This document shows positions 1-64,000 of a stretch of DNA of 64,000 nt, piece after piece. Each line of letters opens with the position of its first letter. Position 1 is the first letter of the stretch. This DNA comes from Paracoccus limosus (GTDB taxonomy: Bacteria > Pseudomonadota > Alphaproteobacteria > Rhodobacterales > Rhodobacteraceae): positions 62,001-126,000 of the forward strand of contig NZ_WMIF01000009.1 of the NCBI RefSeq assembly GCF_009711185.1, read 5' to 3'. The notes under the pieces are model-generated. The model had not been told where the DNA came from, did no database searches, and saw only the letters and a list, made by a program, of their open reading frames with translations. Position numbers and translations under genes: made by a program.

Positions 1-906
1 GCCGGTCACGATCAAAAGCACCTTGTCGCGCGGCAGCTCGGCCGCCTCTTCGGGGCTGACGACCGGGGGAAAGCTGGTCAGGATGCCGGTTTCGATGCCG
101 ACGGTGATCATCCGCCGCATGGCCCGGCCCAGCAAACAGATCTTGCGACCTGCCGCCACCCCGGCCTCGGCCAGCGTCTTCAACCGGGCGATGTTGCTGG
201 CAAAGGTCGTGGCGACCACCATCTGGCGCTGCGCCATGACGAAATCAAGCAGCGGATTGGCCAGCAGCGCCTCGGACCGGCCGGGCTGCGGCGAAAAGAT
301 ATTGGTGGAATCGCAGGCCAGCACCTTGATGCCCTGCCCTTCGCCCGCGATCTCGTGCCACATGATCGGATCAAAGGCCTCGCCCACCACGGGCGTGCCG
401 TCCAGCTTGAAATCACCGGTATGCACGATACGGCCCGCCGGCGTGTCGATGATCAGCGCCGAGCTTTCCGGGATCGAATGGCTGATCGGCACGAATTGCA
501 CCTGGAATGGGCCGGCGGTGATCACTTCGGGGCGCGGCGCGTGAATCTGCAACTGATCGACGGGCTGGCCCATCTCTTCCAGTTTTAGCCGGGCCAGCGC
601 GCCGGTAAAGCGGCGGCAATGCACCGGCTTCTGGATCTTGGGCCAGAGCAGGCCAAGCGCACCGACGTGATCTTCATGCCCATGGGTGATGAAGATGCCC
701 TCGATGCGGTCACGGTTGGCTTCCAGCCAGCCGACATCGGCCATGATCAGGTCGATCCCCGGCGCGCTGTCCATATCGCCGAAGGTCACGCCCAGATCGA
801 CGACGATCAGCCGCTCGCGGCCGGGCTCGCCATAGCCATAGACATAGGCGTTCATGCCGATTTCGCCCGCGCCGCCCAGCGGCAGATATATCAGGCGCTC
901 AGCCAT
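1..906 (-). CDS. rnj: ribonuclease J, 3'-truncated by the window edge
   Basis: Only the first 302 residues are visible; the gene continues past base 1. The protein opens with MAERLIYLPLGGAGEIG and carries the metallo-beta-lactamase zinc motif HGHEDH at residues 75-80, followed by the beta-CASP region (DSTNIFSPQPGRSE), the pattern of RNase J. The family degrades and matures RNA with 5'-exonuclease and endonuclease activity in the cytoplasm. The start at 906 overlaps the coaX stop by 8 bases, so it is probably translated from the same messenger as coaX and birA at the tail of the nuo operon. A generic metallo-hydrolase is a less likely alternative. Confidence 0.9.
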   Translation of the reverse strand, partial: MAERLIYLPLGGAGEIGMNAYVYGYGEPGRERLIVVDLGVTFGDMDSAPGIDLIMADVGWLEANRDRIEGIFITHGHEDHVGALGLLWPKIQKPVHCRRFTGALARLKLEEMGQPVDQLQIHAPRPEVITAGPFQVQFVPISHSIPESSALIIDTPAGRIVHTGDFKLDGTPVVGEAFDPIMWHEIAGEGQGIKVLACDSTNIFSPQPGRSEALLANPLLDFVMAQRQMVVATTFASNIARLKTLAEAGVAAGRKICLLGRAMRRMITVGIETGILTSFPPVVSPEEAAELPRDKVLLIVTG

Positions 907-1678
907 TGCCCATCTCCTTGTTGTAATCATGGATCAGACGCAGACCATGCATGGTCAGATCGTCCTCGATCGCGTCGAACAGATCAAATCCCTGATCGAA
1001 TAGCGGCGCGAGGCCACCGGTTGCAATCACCTTCATCGTCCGGCCACGTTCTTCGCGGATCTTTTCGACAATGCCCTGCACCAGACCGATATAGCCCCAG
1101 AAAATGCCCGACTGGATGCAGGCCACGGTATTGGTGCCGATCACCTTGGCCGGCATGGTCACATCGACATGCGGCAGGCTGGCCGCGCCCATATGCAGCG
1201 CCTCGAGGCTGAGGTTCACGCCGGGCGCGATGACGCCGCCGACATAGGCGCCATCGGTGTCGACCACGTCGAAGGTGGTGGCGGTGCCGAAATCGACCAC
1301 GATCAGGTCCGGCCCATGCCGGTCATAGGCGCCGACAGTGTTCACCAGCCGGTCGGGGCCGACCACAGTGCCAAAATCGACGCGCGGCGCCACCGGCAGC
1401 AGGCAGTCGGGCTTGCCCACCACCAACGGGCGGGTGTCGAAATAGCGGTTGCAGAGCACGCGCAGGTTAAAGACCACACGCGGCGCGGTCGAGCTGATGA
1501 TGCATTCGGTGATGTTCAGCTCAAACTTCTGCAGCAGCATCAGCGTCGAGAGCCATGTGAAATATTCATCCGCCGTGCGGCGATGGTCGGTCGCGATCCG
1601 CCACATCGCCAGAAAGCGCGTCCCATCCCAGACGGAGAACACCGTATTGGTGTTGCCGGTGTCGATGCAAAGCAGCAT
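899..1678 (-). CDS. coaX: type III pantothenate kinase
   Basis: 259 residues, normal length for CoaX. It phosphorylates pantothenate in the first step of coenzyme A synthesis in the cytoplasm. Visible family marks are the N-terminal phosphate-binding DTGNTNT (residues 6-12), VGPDR around 106-110 with the catalytic Asp, DFGTATTFD around 129-137 and GGVIAPGVNLSLEAL around 147-161. It lies 9 bases after birA and overlaps the RNase J start, so birA-coaX-rnj look co-transcribed behind nuoN. Confidence 0.95.
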   Translation of the reverse strand: MLLCIDTGNTNTVFSVWDGTRFLAMWRIATDHRRTADEYFTWLSTLMLLQKFELNITECIISSTAPRVVFNLRVLCNRYFDTRPLVVGKPDCLLPVAPRVDFGTVVGPDRLVNTVGAYDRHGPDLIVVDFGTATTFDVVDTDGAYVGGVIAPGVNLSLEALHMGAASLPHVDVTMPAKVIGTNTVACIQSGIFWGYIGLVQGIVEKIREERGRTMKVIATGGLAPLFDQGFDLFDAIEDDLTMHGLRLIHDYNKEMGNG

Positions 1679-1687
1679 GGCCGCCCC

Positions 1688-2434
1688 CTAGAAGAACACG
1701 TCGGCCGCAGGCAGGATCTGCTGCCCTGCCGGCGTTTTCAGGATCAGCGCGCCGCTGTCGTCGATGCCCTCGAACACGCCCCGCGTCTGGTTGGTGCCGG
1801 TGCGGGCGGTGATCACCTCGCCCAGCCGCGCGGCGCGCGCCAGCCATGCGTTACGCAGCGGCTGAAACCCCCATGTCTCCAGCTGCGTCAGCCAATGCGC
1901 AAAGGCCGGCGCCAGCAGGTCCAGAAACTCCTCGGAGCCGATGGTAAAGCCTGTCTCACCCCGGACCGAAACCGGCGTGACCGCGCCCGGCTCGACCGCA
2001 CCGCTGTCCGGCGCCGCCGCCAGATTGACGCCGATGCCGACTGCAACCGAGGTCAGCTCGGGCCCGCTGCTTTCCAGAAGGATGCCTGCGACCTTGCCGC
2101 CGTTCAGCAGCACGTCATTGGGCCATTTGATCGCCAGCCGGGCCGAAGGGCCGCAGGCATCGGCAAGCGCATCGTAAAGCGCCAGCGCGGCGACAAAGGA
2201 CAGTTGCGGCGCCGCGGCGGCACCGCCCTTGGGGCGCAGGACCAGCGTGCCGGCGAAATTTCCCGCCGGCATCACCCATTCCCGCCCGCGACGGCCACGG
2301 CCGCCATATTGTTCGTGCGTCAGGATCCACGCGGGGCCGCTTAGCCCCGGCGCAAGGCGCAGCGCCTCGGCATTTGTGCTTTCGGTGCGGGCCAGGACAT
2401 GCCTGGCCACGCCCTCGGGCCAGCGATCACTCAA
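1688..2434 (-). CDS. birA: biotin--[acetyl-CoA-carboxylase] ligase (BirA, group I)
   Basis: 248 residues when started at the TTG codon at 2432-2434, which overlaps the nuoN stop (TTGAGTGA) and puts family sequence [19 protein letters not shown] at the N terminus. An upstream in-frame ATG would add 37 residues without family similarity, encoded inside nuo[10 protein letters not shown] (residues 45-53) is the biotinoyl-adenylate loop. There is no N-terminal helix-turn-helix, so this is a monofunctional ligase that attaches biotin to carboxylase carriers and does not repress transcription. A birA gene behind nuoN is also known in P. denitrificans. Confidence 0.9.
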
Positions 2435-3944
2435 CGGGTTTGGGCTCGGCGTTGTCCGCCCCGCCGACCGCCATCGCCGCGACCGGCTGGTCGCCGGCCA
2501 GAACCGGCGCCACCAGCGTTTCGGCAGCCCGGCCCGCAGCGGCATCGACGCCGAACATGCTGACCGCCCCGATGACCATGGCCGCCGCCGGAACGATCAG
2601 CGCCAGATATTGCACCGGGCTCATGCGCGAGGTCACGCCCTGCCCTTCGGCACCGAAATACATGTAGTATACGATGCGCAGGTAGTAGAAGGCACCGATA
2701 ACCGAGGCGATCACGCCCGCCACCGCCAGCCAGCCCAGACCCGATTGCACGGCGGCGTTCAGCACGCCGAACTTGGCAAAGAAACCAAGGGTCGGCGGCA
2801 CGCCGGCAAGGCTGAACATCAGGACCAACACCGCGAGCGCCTTGGTCGGCTCGGACCAGGCAAAGCGGTTCAGCGCCGACAGATCGGTGATCGGGGCGCC
2901 GTCACGCTCAAGCGACAGGATGAAGGCAAAGCTGCCAACGTTCATCACCGCATAGATGGTCATATAGATCAGCATGGCCTGCACGCCGACCGCCGAACCG
3001 GCCGCCAGACCGACCAGCGCAAAGCCCATATGTGCGATCGAGGAATAGGCCATCAGACGTTTGATATTGGTCTGGCCGATGCCGGCGATCGAGCCCACGA
3101 ACATCGACATGACGGCCAGCGCCGCGATGATCTGGCTCCAGTCGCCGATGACATGGCCAAAGGCGTCAAAGACCAGACGCGCGATCAGCGCCATGGCCGC
3201 GACTTTGGGTGCGGTGGCAAAGAAGGCGGTAACCGGCGTCGGCGAGCCTTCGTAGACGTCGGGCGTCCACATGTGGAACGGCACCGCCGAGACCTTGAAA
3301 GCCAGACCGACCAGCATGAACACCAGCCCGAACAGCACACCCAGCGAGAGATGGCCGGCGTTCAGCGTGGTGATGATACCCTGAAAGCTGGTGCTGCCGG
3401 CAAAGCCATAGACCAGCGAGGCACCGTAAAGCAGCAGGCCCGAGCTGAGCGAGCCCAGCACGAAATATTTCAGCCCCGCCTCGGACGAGCGCGCCGAGTC
3501 GCGCCGCATCGCCGCCACGACGTAAAGCGCCAGCGATTGCAGTTCGAGCCCCATATAAAGCGTCAGCAGATCGCCCGCCGACACCATGATCATCATGCCG
3601 ATGACCGACAGGGTGACGATGATCGGGAATTCAAAGCGCAGCATGTTGCGGCGCTGCATGTAATCGGCGCTCATCGCCAGAACGGCGCTGGCGGCGACCA
3701 GCATCACCACCTTGGCAAAGCGCGAGAAGCCGTCATCGATGAACATGCCGTAGAAGGCCGGCTGATCGGCGCGGCCGCCCAGACCCACCATGGCGGCGAC
3801 GACAAGAAAGGCCGCGACCGTGGCCCAGAGCAGCGCCTTGGCCAGCGTGTCCTTGCCCAGATAGGCGCCGACGAGCAGCGCCACCAGCGCATAACCAGAG
3901 AGCACCGCCTCGGGCAGAATGGTCGAAAAATCGAGCGAGGTCAT
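2427..3944 (-). CDS. nuoN: NADH-quinone oxidoreductase subunit N
   Basis: 505 residues with about 14 hydrophobic segments. This is the proton-pumping antiporter-like subunit of the complex I membrane arm (Nqo14). The segment with [19 protein letters not shown] and the later [17 protein letters not shown] carry the conserved lysines expected along the proton path. It starts 10 bases after the nuoM stop and its own stop overlaps birA. The C-terminal tail beyond the last helix is short and acidic/proline rich (AEPKPVE). Confidence 0.97.
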
Positions 3945-3954
3945 CCCGGCCCCC

Positions 3955-5496
3955 TTAGTGACTGGCCGGCGCCGTGACGGCGGGTGCCGCAGGCAGGCTC
4001 TGGTGATAGTGGTTCAGCAGATCGGCGACCGCAGGCCCGGTCACGTCGGTGATCAGGCGCGGATAGACGCCCAGCAGCAGGGTCATCGCCACCAGCGGCG
4101 CAAAGATCCATTTCTCGCGCGGGGTCAGGTCGGTGATGGTCTTCAGCGCCTCTTTCACCAGCTCACCGAAGGTCACGCGGCGATAAAGCCAGAGCGCATA
4201 GGCAGCCGAGAAGATCACCCCGGTGGTTGCGACCAGCGCCACCCAGGTATTGACCTGGAACGCGCCCATCAGCGTCAGGAACTCGCCGACAAAACCCGAG
4301 GTGCCCGGCAGGCCGACGTTGGCCATGGTGAAGAACATGAAGATCAGCGCATAGGCCGGCATCCGGTTCACGAGGCCGCCATAGGCCGCGATCTCGCGGG
4401 TGTGCATCCGGTCATAGATCACGCCCACGCACAGGAACAGCGCGCCCGAGACAAAGCCGTGCGACAGCATCTGGAAGATGGCGCCGTCGACGCCGACCTG
4501 ATTGGCGGCAAAGATCCCCATGGTCACGTAGCCCATATGCGCCACGGACGAATAGGCGATGACCTTTTTCATGTCGCTCTGCACCAGCGCCACAAGCGAG
4601 GTGTAGACGATGGCGATGGCCGACATCCAGAAGATCACCGGCTGCATGATGTCCGAGGCGACCGGGAACATCGGCAGGCTGAAGCGCAGGAAGCCGTAGC
4701 CCCCCATCTTCAGAAGCACTGCGGCCAGCAGGACCGAGCCGCCGGTCGGCGCCTGAACGTGCGCGTCGGGCAGCCAGGTGTGCACCGGCCACATCGGCAT
4801 CTTGACCGCGAAGCTGGCAAAGAAGGCCAGGAACAGCAGCATCTGCGTGCCGCCCACGACCGTCATGCCCAGCAGGCGATAGGTCTCATGCGGGAAGTCG
4901 AAGGTCAGCAGCGTCGGAATGTCGGTGGTGCCCGCCATGCGATACATGGCGATCATCGCGACCAGCATCAGCACCGAGCCGAGAAAGGTGTAGAGGAAGA
5001 ACTTGAACGCCGCATAGATGCGATCCTTGCCGCCCCAGATGCCGATCATCAGGAACATCGGGATCAGACCTGCCTCGAAGAACAGGTAGAACAGCACCAG
5101 ATCCAGCGCGGTGAACACGCCGATCATCATGCCCTCCAGCACCAGGAAGGCGATCATGTATTCCTTGACCTTAACGTTCACCTCCCAGGTCGAGAGGATG
5201 GTCAGCGGCATCATGAAGGTGGTCAGCAGGACGAACAGCACCGAGATGCCGTCCACGCCCATCTTGTAGCGCAGGCCCATGATCCAGGCGTGGTCTTCCA
5301 CGAACTGGAAACCGGTGTTCTGCGCGTCAAAGCCAAAGAGCACGAAGAGCGAGATCAGAAAGGTCGCCGTCGTGGTCAGCAGCGCCAGCCATTTGGCATT
5401 GCGCGCCGCCGCCTCGTCCTGACCGCGCAGGAACAGGGCCATGATCCCCGCCGCAACGATGGGCAGGAAGGTGATGATGGAAAGAAGGTTCGTCAT
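3955..5496 (-). CDS. nuoM: NADH-quinone oxidoreductase subunit M
   Basis: 513 residues and about 14 membrane segments; the antiporter-like subunit Nqo13 of complex I. E141 in the [10 protein letters not shown] motif matches the essential helix-5 glutamate of this family, and K232 in [16 protein letters not shown] matches the helix-7 lysine. The gene follows nuoL with a single base between stop and start, so translation is probably coupled. Length equals that known for the P. denitrificans subunit. Confidence 0.97.
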
Positions 5497-5497
5497 A

Positions 5498-7624
5498 TCA
5501 GTGCGCGCCCCGCATCATCACCCAGATCAGCAAGCCTACGATGCCGAGGACCATCGCAAAGGCATAGTGGAACAGATAGCCCGTCTGCACCCGGACCGCA
5601 GCGCGGGTCAGCCGTGGGATCAACCCCATGGCGATCCCGTTGATCGTGCCGTCGATCACCGTGCCATCGCCGCGTTTCCACAGGAAACGGCCCAGCCACA
5701 GCGTCGGACGCACGAAGATGAAGTTGTAGATCTCGTCGAAATACCACTTGTTCAGCAGGAACTGATACAGCGCCGGCTGCGCCCTGGCCAACCGACCCGG
5801 CAGGTCGGGGCTGCGGATGTAGAACATCCAGGCGGTGAAGAGGCCGATCAGCATCGCGATGAAGGGCGAGACCTTGACCCAAGCCGGGGCATGGTGCGCC
5901 TCTTCCATGATGTGGTTGTCGGGCGCCATGTAGATCGCGCCGCCCACCGGGGCCACCACCGCAGCATGACCGGCGTCCGTGCCGTGCTCGGCCGCAGCCG
6001 GAGCCTCGGCGGTCGTCGCCACAGCTTCGGTCGTGGTCGCGGGCTCGGTCGAGGCATGGGTTTCAGCCGCAGCCTCACCCTCGGTCGCTTCATGCTCGGC
6101 GCCGGCGATGTGGAAATACTCCACCACCTTCTCGTGATTGCCGAAGAACGGGCCATACCAGACCATGCCGGCAAAGACCGCACCCACCGCAAGGATGCCC
6201 AGCGGCACCGTCATGATGGCGGGGCTTTCATGGGCATGTTCATGCGCATGATGGTCGCCACGTTCCTTGCCATAGAAGGTCAGGAAGATCAGGCGCCAGG
6301 AATAGAAGCTGGTGAAGCAGGCCGCGATGACCAGCATCACATAGGCATAGGTGTTGCCGGCCCAGGCGCTTTCGATCACGGCATCCTTGGACAGGTAGCC
6401 GGCGAAACCGATATGGGTCAGCGGGATGCCCACGCCGGTGATGGCAAAGGTGCCGATCATCATCGCCCAATAGGTCAGCGGGATCTTTTTGCGCAGGTTG
6501 CCATAGTTCCGCATGTCCTGCTCGTGGTGCATCGCATGGATGACCGAGCCGGCGCCCAGGAACAGCATCGCCTTGAAGAAGGCATGCGTCAGCAGGTGGA
6601 ACATGGCGACCGAATAGACGCCCACGCCAGCGGCCACGAACATGTAGCCCAGCTGCGAACAGGTCGAATAGGCGATCACGCGCTTGATGTCGTTCTGCAC
6701 CAGCCCGACCGTCGCCGCAAAGAACGCGGTGGTCGCGCCCAGAATGACGATGAAATGCTTGGTATAAGGCGCGAATTCATAAAGCGGCGACATGCGGCAG
6801 ACCAGGAACACGCCCGCCGTGACCATGGTCGCGGCGTGGATCAGCGCCGACACCGGGGTCGGGCCTTCCATTGCGTCCGGCAGCCAGGTGTGCAGGAACA
6901 GCTGCGCCGATTTGCCCATGGCGCCCACGAACAGCAGGAAGGCCAGAAGGTTGGTCGCGCTCCAGTCACGCCACAGGAAATGCAGGCTTTCCTGCGCCAG
7001 CTGCGGGATCTGGGCAAAGATCTCGTCGAACTGGATCGTGCCGGTCATCCAGTAAAGGCCAAAGATGCCCAGCAGGAAGCCGAAGTCACCGACCCGGTTG
7101 ACGATAAAGGCCTTCATCGCCGCCGCGCCTGCCGATTGCTTGCGGTAGTAGAAACCGATCAGCAGATAAGACGCGACGCCCACGCCTTCCCAGCCAAAGA
7201 ACATCTGCAGCAGGTTGTCCGCCGTCACCAGCATCAGCATGGCGAAGGTGAAGAACGACAGATAGGCAAAGAAGCGCGCCTTGTAATGCGCGTGATGGCC
7301 GAAGTTCTCATCATGGGCCATGTAGCCCATCGAATAGGTGTGCACGAGCGCCGAAACCGTGGTCACAACGATCAGCATGATGACCGTCAGGCGGTCGATG
7401 CGGATCGACCATTCCGAGTGGAAATCGCCGACCGAGATCCAGTCCAGCACCGGAATGTGCCGGGTCACGCCGTCAAAGGACAGGAACAGATACCAGCTCA
7501 GCAGGCAGCTCAGGATCAGGATGCCCGTGGTCAGGTATTGCGCGGTTTTCTCGCCGATCAGCTTCCAGCCAAAGCCAGCGACCAGCGAGCCCAGAAGGGG
7601 CGCGAAAAGAACGATCTTCTCCAT
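5498..7624 (-). CDS. nuoL: NADH-quinone oxidoreductase subunit L
   Basis: 708 residues, about 95 more than the E. coli subunit. This distal proton-pumping subunit (Nqo12) carries the long lateral helix that runs along the membrane arm. E147 in GWEGVG and K238 in GAMGKSAQ match the conserved helix-5 Glu and helix-7 Lys. The extra length is mainly a His-rich loop (about 457-466) and a low-complexity Ala/Glu/Thr stretch (about 508-556) before the C-terminal helices. Starts 8 bases after the nuoK stop. Confidence 0.97.
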
Positions 7625-7631
7625 GCTCTCG

Positions 7632-9712
<2,081 letters not shown>

Positions 9713-9714
9713 GA

Positions 9715-10767
<1,053 letters not shown>

Positions 10768-10770
10768 TTA

Positions 10771-11553
10771 TCACGCCGCGGGAATGCCGCGCGCCTTGCA
10801 TTCCTGCAAGGTGTCTTTCGTTGTCATTACCGTCAGCCCCATCGGTTTCTTGTCCGAAAGGGTAAAGACCGAGCCGACCATAATCTTGCCATTGCGCTTG
10901 TCGCTCAGCGTGCGGATGTGGCGCGCATAGGGCGCGCCCTTGCTCTCCGCCCAATGGGCCAGCGCGCATGTGGCATAGGCGAAGGCGGTGTCGGCGTCCA
11001 CCCCGCTGCGCAGATTTGCCGTCACTTCGACAAGGCTGTCACCTTTGCGACGCGGGCTGTCATAGCTTTTGACCGAACTGGCCAGGAAGTCTTTGGAATC
11101 GGGCTTGAAACTGGCCGGCAGGTTCAGTTTCAGCGGCTGGGTGCGGGCCTTGAATTCGGCCAGCGCCTTTTCCTGCGCGGTCGGGCCGCGCTTGCGCACC
11201 GCCCCCATCGCGCGCACGCCGGACAGGTCCAGCCCAAGGTTTTCGTTCAGCGCCGCCAGATCGGCCTCGGACACCTCGAAGGCGTCGCGGCCGCCGGGGC
11301 TGTCCAGCGCCATCGGCGTCACCGACCCATCGGGTTCAAGAATCAGGATATCGCCCGACTTGGTCGAGATGCGCGCCCGCGCCATTGCCTTCTTGCCCGG
11401 CGAGCCGGCATCGCTTTGCAGCACCGCGACGTTCAACGCCTCGGGCTTGGTCTTGGGACGGCCATTGTCCCCGGTCGATTCGTCCGAGGCACAGCCGGCC
11501 AGCATCGCGGCCATCAAACCCAGTCCGACACAGCGCGAGAAGGTTTTGCGCAT
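10771..11553 (-). CDS. predicted lipoprotein between nuoG and nuoH
   Basis: 260 residues with a signal peptide and clean lipobox LAGC (C21), so it should be lipidated and anchored facing the periplasm. The mature part is hydrophilic, lysine/arginine rich, with repeats of charged helical sequence and a C-terminal segment (RTLSDKRNGKIMVGSVFTLSDKK). I recognise no enzymatic motif. It starts 4 bases after the nuoG stop and is followed 18 bases later by nuoH, so it is a built-in member of the nuo operon. What an exported lipoprotein does in a complex I operon is unknown. Confidence 0.75.
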   Translation of the reverse strand: MRKTFSRCVGLGLMAAMLAGCASDESTGDNGRPKTKPEALNVAVLQSDAGSPGKKAMARARISTKSGDILILEPDGSVTPMALDSPGGRDAFEVSEADLAALNENLGLDLSGVRAMGAVRKRGPTAQEKALAEFKARTQPLKLNLPASFKPDSKDFLASSVKSYDSPRRKGDSLVEVTANLRSGVDADTAFAYATCALAHWAESKGAPYARHIRTLSDKRNGKIMVGSVFTLSDKKPMGLTVMTTKDTLQECKARGIPAA

Positions 11554-11556
11554 GAA

Positions 11557-13626
<2,070 letters not shown>

Positions 13627-13668
13627 TCAAATGCTGGCCCAAGGCTGGCCGGTTCGTGTCTTGCGCCG

Positions 13669-14130
13669 TCATCCCTGTACCTTCACGAAGGCACGCGGAA
13701 AGACTTGCGGCACTATTCTGTCCTGTTCGCCATCGCGCTGCACCAGCACGCTGCCGGTATCCGCGCCGGGGCGGAAAGTGACGGTCGCGCGGATCGCGCC
13801 CGAGGTATTGTAGCGCAGGCTGCGGTTCAGATCGGTGGTATAGCGGCTGCCGTCCGGCCGCCAGCAGCTGATCACCGCCTGATCGGCATTGCCGGTGATG
13901 CGCAGCAAGGGCGCGCCAGTGATGCCCCGGGTGACTTTGGTGCGCACGCCCGGCCCGGTCGCATCGCATTGCAGATCGCCCGGCGCGAAGATCGAGAATT
14001 GCAGGTAAAACTTCTGCGCCGTCGGCTCGAACCCCTGCGAAGGCTCACCGGCAAAGGCGTCGGCTGCGATCATCGCGGCGGCAGAGGCGGCCATCAGGGC
14101 CAGTCCGATGCGGTTCATCCACTTCTTCAT
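13669..14130 (-). CDS. exported hypothetical protein in the nuo operon
   Basis: 153 residues with a Sec signal peptide (cleavage probably after ADAFA, around residue 27). The mature part is about 125 residues, beta rich, with two cysteines (around C55 and C89) that could form a disulfide in the periplasm. I recognise no family. It overlaps the preceding DUF5333 gene by four bases (ATGA), so the two are translationally coupled and may work together. It lies between nuoF and nuoG. Confidence 0.7.
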
Positions 14131-14525
14131 TTCGCCACCAACAAGCTGCCGATAATAGATTTTGCCGCGATTTCCTGCTTGCCGATGGCACAGAAGCTTT
14201 GCGGATCATTCGCTTTGGCGCCCTTGCGGGTCAGGTAATCCTCGGCCACGCCATAGATGCGCTTTTTCTCGGCCTTGTCATGCAGGAAGGCGTCGATCTG
14301 GACGTTGGAATAACCCTTGTTCTGGGCATAGGATTTCAACCGGCGCGCCTCGCCAAAGGCATAAAGGATACGGCCGTCGATGGTCGGACAGGTGCGGCGG
14401 ATGCGGTCAGCGATGCGCGCGGCGATCAGCCGGTCGTTGATGTATTTTTCCTTGGCAATCGGTTCCAGCGCGACGGCGGGCGTCGCCAGCAGGGCGCCGA
14501 TCAGCGCGAGGGGCAGAAGTTTCAT
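14127..14525 (-). CDS. DUF5333-type exported protein in the nuo operon
   Basis: 132 residues starting [20 protein letters not shown], a Sec signal peptide cleaved near residue 19-20. The mature part is helical with [22 protein letters not shown] and two cysteines (C46, C112), and resembles the DUF5333 family that I associate with Rhodobacterales. A longer in-frame reading back to 15077 runs antisense-like through nuoF in another frame and is not credible. It sits 150 bases after nuoF and is coupled to the next exported protein. Function unknown. Confidence 0.75.
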
Positions 14526-14674
14526 GGCTTTGGCCTTTCCGTGGTGACATGTCGTCATACCACGGCACCGCCCAGCGGTTCCGACACCTTGTCTTGAGCG
14601 TCCCCCGGCCACGCGCGATCCCGCCCCCAGAGGGGCGTGACGCAGCGCGGCTGGGAAAAGGCCCGCCATCGTGA

Positions 14675-16222
<1,548 letters not shown>

Positions 16223-16226
<4 letters not shown>

Positions 16227-16846
16227 GTCGCCTCGCCGCGCGCGATGCGGCGGGAATGTTCCGTCTCGCCCCCCGAGGCGAGGATCCGGGCCTGCCCGAC
16301 CCAGTCATCCGCCTCGATCCGGCCACCCATGCGGCCCAGTCGCTGGGCGAAATCCGCAATCTGAGCCGAATCCCAGGCCGCGATCTGTTCGAACCGGGTC
16401 ACGCCGCTTTCGGCCAGCCAGTCCGACAGTTTGGGCCCGATGCCCTTGATGCGGCGCAGATCATCGCCCGCCTGAACCGACCCCTGCACACGGGATGCCA
16501 GCGGGTTGGCTCCGGGGATCGCACCGGCTACAATCGGCAGTTGCGTGGCCGAGGTGATGCCCTCGGGCCCGCCAGTGGCCGCCAGCAGCGCCTCAGGCTG
16601 GCGCTCGGCCATTTCGCGGTCCCAATCCGCCCCGGTCATGCCCAGCCCGGCCTCGAACGGCGCCTGCCCTTCGTGGCAGACCAGCCAGACCAGCAGCGCG
16701 CCGAACAACAGCCCCGCCACCAGCCCCAGAAACAGGCCGGCGCCCCAGGCCAGATCACCGATGCCCGAGGTGAACAGCAGCACGAGCACCCCGACGATCG
16801 CGCCCGAGATCCAGCAGTTCCTGTTGCACTCCGACCGTTCCATCAT
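16223..16846 (-). CDS. membrane-anchored helix-hairpin-helix protein in the nuo operon
   Basis: 207 residues. Two membrane segments (about 13-31 and 33-57) are followed by a low-complexity linker and a C-terminal helix-hairpin-helix domain (about 128-190) with DLRRIKGIGPKLSDWLAESG, the pattern of the predicted 5' nuclease/HhH family. HhH domains usually bind DNA, yet this one is tethered to the membrane and coded between nuoE and nuoF. The domain may be used here for protein contacts. No nuclease catalytic site is visible. Related open reading frames occur in the P. denitrificans nuo cluster. Confidence 0.75.
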
Positions 16847-16865
16847 GACCCGCCCGCCGTCGCTT

Positions 16866-17623
16866 CTAGCCGTTCATACCATCCTTTGTGGCGGTGGTCG
16901 CCCCTGCATCGCCACCCTTGCCTTTCAGCCAAGGCGTGGTGATCGGCTCCTCGGTGCCGTCGATGCGCTTGATGGTTTCGCCCAGCCGCACGGCGCGGGC
17001 CACGCTGCCGTTATACTGTTCCTCGCCTTGCAACCCGGCCAGAGCGGTCGGCCCACCCAGCGCCTCGGACGAGAAGCGGCCGTTCTGCGGCCCCGGCACC
17101 GGAACTTCGCCGGCGGCAAAGCGGTCGATCAGCGCCGACAGCTTTTCAGCGGTCAGGTCTTCGTAGAAATCCTTGCCGATCTGGGCCATCGGCGCATTGG
17201 TGCACGCGCCCAGACATTCGACTTCTTCCCAAGAAAAGCGGCCATCGGCCGACAGCTCATGCGCATGCGGCGCGATCTTTTCCTTGCAGACCCGCATCAG
17301 TTCCTCGGCGCCGCAGATCATGCAGGTCGTGGTGCCACAAATCTGCACATGCATAACACTGCCAACGGGTTGCAGCTGGAACATAAAGTAGAATGTCGCC
17401 ACTTCCAGCACGCGGATATAGGCCATGCCCAGCAGATTGCCGACATATTCAATGGCCGGGCGGCTCAGCCAGCCCTCTTGCTCCTGCGCGCGCCACAGCA
17501 CCGGGATGACCGCCGATTGCTGGCGGCCTTCCGGGTATTTGGTCATCTGGGCACGGGCCCATTCCAGGTTCGCCGGAGTAAACTCGAAGGACTCGGGCTG
17601 GATGGGGGACAGACGGCGCAGCA

Positions 17624-17624
<1 letters not shown>
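16866..17624 (-). CDS. nuoE: NADH-quinone oxidoreductase subunit E
   Basis: 252 residues, longer than the roughly 165 of E. coli. The thioredoxin-like core binds [2Fe-2S] cluster N1a through C96, C101, C137 and C141. The region after about residue 175 is an extra, Gly/Ala-rich tail ending in [11 protein letters not shown]. It forms the NADH-oxidising tip of complex I with NuoF. The start codon overlaps the nuoD stop by one base. Paracoccus Nqo2 has a comparable C-terminal extension, so the tail is not by itself abnormal. Confidence 0.96.
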
Positions 17625-19289
<1,665 letters not shown>

Positions 19290-19293
<4 letters not shown>

Positions 19294-19901
19294 TTCGCCG
19301 CCCCCTTCTCATCGCCGGGCAGCACATATTTGGCGCCTTCCCAGGGCGAGAGGAAATCGAACTGACGGTATTCCTGCACCAGCTTGACGGGCTCATAGAC
19401 GACGCGCTTTTCGACGTCGTTCCAGCGCACCTCGACATAGCCGGTGGTCGGGAAATCCTTGCGCAGCGGATGGCCGCGGAAACCATAGTCGGTGATGATG
19501 CGGCGCAGGTCCGGGTGCCCCGAGAACAGGATGCCGAACATGTCAAAGACTTCGCGCTCATACCAGTTCGCGCCGGGGAACACCCCGGTCAGCGAGGGCG
19601 CGATCTCGTCCTCGCGCAGCTGCGCCTTCACGCGGATGCGCTGGTTGCGATACATCGACAGCAGATGCACCACCAGATCAAAGCGCGCCGGGCGGTTCGG
19701 GTAATCCACTGCCGTAATGTCGATCAGCGTCGAGAAGCGGCAATTGGCATCGCTGCGCAGGAATTCGATCAGCCCGACCAGCCCCGACAGGGTGGCGGTG
19801 ACGTTCAGCTCGCCATGGGCGATTTCGGTTTCCACCACGTCGCTGGCGCGGCGCAGGGCGATATGTTCGGCCAGTTCGGCAAGGGCTTCGGTGTCGAACA
19901 T
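19290..19901 (-). CDS. nuoC: NADH-quinone oxidoreductase subunit C
   Basis: 203 residues, a stand-alone 30-kDa subunit (Nqo5) rather than the NuoCD fusion of enterobacteria. The signature [20 protein letters not shown] lies near residues 115-135, followed by [12 protein letters not shown]. It helps assemble the quinone-site module with NuoB and NuoD. Starts 3 bases after the nuoB stop and overlaps the GFA-type gene at its end. Confidence 0.96.
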
Positions 19902-19904
19902 GGC

Positions 19905-20985
<1,081 letters not shown>

Positions 20986-21375
20986 TCACGAATCGCTGGG
21001 CCGGCCGATTCCCCCCAGATGCGTATGACGAAAACCCTCAGGTAATTTAAGCCCATAGCCCAGGGCGCGGTCGATGCCGATATGCGCCAGCCACAGCCCG
21101 CCTGCAGCGATACAGCCGGTCTTGCCGGCGGCGACGCCCAGCAGCATCAGCAGAAACGGCAGCGCATAAACATGCGCAAGGTTATAGACCACGGCCCCGA
21201 CCCGGCGGCCCAGCAGATATCCCGCCATCGACAGATCCGGGGCCAGCAACGCCAGCAGCCAGACCCACCACGGCCAGCCGACCGAGGCGAAACCGGCAAT
21301 CGCCAGCCCGCCAAAGGCCAGCCCCGCGCCTTCGGCCTGCTGCCATAGCCGCGCGGGCGCAAGGTCAGGCGTCAT
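20986..21375 (-). CDS. DUF4260 family membrane protein
   Basis: 129 residues from MTPDLAPARLWQ at 21375, where ATGA overlaps the BKACE stop. Three to four hydrophobic segments and the family-typical C terminus HIGIDRALGYGLKLPEGFRHTHLG. Function unknown; the conserved His/Asp/Arg residues near the C terminus could be an active site. An upstream in-frame ATG at 21456 lies within the BKACE gene in another frame and is not used here. Probably the last gene of a uvrA-BKACE-DUF4260 unit. Confidence 0.8.
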   Translation of the reverse strand: MTPDLAPARLWQQAEGAGLAFGGLAIAGFASVGWPWWVWLLALLAPDLSMAGYLLGRRVGAVVYNLAHVYALPFLLMLLGVAAGKTGCIAAGGLWLAHIGIDRALGYGLKLPEGFRHTHLGGIGRPSDS

Positions 21376-22076
21376 GGCCGAAGGTCCAGAATTTGCCGGG
21401 CGGCGGCGACCAGTGCGGCATTGCCCGCCCTGCTGCCATCGGGCAGATGCAGGCAATCCTCCAGCCCGATGCGGTTGTCGCAGCCCAGATCGCGCGCCGC
21501 CGCGACAAAGGGCCAGGCGGTGTCGTCAAAGCCGTGCAGCAGGATCGGCAAGCCGCGCGGACGCAGGCGCATGAACATGCGCCCTGCCCGTGGCATCACG
21601 GTCTCCGGCTCGCCGGCCTCCATCTCGATCATCGCGCGCAGGGCATGGGGCAGGTCCAGCCCCTCCAGCCGGTCCAGATCAGCCTCATGGGCCAGCCCCA
21701 GCTCGACCTTGACGCCGATCCCGGCCATCAGCGCGATGACCTCGGGCGCATCGGGTTCGGACAGATTGACCGAAACGTAATCGGGCTTTTCGACCCAGGC
21801 CCTCATGTCCTCCAGCCGCCCGGCGCGCGGCGCGATCCAGTCGCCGGTCGAAATCCCGACCGGCATGCCCGGCACCGCCGCCCGCACCGCACGCAGATGC
21901 GCGGCGACATCCTCGGGCGCCAGAGACTCGCGCCCCTGCGTGTCGCGGGGATGGATATGGAGGCAATCCGCCCCCGCCGCGCGGCAGGCCAGCGCATCCG
22001 CCGCCACCGCCTCGGGCGTCAGCGGCAGATGCGGCGTATCGGCAGGGCGCGCGCCGTTCAGGCAGGCTTGCAGCAT
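21372..22076 (-). CDS. 3-keto-5-aminohexanoate cleavage-type enzyme (BKACE, DUF849)
   Basis: 234 residues. BKACE enzymes are zinc TIM barrels that condense a beta-keto acid with acetyl-CoA to give acetoacetate and a CoA thioester. HIHPRD near residues 40-45 is the metal-binding HxH, and STGDWIAPR, SVNLSEPD and VELGLAHEADL match later barrel strands. It is shorter than the roughly 270-300 residues common in the family, so the substrate cannot be named. It begins directly after the uvrA stop and overlaps DUF4260. Confidence 0.8.
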   Translation of the reverse strand: MLQACLNGARPADTPHLPLTPEAVAADALACRAAGADCLHIHPRDTQGRESLAPEDVAAHLRAVRAAVPGMPVGISTGDWIAPRAGRLEDMRAWVEKPDYVSVNLSEPDAPEVIALMAGIGVKVELGLAHEADLDRLEGLDLPHALRAMIEMEAGEPETVMPRAGRMFMRLRPRGLPILLHGFDDTAWPFVAAARDLGCDNRIGLEDCLHLPDGSRAGNAALVAAARQILDLRP

Positions 22077-24935
22077 CTATTCCGCCGCGCGCTGCCGCGC
22101 GGCCTCCAGCATCGGGGCCAGATAGCGGCCGGTATGGCTTTCGGGGTTCTGCGCCACATCCTCAGGCGTGCCGCTGGCCACGATCCGGCCACCGCCATCG
22201 CCGCCCTCGGGGCCGATGTCGATGATCCAGTCGGCGGTCTTGATGACGTCAAGATTGTGCTCGATCACCACCACAGTATTGCCCTGATCGACCAGCGAAT
22301 GCAGCACTTCCAGCAGCTTGCGCACATCCTCGAAATGCAGGCCGGTCGTCGGCTCGTCCAGGATATACAGCGTCTTGCCCGTCGCCCGCCGCGACAGTTC
22401 CTTCGACAGCTTCACCCGCTGCGCCTCGCCGCCCGACAGCGTCGTGGCCTGCTGGCCGACCTTGACATAGCCCAGCCCCACCTCGACCAGCGCATCCATC
22501 TTGTCGCGGATCGAGGGCACCGCCTTGAAGAACTCCTGCGCGTCCTCGACGGTCATGTCCAGCACATCGGCGATGGACTTGCCCTTGAACTGCACCTCCA
22601 GCGTTTCGCGGTTGTAGCGCTTGCCCTTGCAGGTCTCGCAGGTGACATAGACATCGGGCAGGAAGTGCATCTCGATCTTGATGACGCCGTCGCCCTGACA
22701 GGCCTCGCAGCGCCCGCCCTTGACGTTGAAGCTGAACCGCCCCGGCTTGTAGCCGCGCGCCTTGGATTCGGGCAGGCCGGCATACCAGTCGCGAATATGG
22801 GTATAGGCACCGGTATAGGTGGCAGGGTTCGAGCGCGGCGTGCGGCCAATCGGACGCTGGTCGATGTCGATCACCTTGTCCAGCAGTTCCAGCCCCTTGA
22901 TCGTCTCGCAGGGCGCGGGCGTCTGCTTGGCACCGTTCAGCCGCAGGCTCGCGGTCTTGAACAGCGTCTCGATCGTCAGCGTGGACTTGCCCCCCCCCGA
23001 GACGCCCGTCACGCAGACGAACTTGCCCAGCGGGAACTCGGCGGTGACGTTTTTCAGGTTGTTGCCGGTGGCGCCAACGACCTTGATCGCCTTGCCATTG
23101 CCCTTGCGCCGCACATCGGGGACATGGATCTCGCGCAGGCCGGACAGATATTGCCCGGTCAGGCTGTCGGGATTGGCGGCGATTTCGGCGGGCGTGCCCT
23201 TGGCCACGACGCTGCCGCCATGCACCCCGGCCCCCGGCCCCATGTCAAAGACGTAATCGGCATGGCGGATCGCATCCTCGTCATGCTCGACCACCAGAAC
23301 CGAGTTGCCCTGATCGCGCAGCCCCTTCAGCGTGTCCAGCAGCCGGTCGTTGTCGCGCTGATGCAGGCCGATGCTGGGTTCATCCAACACATAAAGCACC
23401 CCCGTCAGGCCCGAGCCGATCTGGCTTGCCAACCGGATCCGCTGGCTTTCGCCGCCCGACAGCGTGCCCGCAGCCCGGCTCAGCGTCAGGTAGTCCAAGC
23501 CCACATTGACCAGAAAGCCCAGCCGCTCGCGGATTTCCTTCAAGATGGCCGCCGCGATCTCGTTCTTCTGTTTCGTCAACTGACCCGGCGCAGCCTCGAC
23601 CCAGGCCAGCGCCTCGCGGATCGACAGTTCGGTGACCTGCCCGATATGGCTGCCCGCGATCTTGACCGCCAGCGCCTCGGGTTTCAGCCGATAGCCGTGG
23701 CAGGCGCCGCAGGGGCGGTTGTTCTGATACTTCTCGAACTCCTCGCGCACCCATGCGCTGTCGCTTTCGCGCAGCCGGCGCTCCATGTTGGGGATGATGC
23801 CCTCGAAGGTGCGGGTGATCTCATAGACGCGGCCGGCCTCGTCAAAGCGGAACGGGATCTCTTCCTTGCCCGAGCCGCGCAGGAACATGTCCTGCACCTC
23901 TTTCGGCAGGTCCTTCCACGGCGTCTTCTTGTCAAAGACGTAATGCTTGGCCAGCGCGTTGACGGTCTGGGTCAGATAGGCCGATTTCGACTTGGCCCAA
24001 GGCGCCAGCGCCCCCTGCGCCACCGACAGCGCCTGATCGGGCACGATCAGCCGGTCGTCAAAGAACAGCTCCATCCCCAGCCCGTCGCAGACCGGACAGG
24101 CGCCAAAGGGCGCGTTAAAGGAAAACAGCCGCGGCTCGATCTCGGGGATGGTGAAGCCCGACACCGGACAGGCGAAATTCTCGCTGAAGGTGATGCGCTC
24201 GCCCTCGCCCTCTGCCGGGGCAGTTTCCAGCAGTGCGATGCCGTCGGCCAGATCCAGCGCGGTGCGGAAACTGTCGGCCAGCCGCGTCTCCATGCCCTCG
24301 CGCACGACGATGCGGTCCACGACCACGTCGATATTGTGGCGGAATTTCTTGTCCAAAGTCGGCGGCTCGTCCAGCTCGTGGAAAGTGCCGTTCACCTTGA
24401 CGCGCTGGAACCCCTGCTTGCGCAGTTCCAGGAATTCCTTCTTGTATTCGCCCTTGCGGTCGCGAACGATGGGCGCCAGCAGATAGGCGCGCGTGCCCTC
24501 GGGCAGCTCCATCACCCGGTCCACCATGTCCTGCACCTGCTGCGCCTCGATCGGCAGGCCGGTCGCCGGCGAATAGGGCGTGCCGGCGCGCGCAAACAGC
24601 AACCGCAGATAGTCATAGATCTCGGTCACCGTGCCCACGGTCGAGCGCGGGTTCTTCGAGGTCGTCTTCTGCTCGATGGAAATCGCCGGAGACAGGCCGC
24701 TGATGTGATCCACATCCGGCTTGCCCATCATGTCCAGAAACTGCCGGGCATAGGCCGACAGGCTTTCGACATAGCGCCGCTGCCCTTCGGCATAGATCGT
24801 GTCAAAGGCCAGACTGGATTTTCCCGATCCCGACAGGCCGGTGATGACCACCAGACTGTCGCGCGGAATATCCATGTCCACGTTCTTCAGATTGTGCTCG
24901 CGCGCGCCGCGAACCTCGATGAACTTCTGTTCCAT
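22077..24935 (-). CDS. uvrA: excinuclease ABC subunit A
   Basis: 952 residues, standard UvrA length; the DNA-damage recognition ATPase of nucleotide excision repair. Two ABC ATPase cores are present: Walker [10 protein letters not shown] near residue 33 and GVSGGGKST near 650, with ABC signatures TLSGGESQR and TLSGGEAQR. The zinc modules are seen as CPVCDGLG and CEACQGDG...CETCKGKR. The second Walker A has Gly-Gly in place of the more common Gly-Ser. Transcription is likely LexA controlled (SOS box at 25013-25027). Confidence 0.97.
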
Positions 24936-24948
24936 CGCGCCCCGTCCA

Positions 24949-24990
24949 GATCATGCCTGATTCCGCCAAGCGCATCAGATAGGCATGATC
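24949..24990. repeat. inverted repeat in the uvrA leader
   Basis: Perfect 10-bp arms GATCATGCCT (24949-24958) and AGGCATGATC (24981-24990), with inner complementary CTGAT/ATCAG extending the stem. The hairpin lies between the predicted promoter and the uvrA start (24935). It could be an RNA structure in the leader or a protein-binding dyad. Confidence 0.55.
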
Positions 24991-25003
24991 GCGGAAATGG
25001 CAA
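24976..25003 (-). promoter_or_regulatory. candidate uvrA promoter
   Basis: On the minus strand TTGCCA (24998-25003) and TATCTG (24976-24981) are separated by 16 bases, a plausible sigma-70 promoter that starts just upstream of the inverted repeat and 10 bases after the SOS box. Confidence 0.35.
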
Positions 25004-25012
25004 CCTTTAATG

Positions 25013-25027
25013 GAACATCATGCGAAC
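25013..25027 (-). promoter_or_regulatory. LexA SOS box upstream of uvrA
   Basis: The minus strand reads GTTC-GCATGAT-GTTC, an exact match to the alphaproteobacterial LexA motif GTTC-N7-GTTC. It lies 78-92 bases upstream of the uvrA start and close to the predicted -35, where LexA binding would block transcription until DNA damage. Confidence 0.75.
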
Positions 25028-25060
25028 ATACACGCCGCCTGCCCGGGCAACGGGCACGGC

Positions 25061-26068
25061 TCAGCCCCCGGTATGGCTCATGAAGCGGCCGACCTGACCC
25101 GCGACATGCTGGCGCGTATAGTCGAAATCATGGCCCTTGGGCTTGCGGGTGATCGCCTCGCGGATCGCCTCGCGCACCGGGGCATCGTCATCGCTGGCGC
25201 GCAGCGGCGCGCGCAGATCGGCGCGGTCCTCCTGCCCCAGACACATGTAAAGCTCACCGGTGCAGGTCAGCCGCACCCGGTTGCAGCTTTCGCAGAAATT
25301 ATGCGTGAGCGGCGTGATAAAGCCGATCTTCTGCCCGGTTTCCTCGACCCGCACATAGCGGGCCGGGCCGCCGGTGCGCTCGGCCAGCGGCGTCAGGGTC
25401 AGGCGTTCGGAAAGCCGCGCCCGCAAGTCCGACAGCGCCCAATACTGGTCCAGCCGCTGCTCCTCGCCCATGTCGCCCATCGGCATGACCTCGATAAAGG
25501 TCAGGTCATGGCCCTGCCCCGCGCACCAGTCCAGCAGCGAAAACAGCTCGGCCTCGTTGAAGCCCTTCAGCGCCACGGTATTGATCTTGACGCGGATGCC
25601 GGCGCGGGTGGCGGCCTCGATCCCCTCCAGCACCTGCTCCAGCCGGCCCCAGCGGGTGATCTGCGCGAATTTCGCCGCGTCCAGCGTGTCCAGCGAGACA
25701 TTGACCCGGCGCACGCCGCAATCGGCCAGCTCACCCGCGAACCGCGCCAGCTGGCTGCCGTTGGTGGTCAGCGTCAGCTCGTCCAGCCCGTGACCCAGAT
25801 GCCGCGACATGGCGCGAAAGAATCCCATGATATTGCGCCGCACCAAGGGCTCGCCGCCCGTCACACGCAGCTTGCGCACGCCCAAGGCCACAAAGGCCGA
25901 ACACAGCCGGTCCAGTTCCTCCAGCGTCAACAGGTCGCGCTTGGGCAGGAACTGCATGTGCTCGGCCATGCAATAGGTGCAGCGGAAATCGCAGCGATCC
26001 GTGACCGAGACCCGCAGATAGGTAATCGGGCGGGCAAACGGGTCGATCAGAGGCAGTTGCGCGTTCAT
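25061..26068 (-). CDS. moaA: GTP 3',8-cyclase (molybdenum cofactor synthesis)
   Basis: 335 residues from [19 protein letters not shown] at 26068; an ATG far upstream would add 123 residues without similarity. Radical SAM enzyme that converts GTP to 3',8-cyclo-GTP. The SAM cluster motif is CDFRCTYC near residues 27-34; the C-terminal cluster uses [18 protein letters not shown]; the protein ends in the Gly-Gly tail needed for activity. It stands alone here, away from other moa genes. The 125 bases to uvrA hold the uvrA control region. Confidence 0.95.
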
Positions 26069-26209
26069 CCCCCCAAGATAAGCCTGCCCGAACGCCTTCA
26101 CAAGCAGCCGAACCGTTGACGCTCTCGTAACCTTGTTCGCGGCTATGGGTGGACAGGGCTCGGGACCGACGGCTAGCCTGCCGCAAAAGTCCAGAACAAG
26201 GATTTCACG

Positions 26210-26758
26210 ATGACCATGCCCGTTCTGCGCCTGACCGGCGCCCTGCTGATCCTTGGCCTTGCCGCCTGCACCAACACCGGAAAGACCCCCGCCTCCAGCC
26301 CCGCCCCGGTGATGGAGACCATGACCGATCCGGCGACCGGCCAGCCGGTGATCGCGGGCCCGGTGCTCAAGGGCACGGCCCCGCGCACGCCGGGCAAAAG
26401 CAGCTCGGCCTCCAGCATCGGCGAAAGCGCGGGCCAACCTGCGGCGGCGCTGAACACCGCCACGCGCGAGGAACGGGCCGAGGCCGCGGCCCCGGTGCGC
26501 GCGGGCGGCAAGCGCCTGGGCACCACCGTCGCCTCGCTCGGCGATCCCTCGCTGCCCGGCTTCTGGATCAAGACGCCGCTGGTCGGCTCGGAAAGCGCCG
26601 GACGCATCGTCAACCCCGCCACCGGGAAATCGGCCAATGTCCGGCTGATCCCGCTGGGCGGCCCGGCCAGCGGCGGCAGTCAGGTCTCGCTGCCGGCGCT
26701 GCAGATGCTGGGCGTCAGCCTGACCGACCTGCCCACGATCGAGGTCTATGGCAGCTGA
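26210..26758 (+). CDS. predicted lipoprotein of unknown function
   Basis: 182 residues with signal peptide and lipobox LAAC (C20). After an Ala/Pro/Ser-rich linker (residues 21-95) comes a small domain with [23 protein letters not shown] and a C-terminal part ending [12 protein letters not shown]. Conserved-looking small lipoproteins of this type occur in Rhodobacterales, but I know no function. It is divergent from moaA with 141 bases between, and faces the AlkD-like gene tail to tail. Confidence 0.7.
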
Positions 26759-26866
26759 CCGCCGCGCGGTTGCGAGGCGGCGAATTGCACGATTGTGGCA
26801 TCACAGCTGCCCGCCGCGCCATGCGCGCAGGACGACCGACCGCCGCGCGGCTGCAGCAGGGCCGGA

Positions 26867-27556
26867 TCAGCCCCGCCCCATGCGTTTCAGCCAGCGGCCC
26901 GCCTCGCTGCGGGCCACGGGTTTCAGCCGCGCGCCATGCGCATCCAGCCAGTCGCGCACCCGCTGCGGATCGTGTTTGGACAGGTCGCGCAGCCAGCCGC
27001 CGATCGCCTTCTGGATCGAACTGTCGCGGTCATGGGCCAGCCGCTCCAGCCAGCCCAGCAGGCGTTCGCGCTGCGCCAGTTCCTCGGGCTTGGGGTTGCG
27101 CAGCCGCGTCCATGGCAGCGTGCCGACCAGCGCCGCGCGCCGCACCCAGGGATTCGGATCGTCCAGCCAGATCTCGACTTGGTCCAGCCGCGCCGGATCG
27201 GCCTGCAAGCGGCGCCCGGCAGCGCCCATGACGTGATCGGCGATGGCCCAGCCGTCGAATTGCGGCACCCAGCCCGCGATCAGCTCCCAGACTGCCGCAT
27301 CCGGCCGGATCCGCGCCTGCGTCAGCAGCTTGGCGGCGGCGACGCGCGCCTCGTGGATGTCGCTCTCCCACAGCCGCGCGGCCAGATCCAGCCGGCCGGG
27401 CAGGTCCAGCGCCTCGCGCCACAGCCGCGCCAGTTCGTCGATCGGCGGATTGGCCACGCCCAGATAGACCCGTCCGACCTTGTGATAGGCTTCCATCTGG
27501 GCGGCGCGCTCGGCATCGGCCAGTGCGCGCAGGGCGTCGAGTTCGGGAAAGTCCAT
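26867..27556 (-). CDS. DNA alkylation repair (AlkD-like) HEAT-repeat protein
   Basis: 229 residues from MDFPELDALRAL at 27556. Helical HEAT-like repeats with WESDIHEARVAAAKLL, WLDDPNPWVRRAALVGT and HDRDSSIQKAIGGWLRDLSKHDPQRV match the AlkD family of DNA glycosylases that remove alkylated purines without base flipping. The DSSIQKAIGW-type segment near 170-180 includes the region where catalytic residues lie in AlkD. Whether this member is active cannot be told. Single gene. Confidence 0.8.
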   Translation of the reverse strand: MDFPELDALRALADAERAAQMEAYHKVGRVYLGVANPPIDELARLWREALDLPGRLDLAARLWESDIHEARVAAAKLLTQARIRPDAAVWELIAGWVPQFDGWAIADHVMGAAGRRLQADPARLDQVEIWLDDPNPWVRRAALVGTLPWTRLRNPKPEELAQRERLLGWLERLAHDRDSSIQKAIGGWLRDLSKHDPQRVRDWLDAHGARLKPVARSEAGRWLKRMGRG

Positions 27557-27660
27557 GCGCAAGCTCCTTCGTGGCCGATCACAGGTATTCGGTCCGGCCA
27601 TGCCCCGCCGCGCCGGGCTTGGCAACAGCCAAGCCGCATCATCGCCACAAAGGCCCCGCC

Positions 27661-28950
27661 TCAGGCGGCGCTGACCCGCCAGATCACATCGCCCACGTCA
27701 TCGGCCATCAACAGCGAGCGCCGGTCCGGCCCGATGCACACCCCCACCGGCCGGCCATAGGAATATTTCTCGTCCTCGCTCAGGAACCCGGTCAGGATGT
27801 CGCGCGGCGGCCCCGAGGGGCGCCCGCCGGCAAAGGGCACGAAGATCAGCCGATAGCCCGACAGGATCGAGCGGTTCCACGAGCCATGCTGCCCGATGAC
27901 CATACCCGGACCAAAGCCCGGCAGCACGCCCTCGGGCAGCCAGCACAGGCCCAGCGAGGCAGTATGCCCGCCCAGCGCATAATCGGGCCGGATCGCGCGC
28001 GCGACCTCGGCCGGGTCCTGCGGCACGCGCTCGTCGATGATCTGGCCCCAGTAGCAATAGGGCCAGCCGTAAAAGCCGCCATCCTGCACCGAGGTCAGGT
28101 AATCGGGCGGCGTCTCGTCGCCCAGCCCGTCGCGTTCGTTGACCACCGTCCACAGCGCGCCGGTCTGCGGCTCCCAGGCCAGCCCGACCGGATTGCGCAG
28201 ACCCGAGGCAAAGATCCGCGCCGCACCGCTCTCCAGATCCAGCCGCCAGATCGCGGCGCGGCCCTGTTCGGCGGCCATCCCCTCGTCGCCGATATTGGTC
28301 AGCGAGCCGACGCCGACGTAAAGCGCCAGCCCGTCCGGTGCTGCCAGCAGGCTGCGCGTCCAATGCCCGCCCGGCTGAAAGCTGACCAGCCGCCGCCCCT
28401 CGCCCGCCAGCCGGGTGTCGCCGGCGCGATAGGGAAAGGCCAGCACGCCATCGGTATTGCCAAGATAGAACGTGTCCCCGACCAGAGCCATGCCAAAGGG
28501 CTGACGCTGGTTCTCGACAAAGACCTCGCGGATCTCGGCGCGCCCGTCGCCATCGGCATCGCGCCACAGCGTCACCCGATTCGCGCTGACGCCCAGTGCC
28601 CGCGCCCGGCGCATGGTGGCCTGAGTCGCGCGATCCATCAGCGAGCGCGGCGGCCCGGCGTCCTGCAGCGCCTCGGCGACCAGCACATCGCCATTGGGCA
28701 GCACCTCGATCCAGCGCGGATGCAGCAGATCGCTGGCAAAGGCATCGACGCGCAGCCCGGCCGCCGCCTGCGGTTTCTGCCCCGGCGCCCAGCCGCGCGC
28801 GGTCGGCATCTTCAGCGTCATGATGCCCTGCTCGCGCGCCTCGGGGATCTCTGGCGACTGCCCCAGCGCCCGGACGCGGGGTGCGTGCTTGCGCCGCAGC
28901 GCCACCATGGCCGCACCGACCAGTTCCGTCGCCTTCGCCACCAGATCCAT
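27661..28950 (-). CDS. PQQ-dependent sugar dehydrogenase family protein
   Basis: 429 residues. Beta-propeller of the soluble glucose/sorbosone dehydrogenase type: HPRWIEVLPNGDVLVAEA near 77-94, SANRVTLWRDADGDG, GVGSLTNIGDEGM, SGLRNPVGLAWEPQTGALW and GQHGSWNRS near 355, which is the typical GxHGSWNRS motif at the PQQ site. Such enzymes oxidise aldoses with PQQ and usually act in the periplasm, but this N terminus (MDLVAKATELVGAAMVALRRK) is not a clear signal peptide. No other PQQ gene is adjacent; a separate PQQ module lies at 55760-64000. Confidence 0.85.
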   Translation of the reverse strand: MDLVAKATELVGAAMVALRRKHAPRVRALGQSPEIPEAREQGIMTLKMPTARGWAPGQKPQAAAGLRVDAFASDLLHPRWIEVLPNGDVLVAEALQDAGPPRSLMDRATQATMRRARALGVSANRVTLWRDADGDGRAEIREVFVENQRQPFGMALVGDTFYLGNTDGVLAFPYRAGDTRLAGEGRRLVSFQPGGHWTRSLLAAPDGLALYVGVGSLTNIGDEGMAAEQGRAAIWRLDLESGAARIFASGLRNPVGLAWEPQTGALWTVVNERDGLGDETPPDYLTSVQDGGFYGWPYCYWGQIIDERVPQDPAEVARAIRPDYALGGHTASLGLCWLPEGVLPGFGPGMVIGQHGSWNRSILSGYRLIFVPFAGGRPSGPPRDILTGFLSEDEKYSYGRPVGVCIGPDRRSLLMADDVGDVIWRVSAA

Positions 28951-29032
28951 CTGTTCCCTCCGCTGTTTGGCGACAGGCTAGCCCAGCGCGCCGGGCTTGT
29001 CATCGGGCCGAGTGCACCCGCCGACCCCAACC

Positions 29033-29047
29033 TGACAAATTAAGTCA
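29033..29047. promoter_or_regulatory. AT-rich dyad upstream of the PQQ dehydrogenase
   Basis: TGACAAATTAAGTCA has inverted TGAC/GTCA ends around an AT-rich centre, in strong contrast with the surrounding GC. It lies about 85-95 bases upstream of the start at 28950. The half-site spacing (7) does not fit an FNR/Nnr box (TTGAC-N4-GTCAA). A GntR-like operator is possible. Confidence 0.35.
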
Positions 29048-29070
29048 ACTATATGATTTCAAAAGTTTTC

Positions 29071-29099
29071 TTGACGCCCGCCATCGGCGTGCCTATATC
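29071..29099 (+). promoter_or_regulatory. sigma-70-type promoter with no gene behind it
   Basis: TTGACG (29071-29076), 17-base spacer, TATATC (29094-29099). Start would be near 29106. No coding sequence follows on the plus strand, so transcription would yield a non-coding RNA running towards the 3' end of the SCO1 gene. Confidence 0.45.
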
Positions 29100-29335
29100 G
29101 GTTTCAGATCGCAAGCCAGCATCACGCCAGCCAGCTTTCCACTTCCCGCCAGTCAGGTCCCTGCCGCAATATGCGGCGCACCTCGCCAGCTTGGGCGCAA
29201 TCCCTCCGCACGCCATTCCCCTCTCGCCACCCAGCCCCGCCCCTGCGGTGCGCCCGGCAGCCAGACAGGTCCTTGGGCTCCGCAGCATCCCGCCACGCAA
29301 GCCCCCACCAAGCAAGCCACAGTCCCTATGCAAAT

Positions 29336-29364
29336 GCCGGCGCCACCCCGATGGGCGCGCCGGC
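29336..29364. terminator. GC hairpin at the 3' end of the SCO1 unit
   Basis: Perfect 8-bp arms GCCGGCGC and GCGCCGGC around a 13-base loop, 7 bases past the SCO1 stop on the minus strand. There is only a weak T-run (ATTTGC) after it, so it is a weak intrinsic terminator or a messenger-stabilising stem. Confidence 0.45.
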
Positions 29365-29370
29365 ACGCCG

Positions 29371-29991
29371 CTAGTTCGCCAGCAGCTTTTCAAGGCTGGC
29401 GCGGGTCTTGGCCGGGTCTTCCTGATAGCCGATCAGCCCGGCGTAATCGCCCTTGGCATCGAACAGCAACACCATGGCCGAATGGTCCATCGTATAGCCG
29501 CCGCCCTCGGTCGGCACCTTGCGGGCATAGACGCGAAAGGCCCGCGTCGCCTTGGTCATCTCTTCGGGCGAGCCCGAGACCCCGGTGACGCCCGGCACCC
29601 AGGACACGTAATCACGCAGCCCGTCGACGCTGTCGCGCTCGGGATCGACGGTCAGGAAAAAGATGCGCAGGCTCTTGCCGTCCTTGCCCAGATCCTCCTG
29701 CCATTGCGCCATATCGCCCAGCGTCGTCGGGCAGACATCGGGGCAATGGGTAAAGCCGAAGAACACCGCCGAGGGCTGCCCCTTCAGGCTGTCTTGCGTA
29801 AATGTGCTGCCATCCGTCGCCTGCAGCCGGTAATCGCCGCGCCCAAGGCTGGCGGTGCCCGCATCCTGCAACCGATCCAGCCGGGGCGAGATGATCTGCG
29901 TCCAGACCACGGCGGCCAGCGCCAGCGCCACCAGCGCCCAAAGCAGCAGGCGGATCGGGAACAGGCCCGATTTCGGTTCAGTGCCCGGCAT
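29371..29991 (-). CDS. SCO1/SenC copper chaperone for cytochrome oxidase
   Basis: 206 residues from MPGTEPKSGLFPIRLLLW at 29991. An N-terminal membrane anchor (about 13-33) places the thioredoxin-like domain in the periplasm. C83 and C87 (CPDVC) and H170 (TMDHSAM) are the copper ligands of Sco proteins, which deliver Cu to the CuA site of cytochrome oxidase. The start overlaps the end of the YcnI-PCuAC gene by 14 bases; together with DUF2946 they form a copper-handling operon. Confidence 0.92.
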   Translation of the reverse strand: MPGTEPKSGLFPIRLLLWALVALALAAVVWTQIISPRLDRLQDAGTASLGRGDYRLQATDGSTFTQDSLKGQPSAVFFGFTHCPDVCPTTLGDMAQWQEDLGKDGKSLRIFFLTVDPERDSVDGLRDYVSWVPGVTGVSGSPEEMTKATRAFRVYARKVPTEGGGYTMDHSAMVLLFDAKGDYAGLIGYQEDPAKTRASLEKLLAN

Positions 29992-30973
29992 GATCACCTC
30001 CGGCAGCGCGTGCATTGACCGGCCCGACCTGCAAGGTCGCGTCCAGTTTGCCGGCCTTTTCAAAGGTCAGGGTCAGCGGCACGGTTTCGCCCTGCGCCAG
30101 CGGCTGTTTCAGCCCCATCAGCATCAGGTGATAGCCACCGGGTTTCAGCTCGACCGTCTGGCCGGCGGGAATGGGCAGGCCATCGGGCTGCGGGCGCATG
30201 GTCATGACGTCTCCCTGCATCACCATCTCGTGGATTTCGACATGATCGGCCAGCGCGGTGGAAACCTCAACCAGCCGGTCCGCCGCGCCCCGGTTGTGGA
30301 TGGTCAGGAAACCGCCGGCCAGATCGGCGCCGGGCGGTGTGGCGCGGGCAAAGGCGCCGTCAACGCGGATGTCGCCCGCCTGATCGGCGGCGGGCGCTGC
30401 GGCCTGATCGCCGCCGGCGTCATGCGCCGCATGGCCCCCGGCATCATGCCCACCATGGCCGGCCTGCGCCGCCACGGGCGCGGTAACGGTCAGCGCCGGG
30501 GCCGGATGCTCCACCCCTTCGGCGCCGGTCACGTCGATCCAGCCGGCGCGCGTCTTGCCGCATTCCTGCACGGTCGGGAAATACAGCACCGTGCCCGGCG
30601 CGACCTCGGGGCCGATGGTGCCGCGCAGCGTGAATTCGTCATACCATGCGTCGGGCAGCTCGCCCCCCGACCAGATGATCTCGCGCGTGCCGCTGGTCAT
30701 CACGTCGCCATGCTTGTCAAAGGGCCGGGCATAATCGCCGGTCACGGTCTTCAGCGTCCAACCCGGCTTGGGCATGGGCTTGGCGTCGTAAAATCCGTCG
30801 GGCAGCTTGACGCGCAGCGCCGTGGTGGCCTTGCCCTCGCAGCCATGGCCGATGCGCAGTACCGCCTTGTAGCCGGCCCCGGCGGGGGCCTCGGGCTGGT
30901 CCAGCGCCACATGCGCCAAGGCCGGGCCGGCAAACAGGCTCGCCATCGCGGCGGCCAGAATCATGGGTTTCAT
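29978..30973 (-). CDS. YcnI (DUF1775)-PCuAC fusion copper chaperone
   Basis: 331 residues from MKPMILAAAM at 30973. The signal peptide is cleaved at ALA/H, leaving His21 as the mature N terminus, as in YcnI where this His binds copper. Residues 21-165 form the YcnI/DUF1775 domain. A linker (about 166-200) has H173, H176, H181 and H184. Residues 202-325 form a PCuAC domain with its ligands H248, M250, M259, H282 and M284. PCuAC loads copper into Sco1 or cytochrome oxidase, and the next gene is Sco1, so this looks like a two-domain copper relay in one chain. Confidence 0.9.
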   Translation of the reverse strand: MKPMILAAAMASLFAGPALAHVALDQPEAPAGAGYKAVLRIGHGCEGKATTALRVKLPDGFYDAKPMPKPGWTLKTVTGDYARPFDKHGDVMTSGTREIIWSGGELPDAWYDEFTLRGTIGPEVAPGTVLYFPTVQECGKTRAGWIDVTGAEGVEHPAPALTVTAPVAAQAGHGGHDAGGHAAHDAGGDQAAAPAADQAGDIRVDGAFARATPPGADLAGGFLTIHNRGAADRLVEVSTALADHVEIHEMVMQGDVMTMRPQPDGLPIPAGQTVELKPGGYHLMLMGLKQPLAQGETVPLTLTFEKAGKLDATLQVGPVNARAAGGDHAGH

Positions 30974-31040
30974 CGGTATCGTCCTGATCTTCGGGTGATC
31001 GCGGCAGGCCATCGCCTGCGCGCGGGGTCGGGGGATCGGT

Positions 31041-31496
31041 TCAGGACATGCGGGGCGGGCCACGCGCCAGCGGCTGCAAGGGCGCCGCCGGGGCCATGGC
31101 AATGGCAAAGCGCGGCGGCGGCACAAAGGCGCGCGGCAGGCCAGAGGCGGCAGGCAGCGCCGGCACCGGCAGGCCCAGAAATTGCTGGGCATGGCTGGCC
31201 CAGCCGCAGGGCGGATGGTCGGCGACATGGTCCGGGGCATGGTCTGCGGGCGCAAGACTGCCATCCGCCGCCACCGTCATTTCCACCGGCGCGCTGTCGC
31301 CGCACAGGATCACCATGACCCGGCCCATGGCATCGGGCGCCAGCATGGTGCCGGGCGTCAGCAGCGAAAAGGCCAGAAACGGGATCAGCAGCGCCAAAGC
31401 CAGCGCCCGCAGGCGCGCGGTCGCAGACGAGCCCGCACCGGCCAAGACCCGGCCCGGCCCAATCCCGCAACGCGCCTGCACTCTGGCCGATCCCAT
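31041..31496 (-). CDS. DUF2946-type membrane/exported protein
   Basis: 151 residues if started at the ATG at 31496, which lies 6 bases after GGAGG. The N terminus is basic, followed by one hydrophobic segment (about 27-47). The next part has VILCGDSAPVEM and PPCGWASHAQ, the two-cysteine pattern of DUF2946 proteins often coded beside copper genes, and a Pro/Ala-rich tail. The two cysteines and nearby histidines could bind metal. It precedes the YcnI-PCuAC gene by 67 bases on the same strand. Family call is moderate. Confidence 0.65.
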   Translation of the reverse strand: MGSARVQARCGIGPGRVLAGAGSSATARLRALALALLIPFLAFSLLTPGTMLAPDAMGRVMVILCGDSAPVEMTVAADGSLAPADHAPDHVADHPPCGWASHAQQFLGLPVPALPAASGLPRAFVPPPRFAIAMAPAAPLQPLARGPPRMS

Positions 31497-31875
31497 CGCC
31501 ATCCTCCGCTGCGGCCCTGCCTGCCAGATTTTGCCGTCGGGGGAAAGCTCCGCGAATGTCGCAGCCCCGACCCGCAAGGGTCAGGGCGACGACGAGCCTG
31601 CGCGCCGACGAAAGCAGGAGGGGGCACTGCAACCACCGCCCGGCACACAACCAGACGCTGCGGGCACGCGCTCCGGCCGAAGATCCGGCAGGGGCAGCCC
31701 GGCGCCATCCGCTGGGATCCCTGCGGATGCCACGCCCCCGCAAGGGAACGGCGCCGCCGGATCCAGACCGCCCCCTACATGACCGCAGTGGAAACGGACA
31801 AGACCGGCTGGGCTTGATGCTTCGTCACGGCGGCGAACCGCGCATCTTTTGCCGCAGAAATGTGCAATTCCGGCG
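31497..31875. other. 379-bp region without a recognisable gene
   Basis: I see no reading frame with family character on either strand. It contains GACCC-GCAA-GGGTC (31569-31582), which with flanking bases makes a 9-bp stem with one mismatch, about 75-85 bases upstream of the DUF2946 start, plus several other short GC palindromes. It probably holds the promoter of the copper operon. Confidence 0.4.
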
Positions 31876-32688
31876 TCAGAGCCCCGCCAGAAACGCCCGG
31901 CTGCGCTCCAGCGCGCGGCGCACCGCGACCTCGACGCCCTCGGCCCGGGTCAGCGCGGTCATCGGCACCTCGATCCCCACCGGCATGTCGTCGGGCAGCG
32001 CGCGCAGGATCGGCGCCAGCGGGATCTGCCCCTCGCCCGCCGGCAGCCGCTCGACCCGGCCGGCAAAGAACAGCTCTTCGGTGGTATAGCTCGCCTGCAC
32101 CGGCGCGTCGCACAGATGGACAAAGGGCATGCGCGGCAGCGCGCGGGCCAGATCCTCGATCCGGCTCTGCGAGCGGTTGAAATGCAGCGTATCGACCAGT
32201 AGCCCCAACTGCGGCCCCGCCGCCTCGGCCACCTCCAGCGCACTCGCCAGATCCGGCACCGGGGTCCAAGGAAAGAACTCCAGCACCGCCTGCAAGCCAT
32301 GGCCGTGGCAGGCCTCGGCCATCTGGCCAAGGTTCTGCGCCAGCCGGCCCAGGTCCGGGTCATAGGGCGCGCAGATCACCTGCTTCGCGCCCAGCCGCGC
32401 GGCGGTCTCCAGAAACGGGCCCAGCGCCGCCAGATCGAAATCCGGGTTGATGCGCACGAACTCCACATCCTGCACGCGCAGCCCGGTCTCGGCCAAGGCC
32501 GCCAGCGTCGCGGCCAGCAGGGCGCTGTCCTGCATCAGCGGATAGCCGGGCGTGTCGGGCGTCACCCGGATCAGCCGCAGCCCGACCGCGTCATAGCCGA
32601 CACGCGCCGCCAGCCGGATCATCTCGGGCGGAGACAGCTCGACCGCACTCAGATGCGCCAGCGAAATCTGACGGGAAGCCAATGTCAT
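31876..32688 (-). CDS. sugar phosphate isomerase/epimerase (AP endonuclease 2-like TIM barrel)
   Basis: 270 residues. The fold is the xylose-isomerase-like TIM barrel: LAHLSAVELSPPEMIRLAARVGYDAVGLR at the N terminus, VLEFFPWTPV with a metal Glu near 140, LLVDTLHFNRS near 168 and PFVHLCDAP near 190, then GIEVPMTAL with another Glu near 245. These are the usual divalent-metal ligands. The substrate is unknown. Its start overlaps the end of the FAD oxidoreductase gene, so the two probably act on the same substrate pathway. Confidence 0.8.
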   Translation of the reverse strand: MTLASRQISLAHLSAVELSPPEMIRLAARVGYDAVGLRLIRVTPDTPGYPLMQDSALLAATLAALAETGLRVQDVEFVRINPDFDLAALGPFLETAARLGAKQVICAPYDPDLGRLAQNLGQMAEACHGHGLQAVLEFFPWTPVPDLASALEVAEAAGPQLGLLVDTLHFNRSQSRIEDLARALPRMPFVHLCDAPVQASYTTEELFFAGRVERLPAGEGQIPLAPILRALPDDMPVGIEVPMTALTRAEGVEVAVRRALERSRAFLAGL

Positions 32689-34406
32689 GGGCGATGTTCC
32701 TCATAAAGACCTGCCGCATCCAGCGCGGCGATATGGCCAAATGTCATGGCGGGGCCGATGTTGATGCCCCCCGCCGGATAATAGCCGCCCATCACGCTCG
32801 CCATATCGCAGCCGGCGGCGTAAAGCCCGGCGACCGGCGCGCCGCCCGCATCCAGCACCCGGGCGCGGCCATCGCTTTTCAGCCCGGCAAAGGTGCCGAA
32901 ACTGCCGGGCGTCACCCGCACGGCATAGAACGGCCCCTTGGCGATCGGCGCCACGCAAGGGTTGGGCGTCACATCGGGATCGCCCTGCAAGCGCATATAG
33001 GCGCTGGTGCCGCGCCCAAAGGCCGGGTCCTCGCCCCGCGCCGCGCCCGCGTTCCACTCGGCCAGAGTCGCCACCAGCCCCTCGGGGTCGATGCCGCAGG
33101 CCCGCGCCAGCTCCTCGGGGGTGTCGCCCTTTTTCAGATAGCCGTTGCGCAGCCACGCGCCCAGCGGCACCGGCGCCGGACGCGAGATCCCCAGCCCATA
33201 GCGGCGCTGGAACGCGTGCGAGCAGACCAGCCACGATTCCGGCACGCCCTGCGGTCCGACCGCCTCCAGCAGCGCCGTGACATAATCGTGATAGCCCAGC
33301 CCCTCGTTGCAAAATCGCCGGCCATTCGCCAGCACGCCGATGATGCCGGGCTTGCCGCGCTCGATGATATGGGGAAACACGCCGCGCCGCCCGTCGGGCC
33401 AGGGCACCTCGGACACCGGGCACCACGCGCCGGGGCTGGCCAGCCCGCGGTCCTGCACGCCGCCCACCGCCTCGGCCAGCCGCAGCCCGTCGCCCGAGGC
33501 TTCGGGCACCGACAGGCTGGTGTGGCAATCGTCATGCGGAAACTGCGCCGCCCGCCGCGCCGCGTCATGGCCAAAGCCGCCGGTCGCCAGCAGCACGCCC
33601 CGCCGCGCCACCACCCGACGCGCGCCCTCCGGCCCGCCCAGCACCGCGCCGCAAACCCGGCCCGTGCCATCACTCAGCAGCTCCTGCGCCGGAGCATTGG
33701 TCAGAAACCGCACGCCCAGACCATCGGCCGCCAGCATCAGCCGCGCCACCAGCGCATTGCCATTGCGCAGCTGCATGCCCCGGCCATGCCGCGCCAGATC
33801 CCACAGATGCCGGCCAAAGCGCCGCGTGACATGCGCAAATGCCGGGCCCGAGCGCAGCATGGTCATGAAGGCGCGCAGATCCGGCCCGGCCTGAATGGTC
33901 ATGCCCATGAAGCTCGTCTCGCGCATCGGCTTGCGCAGCAGCCCGATCAGCGGCCCCAGACGCCGCCCGTCGAACGGCGCTGCAATGACCGAGCGTCCGC
34001 CCATCCCCGCCCCCGGCTGATGACCATAGGTGTCGGGGATCTTCAGTCCACCCTCGAATTCCAGCCCGGCCGCTTCCAGAAAACCAACCATGCGCGGCGC
34101 GTGATACAGAAAGGCATCGACCTTGCCGGCGTCGAAATGCGGCCCCAGCACCGATTGCAGATAGCGGCGCGGCGCCTCGGGATCCTCGACGATGCCGGCG
34201 CGGCGGGCCACCGGGTTCAGGGGCGCCCATGTCCAGCCGCCCGACCATGCGGTGGTGCCGCCCAGCACCTCGGCCTTTTCGGCGACGATCACCGACAGCC
34301 CGCTTTTCGCAGCCGTCACCGCCGCTGTCAGCCCGGCCGCCCCCGAGCCGATCACCAGAAGATCGCAGTCCACCGCTTCCCCGCCATCGAATAACTTGAA
34401 TGGCAT
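32685..34406 (-). CDS. FAD-dependent oxidoreductase (fumarate reductase/ketosteroid dehydrogenase type)
   Basis: 573 residues. The N-terminal Rossmann motif is VIGSGAAGLTAA (20-25 glycines) and the C-terminal FAD segment is GLYAAGCDMASVMGGYYPAGGINIGPAMTFG. This is the flavoprotein family of 3-ketosteroid-delta1-dehydrogenase and fumarate reductase, with a substrate-capping domain in between. It has no signal peptide, so it is cytoplasmic. Coupled to the TIM-barrel isomerase by a 4-base overlap. A steroid substrate is not implied by the family alone. Confidence 0.85.
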   Translation of the reverse strand: MPFKLFDGGEAVDCDLLVIGSGAAGLTAAVTAAKSGLSVIVAEKAEVLGGTTAWSGGWTWAPLNPVARRAGIVEDPEAPRRYLQSVLGPHFDAGKVDAFLYHAPRMVGFLEAAGLEFEGGLKIPDTYGHQPGAGMGGRSVIAAPFDGRRLGPLIGLLRKPMRETSFMGMTIQAGPDLRAFMTMLRSGPAFAHVTRRFGRHLWDLARHGRGMQLRNGNALVARLMLAADGLGVRFLTNAPAQELLSDGTGRVCGAVLGGPEGARRVVARRGVLLATGGFGHDAARRAAQFPHDDCHTSLSVPEASGDGLRLAEAVGGVQDRGLASPGAWCPVSEVPWPDGRRGVFPHIIERGKPGIIGVLANGRRFCNEGLGYHDYVTALLEAVGPQGVPESWLVCSHAFQRRYGLGISRPAPVPLGAWLRNGYLKKGDTPEELARACGIDPEGLVATLAEWNAGAARGEDPAFGRGTSAYMRLQGDPDVTPNPCVAPIAKGPFYAVRVTPGSFGTFAGLKSDGRARVLDAGGAPVAGLYAAGCDMASVMGGYYPAGGINIGPAMTFGHIAALDAAGLYEEHRP

Positions 34407-34451
34407 TCAAATAATGAAACGCCCCCCGCAAGACAAGCAAAAACGCAAAAG

Positions 34452-34472
34452 GCCCCGCGCATGGCGGGGCCC
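34452..34472 (-). terminator. intrinsic terminator after the zincin gene
   Basis: Perfect 8-bp stem GGCCCCGC/GCGGGGCC with a 5-base loop; reading the minus strand it is followed by TTTTGCGTTTTT. It lies 26 bases after the stop of the gene at 34498 and separates it from the FAD oxidoreductase unit. Confidence 0.85.
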
Positions 34473-34497
34473 TTGCAAGGCAGCGGTGCAGGCGGCG

Positions 34498-34905
34498 CTA
34501 TTCCCACCACCTGTCGATGGCGGCGATATCGGCGTCCGACCAGCCGAAGTGATGGGCGAACTCATGGATCACCACATGGCCGACCAGCGCGCCCAGCGTG
34601 ACATCGCCACGCGCCGCCCATTCGTCCAGAATGGCGCGGCGAAACAGCCAGACCGTATCGGGGAAATGCTGCGGATCGCTGGCCGATTTCTCGGTCATCG
34701 GCACGCCGTCATAAAGCCCGGTCAGTTCCAGCGGATCGTCGATCTGCAACTCGTCCAGAAATTCCTCGCTGGCGAAATCCTCGACGCGCAGCACCACCTG
34801 CGCGGCGGGGCCCGCGAACTCCGGCGGCAGGCCGGCGATGGCCTCGCGCGCCAGTTCCTCGATCAGCCCGGCGTCGGGGGCCTCGGCACTCTTCCAGTCC
34901 AGCAT
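34498..34905 (-). CDS. small zincin-type metallopeptidase family protein
   Basis: 135 residues. HEFAH at 114-118 is a HExxH zinc motif followed by D124 as third-ligand candidate, matching the minimal metallopeptidase (Zincin_1) family. The rest is acidic, with EEFLDELQIDDPLELTGLYDGVP, typical for the family. Cytoplasmic; substrate unknown. Divergent from gltX with 80 bases between. Confidence 0.85.
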   Translation of the reverse strand: MLDWKSAEAPDAGLIEELAREAIAGLPPEFAGPAAQVVLRVEDFASEEFLDELQIDDPLELTGLYDGVPMTEKSASDPQHFPDTVWLFRRAILDEWAARGDVTLGALVGHVVIHEFAHHFGWSDADIAAIDRWWE

Positions 34906-34985
34906 GGCGTCACCTCGTGATTGCCCGCCCCGATATGGACAAAAACCGCCGTTTGTGAAAGAGCGAAGCCGACAGGAGACCTCCC

Positions 34986-36311
34986 ATGACCACCACCCGT
35001 TTCGCCCCCTCGCCCACCGGCCATATCCATGTCGGCAACCTGCGCACGGCGCTGATGAACTATCTGATCGCGCGCAAGTCGGGCGGCACCTTCATCCTGC
35101 GTCTGGACGACACCGACCGCGAGCGGTCGAAACAGGAATATGCCGATGGCATCCAGCGCGATCTGGAATGGCTGGGCCTGACCTGGGACCGGATCGAACG
35201 CCAGTCCGACCGGCTGGACCGCTATGCCGAGGCCGCCGAAGGCCTGCGCGGCGCGAACCGCCTTTACGAGGTGTTTGAAACCCCGGTCGAGCTGGACCTG
35301 AAACGCAAGAAGCAGCTCAACATGGGCAAGCCGCCGGTCTATGACCGCGCCGGGCTGAGCCTCTCGGCCGATCAGATTGCCGCCTATCGCGCCGAAGGCC
35401 GCGACGGCTACTGGCGATTCCTGCTGGATCAGGAACGCATCGAATGGCCCGACGGCATCCTGGGCGACATTTCCATCGACGCGGCCTCGGTCTCGGACCC
35501 GGTGCTGATCCGCGCCGATGGTCAGGTGCTTTACACCTTCGCAAGCTCGGTCGATGACGCCGACATGGGCGTGACCCATATCGTGCGCGGCGCCGACCAT
35601 GTGACCAATACCGCGACCCAGATCCAGATCATCCGCGCGCTGGGCGCCACGCCGCCGGCCTTTGCCCATCACAGCCTGCTGACCGGCGCGCATGGCGAAG
35701 AGCTGTCGAAACGTCTGGGCGTGCTGGCGATCAAGGATCTGCGCGAATCGGGCGTCGCCCCCGAGGCGCTGCTTTCGCTGATGGCGCGTCTGGGTTCGTC
35801 GCAGCCGGTCGAGCTGAAAATGTCGCTCGACGAGTTGGCGGCGGGCTTCGAGCTGTCGCAATTCGGCGCCTCGCCCACCAAATTCGACGCCGAGGATCTG
35901 TGGCCGCTGACCCGCGAGGCCAATCAGGCCCGCCCGTTCGAGGTGGTGCGCGACCGCATCGCGGCCCTCGGCGTGCCCGCCGATCAGGCCGAGCGGTTCT
36001 GGCGCGTCGCCTCGCAGAACATCACCAAGCTCGACGATCTGGCCGGCTGGTGGGAGATCTTCTCGAACGGCGCCACGCCGCAGATCGACCCCGAGGATGC
36101 CGATTTCGTCGCCGAAGCAATGAAGCTGCTGCCGCCGCCGCCCTATACCGACACCAGCTGGTCCGAGTTCACCACGGCGGTCAAGGCCGCCACCGGCCGC
36201 AAGGGCAAGGGCCTGTTCATGCCGCTGCGCAAGGCGCTGACCGGGCAGGCACATGGCCCCGACATGTCCGAGGTGATGCCGCTGCTGCAAAAGGTGCCCG
36301 CGCGCGGCTGA
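34986..36311 (+). CDS. gltX: glutamate--tRNA ligase
   Basis: 441 residues. Class I synthetase with HIGH-type motif HIHVGN (13-18) and KMSKS-type motif LSKR (240-243), preceded by SD sequence AGGAG. Alphaproteobacteria often have two GluRS copies, one of which charges tRNA-Gln with glutamate. I cannot say which this is. A strong terminator follows at 36339. Confidence 0.95.
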   Translation: MTTTRFAPSPTGHIHVGNLRTALMNYLIARKSGGTFILRLDDTDRERSKQEYADGIQRDLEWLGLTWDRIERQSDRLDRYAEAAEGLRGANRLYEVFETPVELDLKRKKQLNMGKPPVYDRAGLSLSADQIAAYRAEGRDGYWRFLLDQERIEWPDGILGDISIDAASVSDPVLIRADGQVLYTFASSVDDADMGVTHIVRGADHVTNTATQIQIIRALGATPPAFAHHSLLTGAHGEELSKRLGVLAIKDLRESGVAPEALLSLMARLGSSQPVELKMSLDELAAGFELSQFGASPTKFDAEDLWPLTREANQARPFEVVRDRIAALGVPADQAERFWRVASQNITKLDDLAGWWEIFSNGATPQIDPEDADFVAEAMKLLPPPPYTDTSWSEFTTAVKAATGRKGKGLFMPLRKALTGQAHGPDMSEVMPLLQKVPARG

Positions 36312-36338
36312 CCGCGCCTCACCCGTCTGAAAATTCCG

Positions 36339-36370
36339 GGGGCAGGTCGTCAGACCTGCCCCTTGTTTTT
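36339..36370 (+). terminator. intrinsic terminator of gltX
   Basis: 10-bp perfect stem GGGGCAGGTC (36339-36348) and GACCTGCCCC (36353-36362), loop GTCA, then TTGTTTTTTG. It starts 27 bases after the gltX stop. Confidence 0.93.
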
Positions 36371-36401
36371 TGCCGACCCCGCCACGCAACGCGCGCAGCC
36401 T

Positions 36402-36441
36402 GTGTACGCGCGGTGTACGCCCGGTGCACGGATGCTGCACG
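36402..36441. repeat. four phased 11-bp imperfect tandem repeats
   Basis: The heptamers GTGTACG (36402), GTGTACG (36413), GTGCACG (36424) and CTGCACG (36435) recur exactly every 11 bases, about one helical turn, in a gene-free stretch between the gltX terminator and tRNA-Met. A DnaA-box-like TCATCCACA (36550-36558) and an A/T-rich tract follow. They could be binding sites for a repeat-binding protein. Confidence 0.5.
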
Positions 36442-36597
36442 GGTTGCGCAGCGCAATCCCTTGCGATCCATAAGAATTTCCTCGCCACACTCCACCCCGC
36501 CGCCACCGCAACGCCCGCAGCCGTTGCGCCGCCCGGCGGCCGGGCGAATTCATCCACAGGGAATTTTGGTTTTGCGAAAAAACCCGTCCCGACCCCC

Positions 36598-36626
36598 TTG
36601 ACCCCACCCGCCCCACGCCGTAAATC
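36598..36626 (+). promoter_or_regulatory. promoter of tRNA-Met
   Basis: TTGACC (36598-36603), 17-base spacer, TAAATC (36621-36626). The transcript would start about 7 bases before the mature tRNA. Confidence 0.6.
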
Positions 36627-36639
36627 CGCCGCACTCCGT

Positions 36640-36716
36640 GGCGGAGTAGCTCAGCTGGTTAGAGCAGAGGAATCATAATCCTTGTGTCGGGGGTTCAAAT
36701 CCCTCCTCCGCTACCA
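36640..36716 (+). tRNA. tRNA-Met (anticodon CAT, elongator type)
   Basis: 77 bases including an encoded CCA end. Acceptor GGCGGAG pairs with CTCCGCT (one G-T pair at the end), D arm GCTC/GAGC, anticodon stem GAGGA/TCCTT with loop ATCATAA (anticodon 36674-36676), T arm GGGGG-TTCAAAT-CCCTC. The lack of the mismatched first pair and of the three G-C pairs of initiators argues for elongator Met. A tRNA-Ile with lysidine also reads CAT but has a different body. Confidence 0.93.
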
Positions 36717-37120
36717 TTCCTCCCCCTGATCGTTTCGGATCACGGAGGAGACGTTCATCAAAAACCAAAGTCGGTTAGACTCTCGATCTGATCGAGCAGC
36801 GATGCACTCGGCCCCAATAGGCCCTGCTGCACATCGCATCGGCCATGCCCTCGATTCGGAGATGCCGCCTGATACAGGCGAGCAGATCACGATGATCGGA
36901 AAGCCCAACCCCCAATCACACCCCGATCAGCCGCTGTTGCACGAGCGGATGAAAGACAGAACCGCCGATTGTGCCCATCGCGAACGCTCGTTCCGATCAA
37001 CCGCTTGCTTTGGCAGCAGGCCGAACATCGGCCTTCCATCGCCCTCGGTCCAACGCAATCTGGGATTGCGAAACTTGAACTCTTCGGTTTAGTCGAACTC
37101 AGACCTTCAACCGAGGATGG
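36717..37120. other. 404-bp lower-GC region between tRNA-Met and the SGNH gene
   Basis: Base composition is visibly less GC rich than the rest of the window. Short frames exist on both strands (for example 36802-37092 plus) but none has a ribosome site, family motif or likely product. It may be decayed mobile DNA or the regulatory region of the following gene. I saw no terminal inverted repeats and no copy of the tRNA 3' end downstream. Confidence 0.4.
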
Positions 37121-38233
37121 ATGATGAAGAACATCGCTGCAATCGCTATCGGTGGATCCAATACGGTGATGCGACCGGGCTACCTGACCGAGCTGCCCCG
37201 GTGCCTGAAGAGGTTCGGCATCAACCTGCGCATTGCCGCAAACCTCGCAGTTGGCAATACGACAATTTTCAATGGGCTCATCAACTTGAAGATGAACAAG
37301 GCGGCGCTGGAAAAGGCCGACCTGCTCATTATCGAATATACGCTTAATGATACGAGCGTCTTCGCGTCGTCGACGGCCGGCCTCGCAAGGTGGGTCAAGG
37401 GCATGGAGGGTGCAATCCGCTATGCGCGTGAAGTGAACCCGACCATCAAGATCGTTCCCGTGATCTTTGCGACACGCACCGGCATCCACAGATCCACGAT
37501 CAATCCCCTCCATGGCGGCGTCCATTATCTGGCGAACTATTACGGCCTCACGGCGGTAGACGTGAATGCGGCGCTGGTCAGAAGGTTCGGTCGGGACTTC
37601 TTTGAATCTCCGGGTGCCTACGGGGACTACGCCCACTATCAGCGGCCAGTATTCACGACCCTCGCAGCAGAGATCATCGCTGACGGAATTAAGGATTACC
37701 TGCTCTCAAAGATGGGCCCGGCCGATATGCCCGCAGCCGTCGACCCGGACAATTTCAGCGCCGCAACGCTGATCGACGCATCAAGCGTTCCCGACCTGCC
37801 TCAGGAACGCTTCAAGAACTATCTATATGATGAGACGGCCTTCGATCTGGGCGCCGGCTCGCTCGAAGTCGAGATCGACGGTGGCAATCTGCTGGCCGCA
37901 AAATTCGCCTGCACCGGTGACATCTGCCGTTGCTTCGTCAATGTGAACGGCATCTGGCACGTTGCTAACACCATGCAGCCCGGCATGGAGGATCCCAAGT
38001 ACAAGTTCCTGCTATCCATGATCTCGTTTGAAGGAATTCCGGCACCGAAGGCTGGAACCACGATCATTCTGACAGGAAAAGAGCCGAAGAACTGCGCCGC
38101 AAAGGAACTGGCCCAGCATGGCGCAAAGGCCCCGGTCCGGGACGAGGTGCGCCTGCCAATCTGCGCCATCCTGCACACCGGAATGCTGAAAAGCGTCAAG
38201 GCAAGCTCGTTGCTCAAAGCAGATGCGGCATAG
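37121..38233 (+). CDS. SGNH/GDSL-type hydrolase with C-terminal beta domain
   Basis: 370 residues; a second ATG at 37124 fits better to GAGG (37113-37116). The SGNH set is complete: S13 in IGGSNTV (block I), a Gly-Asn pair at G45-N46 (block II), N76-D77 in YTLND (block III) and D169-x-x-H172 in GDYAHY (block V). Such enzymes are esterases or O-acetyl/acyl transferases, often acting on polysaccharides. Residues from about 210 form a separate beta-rich domain with C260 and C265-C267. No signal peptide. Lower GC and looser codon use than neighbours suggest transfer. Confidence 0.75.
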   Translation: MMKNIAAIAIGGSNTVMRPGYLTELPRCLKRFGINLRIAANLAVGNTTIFNGLINLKMNKAALEKADLLIIEYTLNDTSVFASSTAGLARWVKGMEGAIRYAREVNPTIKIVPVIFATRTGIHRSTINPLHGGVHYLANYYGLTAVDVNAALVRRFGRDFFESPGAYGDYAHYQRPVFTTLAAEIIADGIKDYLLSKMGPADMPAAVDPDNFSAATLIDASSVPDLPQERFKNYLYDETAFDLGAGSLEVEIDGGNLLAAKFACTGDICRCFVNVNGIWHVANTMQPGMEDPKYKFLLSMISFEGIPAPKAGTTIILTGKEPKNCAAKELAQHGAKAPVRDEVRLPICAILHTGMLKSVKASSLLKADAA

Positions 38234-38356
38234 GCATCAGGAAACGCAAGCTTGAACGCCCGCCAGTTGGCAGGCGCTCTCATGCCGGGATACCGCATGA
38301 CGGTTGCGACCCCACGGCCCGGACGGATACCCGCCCGGGAATGACGGGAACGCCGC

Positions 38357-39964
<1,608 letters not shown>

Positions 39965-40033
39965 TCCGTCGCTCCCTTTCGCAACTCTTTTCCAAATCAA
40001 ACAACATCACTCTAGCGCCGCGCAACAGTCATG

Positions 40034-40045
40034 GTTAGCGTTAAC
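40034..40045. promoter_or_regulatory. candidate operator between the alpha-glucosidase and glgB
   Basis: GTTAGCGTTAAC has inverted GTTA/TAAC arms around GCGT. A related GGTTAGAGTAAG starts at 40072, 38-39 bases on. Both lie in the 123-bp divergent promoter region, a good place for a LacI-type or other regulator of glucan metabolism. Confidence 0.35.
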
Positions 40046-40087
40046 TGGCGCATTGTCTGAAACTTCGGGCCGGTTAGAGTAAGCGTA

Positions 40088-42268
40088 ATGGTAAAGATGC
40101 AAGCACCTCCGCACCTGTCCCCGGCTGATGGCCGTTTGTTGCAGCAAGGGCGTTGCGACCATCCCTTCGATCTGCTCGGTCCGCATGGCGAGGGCGCCGA
40201 ACGCTGGCTGGTGGTGTTCCTGCCCGATGCCGCCGCACTGACCGCGCTCAGCGGCGATCAGGCCATCGCGATGCGGCGGCTGGCGGGCGACGTCTTTGCC
40301 GCCCCGCTGCCGCCCGGCGATTACCGGCTGCGTGCCGAACGCGGCGACGGCAGCACGGTGGAATTCGACGACCCCTATCGTTTTGGTCCGGTGCTGGGCG
40401 AAGTGGACCTGCACCTGATCGGCGAGGGCACGCACCGCCAGCTGTGGCAGGCGCTTGGCGCGCATGTGATGACACATGAGGGCGTCGTGGGCACGCATTT
40501 CGCGGTCTGGGCACCCAATGCCCGCCGCGTCTCGGTGGTGGGCGATTTCAACCGCTGGGACGGGCGCGTGCATGTGATGCGCCGGCGCTCGGGCGGCATC
40601 TGGGAGATCTTCCTGCCCGGCGTGGCCGAGGGCGCGCTTTACAAATACGAGATCCTCGACGCGCAGGACGATCTGGTGCTGAAGGCCGATCCGCTGGGTT
40701 TTGGCAGCCAGCATCCGCCGGAAAAGGCCAGCATGGTGCGCGACATCGCAGGCTACGGCTGGCACGATGGCGGCTGGATGGACCGCCGTCAGGCCGCGCA
40801 GGATCGCCACGCCCCGATCAGCATCTATGAGGTGCATCCGGGCAGCTGGCGGCGCCGGCTGGATCAGGATGGCCGGCCGCTGTCCTACAAGGAGCTGGCT
40901 CGCGATCTGGTGGCCTACGCGCAGGGCATGGGCTTTACCCATATCGAACTGATGCCAGTCAGCGAATACCCCTTTGACGGCTCATGGGGCTATCAGCCGG
41001 TCGGGCTCTATGCGCCGACCGTGCGTTTCGGCCCGCCGCATGAATTCCGCGATCTGGTCGATGCCGCGCATCAGGCGGGGCTTGGGGTGATCCTTGACTG
41101 GGTGCCGGGGCATTTTCCGACCGATGCCCACGGGCTGGCGCGTTTCGACGGCACCGCGCTTTATGAGCACGCCGACCCGCGCGAGGGGTTCCATCAGGAC
41201 TGGAACACCCTGATCTACAACTATGGCCGGACCGAGGTGCAGAACTTTCTGATCGCCAATGCGATCTACTGGTTTCAGGAATATCATATCGACGGGCTGC
41301 GGGTCGATGCGGTGGCCTCTATGCTCTATCGCGACTATTCGCGCAAAGACGGCGAATGGGTGCCCAACAAGGATGGCGGGCGCGAGAATTACGAAGCCAT
41401 TTCCTTCATGCAGAACATGAACATCGCCACCTATGGCGCATGTCCCGGCATCATGACCGTGGCCGAGGAAAGCACCAGCTTTCCCAAGGTCTCGGCCCCG
41501 GTCGATGCGGGCGGGCTTGGCTTTGGCTACAAGTGGAACATGGGCTGGATGAACGACACCCTGCGTTACATGGCCTATGAACCCATCCACCGCAAATATC
41601 ACCACGATCAGATGACCTTCGGCCTGATCTATGCCTTTTCCGAGAATTTCATCCTGCCGATCAGCCATGACGAGGTGGTGCATGGCAAGGGCTCGATGCT
41701 GCGCAAGATGCCGGGCGACGAATGGCAGCAATTCGCCAACCTGCGCGCCTATTACGGCTTCATGTGGTGCCATCCCGGCAAGAAGCTGATCTTCATGGGC
41801 TGCGAATTCGGCCAGCCCGAGGAATGGAACCACAATGGCGAGCTGAACTGGCCCGCCGCCGAAAAGCCGTTGAACAAGGGGCTGCAAAGCCTGATCCGCG
41901 ACCTGAACCATCTCTATCGCGACACCCCGGCGCTGCATGTGCTGGATGCCGATGCCGCCGGTTTCGCATGGCTGCGCAATGATGCCGATCAGTCGATTCT
42001 GGCCTGGCTGCGCAAGGGGCGCGTGGGCGATCCGCCGGTCGCGGTGATCTGCAACATGACGCCGGTCCCGCGCGAGGGGTTCCGCATCGGCCTGCCGCAG
42101 GCCGGGCGCTGGCGCGAGGCGATCAACACCGATGCCACGGTCTATGGCGGCAGCGGCGTCGGCAATCTGGGCGGCGTCGAGGCCAGCGGGACGGCGCTGG
42201 ACGGACAGCTCGCCTCGGCTGCGCTGACCCTGCCGCCGCTTTCGGTGGTGGTGCTGGTCGCTGATTGA
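40088..42268 (+). CDS. glgB: 1,4-alpha-glucan branching enzyme
   Basis: 726 residues, standard length. N-terminal carbohydrate-binding module (residues about 20-220), then the GH13 barrel with EVHPGSW, DWVPGHFPTD, DGLRVDAVASMLYRDYSR near 401 (nucleophile Asp) and MTVAEESTSFPKVS (acid/base Glu) near 456, and the C-terminal all-beta domain. It makes the alpha-1,6 branches of glycogen. First gene of glgB-C-A-X-P; glgC follows directly. ATG at 40097 is an alternative start because no strong ribosome site is visible. Confidence 0.96.
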   Translation: MVKMQAPPHLSPADGRLLQQGRCDHPFDLLGPHGEGAERWLVVFLPDAAALTALSGDQAIAMRRLAGDVFAAPLPPGDYRLRAERGDGSTVEFDDPYRFGPVLGEVDLHLIGEGTHRQLWQALGAHVMTHEGVVGTHFAVWAPNARRVSVVGDFNRWDGRVHVMRRRSGGIWEIFLPGVAEGALYKYEILDAQDDLVLKADPLGFGSQHPPEKASMVRDIAGYGWHDGGWMDRRQAAQDRHAPISIYEVHPGSWRRRLDQDGRPLSYKELARDLVAYAQGMGFTHIELMPVSEYPFDGSWGYQPVGLYAPTVRFGPPHEFRDLVDAAHQAGLGVILDWVPGHFPTDAHGLARFDGTALYEHADPREGFHQDWNTLIYNYGRTEVQNFLIANAIYWFQEYHIDGLRVDAVASMLYRDYSRKDGEWVPNKDGGRENYEAISFMQNMNIATYGACPGIMTVAEESTSFPKVSAPVDAGGLGFGYKWNMGWMNDTLRYMAYEPIHRKYHHDQMTFGLIYAFSENFILPISHDEVVHGKGSMLRKMPGDEWQQFANLRAYYGFMWCHPGKKLIFMGCEFGQPEEWNHNGELNWPAAEKPLNKGLQSLIRDLNHLYRDTPALHVLDADAAGFAWLRNDADQSILAWLRKGRVGDPPVAVICNMTPVPREGFRIGLPQAGRWREAINTDATVYGGSGVGNLGGVEASGTALDGQLASAALTLPPLSVVVLVAD

Positions 42269-42292
42269 ATGCTGTTTGGGAGGGGAAAAGAC

Positions 42293-43552
42293 ATGGTTGA
42301 AAACAGGCGTGTGACCCGCAAGGCGATGGCCTTTGTGCTGGCCGGGGGCCGGGGCAGCCGGCTGCACGAGCTGACCGACCGGCGGGTGAAGCCGGCGGTC
42401 TATTTCGGCGGCAAGACGCGGATCATCGACTTTGCGCTGTCGAATGCGATGAACTCGGGCATCCGCAAGATGGCGATCGCCACGCAATACAAGGCGCACA
42501 GCCTGATCCGGCACGTCCAGCGCGGCTGGAACTTCTTTCGTGCCGAGCGCAACGAGTTCATGGACATCCTGCCCGCCAGCCAGCGCCGCTCCGAGGATCA
42601 CTGGTATCGCGGCACGGCCGATGCGGTGACGCAGAACATCGACATCGTCGACAGCTATGACGTCGACTACATCATCATTCTGGCCGGCGATCACATCTAC
42701 AAGATGGATTACGAGATCATGCTGCGCGAGCATGTGGCCAATGGCGCCGACGTGACCATCGGCTGCCTGACCGTGCCGCGCGCCGAAGCCAGCGCCTTTG
42801 GCGTCATGGCGGTGGATGATACCGGGCGCATCACCTCGTTTCTGGAAAAACCCGCCGATCCGCCGGCGATGCCGGGCGATCCCGACAGCTCGCTGGCCTC
42901 GATGGGGATCTATGTCTTTGACTGGCCCTTCCTGCGCGACCTGCTTCTGAAGGATGCCGAGGACCCGAACTCCAGCCATGATTTCGGCAATGACCTGATC
43001 CCCGAGATCGTCAAGCACGGCAAGGCTATGGCGCATCGCTTCGACAGTTCCTGCGTGCGCGCGCCGGGGGCGCCGACCTATTGGAAGGACGTGGGCACGG
43101 TCGATGCCTTCTGGCAGGCCAATATCGACCTGACCGATTTCACGCCCGAGCTGAACCTGTGGGACCGCGAATGGCCGATCTGGACCTATTCCGAGGGCAC
43201 GCCTCCGGCCAAGTTCATCCATGATGAAAAAGGTCGCAGGGGGGTGGCGATTTCCTCGATGGTCTCGGGCGGATGCGTGATTTCAGGGACCGAGATCCGC
43301 AACTCGCTTTTGTTCACGCAGGTCCATACCAACAGCTACGCGGTGCTGGATCACGCTGTGGTGCTGCCCTATGTCACGGTGCATCGCAGCGCGCATCTGC
43401 GCAACGTCGTCATCGACAGCGGCGTGGTCATCCCCGAAGGGCTGATCGTGGGCGAGGATCCGGTCGAGGACGCGAAATGGTTCCGGGTCACGGATCGCGG
43501 CGTCGTGCTGATCACGCAGGACATGCTGGAGCGGCGCGCCGCCCTTCTTTGA
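42293..43552 (+). CDS. glgC: glucose-1-phosphate adenylyltransferase
   Basis: 419 residues from [12 protein letters not shown], chosen because GGGAGGGG lies 7-8 bases upstream; the ATG at 42269 would need a site inside glgB. It makes ADP-glucose, the committed step of glycogen synthesis. [25 protein letters not shown] (about 12-36) is the nucleotide-binding motif, and [11 protein letters not shown] and [12 protein letters not shown] line the active site; a left-handed beta-helix C terminus follows. The family is usually controlled by fructose 6-phosphate and pyruvate in this group. Confidence 0.96.
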
Positions 43553-43558
43553 GGATTG

Positions 43559-43581
43559 CGGCGCCCCCTTCGGGGGAGCCG
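43559..43581 (+). terminator. hairpin between glgC and glgA
   Basis: CGGCGCCCCC and GGGGGAGCCG form a stem of nine pairs with one G-A mismatch and a TTC loop, 6 bases after the glgC stop. No long T-run follows, so it is more likely a partial terminator or messenger-stability element that sets glgA levels. Confidence 0.45.
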
Positions 43582-43645
43582 TTCACATGGAATTAAACTT
43601 TGCCTGCTTTCATCGGGCATGAGTTCAACAAGCGGGGCGGCGCCG

Positions 43646-45073
43646 ATGCGGGTTCTGTCAGTCACTTCGGAATGCGCGCCTTTGGTCAAGACCGGGGGGC
43701 TGGCCGACGTGGCCGGCGCCCTGCCCGGCGCGCTGGCGCAACAGGGGGTGCAGATGCGCGTTCTGCTGCCCGGCTATCCGGCCGTCATGGCAGCACTTGC
43801 CGACGCGGCCGAGGTTGCGCGCTATGACGATCTGTTCGGCGGCCCGGCCCGGCTGCTTTCGGGCACCGCGCATGGGCTGGAGCTGATGGTGATCGACGCG
43901 CCGCATCTCTATGACCGGCCGGGCGGCCCCTATCTGGCGCCGAACGGTCAGGACTGGCCCGACAATCCCGAACGTTTCGCGGCGCTGTCATGGGTGGCGG
44001 CAGAGGTGGCAGCGCATGGCGCGGGCGGCTGGCGACCGCAGGTGCTGCACGGCCATGACTGGCAGGCCGGGCTGATGACGGAATATCTGCAGGCGACCGG
44101 GGTGCGCGACGTGCGCACGGTGCTGACCATCCACAATATCGCCTTTCACGGCACCACCGGCGCCGACCGCATCGCCTCGCTGCGGCTGGATCCATGGCGC
44201 TTTCACAGCGGCGCCTATGAATATTGGGGGGCCGTCTCGGCGCTGAAAGCCGGGCTTCTGGGGGCCGACGCGCTGACCACCGTCTCGCCCCGCTATGCCG
44301 AGGAACTGATGATGCCGGAATTCGGCATGGGCCTTGACGGGGTCATGCGCGACCGCCGTGCCAGCCTGACCGGGATCCTGAACGGCATCGACACCGGCAT
44401 CTGGGATCCCGCCACCGACCCCTTGATCCGGTCCTATGGCGCGGCGCGCGGCAAGGCGCCCAACAAGGCCGCACTGCGCGAGGAATTCGGCCTGCCGCAA
44501 GCCGAAGGCCCGCTTTGCGTCATCGTCTCGCGCATGACGCATCAAAAGGGGCTGGACCTTGTGCTTGAGGCGCTGCCGGTGCTTTTGGAGCATGGCGGGC
44601 AGCTGGCCTTGCTGGGTTCAGGGGAAAGCGGGCTGGAACAGGGCTTTCGCGTGCTGGCCGAACAACAGCCCCAGGTCGCCGTCCGCATCGGTTATGACGA
44701 GGCGCTGTCGCATCGCATGATGGCGGGTGCCGATGCGATCCTCGTGCCCTCGCGGTTCGAGCCCTGCGGCCTGACCCAGCTTTATGCCCTGCGTTACGGC
44801 ACCCTGCCCCTGGTCGCGCTGACCGGGGGGCTGGCCGATACCGTGATCAACGCCTCGCCTGCGGCGCTGGCACGCGGCGTCGCCACCGGCATCCAGTTCG
44901 CTCCGGTCACGGCCGATTCGCTTAGAAACGCATTCGTGACACTGTGCAAGCTTTTCAAAGACCAGAAAACATGGTCTCGGATGCAGCGCAACGCGATGGC
45001 GCAGCCGGTGGGATGGGACCTGTCGGCCCAGGCCTATGCCCAGCTTTACGACAGGCTCATCGGACAGGAATGA
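43646..45073 (+). CDS. glgA: glycogen synthase (ADP-glucose)
   Basis: 475 residues from MRVLSVTSECAPLVKTGGLADV; an ATG 27 bases upstream is possible. GT5 glycosyltransferase that elongates alpha-1,4-glucan from ADP-glucose. KTGGLADV (about 15-22) binds the nucleotide sugar; HGHDWQAG, NGIDTGIWDPATD, SRMTHQKGLD and PSRFEPCGLTQLYALRYG (near 375) are the other conserved blocks. The stop overlaps the glgX start (ATGA). Confidence 0.95.
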   Translation: MRVLSVTSECAPLVKTGGLADVAGALPGALAQQGVQMRVLLPGYPAVMAALADAAEVARYDDLFGGPARLLSGTAHGLELMVIDAPHLYDRPGGPYLAPNGQDWPDNPERFAALSWVAAEVAAHGAGGWRPQVLHGHDWQAGLMTEYLQATGVRDVRTVLTIHNIAFHGTTGADRIASLRLDPWRFHSGAYEYWGAVSALKAGLLGADALTTVSPRYAEELMMPEFGMGLDGVMRDRRASLTGILNGIDTGIWDPATDPLIRSYGAARGKAPNKAALREEFGLPQAEGPLCVIVSRMTHQKGLDLVLEALPVLLEHGGQLALLGSGESGLEQGFRVLAEQQPQVAVRIGYDEALSHRMMAGADAILVPSRFEPCGLTQLYALRYGTLPLVALTGGLADTVINASPAALARGVATGIQFAPVTADSLRNAFVTLCKLFKDQKTWSRMQRNAMAQPVGWDLSAQAYAQLYDRLIGQE

Positions 45074-47145
45074 CCCAGACCTACGCGATCACCGCCGGCC
45101 ACCCCTCGCCGCTGGGAGCCACGTTCGACGGCGCGGGGGTGAACTTCGCGCTGTTCTCGCAACATGCGGATCGGGTGCAGCTGTGCCTGTTCGACGCGCA
45201 TGGCCGCGAAAGCCGCTTTGACCTGCCCGAGCGCGACGGCCATGTCTGGCACGGCTATATCTCGGGGCTGCGTCCGGGGCAGCGCTATGGCTATCGCGTG
45301 CACGGCCCCTACAAGCCCGAGGAAGGTCACCGCTTCAACCCCAACAAGCTGCTGATCGATCCCTATGCCAAGCGCCTGACCGGCAGTCCGGTCCAGCATG
45401 ATGCGCTATACGGCTACAAGGCGCGCGACCCGGCGGCCGATCTCAGCTTCGACACCCGCGACAGCGCGCCTTTCGTGCCGCGCTCGGCCGTGGTGGACCC
45501 CAGCTTCAGCTGGGGCGCCGACCCGCCGCTGCGCTATCCGATGACCGATACGGTGATTTACGAGGCGCACGTAAAGGGCCTGACCGCCGGGCGCAGCGAC
45601 ATCCCGGATCGCGGCACCTATTTGGCCATGGCCTCGGACCCGATCCTTGAGCATCTGAACAAGCTTGGCGTTACCGCGATCGAGCTTTTGCCGGTGCATG
45701 CCTTTATCGATGACGCCTTTCTGGTGGAAAAGCGGCTTCGCAATTACTGGGGCTACATGTCCTTGGGCTTTTTCGCCCCCGAGCCGCGCTATATGCGCGA
45801 TGGCGATATCGCTGAATTCCAGCAGATGGTCTCGCGCTTTCATCAGGCCGGGATCGAGGTCATTCTGGATGTGGTCTACAACCACACCGCCGAGGGCAAC
45901 GAGCTGGGCCCGACGCTCAGCTTTCGCGGCCTCGACAACGCCGCCTATTACCGGTTGGCCGACAATCCGCGCTACTACATCAACGACGCCGGCACCGGCA
46001 ACGTCCTGAACCTCGATAGCCCCTTTGCGCTGCGGCTGGTGATGGACAGCCTGCGCTACTGGGTCGAGGTGATGCATGTCGACGGCTTCCGCTTCGACCT
46101 TTGCTCGGTTCTGGCCCGGTCGCATGGCGTCTTTGACCGCGAGGGCTCATTCCTGCGCGCCGTGCGGCAGGACCCGGTGCTGAACCGCGTCAAGCTGATT
46201 GCCGAGCCGTGGGATCTGGGCGATGGCGGCTATCAGCTGGGCTCGTACCCGGCGCCGTTCGGGGAATGGAACGACCGCTTCCGCGATCAGGTGCGTGGCT
46301 TCTGGCGGCGCGATCCGGGGCTGGTCGGCAAGCTGGCCAAGCGCATCGCCGGCTCGGCGGCGCGATTCGATCACGACGGGCGGGCGGCGACCAGTTCGGT
46401 GAACTTCATCTCGGCCCATGACGGGTTCACGCTGCTGGATACGGTCAGCTACGATCACAAACACAATGAGGCCAATGGCGAGGACAACCGCGACGGCCAT
46501 GGTCACAATATCTCGGACAATTGCGGGGCCGAGGGCGAAACCGACAATCCCGAGATCCTCGCCCGCCGCGCAAGGCGCCGTCGCAATCTGATGGCGACGC
46601 TGCTGCTGTCTCAGGGCACGCCGATGATCCTCGCCGGGGATGAGCTGGGCAATTCGCAGAACGGCAACAACAACGCCTATTGTCAGGACAATCCCATCGG
46701 CTGGATCGACTGGGACCATGCCGATCAGGGCTTTCTGGATTTCTGCCGCCGCCTGATCGCCTTTCGCCGCGACCATCCCATCCTGCGGCAAAAGCGCTTC
46801 CTGCACAGCCAGCCGCGCGAACAGGACGGCATTCAGGATCTGTTCTGGCGCCGCGCGGACGGCGCGCCGATGCAGGTCGAGGACTGGAACGACCCCGAAC
46901 TGCGCCTGCTCGCGGCCGAAATGCGCATGGCGTCGGGGACGCCGGATTACGCCGCGCTGCATGGCGCGGTCTTTCTGGTACTGAACGCGGGCCCTGAGGC
47001 GGCGGTGCACCTGCCCGAAGCCAAGCGCGGCTATTGGCGCCGCCGACTGGACACTAGCCACGACGCCGCCACCGACCGCACTGCCGCCCGGGTCGAGGTC
47101 ATCCCGGCCGACAGCGTGGTGGTCTTTGTGCTTGGCGAAAGCTGA
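45070..47145 (+). CDS. glgX: glycogen debranching enzyme
   Basis: 691 residues from MTQTYAITAGHPSPLG, coupled to glgA by ATGA. GH13 isoamylase-type enzyme that cleaves alpha-1,6 branches left by glycogen phosphorylase. N-terminal module with FDGAGVNFALFSQHA, barrel motifs DVVYNHTAEGNELGP near 280, DGFRFDLCSVLAR near 338 (nucleophile) and AEPWDLGDGGYQLG near 378 (acid/base), and SAHDGFTL near 450. Works with glgP to break down glycogen. Confidence 0.95.
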   Translation: MTQTYAITAGHPSPLGATFDGAGVNFALFSQHADRVQLCLFDAHGRESRFDLPERDGHVWHGYISGLRPGQRYGYRVHGPYKPEEGHRFNPNKLLIDPYAKRLTGSPVQHDALYGYKARDPAADLSFDTRDSAPFVPRSAVVDPSFSWGADPPLRYPMTDTVIYEAHVKGLTAGRSDIPDRGTYLAMASDPILEHLNKLGVTAIELLPVHAFIDDAFLVEKRLRNYWGYMSLGFFAPEPRYMRDGDIAEFQQMVSRFHQAGIEVILDVVYNHTAEGNELGPTLSFRGLDNAAYYRLADNPRYYINDAGTGNVLNLDSPFALRLVMDSLRYWVEVMHVDGFRFDLCSVLARSHGVFDREGSFLRAVRQDPVLNRVKLIAEPWDLGDGGYQLGSYPAPFGEWNDRFRDQVRGFWRRDPGLVGKLAKRIAGSAARFDHDGRAATSSVNFISAHDGFTLLDTVSYDHKHNEANGEDNRDGHGHNISDNCGAEGETDNPEILARRARRRRNLMATLLLSQGTPMILAGDELGNSQNGNNNAYCQDNPIGWIDWDHADQGFLDFCRRLIAFRRDHPILRQKRFLHSQPREQDGIQDLFWRRADGAPMQVEDWNDPELRLLAAEMRMASGTPDYAALHGAVFLVLNAGPEAAVHLPEAKRGYWRRRLDTSHDAATDRTAARVEVIPADSVVVFVLGES

Positions 47146-47359
47146 TCCGGCCCTTTCGCGCGGCAGTTGTCGAAAAACCGCGGCAGAAAGCGGCCGGCGC
47201 AACAAAAGCCAGAAACTTCCGCCGATTACACCCTGTTCAACTCTATAGAAAACTGGCAACAAAAAGCGGCGCAGCCCCCTGTCGCAAGCCCCCTACCAGG
47301 CCCGCGGCACGAGTCCTCACTGCCGCAACCGTTTCGTTTCCTGCCCTGTGTTATCAGCC

Positions 47360-49762
47360 ATGAGGCCCATTGTGACCCAGCTTCCCTCGGCACAAGACCT
47401 GTCCGACCAGATCCTGCATCACCTGACCCACACCCAAGGTCGTGGACCGGAATTCGCCACCATCTTCGACTGGCGGCTGGCGATCAGCTATACCATCCGC
47501 GACCAGATCGTGACGCCCTGGATGCGCAACCACCGCACCTCGCGCAATCAGGGTCTGAAGCGGGTCTATTACCTGTCGATGGAATTCCTGATCGGCCGCA
47601 TCCTTGGCGATGCGATCATCAACCTGGGTCTGGACCAGCAGATGGACGCCGCGCTGGACATTCTGGACCTCGACAAGCAGGCGATTCTGGGCGACGAGCC
47701 CGACGCCGCTTTGGGCAACGGCGGTCTGGGCCGGCTGGCGGCCTGTTTCATGGAATCGCTCTCGACGCTGGGTGTGCCGGCCTATGGCTATGGCATCCGC
47801 TATGAGCACGGGCTGTTCCGGCAGCGGTTCGAGGGCGGCCAGCAGGTCGAGGCGCCCGAGGACTGGCTGAACCAGCCCCACCCCTGGGAGTTCGTGCGCG
47901 TCGATTACAGCTACGAGATCGGCTTCAAGGGCCATGTCGAAACCGTCGACGGCCGCACGGTCTGGCATCCGGGCGAAAGCGTCATCGCGCGGGCCTATGA
48001 CACGCCGGTCGTCGGCTGGAAGGGACGCTGGGCGAATACGCTACGGCTGTGGGGCGCGCAGCCGACGAACCTGTTCGACCTGCACCGCTTCAACTCGGGC
48101 GACCATGCCGAGGCCGCCAAGCCAGAGGCGCTGGCCCGCACGTTGTCGCGGGTCCTTTATCCCGACGACACCACCGACAGCGGCAAGGAACTGCGGCTGA
48201 AACAGGAATATTTCCTGACCGCCGCTGCGCTGCAGGACATCCTGCGCCGCTATATGGACGAACATGGCGACGACCTGACCGGCCTGCCCGACAAGGTGGC
48301 GATCCAGCTCAACGACACCCATCCCGCGATTGCCGGGCCGGAACTGATCCGGTTGCTGATGGACGAGCACGGCTACGGCTTCCCCGAGGCGCTGCAGATC
48401 GCGCGGGCGACGCTGAACTATACCAACCACACCCTGCTGCCCGAGGCATTGGAGCGCTGGTCGACCTGGCTGATGGGCCGCGTCCTGCCGCGTCACCTGC
48501 AAATCATCGAGATGATCGACGCCGAGCATCGCACCAGCACGCGCCGCCCCGGCCATGTCGGTATCCTGAAGGACGATCAGGTGCTGATGGGTGAGTTGGC
48601 CTTTATCATGGCGAACAAGGTCAACGGCGTCTCGGCGCTGCATACCGATCTGGTGCGCTCGACGGTATTTTATGACCTGAACAAGCTGCATGGCGAAAAG
48701 ATCGTCAACGAAACCAATGGCGTGGCGCCGCGCCGCTGGCTGCGCATGTCCAACCCGCCGCTGGCGAAGCTTCTGGACGCGACCATCGGCACCGAATGGA
48801 CCGGCGATCTGGACCAGTTGCGCCTGCTCGAGCCGCATGCGACCGACCCGGCCTTTCTGGACGCGCTGCATGCCGCCAAGCGACAGAACAAGGTGGCGCT
48901 GTCGCAGGGGCTGCTGGCCGATCTGGGGCTCAAGGCCGACCCGGATGCGCTGTTCGACGTGCAGGTCAAGCGGATGCACGAATACAAGCGCCAGCTTCTG
49001 AACATCCTTGAAACCATCGCGCTGTGGCACCGCATCCATGAAAGCCCGAATGGCGACTGGACGCCGCGGCTGAAGATCTTCGGCGGCAAGGCGGCGCCCG
49101 GCTATTGGCTGGCGAAATCGGTGATCCATCTGATCAACGACGTGGCCGCGACGATCAACAAGGATCCGGTGACGGCGAAATATCTGCAGATCGCCTATCC
49201 GCCGAATTACAACGTCTCGATGGCGGAAAAGCTGATCCCGGCCGCCGATCTGTCGGAACAGATTTCGACCGCCGGCAAAGAGGCCTCGGGCACCGGCAAC
49301 ATGAAATTCACCATGAACGGCGCGCTGACCATCGGCACGCTGGACGGCGCCAATGTCGAGATCCGCGAACTGGTCGGGCCCGAGAATTTCTTCCTGTTCG
49401 GCCTGACCGCCGAAGAAGCCGCCGCCGAAAAGGCCAAACCGGGCCACGCCCGCGCCGCGATCGAGAAAAGCGAGAACATGAAGATCGCGCTGCAACTGAT
49501 CGCCGAGGGCCGCTTTGGCCGGGCCGAGAGCTATTTCTCGGTGCTGGACCGGACGTGGAACGACGATCCCTTCCTGGTCGCGTCGGATTTCGATGCCTAT
49601 TTCGACAGCCAGCGCCAGGTGGATGCGGCCTATCGCGACACGCGCGACTGGGACCGGATGGCGGTGCTGAACATCGCGCGCTCGGGCTATTTCTCGTCGG
49701 ATCGCACCATCCGGGGCTATATGGCCGACATCTGGCATGTCGAGCCGGCGCCGGGTCTGTGA
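47360..49762 (+). CDS. glgP: glycogen phosphorylase
   Basis: 800 residues when started at ATG 47360; GTG at 47348 or 47372 are alternatives, the last having AGG 6 bases upstream. GT35 enzyme that releases glucose 1-phosphate from alpha-1,4-glucan. DAALGNGGLGRLAACFMES near 115-135, AIQLNDTHPAI near 315, KRMHEYKRQLLN near 538 and KEASGTGNMKFTMNGAL near 640-656 with the PLP lysine are all intact. 214 bases separate it from glgX; TATAGA at 47244-47249 could belong to an extra promoter. Confidence 0.95.
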   Translation: MRPIVTQLPSAQDLSDQILHHLTHTQGRGPEFATIFDWRLAISYTIRDQIVTPWMRNHRTSRNQGLKRVYYLSMEFLIGRILGDAIINLGLDQQMDAALDILDLDKQAILGDEPDAALGNGGLGRLAACFMESLSTLGVPAYGYGIRYEHGLFRQRFEGGQQVEAPEDWLNQPHPWEFVRVDYSYEIGFKGHVETVDGRTVWHPGESVIARAYDTPVVGWKGRWANTLRLWGAQPTNLFDLHRFNSGDHAEAAKPEALARTLSRVLYPDDTTDSGKELRLKQEYFLTAAALQDILRRYMDEHGDDLTGLPDKVAIQLNDTHPAIAGPELIRLLMDEHGYGFPEALQIARATLNYTNHTLLPEALERWSTWLMGRVLPRHLQIIEMIDAEHRTSTRRPGHVGILKDDQVLMGELAFIMANKVNGVSALHTDLVRSTVFYDLNKLHGEKIVNETNGVAPRRWLRMSNPPLAKLLDATIGTEWTGDLDQLRLLEPHATDPAFLDALHAAKRQNKVALSQGLLADLGLKADPDALFDVQVKRMHEYKRQLLNILETIALWHRIHESPNGDWTPRLKIFGGKAAPGYWLAKSVIHLINDVAATINKDPVTAKYLQIAYPPNYNVSMAEKLIPAADLSEQISTAGKEASGTGNMKFTMNGALTIGTLDGANVEIRELVGPENFFLFGLTAEEAAAEKAKPGHARAAIEKSENMKIALQLIAEGRFGRAESYFSVLDRTWNDDPFLVASDFDAYFDSQRQVDAAYRDTRDWDRMAVLNIARSGYFSSDRTIRGYMADIWHVEPAPGL

Positions 49763-49769
49763 CACGGCC

Positions 49770-49789
49770 GGGGGCGGTGCGCCGCCCCC
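49770..49789. terminator. bidirectional hairpin between glgP and the methyltransferase
   Basis: 8-bp perfect stem GGGGGCGG/CCGCCCCC with loop TGCG, filling the 27 bases between two convergent genes. T-runs are minimal, so it may act with Rho or as a 3' end stabiliser. Confidence 0.55.
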
Positions 49790-50728
49790 TTACACCTGCG
49801 GCAGGAACCGGATTGCAACCTGCTGATGCAGGGGCACGCAGCCGATGAATTCATAGCGCCGCCCGGTGCGATCGCAGAATTCGGTCAGGGCGCGGATCTC
49901 GTGCTGTTCCCAGCCCGGATAGTTGAAGAACTCGTCAAAGACGATGATCGCATCCGGGGCGATGTGATGCTCCAACACCTCCAGCACCGTGCGGGTCGAG
50001 GAATAGAGATCGCAGTCCATATGGATGAAATTGGTCTGCCCCTGCCCCATGACCGTGTCGCGGAACCCCGGCAGCGTCTGGTTGAACCAGCCCTTGATCA
50101 GATGCACGCTTGCCGGCACCTCGGGCAGTTCCGTGCGGGCGAAATGCCCCTGCTGGAACTCGGCGCGCCATGTCTCGGGCAGGCCCTCGAAGGAATCAAA
50201 GCCATAGACCGCAATATCGGGGCCAAGCGCCTCGGCGATGGCCGAGATGGTGCGGCCGCTGAACACACCGAACTCCAGCGGCAGCCGGATGCTGGTGCCC
50301 AGCTGGACCAGACAATGACGAATCAGCGCCTCATCGCTGTCAAAGACCGGCAGCGCATAAAGATGCGTGTTGAAGAAATCCGCCGAGCTGAGCCCGGCAC
50401 GGATCCGCGCCAGAAAGGCCACGTCAAAGGATTCGTAGCGCCGGCCCGGCAGATAGCCATCGATCTGCCGGTTCCGGCCCCGCGCCTCGTCCAAGACCGT
50501 TCCCAGCCCCGAGCGGAGCTCGGCGCGGGTCTCGGCAATCTCGCCCGCGACCTGCAGGGATGAGGCCGCCGCGCCCTCGCCAAGGCTGCGGGCCATCTGG
50601 TCCAGACGCGTTTCCAACGCGGCCACGCGGGCCGCGTTTTCATCGCGCATCTGCGCCATGGATTGCAGCAGGGCCCGGTTGCGGGCCTCGGACCAGCGCA
50701 GAAACAGGCGCTTTACGAATGTCTTCAC
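49790..50728 (-). CDS. TylF/MycF-type O-methyltransferase with N-terminal coiled coil
   Basis: 312 residues. Residues 1-95 are helical and probably coiled coil (MRDENAARVAALETRLDQMARS...). The rest is a TylF-like SAM methyltransferase: EFGVFSGRTISAIAE (about 152-166), YGFDSFEGLPE near 184 and HMDCDLYSSTRTVLE near 234, whose acidic residues bind Mg in the family. TylF acts on macrolide sugars, but similar genes serve surface polysaccharide methylation. The substrate here is unknown. It stands alone between glgP and a SixA-like gene. Confidence 0.8.
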   Translation of the reverse strand: MKTFVKRLFLRWSEARNRALLQSMAQMRDENAARVAALETRLDQMARSLGEGAAASSLQVAGEIAETRAELRSGLGTVLDEARGRNRQIDGYLPGRRYESFDVAFLARIRAGLSSADFFNTHLYALPVFDSDEALIRHCLVQLGTSIRLPLEFGVFSGRTISAIAEALGPDIAVYGFDSFEGLPETWRAEFQQGHFARTELPEVPASVHLIKGWFNQTLPGFRDTVMGQGQTNFIHMDCDLYSSTRTVLEVLEHHIAPDAIIVFDEFFNYPGWEQHEIRALTEFCDRTGRRYEFIGCVPLHQQVAIRFLPQV

Positions 50729-50761
50729 GAGAAAATGCCTGTTCTTGTCCGCGCGTCGTGC

Positions 50762-51280
50762 TCAGCTGCGCCCGTCCAGCCGGACAAAGTCCAGCACGCT
50801 GCCCTGTCCGGGCATCACCTCGCTCCAGCTGTCGACCTGAAAATCGACGACCAGCGTGGCGGCGGTCGGATAGCGGCGGAATTCGGGATCAATGGGCGCG
50901 CGCGCCGGCAGTTCGGCGGCGAATTCGGCAATGCCGGGATTGTGGCCGATCATCATCACCGTGGGCGCGGTCGCCGTGCGCAGCACCGCCAGCATGGTTT
51001 CCGGCGAGGCGTGGTAGAGCTGCGGCACGAAACGCAGATTCGGCCGCACCTCCAGCGGGGCGATGGCAACGCGGTCCCAAGTTTCGCGCGTGCGCTCGGC
51101 AGGTGAGCACAGCACTTCCTCGGGCTCATAGCCACGGCTGGCCAGCCAATCCCCCAACGCCCGGGCCGCGCGCCGGCCGCGATCATTCAGCGGCCGGTCG
51201 TGGTCAAGCTGACCCGGCACCTCCCAGGACGATTTCGCATGGCGGGTCAGGATCAGACGGCAATGTCCAGAAGGTGTCAT
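50762..51280 (-). CDS. histidine phosphatase family protein (SixA-like)
   Basis: 172 residues from MTPSGHCRLILTRHAKSSW at 51280. RHAKS (about 13-17) is the RHG catalytic motif with the phospho-accepting His, DRPLNDRGRRAARALG is the next block, SPAERTRETWD follows, and MMIGHNPGIAEFA near 122 holds the second catalytic His. Members dephosphorylate phosphohistidine in phosphorelays (SixA) or small molecules. Same strand as argB, 81 bases after it. Confidence 0.85.
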   Translation of the reverse strand: MTPSGHCRLILTRHAKSSWEVPGQLDHDRPLNDRGRRAARALGDWLASRGYEPEEVLCSPAERTRETWDRVAIAPLEVRPNLRFVPQLYHASPETMLAVLRTATAPTVMMIGHNPGIAEFAAELPARAPIDPEFRRYPTAATLVVDFQVDSWSEVMPGQGSVLDFVRLDGRS

Positions 51281-51361
51281 GCAAAAAGCCTTTGCGGCCA
51301 AGGGTGATCGGAGTTGAAGCCTGCCACAGCTGTCACGCCACAGGCAAGCGGGATCAGAGGG

Positions 51362-52261
51362 TCAAAGTTCGCTCTCGCCCTGACGCAATCCACGCGGTTT
51401 GACGCGCGGCTCGGTCGAGCGGATCAACGAGCCGGCACCATGTTCGGTGAACAGCTCCAGAAGCGACGCATTGGGCACCCGCCCGTCCAGAATCACCACG
51501 GCACGCACGCCATCCTCGATCGCTTTCAGCGCCGTTTCCGTCTTCGGAATCATGCCGCCGGCGATGGTGCCATCGGCGATCATCTCGCGCACATGGTCGG
51601 GGTGCATCTGCGTCATCACCTCGCCCTCGGCATTCTTGACGCCCGAAACATCGGTCAGCAGCAGCAGCCGGTCGGCCTTGAGCGCGCCGGCAATGGCACC
51701 GGCGGCGGTATCGCCATTGACGTTGAAGGTCTCGTTGTCCTCCATGCCGGTCGCCACCGGAGCGATGACCGGGATCAGCCCGGCATTGTAGAGGTCGCGG
51801 ATGATCTGCACGTTCATTTCGACCGGACGGCCGACAAAGCCCAGTTCCGGGTCGTCCGGCTCGCAGACCATCAGGTCGTCGTCCTTGCCCGAGATGCCGA
51901 CCGCGCGGCCGCCGGCGTCGTTGATCGCCTGCACGATGCGCTTGTTCACCAGACCCGACAGCACCATCTCGACCACCTCGACCGTCTCGCGGGTGGTGAC
52001 GCGCTTGCCGCGCACGAAATGGCTTTCGATGCCCAGCTTGCCCAGAAGCTCGTTGATCATCGGGCCGCCGCCATGGCAGACGACCGGGTGGATGCCGACC
52101 TGCTTCATCAGCACGATGTCGCGGGCGAATTCCGCCATCGCATCGTCGTCGCCCATCGCGTTGCCGCCGAATTTCACCACGACCACAGCACCGGAATAGC
52201 GCTGCATATAAGGCAATGCTTCCGAAAGGGTGCGGGCGGTGGCAATCCAGTCACGGTTCAT
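51362..52261 (-). CDS. argB: acetylglutamate kinase
   Basis: 299 residues from [12 protein letters not shown] at 52261; an ATG 15 bases upstream is less family-like. Second step of arginine synthesis, phosphorylating N-acetylglutamate. [14 protein letters not shown] (about 26-39), [15 protein letters not shown] (about 60-75), [20 protein letters not shown] and [12 protein letters not shown] are the nucleotide and substrate sites. The N-terminal helix found in arginine-inhibited forms appears present. A perfect palindrome CAGGGGCCCCTG (52277-52288) lies just upstream. Confidence 0.96.
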
Positions 52262-52324
52262 GTTCTGCTTTCTCATCAGGGGCCCCTGGGTTCGTTGCGG
52301 CGGAGCCTAGGGCGCAGAGCCGGA

Positions 52325-52975
52325 TCAGTCCAGACCCGCGATGATCGTGCGCAGGGTCGCGATGCCCTGCCCCTTGTCCGAGCTTGTGATCACGATCTCG
52401 GGATAGGCGGCGGGGTGCTTTTGCAGCGCCTCGCCGACCTGTTCGACCACCGCATCCAGCGCCTGCTTGCCGATCTTGTCGGCCTTGGTCAGCACCACCT
52501 GAAACGGCACCGCCGAGCGGTCCAAGAGCTTCATGATCTCGTGATCGACATCCTTGACGCCATGGCGCGAGTCGATCAGCGCAAAGGCCCGGCGCAGGGT
52601 CGCGCGCCCGGCCAGATAGTTCTTCAGCAGCGCCTGCCATTTGGCGACTACAGCGACTGGCGCCTTGGCAAAGCCATAGCCCGGCAGGTCGACCAGATAG
52701 GCCTGCTCGCCCAGCGTGAAATAGTTGATTTCCTGCGTGCGGCCCGGCGTGTTCGAGGCGCGGGCCAAGCCATTGCGCCCGGTCAGTGCATTGATCAGGC
52801 TGGATTTGCCGACGTTCGAGCGGCCGGCAAAGCAGACCTCGGGCCGGTCGGCGGGCGGCAGACCGTCCATGGCGACGACGCCCTTGACGAAATCCACCGG
52901 CCCCGCGAACAGCTTGCGCGCGGCCTCGGCGACCTCGGCCTCGGGTTCGGGGGCAATGGGAAATGCGACTTTCAT
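52325..52975 (-). CDS. engB: ribosome biogenesis GTP-binding protein EngB/YsxC
   Basis: 216 residues. GTPase motifs G1 GRSNVGKSSLINAL (about 50-63), G3 DLPGYGFAKAP near 96 and G4 TKADK near 161 are intact. The family supports assembly of the large ribosomal subunit. Its start overlaps the stop of the MOSC gene, and argB follows after 63 bases, an order (yidC-MOSC-engB-argB) common in Rhodobacterales. Confidence 0.95.
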   Translation of the reverse strand: MKVAFPIAPEPEAEVAEAARKLFAGPVDFVKGVVAMDGLPPADRPEVCFAGRSNVGKSSLINALTGRNGLARASNTPGRTQEINYFTLGEQAYLVDLPGYGFAKAPVAVVAKWQALLKNYLAGRATLRRAFALIDSRHGVKDVDHEIMKLLDRSAVPFQVVLTKADKIGKQALDAVVEQVGEALQKHPAAYPEIVITSSDKGQGIATLRTIIAGLD

Positions 52976-53736
52976 GCGCGGATCTCGTCGTTCAGGGCGA
53001 TCTGGCCGCCGGTGACCACCTCGGCATAGATGCCGAAATCGCTATGGCCGAATTGCGCCTTCAGCGCCTCGGGCATGTCGCCGTCGATCTTGCCGGTTTC
53101 GGTATTGGCGCTGGTCGCGGGGCAACGGCCGATGGTTTCGGTGACGCGCAGTTCGGTATCGCCCACGGTCAGGACATGCCCGACCAGATCGCGCTCGGCA
53201 TAGGGCGCCCAGCCCTCGACCCACAGATTGCCGCGCCAGCGCTCAATGCCCAGCGGCCGGCCCAGCCGCGTTTCCAGATCGCGCAGGCTCGACAGCGACA
53301 GGATCGAGATCCAGGGTTGGGCCACATCGGTCCAGCCGGTCGGTCCCTGCACCAGCCGGGTCGGCTCGGGCTTGTCAGCGGGCCAGAGCGGGCCCAGCCA
53401 GTCGATCAGCCGCGCGCCCTCGGTTTCGGGATCAAAGCTCAGCTCGCCCTGCTCGGGATGGTGCAGCCGGATCGGACCGTCGGCGGCGGCGTCGCCCCAG
53501 CCGCCCGACACCGCCTGCAAGCCCGAGGCCGCCGCACCGCGCAGAAAGCAGGATTTCGGCAACCAGCGCTCCGGGCGCGGCGTGTCGCCGGCGTGACGCT
53601 CGCCGCCTTGGGTCAGCACCGCCCACAGCCGGTCACCGGGCAACCGCCGCGCCGCCTGCAAGGGCGTCGCGGTGATGTCCTCGCCCCCGATCGACTTGAT
53701 CGGGTGGCGCCGGATGCGGGCGATATGGGCGGTCAT
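52972..53736 (-). CDS. MOSC domain-containing protein
   Basis: 254 residues. N-terminal MOSC beta-barrel part (IRRHPIKSIGGEDI near 7-20) and the C-terminal MOSC core with RVTETIGRCPATSANTETG near 200-218, whose Cys is the expected sulfur or molybdenum-cofactor ligand. Family members handle molybdenum cofactor or reduce N-hydroxylated compounds. It overlaps yidC and engB by 4 bases each, so it is co-translated with two membrane/ribosome genes for reasons not clear. Confidence 0.88.
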   Translation of the reverse strand: MTAHIARIRRHPIKSIGGEDITATPLQAARRLPGDRLWAVLTQGGERHAGDTPRPERWLPKSCFLRGAAASGLQAVSGGWGDAAADGPIRLHHPEQGELSFDPETEGARLIDWLGPLWPADKPEPTRLVQGPTGWTDVAQPWISILSLSSLRDLETRLGRPLGIERWRGNLWVEGWAPYAERDLVGHVLTVGDTELRVTETIGRCPATSANTETGKIDGDMPEALKAQFGHSDFGIYAEVVTGGQIALNDEIRA

Positions 53737-55619
53737 TTCCCGCCCTTGGACTTTCCGTCATCCCGTTTGCGTGCCGGGATGCTGGAGCGGATATTGCCGA
53801 ACAGGTCGGGCCGGTGGCCGTGCATCGACATGATCGTATACTGCTGCAAGATCGTGATCGTGTTGTTGGTGATCCAGTAGAGCACCAGACCCGAGGCAAA
53901 GCCGCCAAGCATGAACATGAAGATCCACGGCATCCAGGCAAAGATCATCTTTTGCGCCGGATCGGCCGGGGCCGGGTTCAGGCGCTGCTGCATCCACATC
54001 GAGATGCCCAGCAGGATCGCCAGCGCCGGCAGGGTAAAGCTGTGCAGGAAGCTGCCTTGGCCCGGGGTCGCCCAGGGCAGCAGGCCAAAGAGGTTCCACA
54101 GGCTGGACGGATCGGGGGCCGACAGGTCATGGATCCAGCCGATCCACGGCGCGTGGCGCAGCTCGATGGTGACGAAGATCACCTTGTAGAGCGAGAAAAA
54201 GATCGGGATCTGCAACAGCACCGGCAGGCAGCCCGCAGCCGGGTTCACCTTTTCGCGCTTGTAAAGCTCCATCACCTCTTTTTGGTATTTCATCCGGTCG
54301 TCGCCGGTCCGCTCCTTGATCGCCTCCATCTGCGGCTGCAGTTCCTTCATCTTCGCCATCGAGATGTAGGATTTGCGCGCCAGCGGGAAGACCAGCAGCT
54401 TCAGGATGAAGGTCAGGGCGATGATCGACCAGCCCATGTTGCCGATGAAACCGTGCAGCCAGTGCAGGACGTGGAAGATCGGCTTGGTCAGGAAATAGAA
54501 CCAGCCCCAGTCGATCGAGTCGACGAAACGTTCGATGCCCGGATTCTGCTGATAGCCGTTGATGGTTTCCCAGACCTTGGCGCCGGCGAACAGATAGCTC
54601 GACGAGGTGCCGGTGGCGCCGGGGGCCACGGTCTGCAAGGGCATCCGGGCTTCGGTCTGGTAGATGTCGGCGCCGGGCGCATATTTCACCACGGCGGTAA
54701 AGGCGCTGCCCGGGGCCGGGGCCAGCGTCGTCATCCAGTATTTGTCGGTAAAGCCGATCCAGCCGTTTTCCTTGACCTCGACCAGCTGGGCCGGGCCTTC
54801 GGCGCCATTCGGCTCCAGCTTGGCCATGTCCTTGTATTTCTCTTCCAGCAGCTTGCCGTCGGTCATGCCGACCGCGCCTTCGTGCAGGACGAAATAGTTC
54901 TGGGTGTCGGGTCTGCCGTGGCGGGCTAGGATGCCATAGGGCGCGGCCGAGAACGGCGCGGTGCCGGTGTTTTCCAGCGACTGGGTGACGGTGAACAGGA
55001 ACTTGTCATCCAGCGCATAGGTGCGGCGGAAGATCTGGCCGGCGCCGTTGTCCCAGCGCAGCACGATGTTCTTGCCGGGCGCCAGCACATCGCCGGATTC
55101 CACCTGCCACAGCGTCGCCGGGCCGGGCACCAGCTTGGGGTCGGTGCCGGGGCCGGGTATCCAGCCATAGACGGCGTAATAGGGCTTTTGCACCGTGGCG
55201 GTCAGATTGCCGCCGGGCGCCACCGCCGAGCCATCGGCCTTGAGCCCGGTCTGGGCGGTCGGCGACAGCAGGCGGACATAGGGCGAGCTGTCGTCCAGCG
55301 TCTCGTGATAGCCGGTCAGCTCCAGATCGTCGATGCGGCCGCCGGCCAGCGAGATCGAGCCCTTGAGCGAGGGCGATTCGATGGGCAGACGCTGCGCCTG
55401 GGACGAGGGATCGGCATTGGCGGCCAGAGCCGGGGTCGCGCCCTCGGCCACCGCGCCTGCGGCTTGCGGGGCCTGCGCGGCCTGATCCTGCACCGTCTGG
55501 GTGGTGGCGTCGGGTGGCGTCTGCGGCGCCGGCTCCGGTGCGAAGAAAATCGACCAGACCAGGATGACGAGGGCGGAAAGCACCATCGCCAGGATGAGGT
55601 TGCGGTTGTTGTCTTCCAT
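53733..55619 (-). CDS. yidC: membrane protein insertase YidC
   Basis: 628 residues. N-terminal helix (about 8-26), Ala/Gln-rich linker, large periplasmic P1 domain (about 70-360), then the insertase core with MGWSIIALTFILKLLVFPLARKSY near 395 and KVNPAAGCLPVLLQIPIFFSLYK near 455. The positive groove residue is expected in the first core helix. It inserts membrane proteins alone or with Sec. The usual rnpA neighbour upstream is absent in this window: the next gene upstream is the PQQ-associated CXXCW protein. Confidence 0.96.
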   Translation of the reverse strand: MEDNNRNLILAMVLSALVILVWSIFFAPEPAPQTPPDATTQTVQDQAAQAPQAAGAVAEGATPALAANADPSSQAQRLPIESPSLKGSISLAGGRIDDLELTGYHETLDDSSPYVRLLSPTAQTGLKADGSAVAPGGNLTATVQKPYYAVYGWIPGPGTDPKLVPGPATLWQVESGDVLAPGKNIVLRWDNGAGQIFRRTYALDDKFLFTVTQSLENTGTAPFSAAPYGILARHGRPDTQNYFVLHEGAVGMTDGKLLEEKYKDMAKLEPNGAEGPAQLVEVKENGWIGFTDKYWMTTLAPAPGSAFTAVVKYAPGADIYQTEARMPLQTVAPGATGTSSSYLFAGAKVWETINGYQQNPGIERFVDSIDWGWFYFLTKPIFHVLHWLHGFIGNMGWSIIALTFILKLLVFPLARKSYISMAKMKELQPQMEAIKERTGDDRMKYQKEVMELYKREKVNPAAGCLPVLLQIPIFFSLYKVIFVTIELRHAPWIGWIHDLSAPDPSSLWNLFGLLPWATPGQGSFLHSFTLPALAILLGISMWMQQRLNPAPADPAQKMIFAWMPWIFMFMLGGFASGLVLYWITNNTITILQQYTIMSMHGHRPDLFGNIRSSIPARKRDDGKSKGGK

Positions 55620-55759
55620 TCCGGACCAGCCCTTTGTCGTCCAAGGCCCCGTAGGGTTCGCGCCGCTTCAACAGAAGCAGCCGCCAAAGGTCAAGGGAAT
55701 TTGCCCGATCCGGCCCGATCGGCCGGGGATTGCCGGGCCGCGCGGCCTCCCCTGCCTTC

Positions 55760-56335
55760 TCAGGGGCGGGTGCCGGGTGCTGCGGGTTCGGGCGTGACGC
55801 GCTGCAAGGGCAGGCCGGCATCGCCCCAGGCATCGGCGCCGCCCGGAAACCAGTAGAGCCGGCTGTAGCCCGCGCCATGCAGCCGTTTCAGCGTATTCCA
55901 GCTGACCCAGCAATCGACCTTGCAAAAGACCACGATCTGGCGCGCCTTGTCACCGCCGGTCAGCCGGGCAAGGTTGCGGTCCAGATAGTCCTGCTGCCAT
56001 GGCTCTAGCCGGCCCCAGCCCACCACCGGCAGCCAGACTGCGCCCGGCAGGCTGTCGCGATGCTCGGGTGTCAGGAAGCGGCCATCGGGCGCCAGCTGAT
56101 AGTTCCGCAGCCCCATCACATCCAGCAGCAGTGCGCCCTGCCCGGCCAGCGCCTGCACCTCGGCGATGCCGATGCTGCGCGCGCCCGGCGCGGTGTCGGG
56201 CACCGGGGCGCGGTATTGCGTCATGCGATAGCCCTGCGCATCGAACAGCGGCTCGGCCCTGCCGGGCGCTGGCGCAAGCACCGGCAGCAGCCCGGCCAGC
56301 AAAGCGGCAACAAGGGCAATTCGACCTTTGGACAA
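55760..56335 (-). CDS. PQQ-dependent catabolism-associated CXXCW motif protein (rhodanese-like)
   Basis: 191 residues with signal peptide (cleavage near GRA/EP, residue 27). The rhodanese-like fold has LLLDVMGLRN and the motif C138-K-V-D-C142-W-V-S-W-N that names the family, found next to PQQ alcohol dehydrogenases. The two cysteines could carry persulfide or form a disulfide in the periplasm. It is divergent from the SoxYZ-like gene with 115 bases between, and belongs to the same functional group. Confidence 0.85.
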   Translation of the reverse strand: MSKGRIALVAALLAGLLPVLAPAPGRAEPLFDAQGYRMTQYRAPVPDTAPGARSIGIAEVQALAGQGALLLDVMGLRNYQLAPDGRFLTPEHRDSLPGAVWLPVVGWGRLEPWQQDYLDRNLARLTGGDKARQIVVFCKVDCWVSWNTLKRLHGAGYSRLYWFPGGADAWGDAGLPLQRVTPEPAAPGTRP

Positions 56336-56450
56336 TTTTGCGCTCTGCCTCTTTCATGGAACCTGCCGGGACGGCACGACCGCCGGCAGCAGCATCCTAA
56401 CGGGCGGCGCGCACGTCACATATGCGACTGAAGTCGACAGGGAGAGGGCG

Positions 56451-57227
56451 ATGACGGTCATCATCTCGGACATGCTGCCCGGCGGCACGGCAGGGCTGAT
56501 CCAGCCCGCGACAGGCGATGCGGCGACCGGCGGCGATGCCTTCGACAGCGGCATGTGGCCCACGCATCGCGCCGAATATCTGGGCGCCGATGCGCCATGG
56601 CGGCAGGATCCGGCCATGGTTGTGCTGGCGCCGCGGGCGGCGGAAAACTCGGCCCATGTGCCCTTCGTCATCGATGCCACCGCCCTGCCCGGCGTGGTCG
56701 AGCGGATCGTGGTGACGGTGGATTACAGCCCCTTTGCCCATGCGCTGACCTTTCACCCCGGCCGCGCCCTGCCCTTTCTGGGCTTTGGCGTGAAATACGA
56801 GGTGGCGGGCGCGTTGCGCGCCTCGGCCCGGATCGGGGGTGAATGGCATGTCGGCGCGGCATGGGTCAGCGCGCTGGGGGGCGGCTGCAGCGCGCCCGCG
56901 GCGGTCCATGCCCGGCCCGACTGGCAGCAGGGCTTTGGCCAGATGCGCGGCCGGCTGTGGCAAAAAACCGGACGGCTGGTGGTCAGCATCCGGCATCCGC
57001 AGGACACCGGGCTGGCGGATGGCATCCCGGCGCATCACCTGACCGAGCTTGCGCTTTACGACGCCCAAGGCGCGCGGATCGCCAATCTGGAGCTGTTCGA
57101 GCCGCTTGAGGAAAACCCCACGCTGACCTTCGTGCTGCCGCCCGATCTGGCACGTCAGCCGGTCACCATCCGCTCCCGCGACAATCTGGGCGACAGCTTC
57201 ACCGGCACGGTCCGGCCCGACGCATGA
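56451..57227 (+). CDS. quinoprotein dehydrogenase-associated SoxYZ-like carrier
   Basis: 258 residues from MTVIISDMLPGG, with GGAGAGGG-type SD (GGAGAGGGCG) just upstream. Residues about 25-150 resemble SoxY, with the carrier cysteine C146 in ALGGGCSAPA matching the swinging-arm motif; residues about 160-258 resemble SoxZ. In sulfur oxidation SoxYZ holds sulfur intermediates on this Cys in the periplasm. I see no signal peptide here or in the longer in-frame sequence up to 56328, which is odd. Its stop overlaps the metallo-hydrolase start by 4 bases. Confidence 0.82.
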   Translation: MTVIISDMLPGGTAGLIQPATGDAATGGDAFDSGMWPTHRAEYLGADAPWRQDPAMVVLAPRAAENSAHVPFVIDATALPGVVERIVVTVDYSPFAHALTFHPGRALPFLGFGVKYEVAGALRASARIGGEWHVGAAWVSALGGGCSAPAAVHARPDWQQGFGQMRGRLWQKTGRLVVSIRHPQDTGLADGIPAHHLTELALYDAQGARIANLELFEPLEENPTLTFVLPPDLARQPVTIRSRDNLGDSFTGTVRPDA

Positions 57228-58192
57228 GGATGCGCGCGCCCCTGTCCCTGTCGCGTCGCCAGCTTCTGGGCAGCGCCACCGCCTGCCTGATTGCGCCGCT
57301 TTGCCCCGCGCGGGCGGCGGATCGCAACTATGAGCTGGCACCCGTTGAACGCGCCCCCGGCGTCTGGATGATCGAAGGCGCGCGCGAGGTGTTTTCGCGC
57401 CAGAACGGCGGCGCCATCGTCAATATCGCGCTGCTGGAAACCCCAAAGGGCGCCGTGGTCATCGACACCGGCTCGACCGGCGGCATGGGTGCGGCGATCC
57501 GCGCCTTTGCCGATCAGCGGCTGGGCGGGGTCGCCATGGTGCTGAACACCCACCACCACCCCGATCACTGGTTCGGCAATGCCGCCTTCGAGGATTGCCC
57601 GCTGCTGGCGCCCGCCCCTGCCATCGCGGCCTGCACGCAATATGGTGGCGATTTCGCGGCCTCGCTTTACGCCATCCTCGGCAGCTGGATGTCGGGCACC
57701 CGACCATTGCCCGCGCGCCAACCCACCGCCGAAGGCCCACTGGAGGTCGGCGGCCGCAAGCTCGTGTTGCGCCAGATGGCCGGGCATACCCTCGCCGATC
57801 TGGTGGTGATCGATCAGGCGACCGGCACGCTGATCGCGAGCGACATGCTGTTTCTGGACCGCGCGCCCAGCCTGCCCGATGCCGATTACGACAGATGGCT
57901 GGCCGGGCTGGATCAGCTGGCGCGGCTGTCGCCTTCGGGCACCATCCCCGGCCATGGTCCGTTTCACCGCGATGGCGCAGCCTTGGCGCAGACCCGCGCC
58001 TATCTGACCGCCACGCGCGCCCGGCTGGATCTGGCGGCGCAAACCGGGCTGACGCGAATCGAGGCGATGTCGGCGGGGCCGGCGCCCGAATTCGCCCATC
58101 TCGGCGCCAATCCCGAGGAATATATCCGCTCGGTCGTGCAGCGCTGGCCCGATCACGAAACCACCGCCCTGCCGGTGATCGGCGGGGCCTGA
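57224..58192 (+). CDS. quinoprotein relay system metallo-beta-lactamase-fold hydrolase
   Basis: 322 residues. SRRQLL (about 10-15) followed by a hydrophobic stretch and PARA/AD is a Tat-type signal, so the enzyme is exported folded. Zinc motif H110-x-H112-x-D114-H115 (THHHPDH), further ligands in MAGHTLAD and IPGHGP. Named only from its co-occurrence with SoxYZ-like carrier and PQQ dehydrogenases; it may act on a thiol-bound intermediate like glyoxalase II relatives. Coupled to the carrier gene. Confidence 0.85.
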   Translation: MRMRAPLSLSRRQLLGSATACLIAPLCPARAADRNYELAPVERAPGVWMIEGAREVFSRQNGGAIVNIALLETPKGAVVIDTGSTGGMGAAIRAFADQRLGGVAMVLNTHHHPDHWFGNAAFEDCPLLAPAPAIAACTQYGGDFAASLYAILGSWMSGTRPLPARQPTAEGPLEVGGRKLVLRQMAGHTLADLVVIDQATGTLIASDMLFLDRAPSLPDADYDRWLAGLDQLARLSPSGTIPGHGPFHRDGAALAQTRAYLTATRARLDLAAQTGLTRIEAMSAGPAPEFAHLGANPEEYIRSVVQRWPDHETTALPVIGGA

Positions 58193-58323
58193 CCGCCCGC
58201 CGCAGACCACGCCCGAAACACCCGTCCCGCACCCGATCCGGCGCGCGGCCCCTGTTCAAGCATTTGAATTCACGACATTCCGTTCCGCGCCCTGCGATTC
58301 GCGCCCGCTATTCGACCAATGGA

Positions 58324-58356
58324 CAATTTCTCGTGTATCGCGGTTTGTTGAAATTG
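58324..58356. promoter_or_regulatory. inverted repeat upstream of the cytochrome c-550/ExaA genes
   Basis: CAATTTC (58324-58330) and GAAATTG (58350-58356) are 7-bp inverted arms around 19 bases, in a comparatively AT-rich part of the 203-bp gap, 40-72 bases before the cytochrome start. A candidate binding site for the LuxR-type regulator encoded downstream. Confidence 0.35.
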
Positions 58357-58395
58357 GGGTGGTCAGACACGTCACAGCCACCAAGGACGCCCCTC

Positions 58396-59073
58396 ATGTT
58401 TCGCAAGCCCGGATCGCTCGCCGCCCCGCTCATCTTTGTCGCCGGGATGGCCTTTGCGCATGGCGACACCGCGCCGCGCGCCGTGGACACCACCGGCCTG
58501 CCGGATCTGCCCGAGGAAATGGCCACCGAAAACCCATGGCGCAATGCCGAGGGCGATCTGCTGTTCAAGGCGGTCGAGATCGGCGGCAAGGGCTTCAACA
58601 GCAACTGCGCGCGCTGCCACGGGCTTGAGGCGATCTCGGGCGGGCTCGCCCCCGACCTGCGCTTTCTGGAAGCCAATGACATGGGCGATGAATGGTTTCT
58701 GGACCGCATCCAGAACGGCTATGAACAGAACGGCGCGGTCAAGATGCCGCCCTTCAAGGGCATCCTCAGCCAGGAAGCGATGTGGGCGATCCGCACCTAT
58801 ATCGAGACCCGCCCCGATGCCGATGCGGTGACCGAACGCGCCAGCGACATCACCGCGCTGCGCGACCGCATCAAGGAATTGCCCGCCACCGCCAGCACCG
58901 ATGAGGTCGAGGTGGTCGCGGGTGAGCTCGACAAGCTCGGCAGCACCTTCGAGCCGCTGTCGGGCGCGCCGCGCACCATCACCCCCCTGCAACAGGCCGC
59001 GCATCTGCTGCGCACCGGCGTCAGCCACGCCCCGATGGCGGCCGAGATGGTCTCGGGGATGCTGCGCAACTGA
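58396..59073 (+). CDS. cytochrome c-550, PedF type
   Basis: 225 residues with a signal peptide ending near AFA/HGD (residue 21). One haem-c site C71-A-R-C74-H75, and MPPF near 118 supplies the axial Met. SQEAMWAIRTYIETRP follows, then a C-terminal extension (about 140-225) without haem sites. PedF-type cytochromes accept electrons from ExaA-type PQQ alcohol dehydrogenases in the periplasm, and ExaA is the next gene, 133 bases on. Gene-name transfer from Pseudomonas is by similarity only. Confidence 0.88.
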   Translation: MFRKPGSLAAPLIFVAGMAFAHGDTAPRAVDTTGLPDLPEEMATENPWRNAEGDLLFKAVEIGGKGFNSNCARCHGLEAISGGLAPDLRFLEANDMGDEWFLDRIQNGYEQNGAVKMPPFKGILSQEAMWAIRTYIETRPDADAVTERASDITALRDRIKELPATASTDEVEVVAGELDKLGSTFEPLSGAPRTITPLQQAAHLLRTGVSHAPMAAEMVSGMLRN

Positions 59074-59206
59074 CGCCCCCGCAGGCCGCGCCGTCCGAGG
59101 AGCGGCGCAGCCCAGCGGCCTGAACACCGTGCCGGACACCACGACCGGCGCAACCACCCAAAGGCAAGGGCAGGCCCGACGCCGCCCGAATGGAGGAGAA
59201 CCCAAG

Positions 59207-61060
59207 ATGAATGCGCTTTTGAAGCTGACGGCGGCCAGCGCCATCGCACTCACCTGCGCCGGCGCGCTTTTCACGCCCGCTCAGGCCAAGGACGTGAGCT
59301 GGGACGACATCCTGAACGACAGCGAAACCACGAATGACGTGCTGATGTATGGCATGGGCACCAATGCCCAACGTTATTCGACGCTGACCCAGATCAACGC
59401 CGAGTCGGTCAAGCATCTGCGGCCGGCATGGGCGTTTTCCTTTGGCGATGAAAAGCAGCGCGGTCAGGAATCGCAAGCCATCGTGCATGACGGCGTGATC
59501 TATATCACCGGCTCATATTCCCGCATCTGGGCGCTGGACGCCAAGACCGGCAAGCGGCTGTGGAAATTCGAGGCGCGCCTGCCCGAAGACATCCGCCCCT
59601 GCTGCGACGTGGTGAACCGCGGCGCGGCGATTTACGGCGACAAGGTGTTCTTCGGCACGCTGGACGCCAGCATCTATGCACTGAACAAGGACACCGGCAA
59701 GGTCGTCTGGCGCAAGAAGTTCGAGGATCACAAGATCGGCTATACGATGACCGGCGCGCCGACCATCGTGAAGGACAAGGAAACCGGCCGCGTCATGCTG
59801 ATCCATGGCAGCTCGGGCGACGAATTCGGCGTGGTGGGCAAGCTTTATGCCCGCGACGTGGACACCGGCGAGGAAATCTGGATGCGTCCCTTTGTCGAGG
59901 GGCATCAGGGCAAGCTGGCCGGCAAGGACAGCACCATCACCGGCGATCCCAAGGCGCCGAGCTGGCCCAACACCCCCGATGGCAAGAAGGTCGAGGCCTG
60001 GAACCACGGCGGCGGCGCCCCCTGGCAATCGGCCAGCTATGATCTGGAAACCAACACGATCATCGTCGGCGCGGGCAACCCCGCCCCCTGGAACACCTGG
60101 GCACGCACGCCGGGCGACAGCCTTTACACCTCGGGTCAGGCCTATGTGAACCCGAAGGACGGCGAGCTGATCGGCTTCTACCAGCACACGCCGAACGACG
60201 CCTGGGACTTCTCGGGCAATAACGAGATCATCCTGTTCGACTACAAGGACAAGGATGGCAAGTCGCACCGCGCCGGCGCCCATGCCGACCGCAACGGCTT
60301 CTTCTATGTGACCGATATCGACGCGCTCTCGAAACGCGGTGGCGACATCAACCGGCCGACCGCGCTGCTGAATGCCTTCCCCTTCGTCGACGGCATCACC
60401 TGGGCCAAGGGCATCGACCTGAAGACCGGCCGCCCGATCGAGAACGAAGGCCAGCGCCCGCCGCTGCCCGAAAAGGGCGAGGACAAGGGCAAGACCATCG
60501 AAGTCTCGCCGCCGTTCCTGGGTGGCAAGAACTGGAACCCGATGGCCTACAGCAAGAAGACCGGGCTGTTCTACGTTCCCGCCAACCACTGGAAAGAGGA
60601 TTACTGGACCGAGAACGTCACCTATCAGGCCGGCGCCGCCTATCTGGGTCAGGGCTTCCGCATCAAGAAGCTCTACGAAGACCATATCGGCACGCTGCGC
60701 GCCTTTGACCCGGCCACCGGCGAGAAGAAATGGGAACACAAAGAGAAATTCCCGCTTTGGGCCGGTGCGCTGGCAACGGCAGGCGATCTGGTGTTCACCG
60801 GCACCTCGGACGGCTTCGTCAAGGCCTTCCACGCCGAGACCGGCGAGCAGCTGTGGGAGTTCAACACCGGCTCGGGGATCGTGTCGCAACCGATCACCTG
60901 GGAACTGGACGGCAAGCAATATCTGGGCATCGCCTCGGGCTATGGCGGCGCCGTGCCGCTGTGGGGCGGCGATATGGCGACGCTGACCACGCAGGTCAGC
61001 CAGGGCGGGTCGTTCTGGGTCTTCGAGATCCCGAATGAGCTGATCACTGCCGCGAAATGA
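59207..61060 (+). CDS. exaA: PQQ-dependent quinoprotein ethanol dehydrogenase, Ca-type (ExaA-like)
   Basis: 617 residues from MNALLKLTAASAIAL, with GGAGGAG upstream and a signal peptide cut after QAKA-like residue 27. Eight-bladed propeller. C132-C133 is the vicinal disulfide over PQQ; catalytic D334 in AWDFSGNNE is followed at +2 by S336 where lanthanide enzymes (XoxF, PedH) have Asp, so a Ca-dependent type is predicted. Long stretches such as IRPCCDVVNRGAAIYGDK match ExaA. It oxidises ethanol and other primary alcohols in the periplasm, passing electrons to cytochrome c-550. Confidence 0.93.
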   Translation: MNALLKLTAASAIALTCAGALFTPAQAKDVSWDDILNDSETTNDVLMYGMGTNAQRYSTLTQINAESVKHLRPAWAFSFGDEKQRGQESQAIVHDGVIYITGSYSRIWALDAKTGKRLWKFEARLPEDIRPCCDVVNRGAAIYGDKVFFGTLDASIYALNKDTGKVVWRKKFEDHKIGYTMTGAPTIVKDKETGRVMLIHGSSGDEFGVVGKLYARDVDTGEEIWMRPFVEGHQGKLAGKDSTITGDPKAPSWPNTPDGKKVEAWNHGGGAPWQSASYDLETNTIIVGAGNPAPWNTWARTPGDSLYTSGQAYVNPKDGELIGFYQHTPNDAWDFSGNNEIILFDYKDKDGKSHRAGAHADRNGFFYVTDIDALSKRGGDINRPTALLNAFPFVDGITWAKGIDLKTGRPIENEGQRPPLPEKGEDKGKTIEVSPPFLGGKNWNPMAYSKKTGLFYVPANHWKEDYWTENVTYQAGAAYLGQGFRIKKLYEDHIGTLRAFDPATGEKKWEHKEKFPLWAGALATAGDLVFTGTSDGFVKAFHAETGEQLWEFNTGSGIVSQPITWELDGKQYLGIASGYGGAVPLWGGDMATLTTQVSQGGSFWVFEIPNELITAAK

Positions 61061-61067
61061 TCCCATA

Positions 61068-61093
61068 GGCGGGGCCGGCTTTCCGGCCCCGCC
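61068..61093 (+). terminator. hairpin terminator after exaA
   Basis: 11-bp perfect stem GGCGGGGCCGG/CCGGCCCCGCC with loop CTTT, 7 bases after the exaA stop. The following ATCTTTGC is only weakly T rich. It probably limits but does not prevent read-through to the next gene. Confidence 0.75.
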
Positions 61094-61116
61094 ACCATCT
61101 TTGCAAGGGTGCTGCC

Positions 61117-61752
61117 ATGTCGAAACTGACCCCCATTCTGGCCGTGATGCTGGCCTGCGCCGGTGGAACGACCAGCGCCGGCCAGGTTGCGCCGCCCATC
61201 GCCTCCGGCGGCGGCTTTCCGATCATCGTCGATGAGCCCACCCCGCACGAGGGGCCGCTGGTCATCGGCGGCTGCGAGATCAAGCCCGGCGCCTCATGCC
61301 CCGGCGTCGATCTGCGTCATGCCGACCTGCGCGGGCTGAAGCTGAACGGCATCGACCTGAAAGGCGCCAAGCTGACGCGCGCGAATTTCTTTGGTGCCGA
61401 GCTGAAGGGCGCCGATCTGTCGGGCGCCGACCTGCGCGGCGCCAATCTGGAAATGGCGCAGATGCAGGGCGTGCATATGCGCGACGCCGATCTGACCGGG
61501 GCCAATCTGGATTACTCGCGCCTTGCGGGCGCCGATTTCTCGGGCGCGGATCTGACAGCCGCGACGCTGGAGGCCGCGACCGCGCATAAGGCGAAATTCG
61601 TCGGCGCCAAGTTCATCGGCGCCAATCTGATGGAGACCAAATTCTACAACGCCGATTTCGCCAATGCCACGCTGGAGGGCAATCACGCCCCCTATGCGAT
61701 CTGGGAAGGCGTGCATATGGACAATTGCCACGGATGCCCCGTCGATTGGTGA
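61117..61752 (+). CDS. exported pentapeptide-repeat protein
   Basis: 211 residues. A hydrophobic signal sequence (MSKLTPILAVMLACAGG) is followed by a short region with C53 and C61, then about 25 pentapeptide repeats of the A(D/N)Lxx type (residues 64-190: VDLRH ADLRG ... ADLSG ADLRG ANLEM), which form a right-handed quadrilateral beta-helix. Ends with CHGCPVDW. Pentapeptide proteins often mediate protein contacts. Coding next to exaA suggests a role at the dehydrogenase or membrane; the function is unknown. 24 bases after the exaA hairpin. Confidence 0.82.
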   Translation: MSKLTPILAVMLACAGGTTSAGQVAPPIASGGGFPIIVDEPTPHEGPLVIGGCEIKPGASCPGVDLRHADLRGLKLNGIDLKGAKLTRANFFGAELKGADLSGADLRGANLEMAQMQGVHMRDADLTGANLDYSRLAGADFSGADLTAATLEAATAHKAKFVGAKFIGANLMETKFYNADFANATLEGNHAPYAIWEGVHMDNCHGCPVDW

Positions 61753-62159
61753 TCGCCGCCATAGCCGCGGCGGGTCTGGGCATTGGCCCGGCCGCGCCGC
61801 GCGATCTGGAGGGCGCGCTGGCCGCCTGCCGCGCCATCGCGGCCGAGGCCGGGCGGCTGGCCTGCTATGACCGGCTGGTCGCACCGACGTCGCTGGCGCA
61901 TTTCGCGGGCAAGGGCAGCGCGGTCACCGCAGCCTTTACGCTGGACGGTCCGGCCCGGCTGGATTTCGCCAGTCAGGACGTGGTCATGGTGATCTATCTG
62001 CTGGATGCAGAGGGGGCGGTGGTGCAGAACCTGCACCGCGCCGGCGCGGGCGAGGGCTCGTTCCTGATCCGCCGGCCCGGCACCTACAGCATTCAGGTCA
62101 ATGCGACGGGCGAATGGCAGATCGAGGTCCTGCCCGAACCCGCTGCACCACAGGGGTGA
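61734..62159 (+). CDS. small exported hypothetical protein
   Basis: 141 residues from MPRRLVIAAIAAAGLGIGPAAP at 61734 (a TTG at 61725 is possible), overlapping the pentapeptide gene by 19 bases. Signal peptide, then ALAACRAIAAEAGRLACYDRL, a short Cys-x(n)-CYD segment known from many small exported proteins, and a beta-sandwich-like C-terminal part (FTLDGPARLDFASQD...RPGTYSIQVNATGEWQIEV). Likely periplasmic partner of the preceding genes. No family name is recalled. Confidence 0.68.
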   Translation: MPRRLVIAAIAAAGLGIGPAAPRDLEGALAACRAIAAEAGRLACYDRLVAPTSLAHFAGKGSAVTAAFTLDGPARLDFASQDVVMVIYLLDAEGAVVQNLHRAGAGEGSFLIRRPGTYSIQVNATGEWQIEVLPEPAAPQG

Positions 62160-62245
62160 ACCGGGTCGAAATGGGTTTGTCTTGCCCCCGGCCCGATGGC
62201 ATCCTGAAACGGATTGCGCCGCAAGGCGCAGGCAAGGAGGAGATT

Positions 62246-62932
62246 ATGGCCCAACCCGCGCCCCGTGCCATTGCGGCACCCGGCTTTGTCACGGCGCTGA
62301 TCGTGGACGATCACCCGCTGTTTTGCGACGCGCTGGCCATGACCCTGACCGGGCTCGTGGGCATCCGCGAGGTCGAGACCGCCCGGACGCTGGAAACCGC
62401 CTTTCAGCATATCGCCCGGCAGGGCCGGCCCGATGTGCTGGTGCTGGACCTGAACCTGCCCGATGTGAACGGCGTCGATGGTGTGGTGCGCATGCGCCAG
62501 CAAAACCCGACGCTGCCGATCATCGTCGTGTCGTCGCTGACCGACCTGCGGGTGATCCGCGCCTCGTTGCAGGCCGGCGCCTCGGCCTTTCTGCCCAAGC
62601 ATGCCGAGCGCGAAGAGATCTGCGAGGCTTTCCTGACCATGGCGCGTGGCGAGCCGCATTCCAGCCGCCGCCTGCTCGACAGCACCGCAGCCGCCCCCTC
62701 GGACGAGGCGCTGCAACGCCTGTCGCAGCTGACCCGGCAACAGGCCTGCATCCTGCAACTGGTCTGTTCGGGGCTGATGAACAAGCAGATCGCCTATGAG
62801 ATGTCGATCGCCGAAACCACGGTCAAGGCGCATGTGACCGCGATCATGCGCAAGCTGGGCGTGCAAAGCCGGATGCAGGCGGTGCTGCTGGCGCAATCGG
62901 CCAGCTTCTCGGCCCTGTCGAAAGAGGGCTGA
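62246..62932 (+). CDS. LuxR-family response regulator (FlhR/AgmR-like)
   Basis: 228 residues from MAQPAPRAIAAPG, with AAGGAGGAG upstream. Receiver domain (about 14-130) with D21-D22, phospho-acceptor D68 in VLDLNLPD, and conserved Lys of FLPKHAE near 123; LuxR helix-turn-helix at about 160-220 (MNKQIAYEMSIAETTVKAHV). In Paracoccus FlhR and in Pseudomonas AgmR/ErbR control PQQ alcohol dehydrogenase expression. The next gene is a FIST-domain sensor, as in both of those systems. Confidence 0.88.
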   Translation: MAQPAPRAIAAPGFVTALIVDDHPLFCDALAMTLTGLVGIREVETARTLETAFQHIARQGRPDVLVLDLNLPDVNGVDGVVRMRQQNPTLPIIVVSSLTDLRVIRASLQAGASAFLPKHAEREEICEAFLTMARGEPHSSRRLLDSTAAAPSDEALQRLSQLTRQQACILQLVCSGLMNKQIAYEMSIAETTVKAHVTAIMRKLGVQSRMQAVLLAQSASFSALSKEG

Positions 62933-62939
62933 ACCGCAG

Positions 62940-64000
62940 GTGCATCCCGACCCGGCCCCGACCCACCCAGCCGATACCCCGTTTGCGCGCGCCTTTGCCC
63001 CGGCCGGGGCCAGCGATGCCGTGGCCCGGCTGAAACGCGACCTCGGACCCGGGCCGTTCAGCCTGGTCATGCTGTTCATCTCGCCCGAGGCGGATCTGGC
63101 GCGCATCGCGCGCGAGGCGCAGGACGCGCTGCCCGCCGATCTGGTGCTGGGCTGCACCACGGCGGGCGAGATCTCGCAACAGGGCTATGACCAGAACAGC
63201 ATCGTGGCCTTTGGCTTTGCCCGCTCGGATTTCGCGGCCAGCTGCATCCTCGTGCCCGACCTCAGCCGGATCTCGCGCCATGGCCTGACGCAAGAGCTGT
63301 TGCAGACGCGCCAGCGGCTGGCGGGCGAACATGCCGGGCTGGCGCATGAATTCGCCATCCTGCTGGTCGATGGCATGTCGGTGCGCGAGGACGAGCTGGC
63401 GGCGGCGCTGGCCGTCGGGGCGGGGGCGATGCCGCTGATCGGCGGCTCGGCCGGCGACGGCATCCGCTTTCGCGAGACATGGCTGTTGCATGGCCGGCAA
63501 TTGCTGCGCAACGCCGCACTTTTATGCATCCTGCGCGGCAAGGGGCCGGTCAGGCCCATCAACATCGACCATCTGCAACCGACCGGGCTGCGCATGGTCG
63601 TGACCCGCGCCGATCCGGCCTCGCGCACCGTGCAATGCATCAATGCCGAACCGGCGGCGCGGGAGTATGCCCGGCTGCTGGGCAAGGATCCGATGCAGCT
63701 GGACCCGTTCACCTTTGCCGCCCATCCGCTGGCCGTGCGCATCGGCGGCCAGCACCATGTCCGGGCGATCCAGCGCGCCCTGCCCTCGGGCGAGCTGGTG
63801 TTCTTTTCGGCCATCGACCGCGGCGTGGTGCTGACCGTGACCGAGCCGCTGCATCTGGAACGCCATCTGGACAACGCGCTGCAGGCGCTGTCGCAGCCCG
63901 CGCAGCCGACGGCGATCCTGGCTTTCGACTGCATCCTGCGCCGGATCGAGGCGCAGGAAAAACAGATGACCGGCGCCATCTCGGCCCTGCTGCGCCGGCA
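62940..64000 (+). CDS. FIST-domain sensor (FlhS/ErcS-like), 3'-truncated by the window edge
   Basis: Starts at GTG 62940, 7 bases after the response regulator stop; 353 residues are visible and the frame is open at the end. The FIST_N domain (about 40-225) shows VLGCTTAGEISQQGY and LLVDGMSVREDELAAALA, followed by FIST_C (IGGQHHVRAIQRALPSGELVFFSAIDRGVVLTVTEP). The helical segment near the end would lead to a histidine kinase core outside the window. FIST domains are thought to sense small ligands in the cytoplasm. No membrane segment is seen. Confidence 0.85.
   Translation, partial: MHPDPAPTHPADTPFARAFAPAGASDAVARLKRDLGPGPFSLVMLFISPEADLARIAREAQDALPADLVLGCTTAGEISQQGYDQNSIVAFGFARSDFAASCILVPDLSRISRHGLTQELLQTRQRLAGEHAGLAHEFAILLVDGMSVREDELAAALAVGAGAMPLIGGSAGDGIRFRETWLLHGRQLLRNAALLCILRGKGPVRPINIDHLQPTGLRMVVTRADPASRTVQCINAEPAAREYARLLGKDPMQLDPFTFAAHPLAVRIGGQHHVRAIQRALPSGELVFFSAIDRGVVLTVTEPLHLERHLDNALQALSQPAQPTAILAFDCILRRIEAQEKQMTGAISALLRR

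What the first reader, a model, noticed from the sequence alone, without database searches (positions are those of the whole stretch)
55760..58192. SoxYZ-like carrier, metallo-hydrolase and CXXCW protein beside a PQQ ethanol dehydrogenase
Three proteins with sulfur-carrier or thiol chemistry signatures surround the PQQ alcohol dehydrogenase. Seen: C146 carrier motif, zinc HxHxDH motif, C138/C142-W motif. Known: these families are named only from co-occurrence with quinoproteins. Inference: they form a thiol-based relay that traps or passes an aldehyde or acyl intermediate made by ExaA, or matures the enzyme. This is the strongest candidate here for an undescribed system.
Basis: partly seen in the sequence, partly recalled or inferred. 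Interest (0 to 1): 0.62.

Follow-up and report, generated by a model that had tools for sequence, protein, structure and literature searches.

The report
Quinoprotein thiol-carrier module, calcium-enzyme variant
Three neighbouring genes in a Paracoccus-like genome make a known but still unexplained set of sulfur-chemistry proteins that travels with alcohol-oxidising enzymes, here in an unusual version tied to a calcium enzyme and with a carrier that seems to lack its own export tag.

Summary
In detail: a rhodanese-like C-x3-C-W protein (55760-56335, -), a fused SoxYZ-like carrier with a single Cys146 (56451-57227, +) and a metallo-beta-lactamase-fold hydrolase (57224-58192, +) precede cytochrome c550 PedF and an ExaA-type PQQ ethanol dehydrogenase. 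All three pass curated NCBIfam cut-offs, so the module is not undescribed; papers discuss it in Pseudomonas, Hyphomicrobium and symbionts, without a proven function. Co-occurrence is strong: among 299 Pseudomonadota genomes all 33 with an unbroken fused carrier hold a PQQ alcohol dehydrogenase, and all 30 with the C-x3-C-W protein hold the carrier. New here: the window belongs to one Paracoccus/Gemmobacter clade whose module sits with a calcium-type (D-x-S) dehydrogenase rather than the commoner lanthanide type; most of its carriers lack a recognisable signal peptide, the carrier stop usually overlaps the start of a Tat-type hydrolase, and one genome (Gemmobacter serpentinus) shows only the calcium enzyme. 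This argues against a lanthanide-only role. Most likely mechanism (inferred, about 0.4): a sulfur-clearing relay protecting the quinoprotein; aldehyde relay and maturation remain open. New variant of a known kind; interest moderate.

The parts
55760..56335 (-). [quoted passage not shown]
   Evidence: 193.4 bits, cut-off 128.05; invariant C138/C142/W143; rhodanese fold
56451..57227 (+). Fused SoxY-SoxZ-like thiol carrier (TIGR04557), 258 aa, single Cys146; no recognisable signal peptide
57224..58192 (+). Metallo-beta-lactamase-fold hydrolase (TIGR04558, SoxH-related), Tat-like signal SRRQLLG (motif judged by eye), start codon overlaps the carrier stop (ATGA)
58396..59073 (+). Cytochrome c550 PedF (by family the electron acceptor of the dehydrogenase)
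   Evidence: TIGR04494 179.8 bits, cut-off 122
59207..61060 (+). ExaA/PedE-type PQQ ethanol dehydrogenase, calcium type (D334-F-S336), vicinal Cys pair at 132-133
   Evidence: best solved match 1FLG, E 2.6e-302
61117..61752 (+). Pentapeptide-repeat protein (PedD-like position)
62246..62932 (+). LuxR-type response regulator, possible regulator of the cluster (longer ORF from 62114)
   Evidence: best model ErdR 153.8 bits, below its cut-off 390

Best explanation
This is a clade-specific, calcium-enzyme version of the conserved quinoprotein-associated thiol module. Shown by sequence and predicted fold: a SoxY-SoxZ fusion with one Cys at the place of the SoxY swinging arm, a rhodanese-fold protein with two conserved Cys, and a metallohydrolase with a seven-ligand site whose gene overlaps the carrier gene. 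Inferred: carrier and hydrolase form a complex that folds in the cytoplasm and is exported by the Tat signal of the hydrolase, as SoxZ is carried by SoxY (recalled). In the periplasm the rhodanese-like protein and the carrier Cys pick up sulfane sulfur or sulfite-like nucleophiles that would otherwise attack PQQ or the active-site disulfide of the dehydrogenase, and the hydrolase cleaves the adduct off the carrier. The function is thus protection or repair of the quinoprotein, not alcohol oxidation itself.
For: All three parts have sulfur-chemistry relatives: SoxY and SoxZ, rhodaneses including a metallo-beta-lactamase/rhodanese protein 3tp9, SoxH-related hydrolase families. Reactive residues are invariant and the metal ligands kept in 79-81 of 83 rows. 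The module was not seen without a PQQ dehydrogenase: 22 of 22 genomes in the order, 33 of 33 with an unbroken fused carrier in the phylum sample. A protecting role fits the weak mutant phenotype and the thiosulfate inhibition of methanol growth told in PMC12997753. Carrier-hydrolase complex: hydrolase directly downstream in 80 of 80 loci, ATGA overlap in 14 of 18 clade loci and the window; twin-arginine N-terminus on the hydrolase in 18 of 18 while only 4 of 19 clade carriers have a hydrophobic stretch.
Against: No sulfur compound was shown to bind. The window's genome has no SoxB over the cut-off and no split soxYZ match, so thiosulfate oxidation by Sox is not expected there. A general protector should be wanted by every PQQ dehydrogenase, yet 28 of 50 dehydrogenase-bearing genomes of the order lack it. 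17 further phylum genomes pass the carrier cut-off only with a stop inside the match; none of them is in the dehydrogenase list; I set them aside as presumably unfused SoxY and SoxZ without looking at them. Absence of a signal peptide rests on a hydrophobicity heuristic and on reading the frames; 4 of 19 clade carriers pass the threshold.
Confidence: 0.4

Rival explanations
1. Aldehyde/acyl relay: the carrier thiol traps the aldehyde made by the dehydrogenase as a thiohemiacetal, this is oxidised to a thioester, and the hydrolase releases the acid, much as in the glutathione/glyoxalase II route.
For: The next curated family after the two quinoprotein-relay families is hydroxyacylglutathione hydrolase GSH_gloB, though weak (26.8 bits, E 3e-6, about level with a class B beta-lactamase core), and seven metal-site residues are conserved. 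In the order the carrier tracks chiefly genomes with a XoxF5-like enzyme (18 of 19 against 4 of 31 others). PMC11237559 also argues for a carbon rather than sulfur role (passages).
Against: Does not explain the rhodanese-like protein. 27 of the 31 genomes with other PQQ dehydrogenases, which also make aldehydes, lack the module. Weak mutant phenotype in P. putida as told in PMC12997753.
Confidence: 0.25
2. Maturation factor: the trio forms or repairs the vicinal disulfide of the dehydrogenase, or helps insert PQQ or metal.
For: Proposed in PMC12997753; two conserved Cys in the C-x3-C-W protein; genetic linkage to the dehydrogenase.
Against: The vicinal Cys pair is present in 62 of 64 dehydrogenase-like proteins examined, with or without the module, and 28 of 50 dehydrogenase genomes lack the module. 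The lanthanide-specific form of this idea is contradicted by the calcium-type clade and by G156, where one dehydrogenase, calcium type, was found.
Confidence: 0.2
3. The window copy is a leftover: the genome has another carrier and C-x3-C-W protein elsewhere, and this copy has lost export and function.
For: Second carrier at G000:C1:165472 and second C-x3-C-W at C9:38558; no recognisable signal peptide on the window carrier.
Against: The reactive residues are kept, the layout recurs in 18 loci, and four of 18 clade genomes hold only this copy of the carrier.
Confidence: 0.05

Closest known systems
ped cluster genes PP_2666 / PP_2677 / PP_2678 of Pseudomonas putida KT2440 (PMC12997753, section 15 and passages read)
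   Same: The same three kinds of protein in one cluster with PQQ dehydrogenases, PedF and a pentapeptide protein
   Different: There carrier and hydrolase stand directly before the lanthanide enzyme PedH (gene order in the paper's table); here the only dehydrogenase in the cluster is calcium type, and the carrier lacks a recognisable signal peptide. The P. putida sequences were not compared here
SoxYZ-S2 and SoxYZ-S4 fusions with soxH, rhodanese and PQQ dehydrogenase or xoxF in lucinid symbionts (PMC11237559, passages read)
   Same: Fused carrier, SoxH-like hydrolase and quinoprotein in one locus; a role outside sulfur oxidation proposed
   Different: Other lineage; those carriers were not aligned with the window's here
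Canonical Sox carrier SoxYZ (solved: 2oxg/2oxh, 4uwq, 2nnc)
   Same: SoxY and SoxZ folds; Cys at the place of the swinging arm
   Different: Single fused chain, Cys internal (GGGCSAP) rather than in a C-terminal GGCGG (recalled); far below the true-SoxY and true-SoxZ cut-offs; no SoxB over the cut-off in the genome
Single-domain rhodaneses (GlpE 1gmx, Sud 1qxn, YgaP)
   Same: Fold, and Cys directly after a strand, before the active-site loop
   Different: A second Cys and a Trp in the loop (C-x3-C-W-x-S-W-N)
soxH by xoxF5 in a Roseobacter-group methylotroph and Rhodobacter sphaeroides (PMC5934484, one passage read)
   Same: SoxH-like gene beside a lanthanide methanol dehydrogenase
   Different: Seems to correspond to the second, XoxF-linked set of this genome, not to the window set

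Membership tests
TIGR04557 quinoprotein dehydrogenase-associated SoxYZ-like carrier | Score over the curated cut-off across the whole model | tested here: met
   155.6 bits against 140, model 1-226 of 226
TIGR04557 quinoprotein dehydrogenase-associated SoxYZ-like carrier | SoxY fold followed by SoxZ fold in one chain, with a Cys at the junction | tested here: met
   AF2 model pLDDT 89.8; residues 33-146 to SoxY 2oxh_Y Z 11.7, rmsd 2.4, 108 aligned; 162-258 to SoxZ 1v8h Z 11.8, rmsd 1.9, 95 aligned; C146 invariant in 84
TIGR04557 quinoprotein dehydrogenase-associated SoxYZ-like carrier | N-terminal export signal, as seen in relatives (not part of the model) | tested here: inconclusive
   An uncharged 11-residue stretch with mean hydropathy of 1.9 or more before W36: 4 of 19 clade carriers (window not among them) against 56 of 64 ORFs of the other named loci and 31 of 34 of the order set. 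No signal-peptide predictor was at hand
TIGR03865 PQQ_CXXCW | Score over cut-off and conserved Cys pair before Trp | tested here: met
   193.4 bits against 128.05; spacing is C-x3-C-W, invariant in 65
Rhodanese fold | Fold match over most of the domain | tested here: met
   pLDDT 91.3; GlpE 1gmx Z 11.6, rmsd 2.1, 103 aligned; 3tp9 Z 11.7, rmsd 2.1, 104 aligned
Rhodanese fold | Sulfurtransferase activity | not testable with these tools
   needs an assay
TIGR04558 SoxH-related zinc metallohydrolase 1 | Score over cut-off and metal ligands | tested here: met
   337 bits against 300; H110, H112, D114, H115, H188, D207, H244 kept in 79-81 of 83 aligned rows
TIGR04558 SoxH-related zinc metallohydrolase 1 | Zinc content and hydrolase activity | not testable with these tools
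   needs protein
Canonical Sox thiosulfate oxidation | True SoxY / SoxZ scores and SoxB in the genome | tested here: not met
   SoxY 22.1 against 125, SoxZ 20.8 against 76; best SoxB match in G000 123.6 against 550
Calcium-type ExaA/PedE ethanol dehydrogenase | Ser two residues after the catalytic Asp (Asp in lanthanide enzymes; PMC5487730, one passage; PMC10409515, passages) | tested here: met
   D334-F-S336; best solved match 1FLG
Lanthanide-dependent XoxF/PedH dehydrogenase | D-x-D | tested here: not met
   D-x-S in the window enzyme

The most novel reading that the evidence does not exclude
In one Paracoccus/Gemmobacter clade the carrier lost its own export signal and became a Tat hitch-hiker on the metallohydrolase made from the overlapping next gene, giving a fixed carrier-hydrolase enzyme that services a calcium ExaA; the module as a whole is then a metal-independent caretaker of quinoproteins, not a lanthanide accessory.
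Probability: 0.45. Interest if true: 0.55.

Novelty: new variant of a known kind. Interest (0 to 1): 0.42.

Why it matters
About half of the PQQ alcohol dehydrogenase genomes in the phylum sample carry the module (33 of 67), yet I found no paper that shows what it does. The calcium-type clade offers a simpler test bed: one genome (Gemmobacter serpentinus HB-1) shows a single PQQ alcohol dehydrogenase and a single set, so the function could be tested without lanthanide switching or a second copy. It also weakens the published suggestion that the genes become relevant only under lanthanide-using conditions.

Tried and rejected
Lanthanide-only role: rejected as a general rule. The window clade pairs the set with a D-x-S enzyme: 16 of 18 loci with an unbroken dehydrogenase frame, and L126 and L127, whose frames are split, show the same motif in their pieces. 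G156 shows one dehydrogenase, of that type. Outside the clade the lanthanide type prevails: over all 80 loci 29 hold only D-x-D, 17 only D-x-S, 12 both, 4 could not be classed as a whole, 18 none within the fetched flanks.

Vicinal-disulfide formation as the sole role: weakened, since 62 of 64 dehydrogenase-like proteins have the Cys pair, with or without the module (three duplicate loci, L051, L057 and L120, were left out of that count).

Part of a thiosulfate Sox system: rejected for this genome. In the order, genomes with the module have a further, split soxYZ-like match more often (19 of 22 against 71 of 127, Fisher 0.008, from the match counts), so a link to sulfur lifestyle is not excluded.

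Degenerate carrier: considered because the N-terminus looked odd, held unlikely as related carriers share it and form one branch (12 of 12 rows, SH-aLRT 100; quick tree of 84 rows). L151, a Paracoccus bin with broken frames, probably belongs to the clade and was left out of the 18.

A first signal-peptide heuristic looked only at Met starts and took internal Met residues in several clade rows; it is replaced, which does not depend on the start.

Sequence search of the hydrolase against solved structures found nothing at 1e-5. The Foldseek list for the carrier is mostly antibody-like folds with low TM-scores and was read only for its SoxY and SoxZ rows. PMC7391723 holds none of the terms sought. 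Fisher values treat genomes as independent, which they are not.
Full report
What is there. The three ORFs are real and at the stated coordinates. From ATG 56451 the carrier is 258 aa with a single Cys, C146, in GGGCSAP; the minus-strand protein has C138-x3-C142-W143; the hydrolase has H110-x-H112-x-D114-H115. NCBIfam places them in TIGR04557, TIGR03865 and TIGR04558, each over its curated cut-off. Downstream are cytochrome c550 PedF (58396-59073), a PQQ alcohol dehydrogenase (59207-61060), a pentapeptide-repeat protein and a LuxR-type response regulator. The dehydrogenase is closest among solved structures to the quinoprotein ethanol dehydrogenase 1FLG and carries Ser336 two residues after Asp334, the calcium-type residue; in PedH the position is Asp (PMC5487730, one passage).

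Folds. The AF2 model of the carrier (pLDDT 89.8) matches SoxY over 33-146 (2oxh_Y Z 11.7, rmsd 2.4, 108 aligned) and SoxZ over 162-258 (1v8h Z 11.8, rmsd 1.9, 95 aligned); a profile search agrees (SoxY 4uwq_B E 1.7e-19, SoxZ 4uwq_C E 1.5e-08). C146 falls at the end of the SoxY part, where SoxY has its swinging-arm Cys (recalled). The C-x3-C-W protein (pLDDT 91.3) has a rhodanese fold (GlpE 1gmx Z 11.6; 3tp9, a beta-lactamase plus rhodanese protein, Z 11.7). C146 and nine other columns are invariant in 84 carriers; C138, C142, W143 and ten others in 65 C-x3-C-W proteins. The seven metal-site residues are kept in 79-81 of 83 aligned hydrolase rows.

Co-occurrence. In 149 genomes of the order (all of one family by their codes) the carrier is over its cut-off in 22, the C-x3-C-W protein in exactly the same 22, and the PQQ methanol/ethanol dehydrogenase in 50, which include all 22. 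In 299 genomes of the phylum, 50 pass the carrier cut-off; 17 do so only with a stop inside the match and were set aside as presumably unfused pairs without a closer look (none of the 17 is in the dehydrogenase list), leaving 33 with an unbroken fused carrier. All 33 lie among the 67 dehydrogenase genomes; the 30 C-x3-C-W genomes all lie among the 33, and G185, G387 and G399 have a carrier without it. The hydrolase family is too broad for such a count: over its cut-off in 5 of 149, while 16 others of the 22 have a 144-191 bit match and G123 only 123 bits. In 80 named loci the hydrolase lies directly downstream of the carrier in 80; a C-x3-C-W gene is within the fetched flanks in 48, a dehydrogenase in 62. 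The loci were found by the carrier, the best 80 of 278, so these shares describe carrier loci only.

Which dehydrogenase. In the order, 18 of 19 genomes with a XoxF5-like enzyme (motif TPHDEWD[YF]DG; the label is recalled) have the module against 4 of the 31 other dehydrogenase genomes (Fisher 7e-9, not corrected for kinship; G014 is the exception). The four are G053, G103, G122 and G128, whose hydrolase, like the window's, passes TIGR04558. Across the 80 loci the lanthanide-type D-x-D prevails outside the window's clade. The window's enzyme is the only D-x-S among 64 dehydrogenase-like proteins examined in the order.

The clade. Eighteen loci (L121-L138; records of Paracoccus, Gemmobacter and Pseudogemmobacter, and one titled Enemella, an actinobacterium, likely misassigned) share the window's set: C-x3-C-W (17 of 18, not L131), PedF, carrier, hydrolase, D-x-S dehydrogenase (split in L126 and L127), pentapeptide protein. 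In most of them PedF precedes the carrier, unlike the window, L121 and L126. The carriers form one branch (12 of 12 rows used, SH-aLRT 100, quick tree). Most lack a recognisable signal peptide: in 10 of 18 the reading frame opens 11 codons or fewer before the first start (read), and only 4 of 19 (L122, L124, L132, L135; not the window) have an uncharged hydrophobic 11-residue stretch before W36, against 56 of 64 carrier ORFs of the other named loci and 31 of 34 of the order set. The hydrolase has a twin-arginine N-terminus in 18 of 18 and in the window, and the carrier stop overlaps its start as ATGA in 14 of 18 and in the window. I infer a carrier-hydrolase complex exported by Tat. This is one evolutionary event, so the pairing of signal loss with the switch to a calcium enzyme cannot be tested statistically.

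Whole genomes of the clade. Seventeen of 18 also hold a XoxF5-like D-x-D enzyme; G156 (L128, Gemmobacter serpentinus HB-1) shows one dehydrogenase at E 1e-100 or better, the D-x-S one in this cluster (completeness of that assembly is not told). Four genomes (G150, G152, G156, G157) show one carrier at E 1e-30 or better, in the calcium cluster; G159 has its only C-x3-C-W gene by the other dehydrogenase, so parts may be shared. The window's genome has two carriers and two C-x3-C-W genes, a MxaF-like (D-x-A), a XoxF5-like and the ExaA-like enzyme. It has no SoxB over the cut-off; nor have G039, G094 and G156.

What is known. PMC12997753 (section 15 and passages read) describes the trio in P. putida, tells of minimal RB-TnSeq effects and offers disulfide or cofactor stabilisation of lanthanide enzymes, or protection of PQQ from sulfur nucleophiles. 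PMC11237559 (passages) describes SoxYZ fusions with soxH, rhodanese and PQQ or xoxF dehydrogenases in symbionts and speculates on protecting methanol dehydrogenase from thiosulfate. PMC11582611 (passages) notes the ensemble in Hyphomicrobium as alcohol catabolism. PMC12826043 (passages) lists the CXXCW protein as raised, with ExaA, PedF and Pqq proteins, on overexpression of a sigma factor in Azospirillum. PMC6548844 (one passage) reports two soxYZ fusions in Methylophaga. The listings of searches showed no paper that tests the function directly, and none that I opened speaks, in the passages seen, of a signal-less carrier; the library lacks most subscription journals.

Judgement. Identity and co-occurrence are firm. 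Function is open: sulfur clearing 0.4, aldehyde relay 0.25, maturation 0.2. What this work adds is the calcium-type, mostly signal-less, gene-overlapping variant, which argues against a lanthanide-only role and points to a clean test organism.

Noticed in passing
   Followed up: partly
L093 (G014): A XoxF5-like dehydrogenase in a genome without carrier or C-x3-C-W protein over the cut-offs: the one exception among 19.
   Followed up: no
L137: Record titled Enemella evansiae (an actinobacterium) carries a Paracoccus-type cluster; probably contamination or a misnamed record.
   Followed up: no
L126, L127, L151, L153: Frames split inside dehydrogenase, carrier or hydrolase in single records; sequencing errors or decaying copies.
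   Followed up: no
G000:C1:179118-180884: A further PQQ-domain dehydrogenase (630 aa, strong PF01011 but weak TIGR03075 score) about 13 kb from the second carrier of the window's genome; kind not determined.
   Followed up: no
window 61725-62159: Short ORF after the pentapeptide gene with a weak match to a type VI secretion-associated family (TIGR03360, 19.5 bits, cut-off 124.2); function unclear.
   Followed up: no
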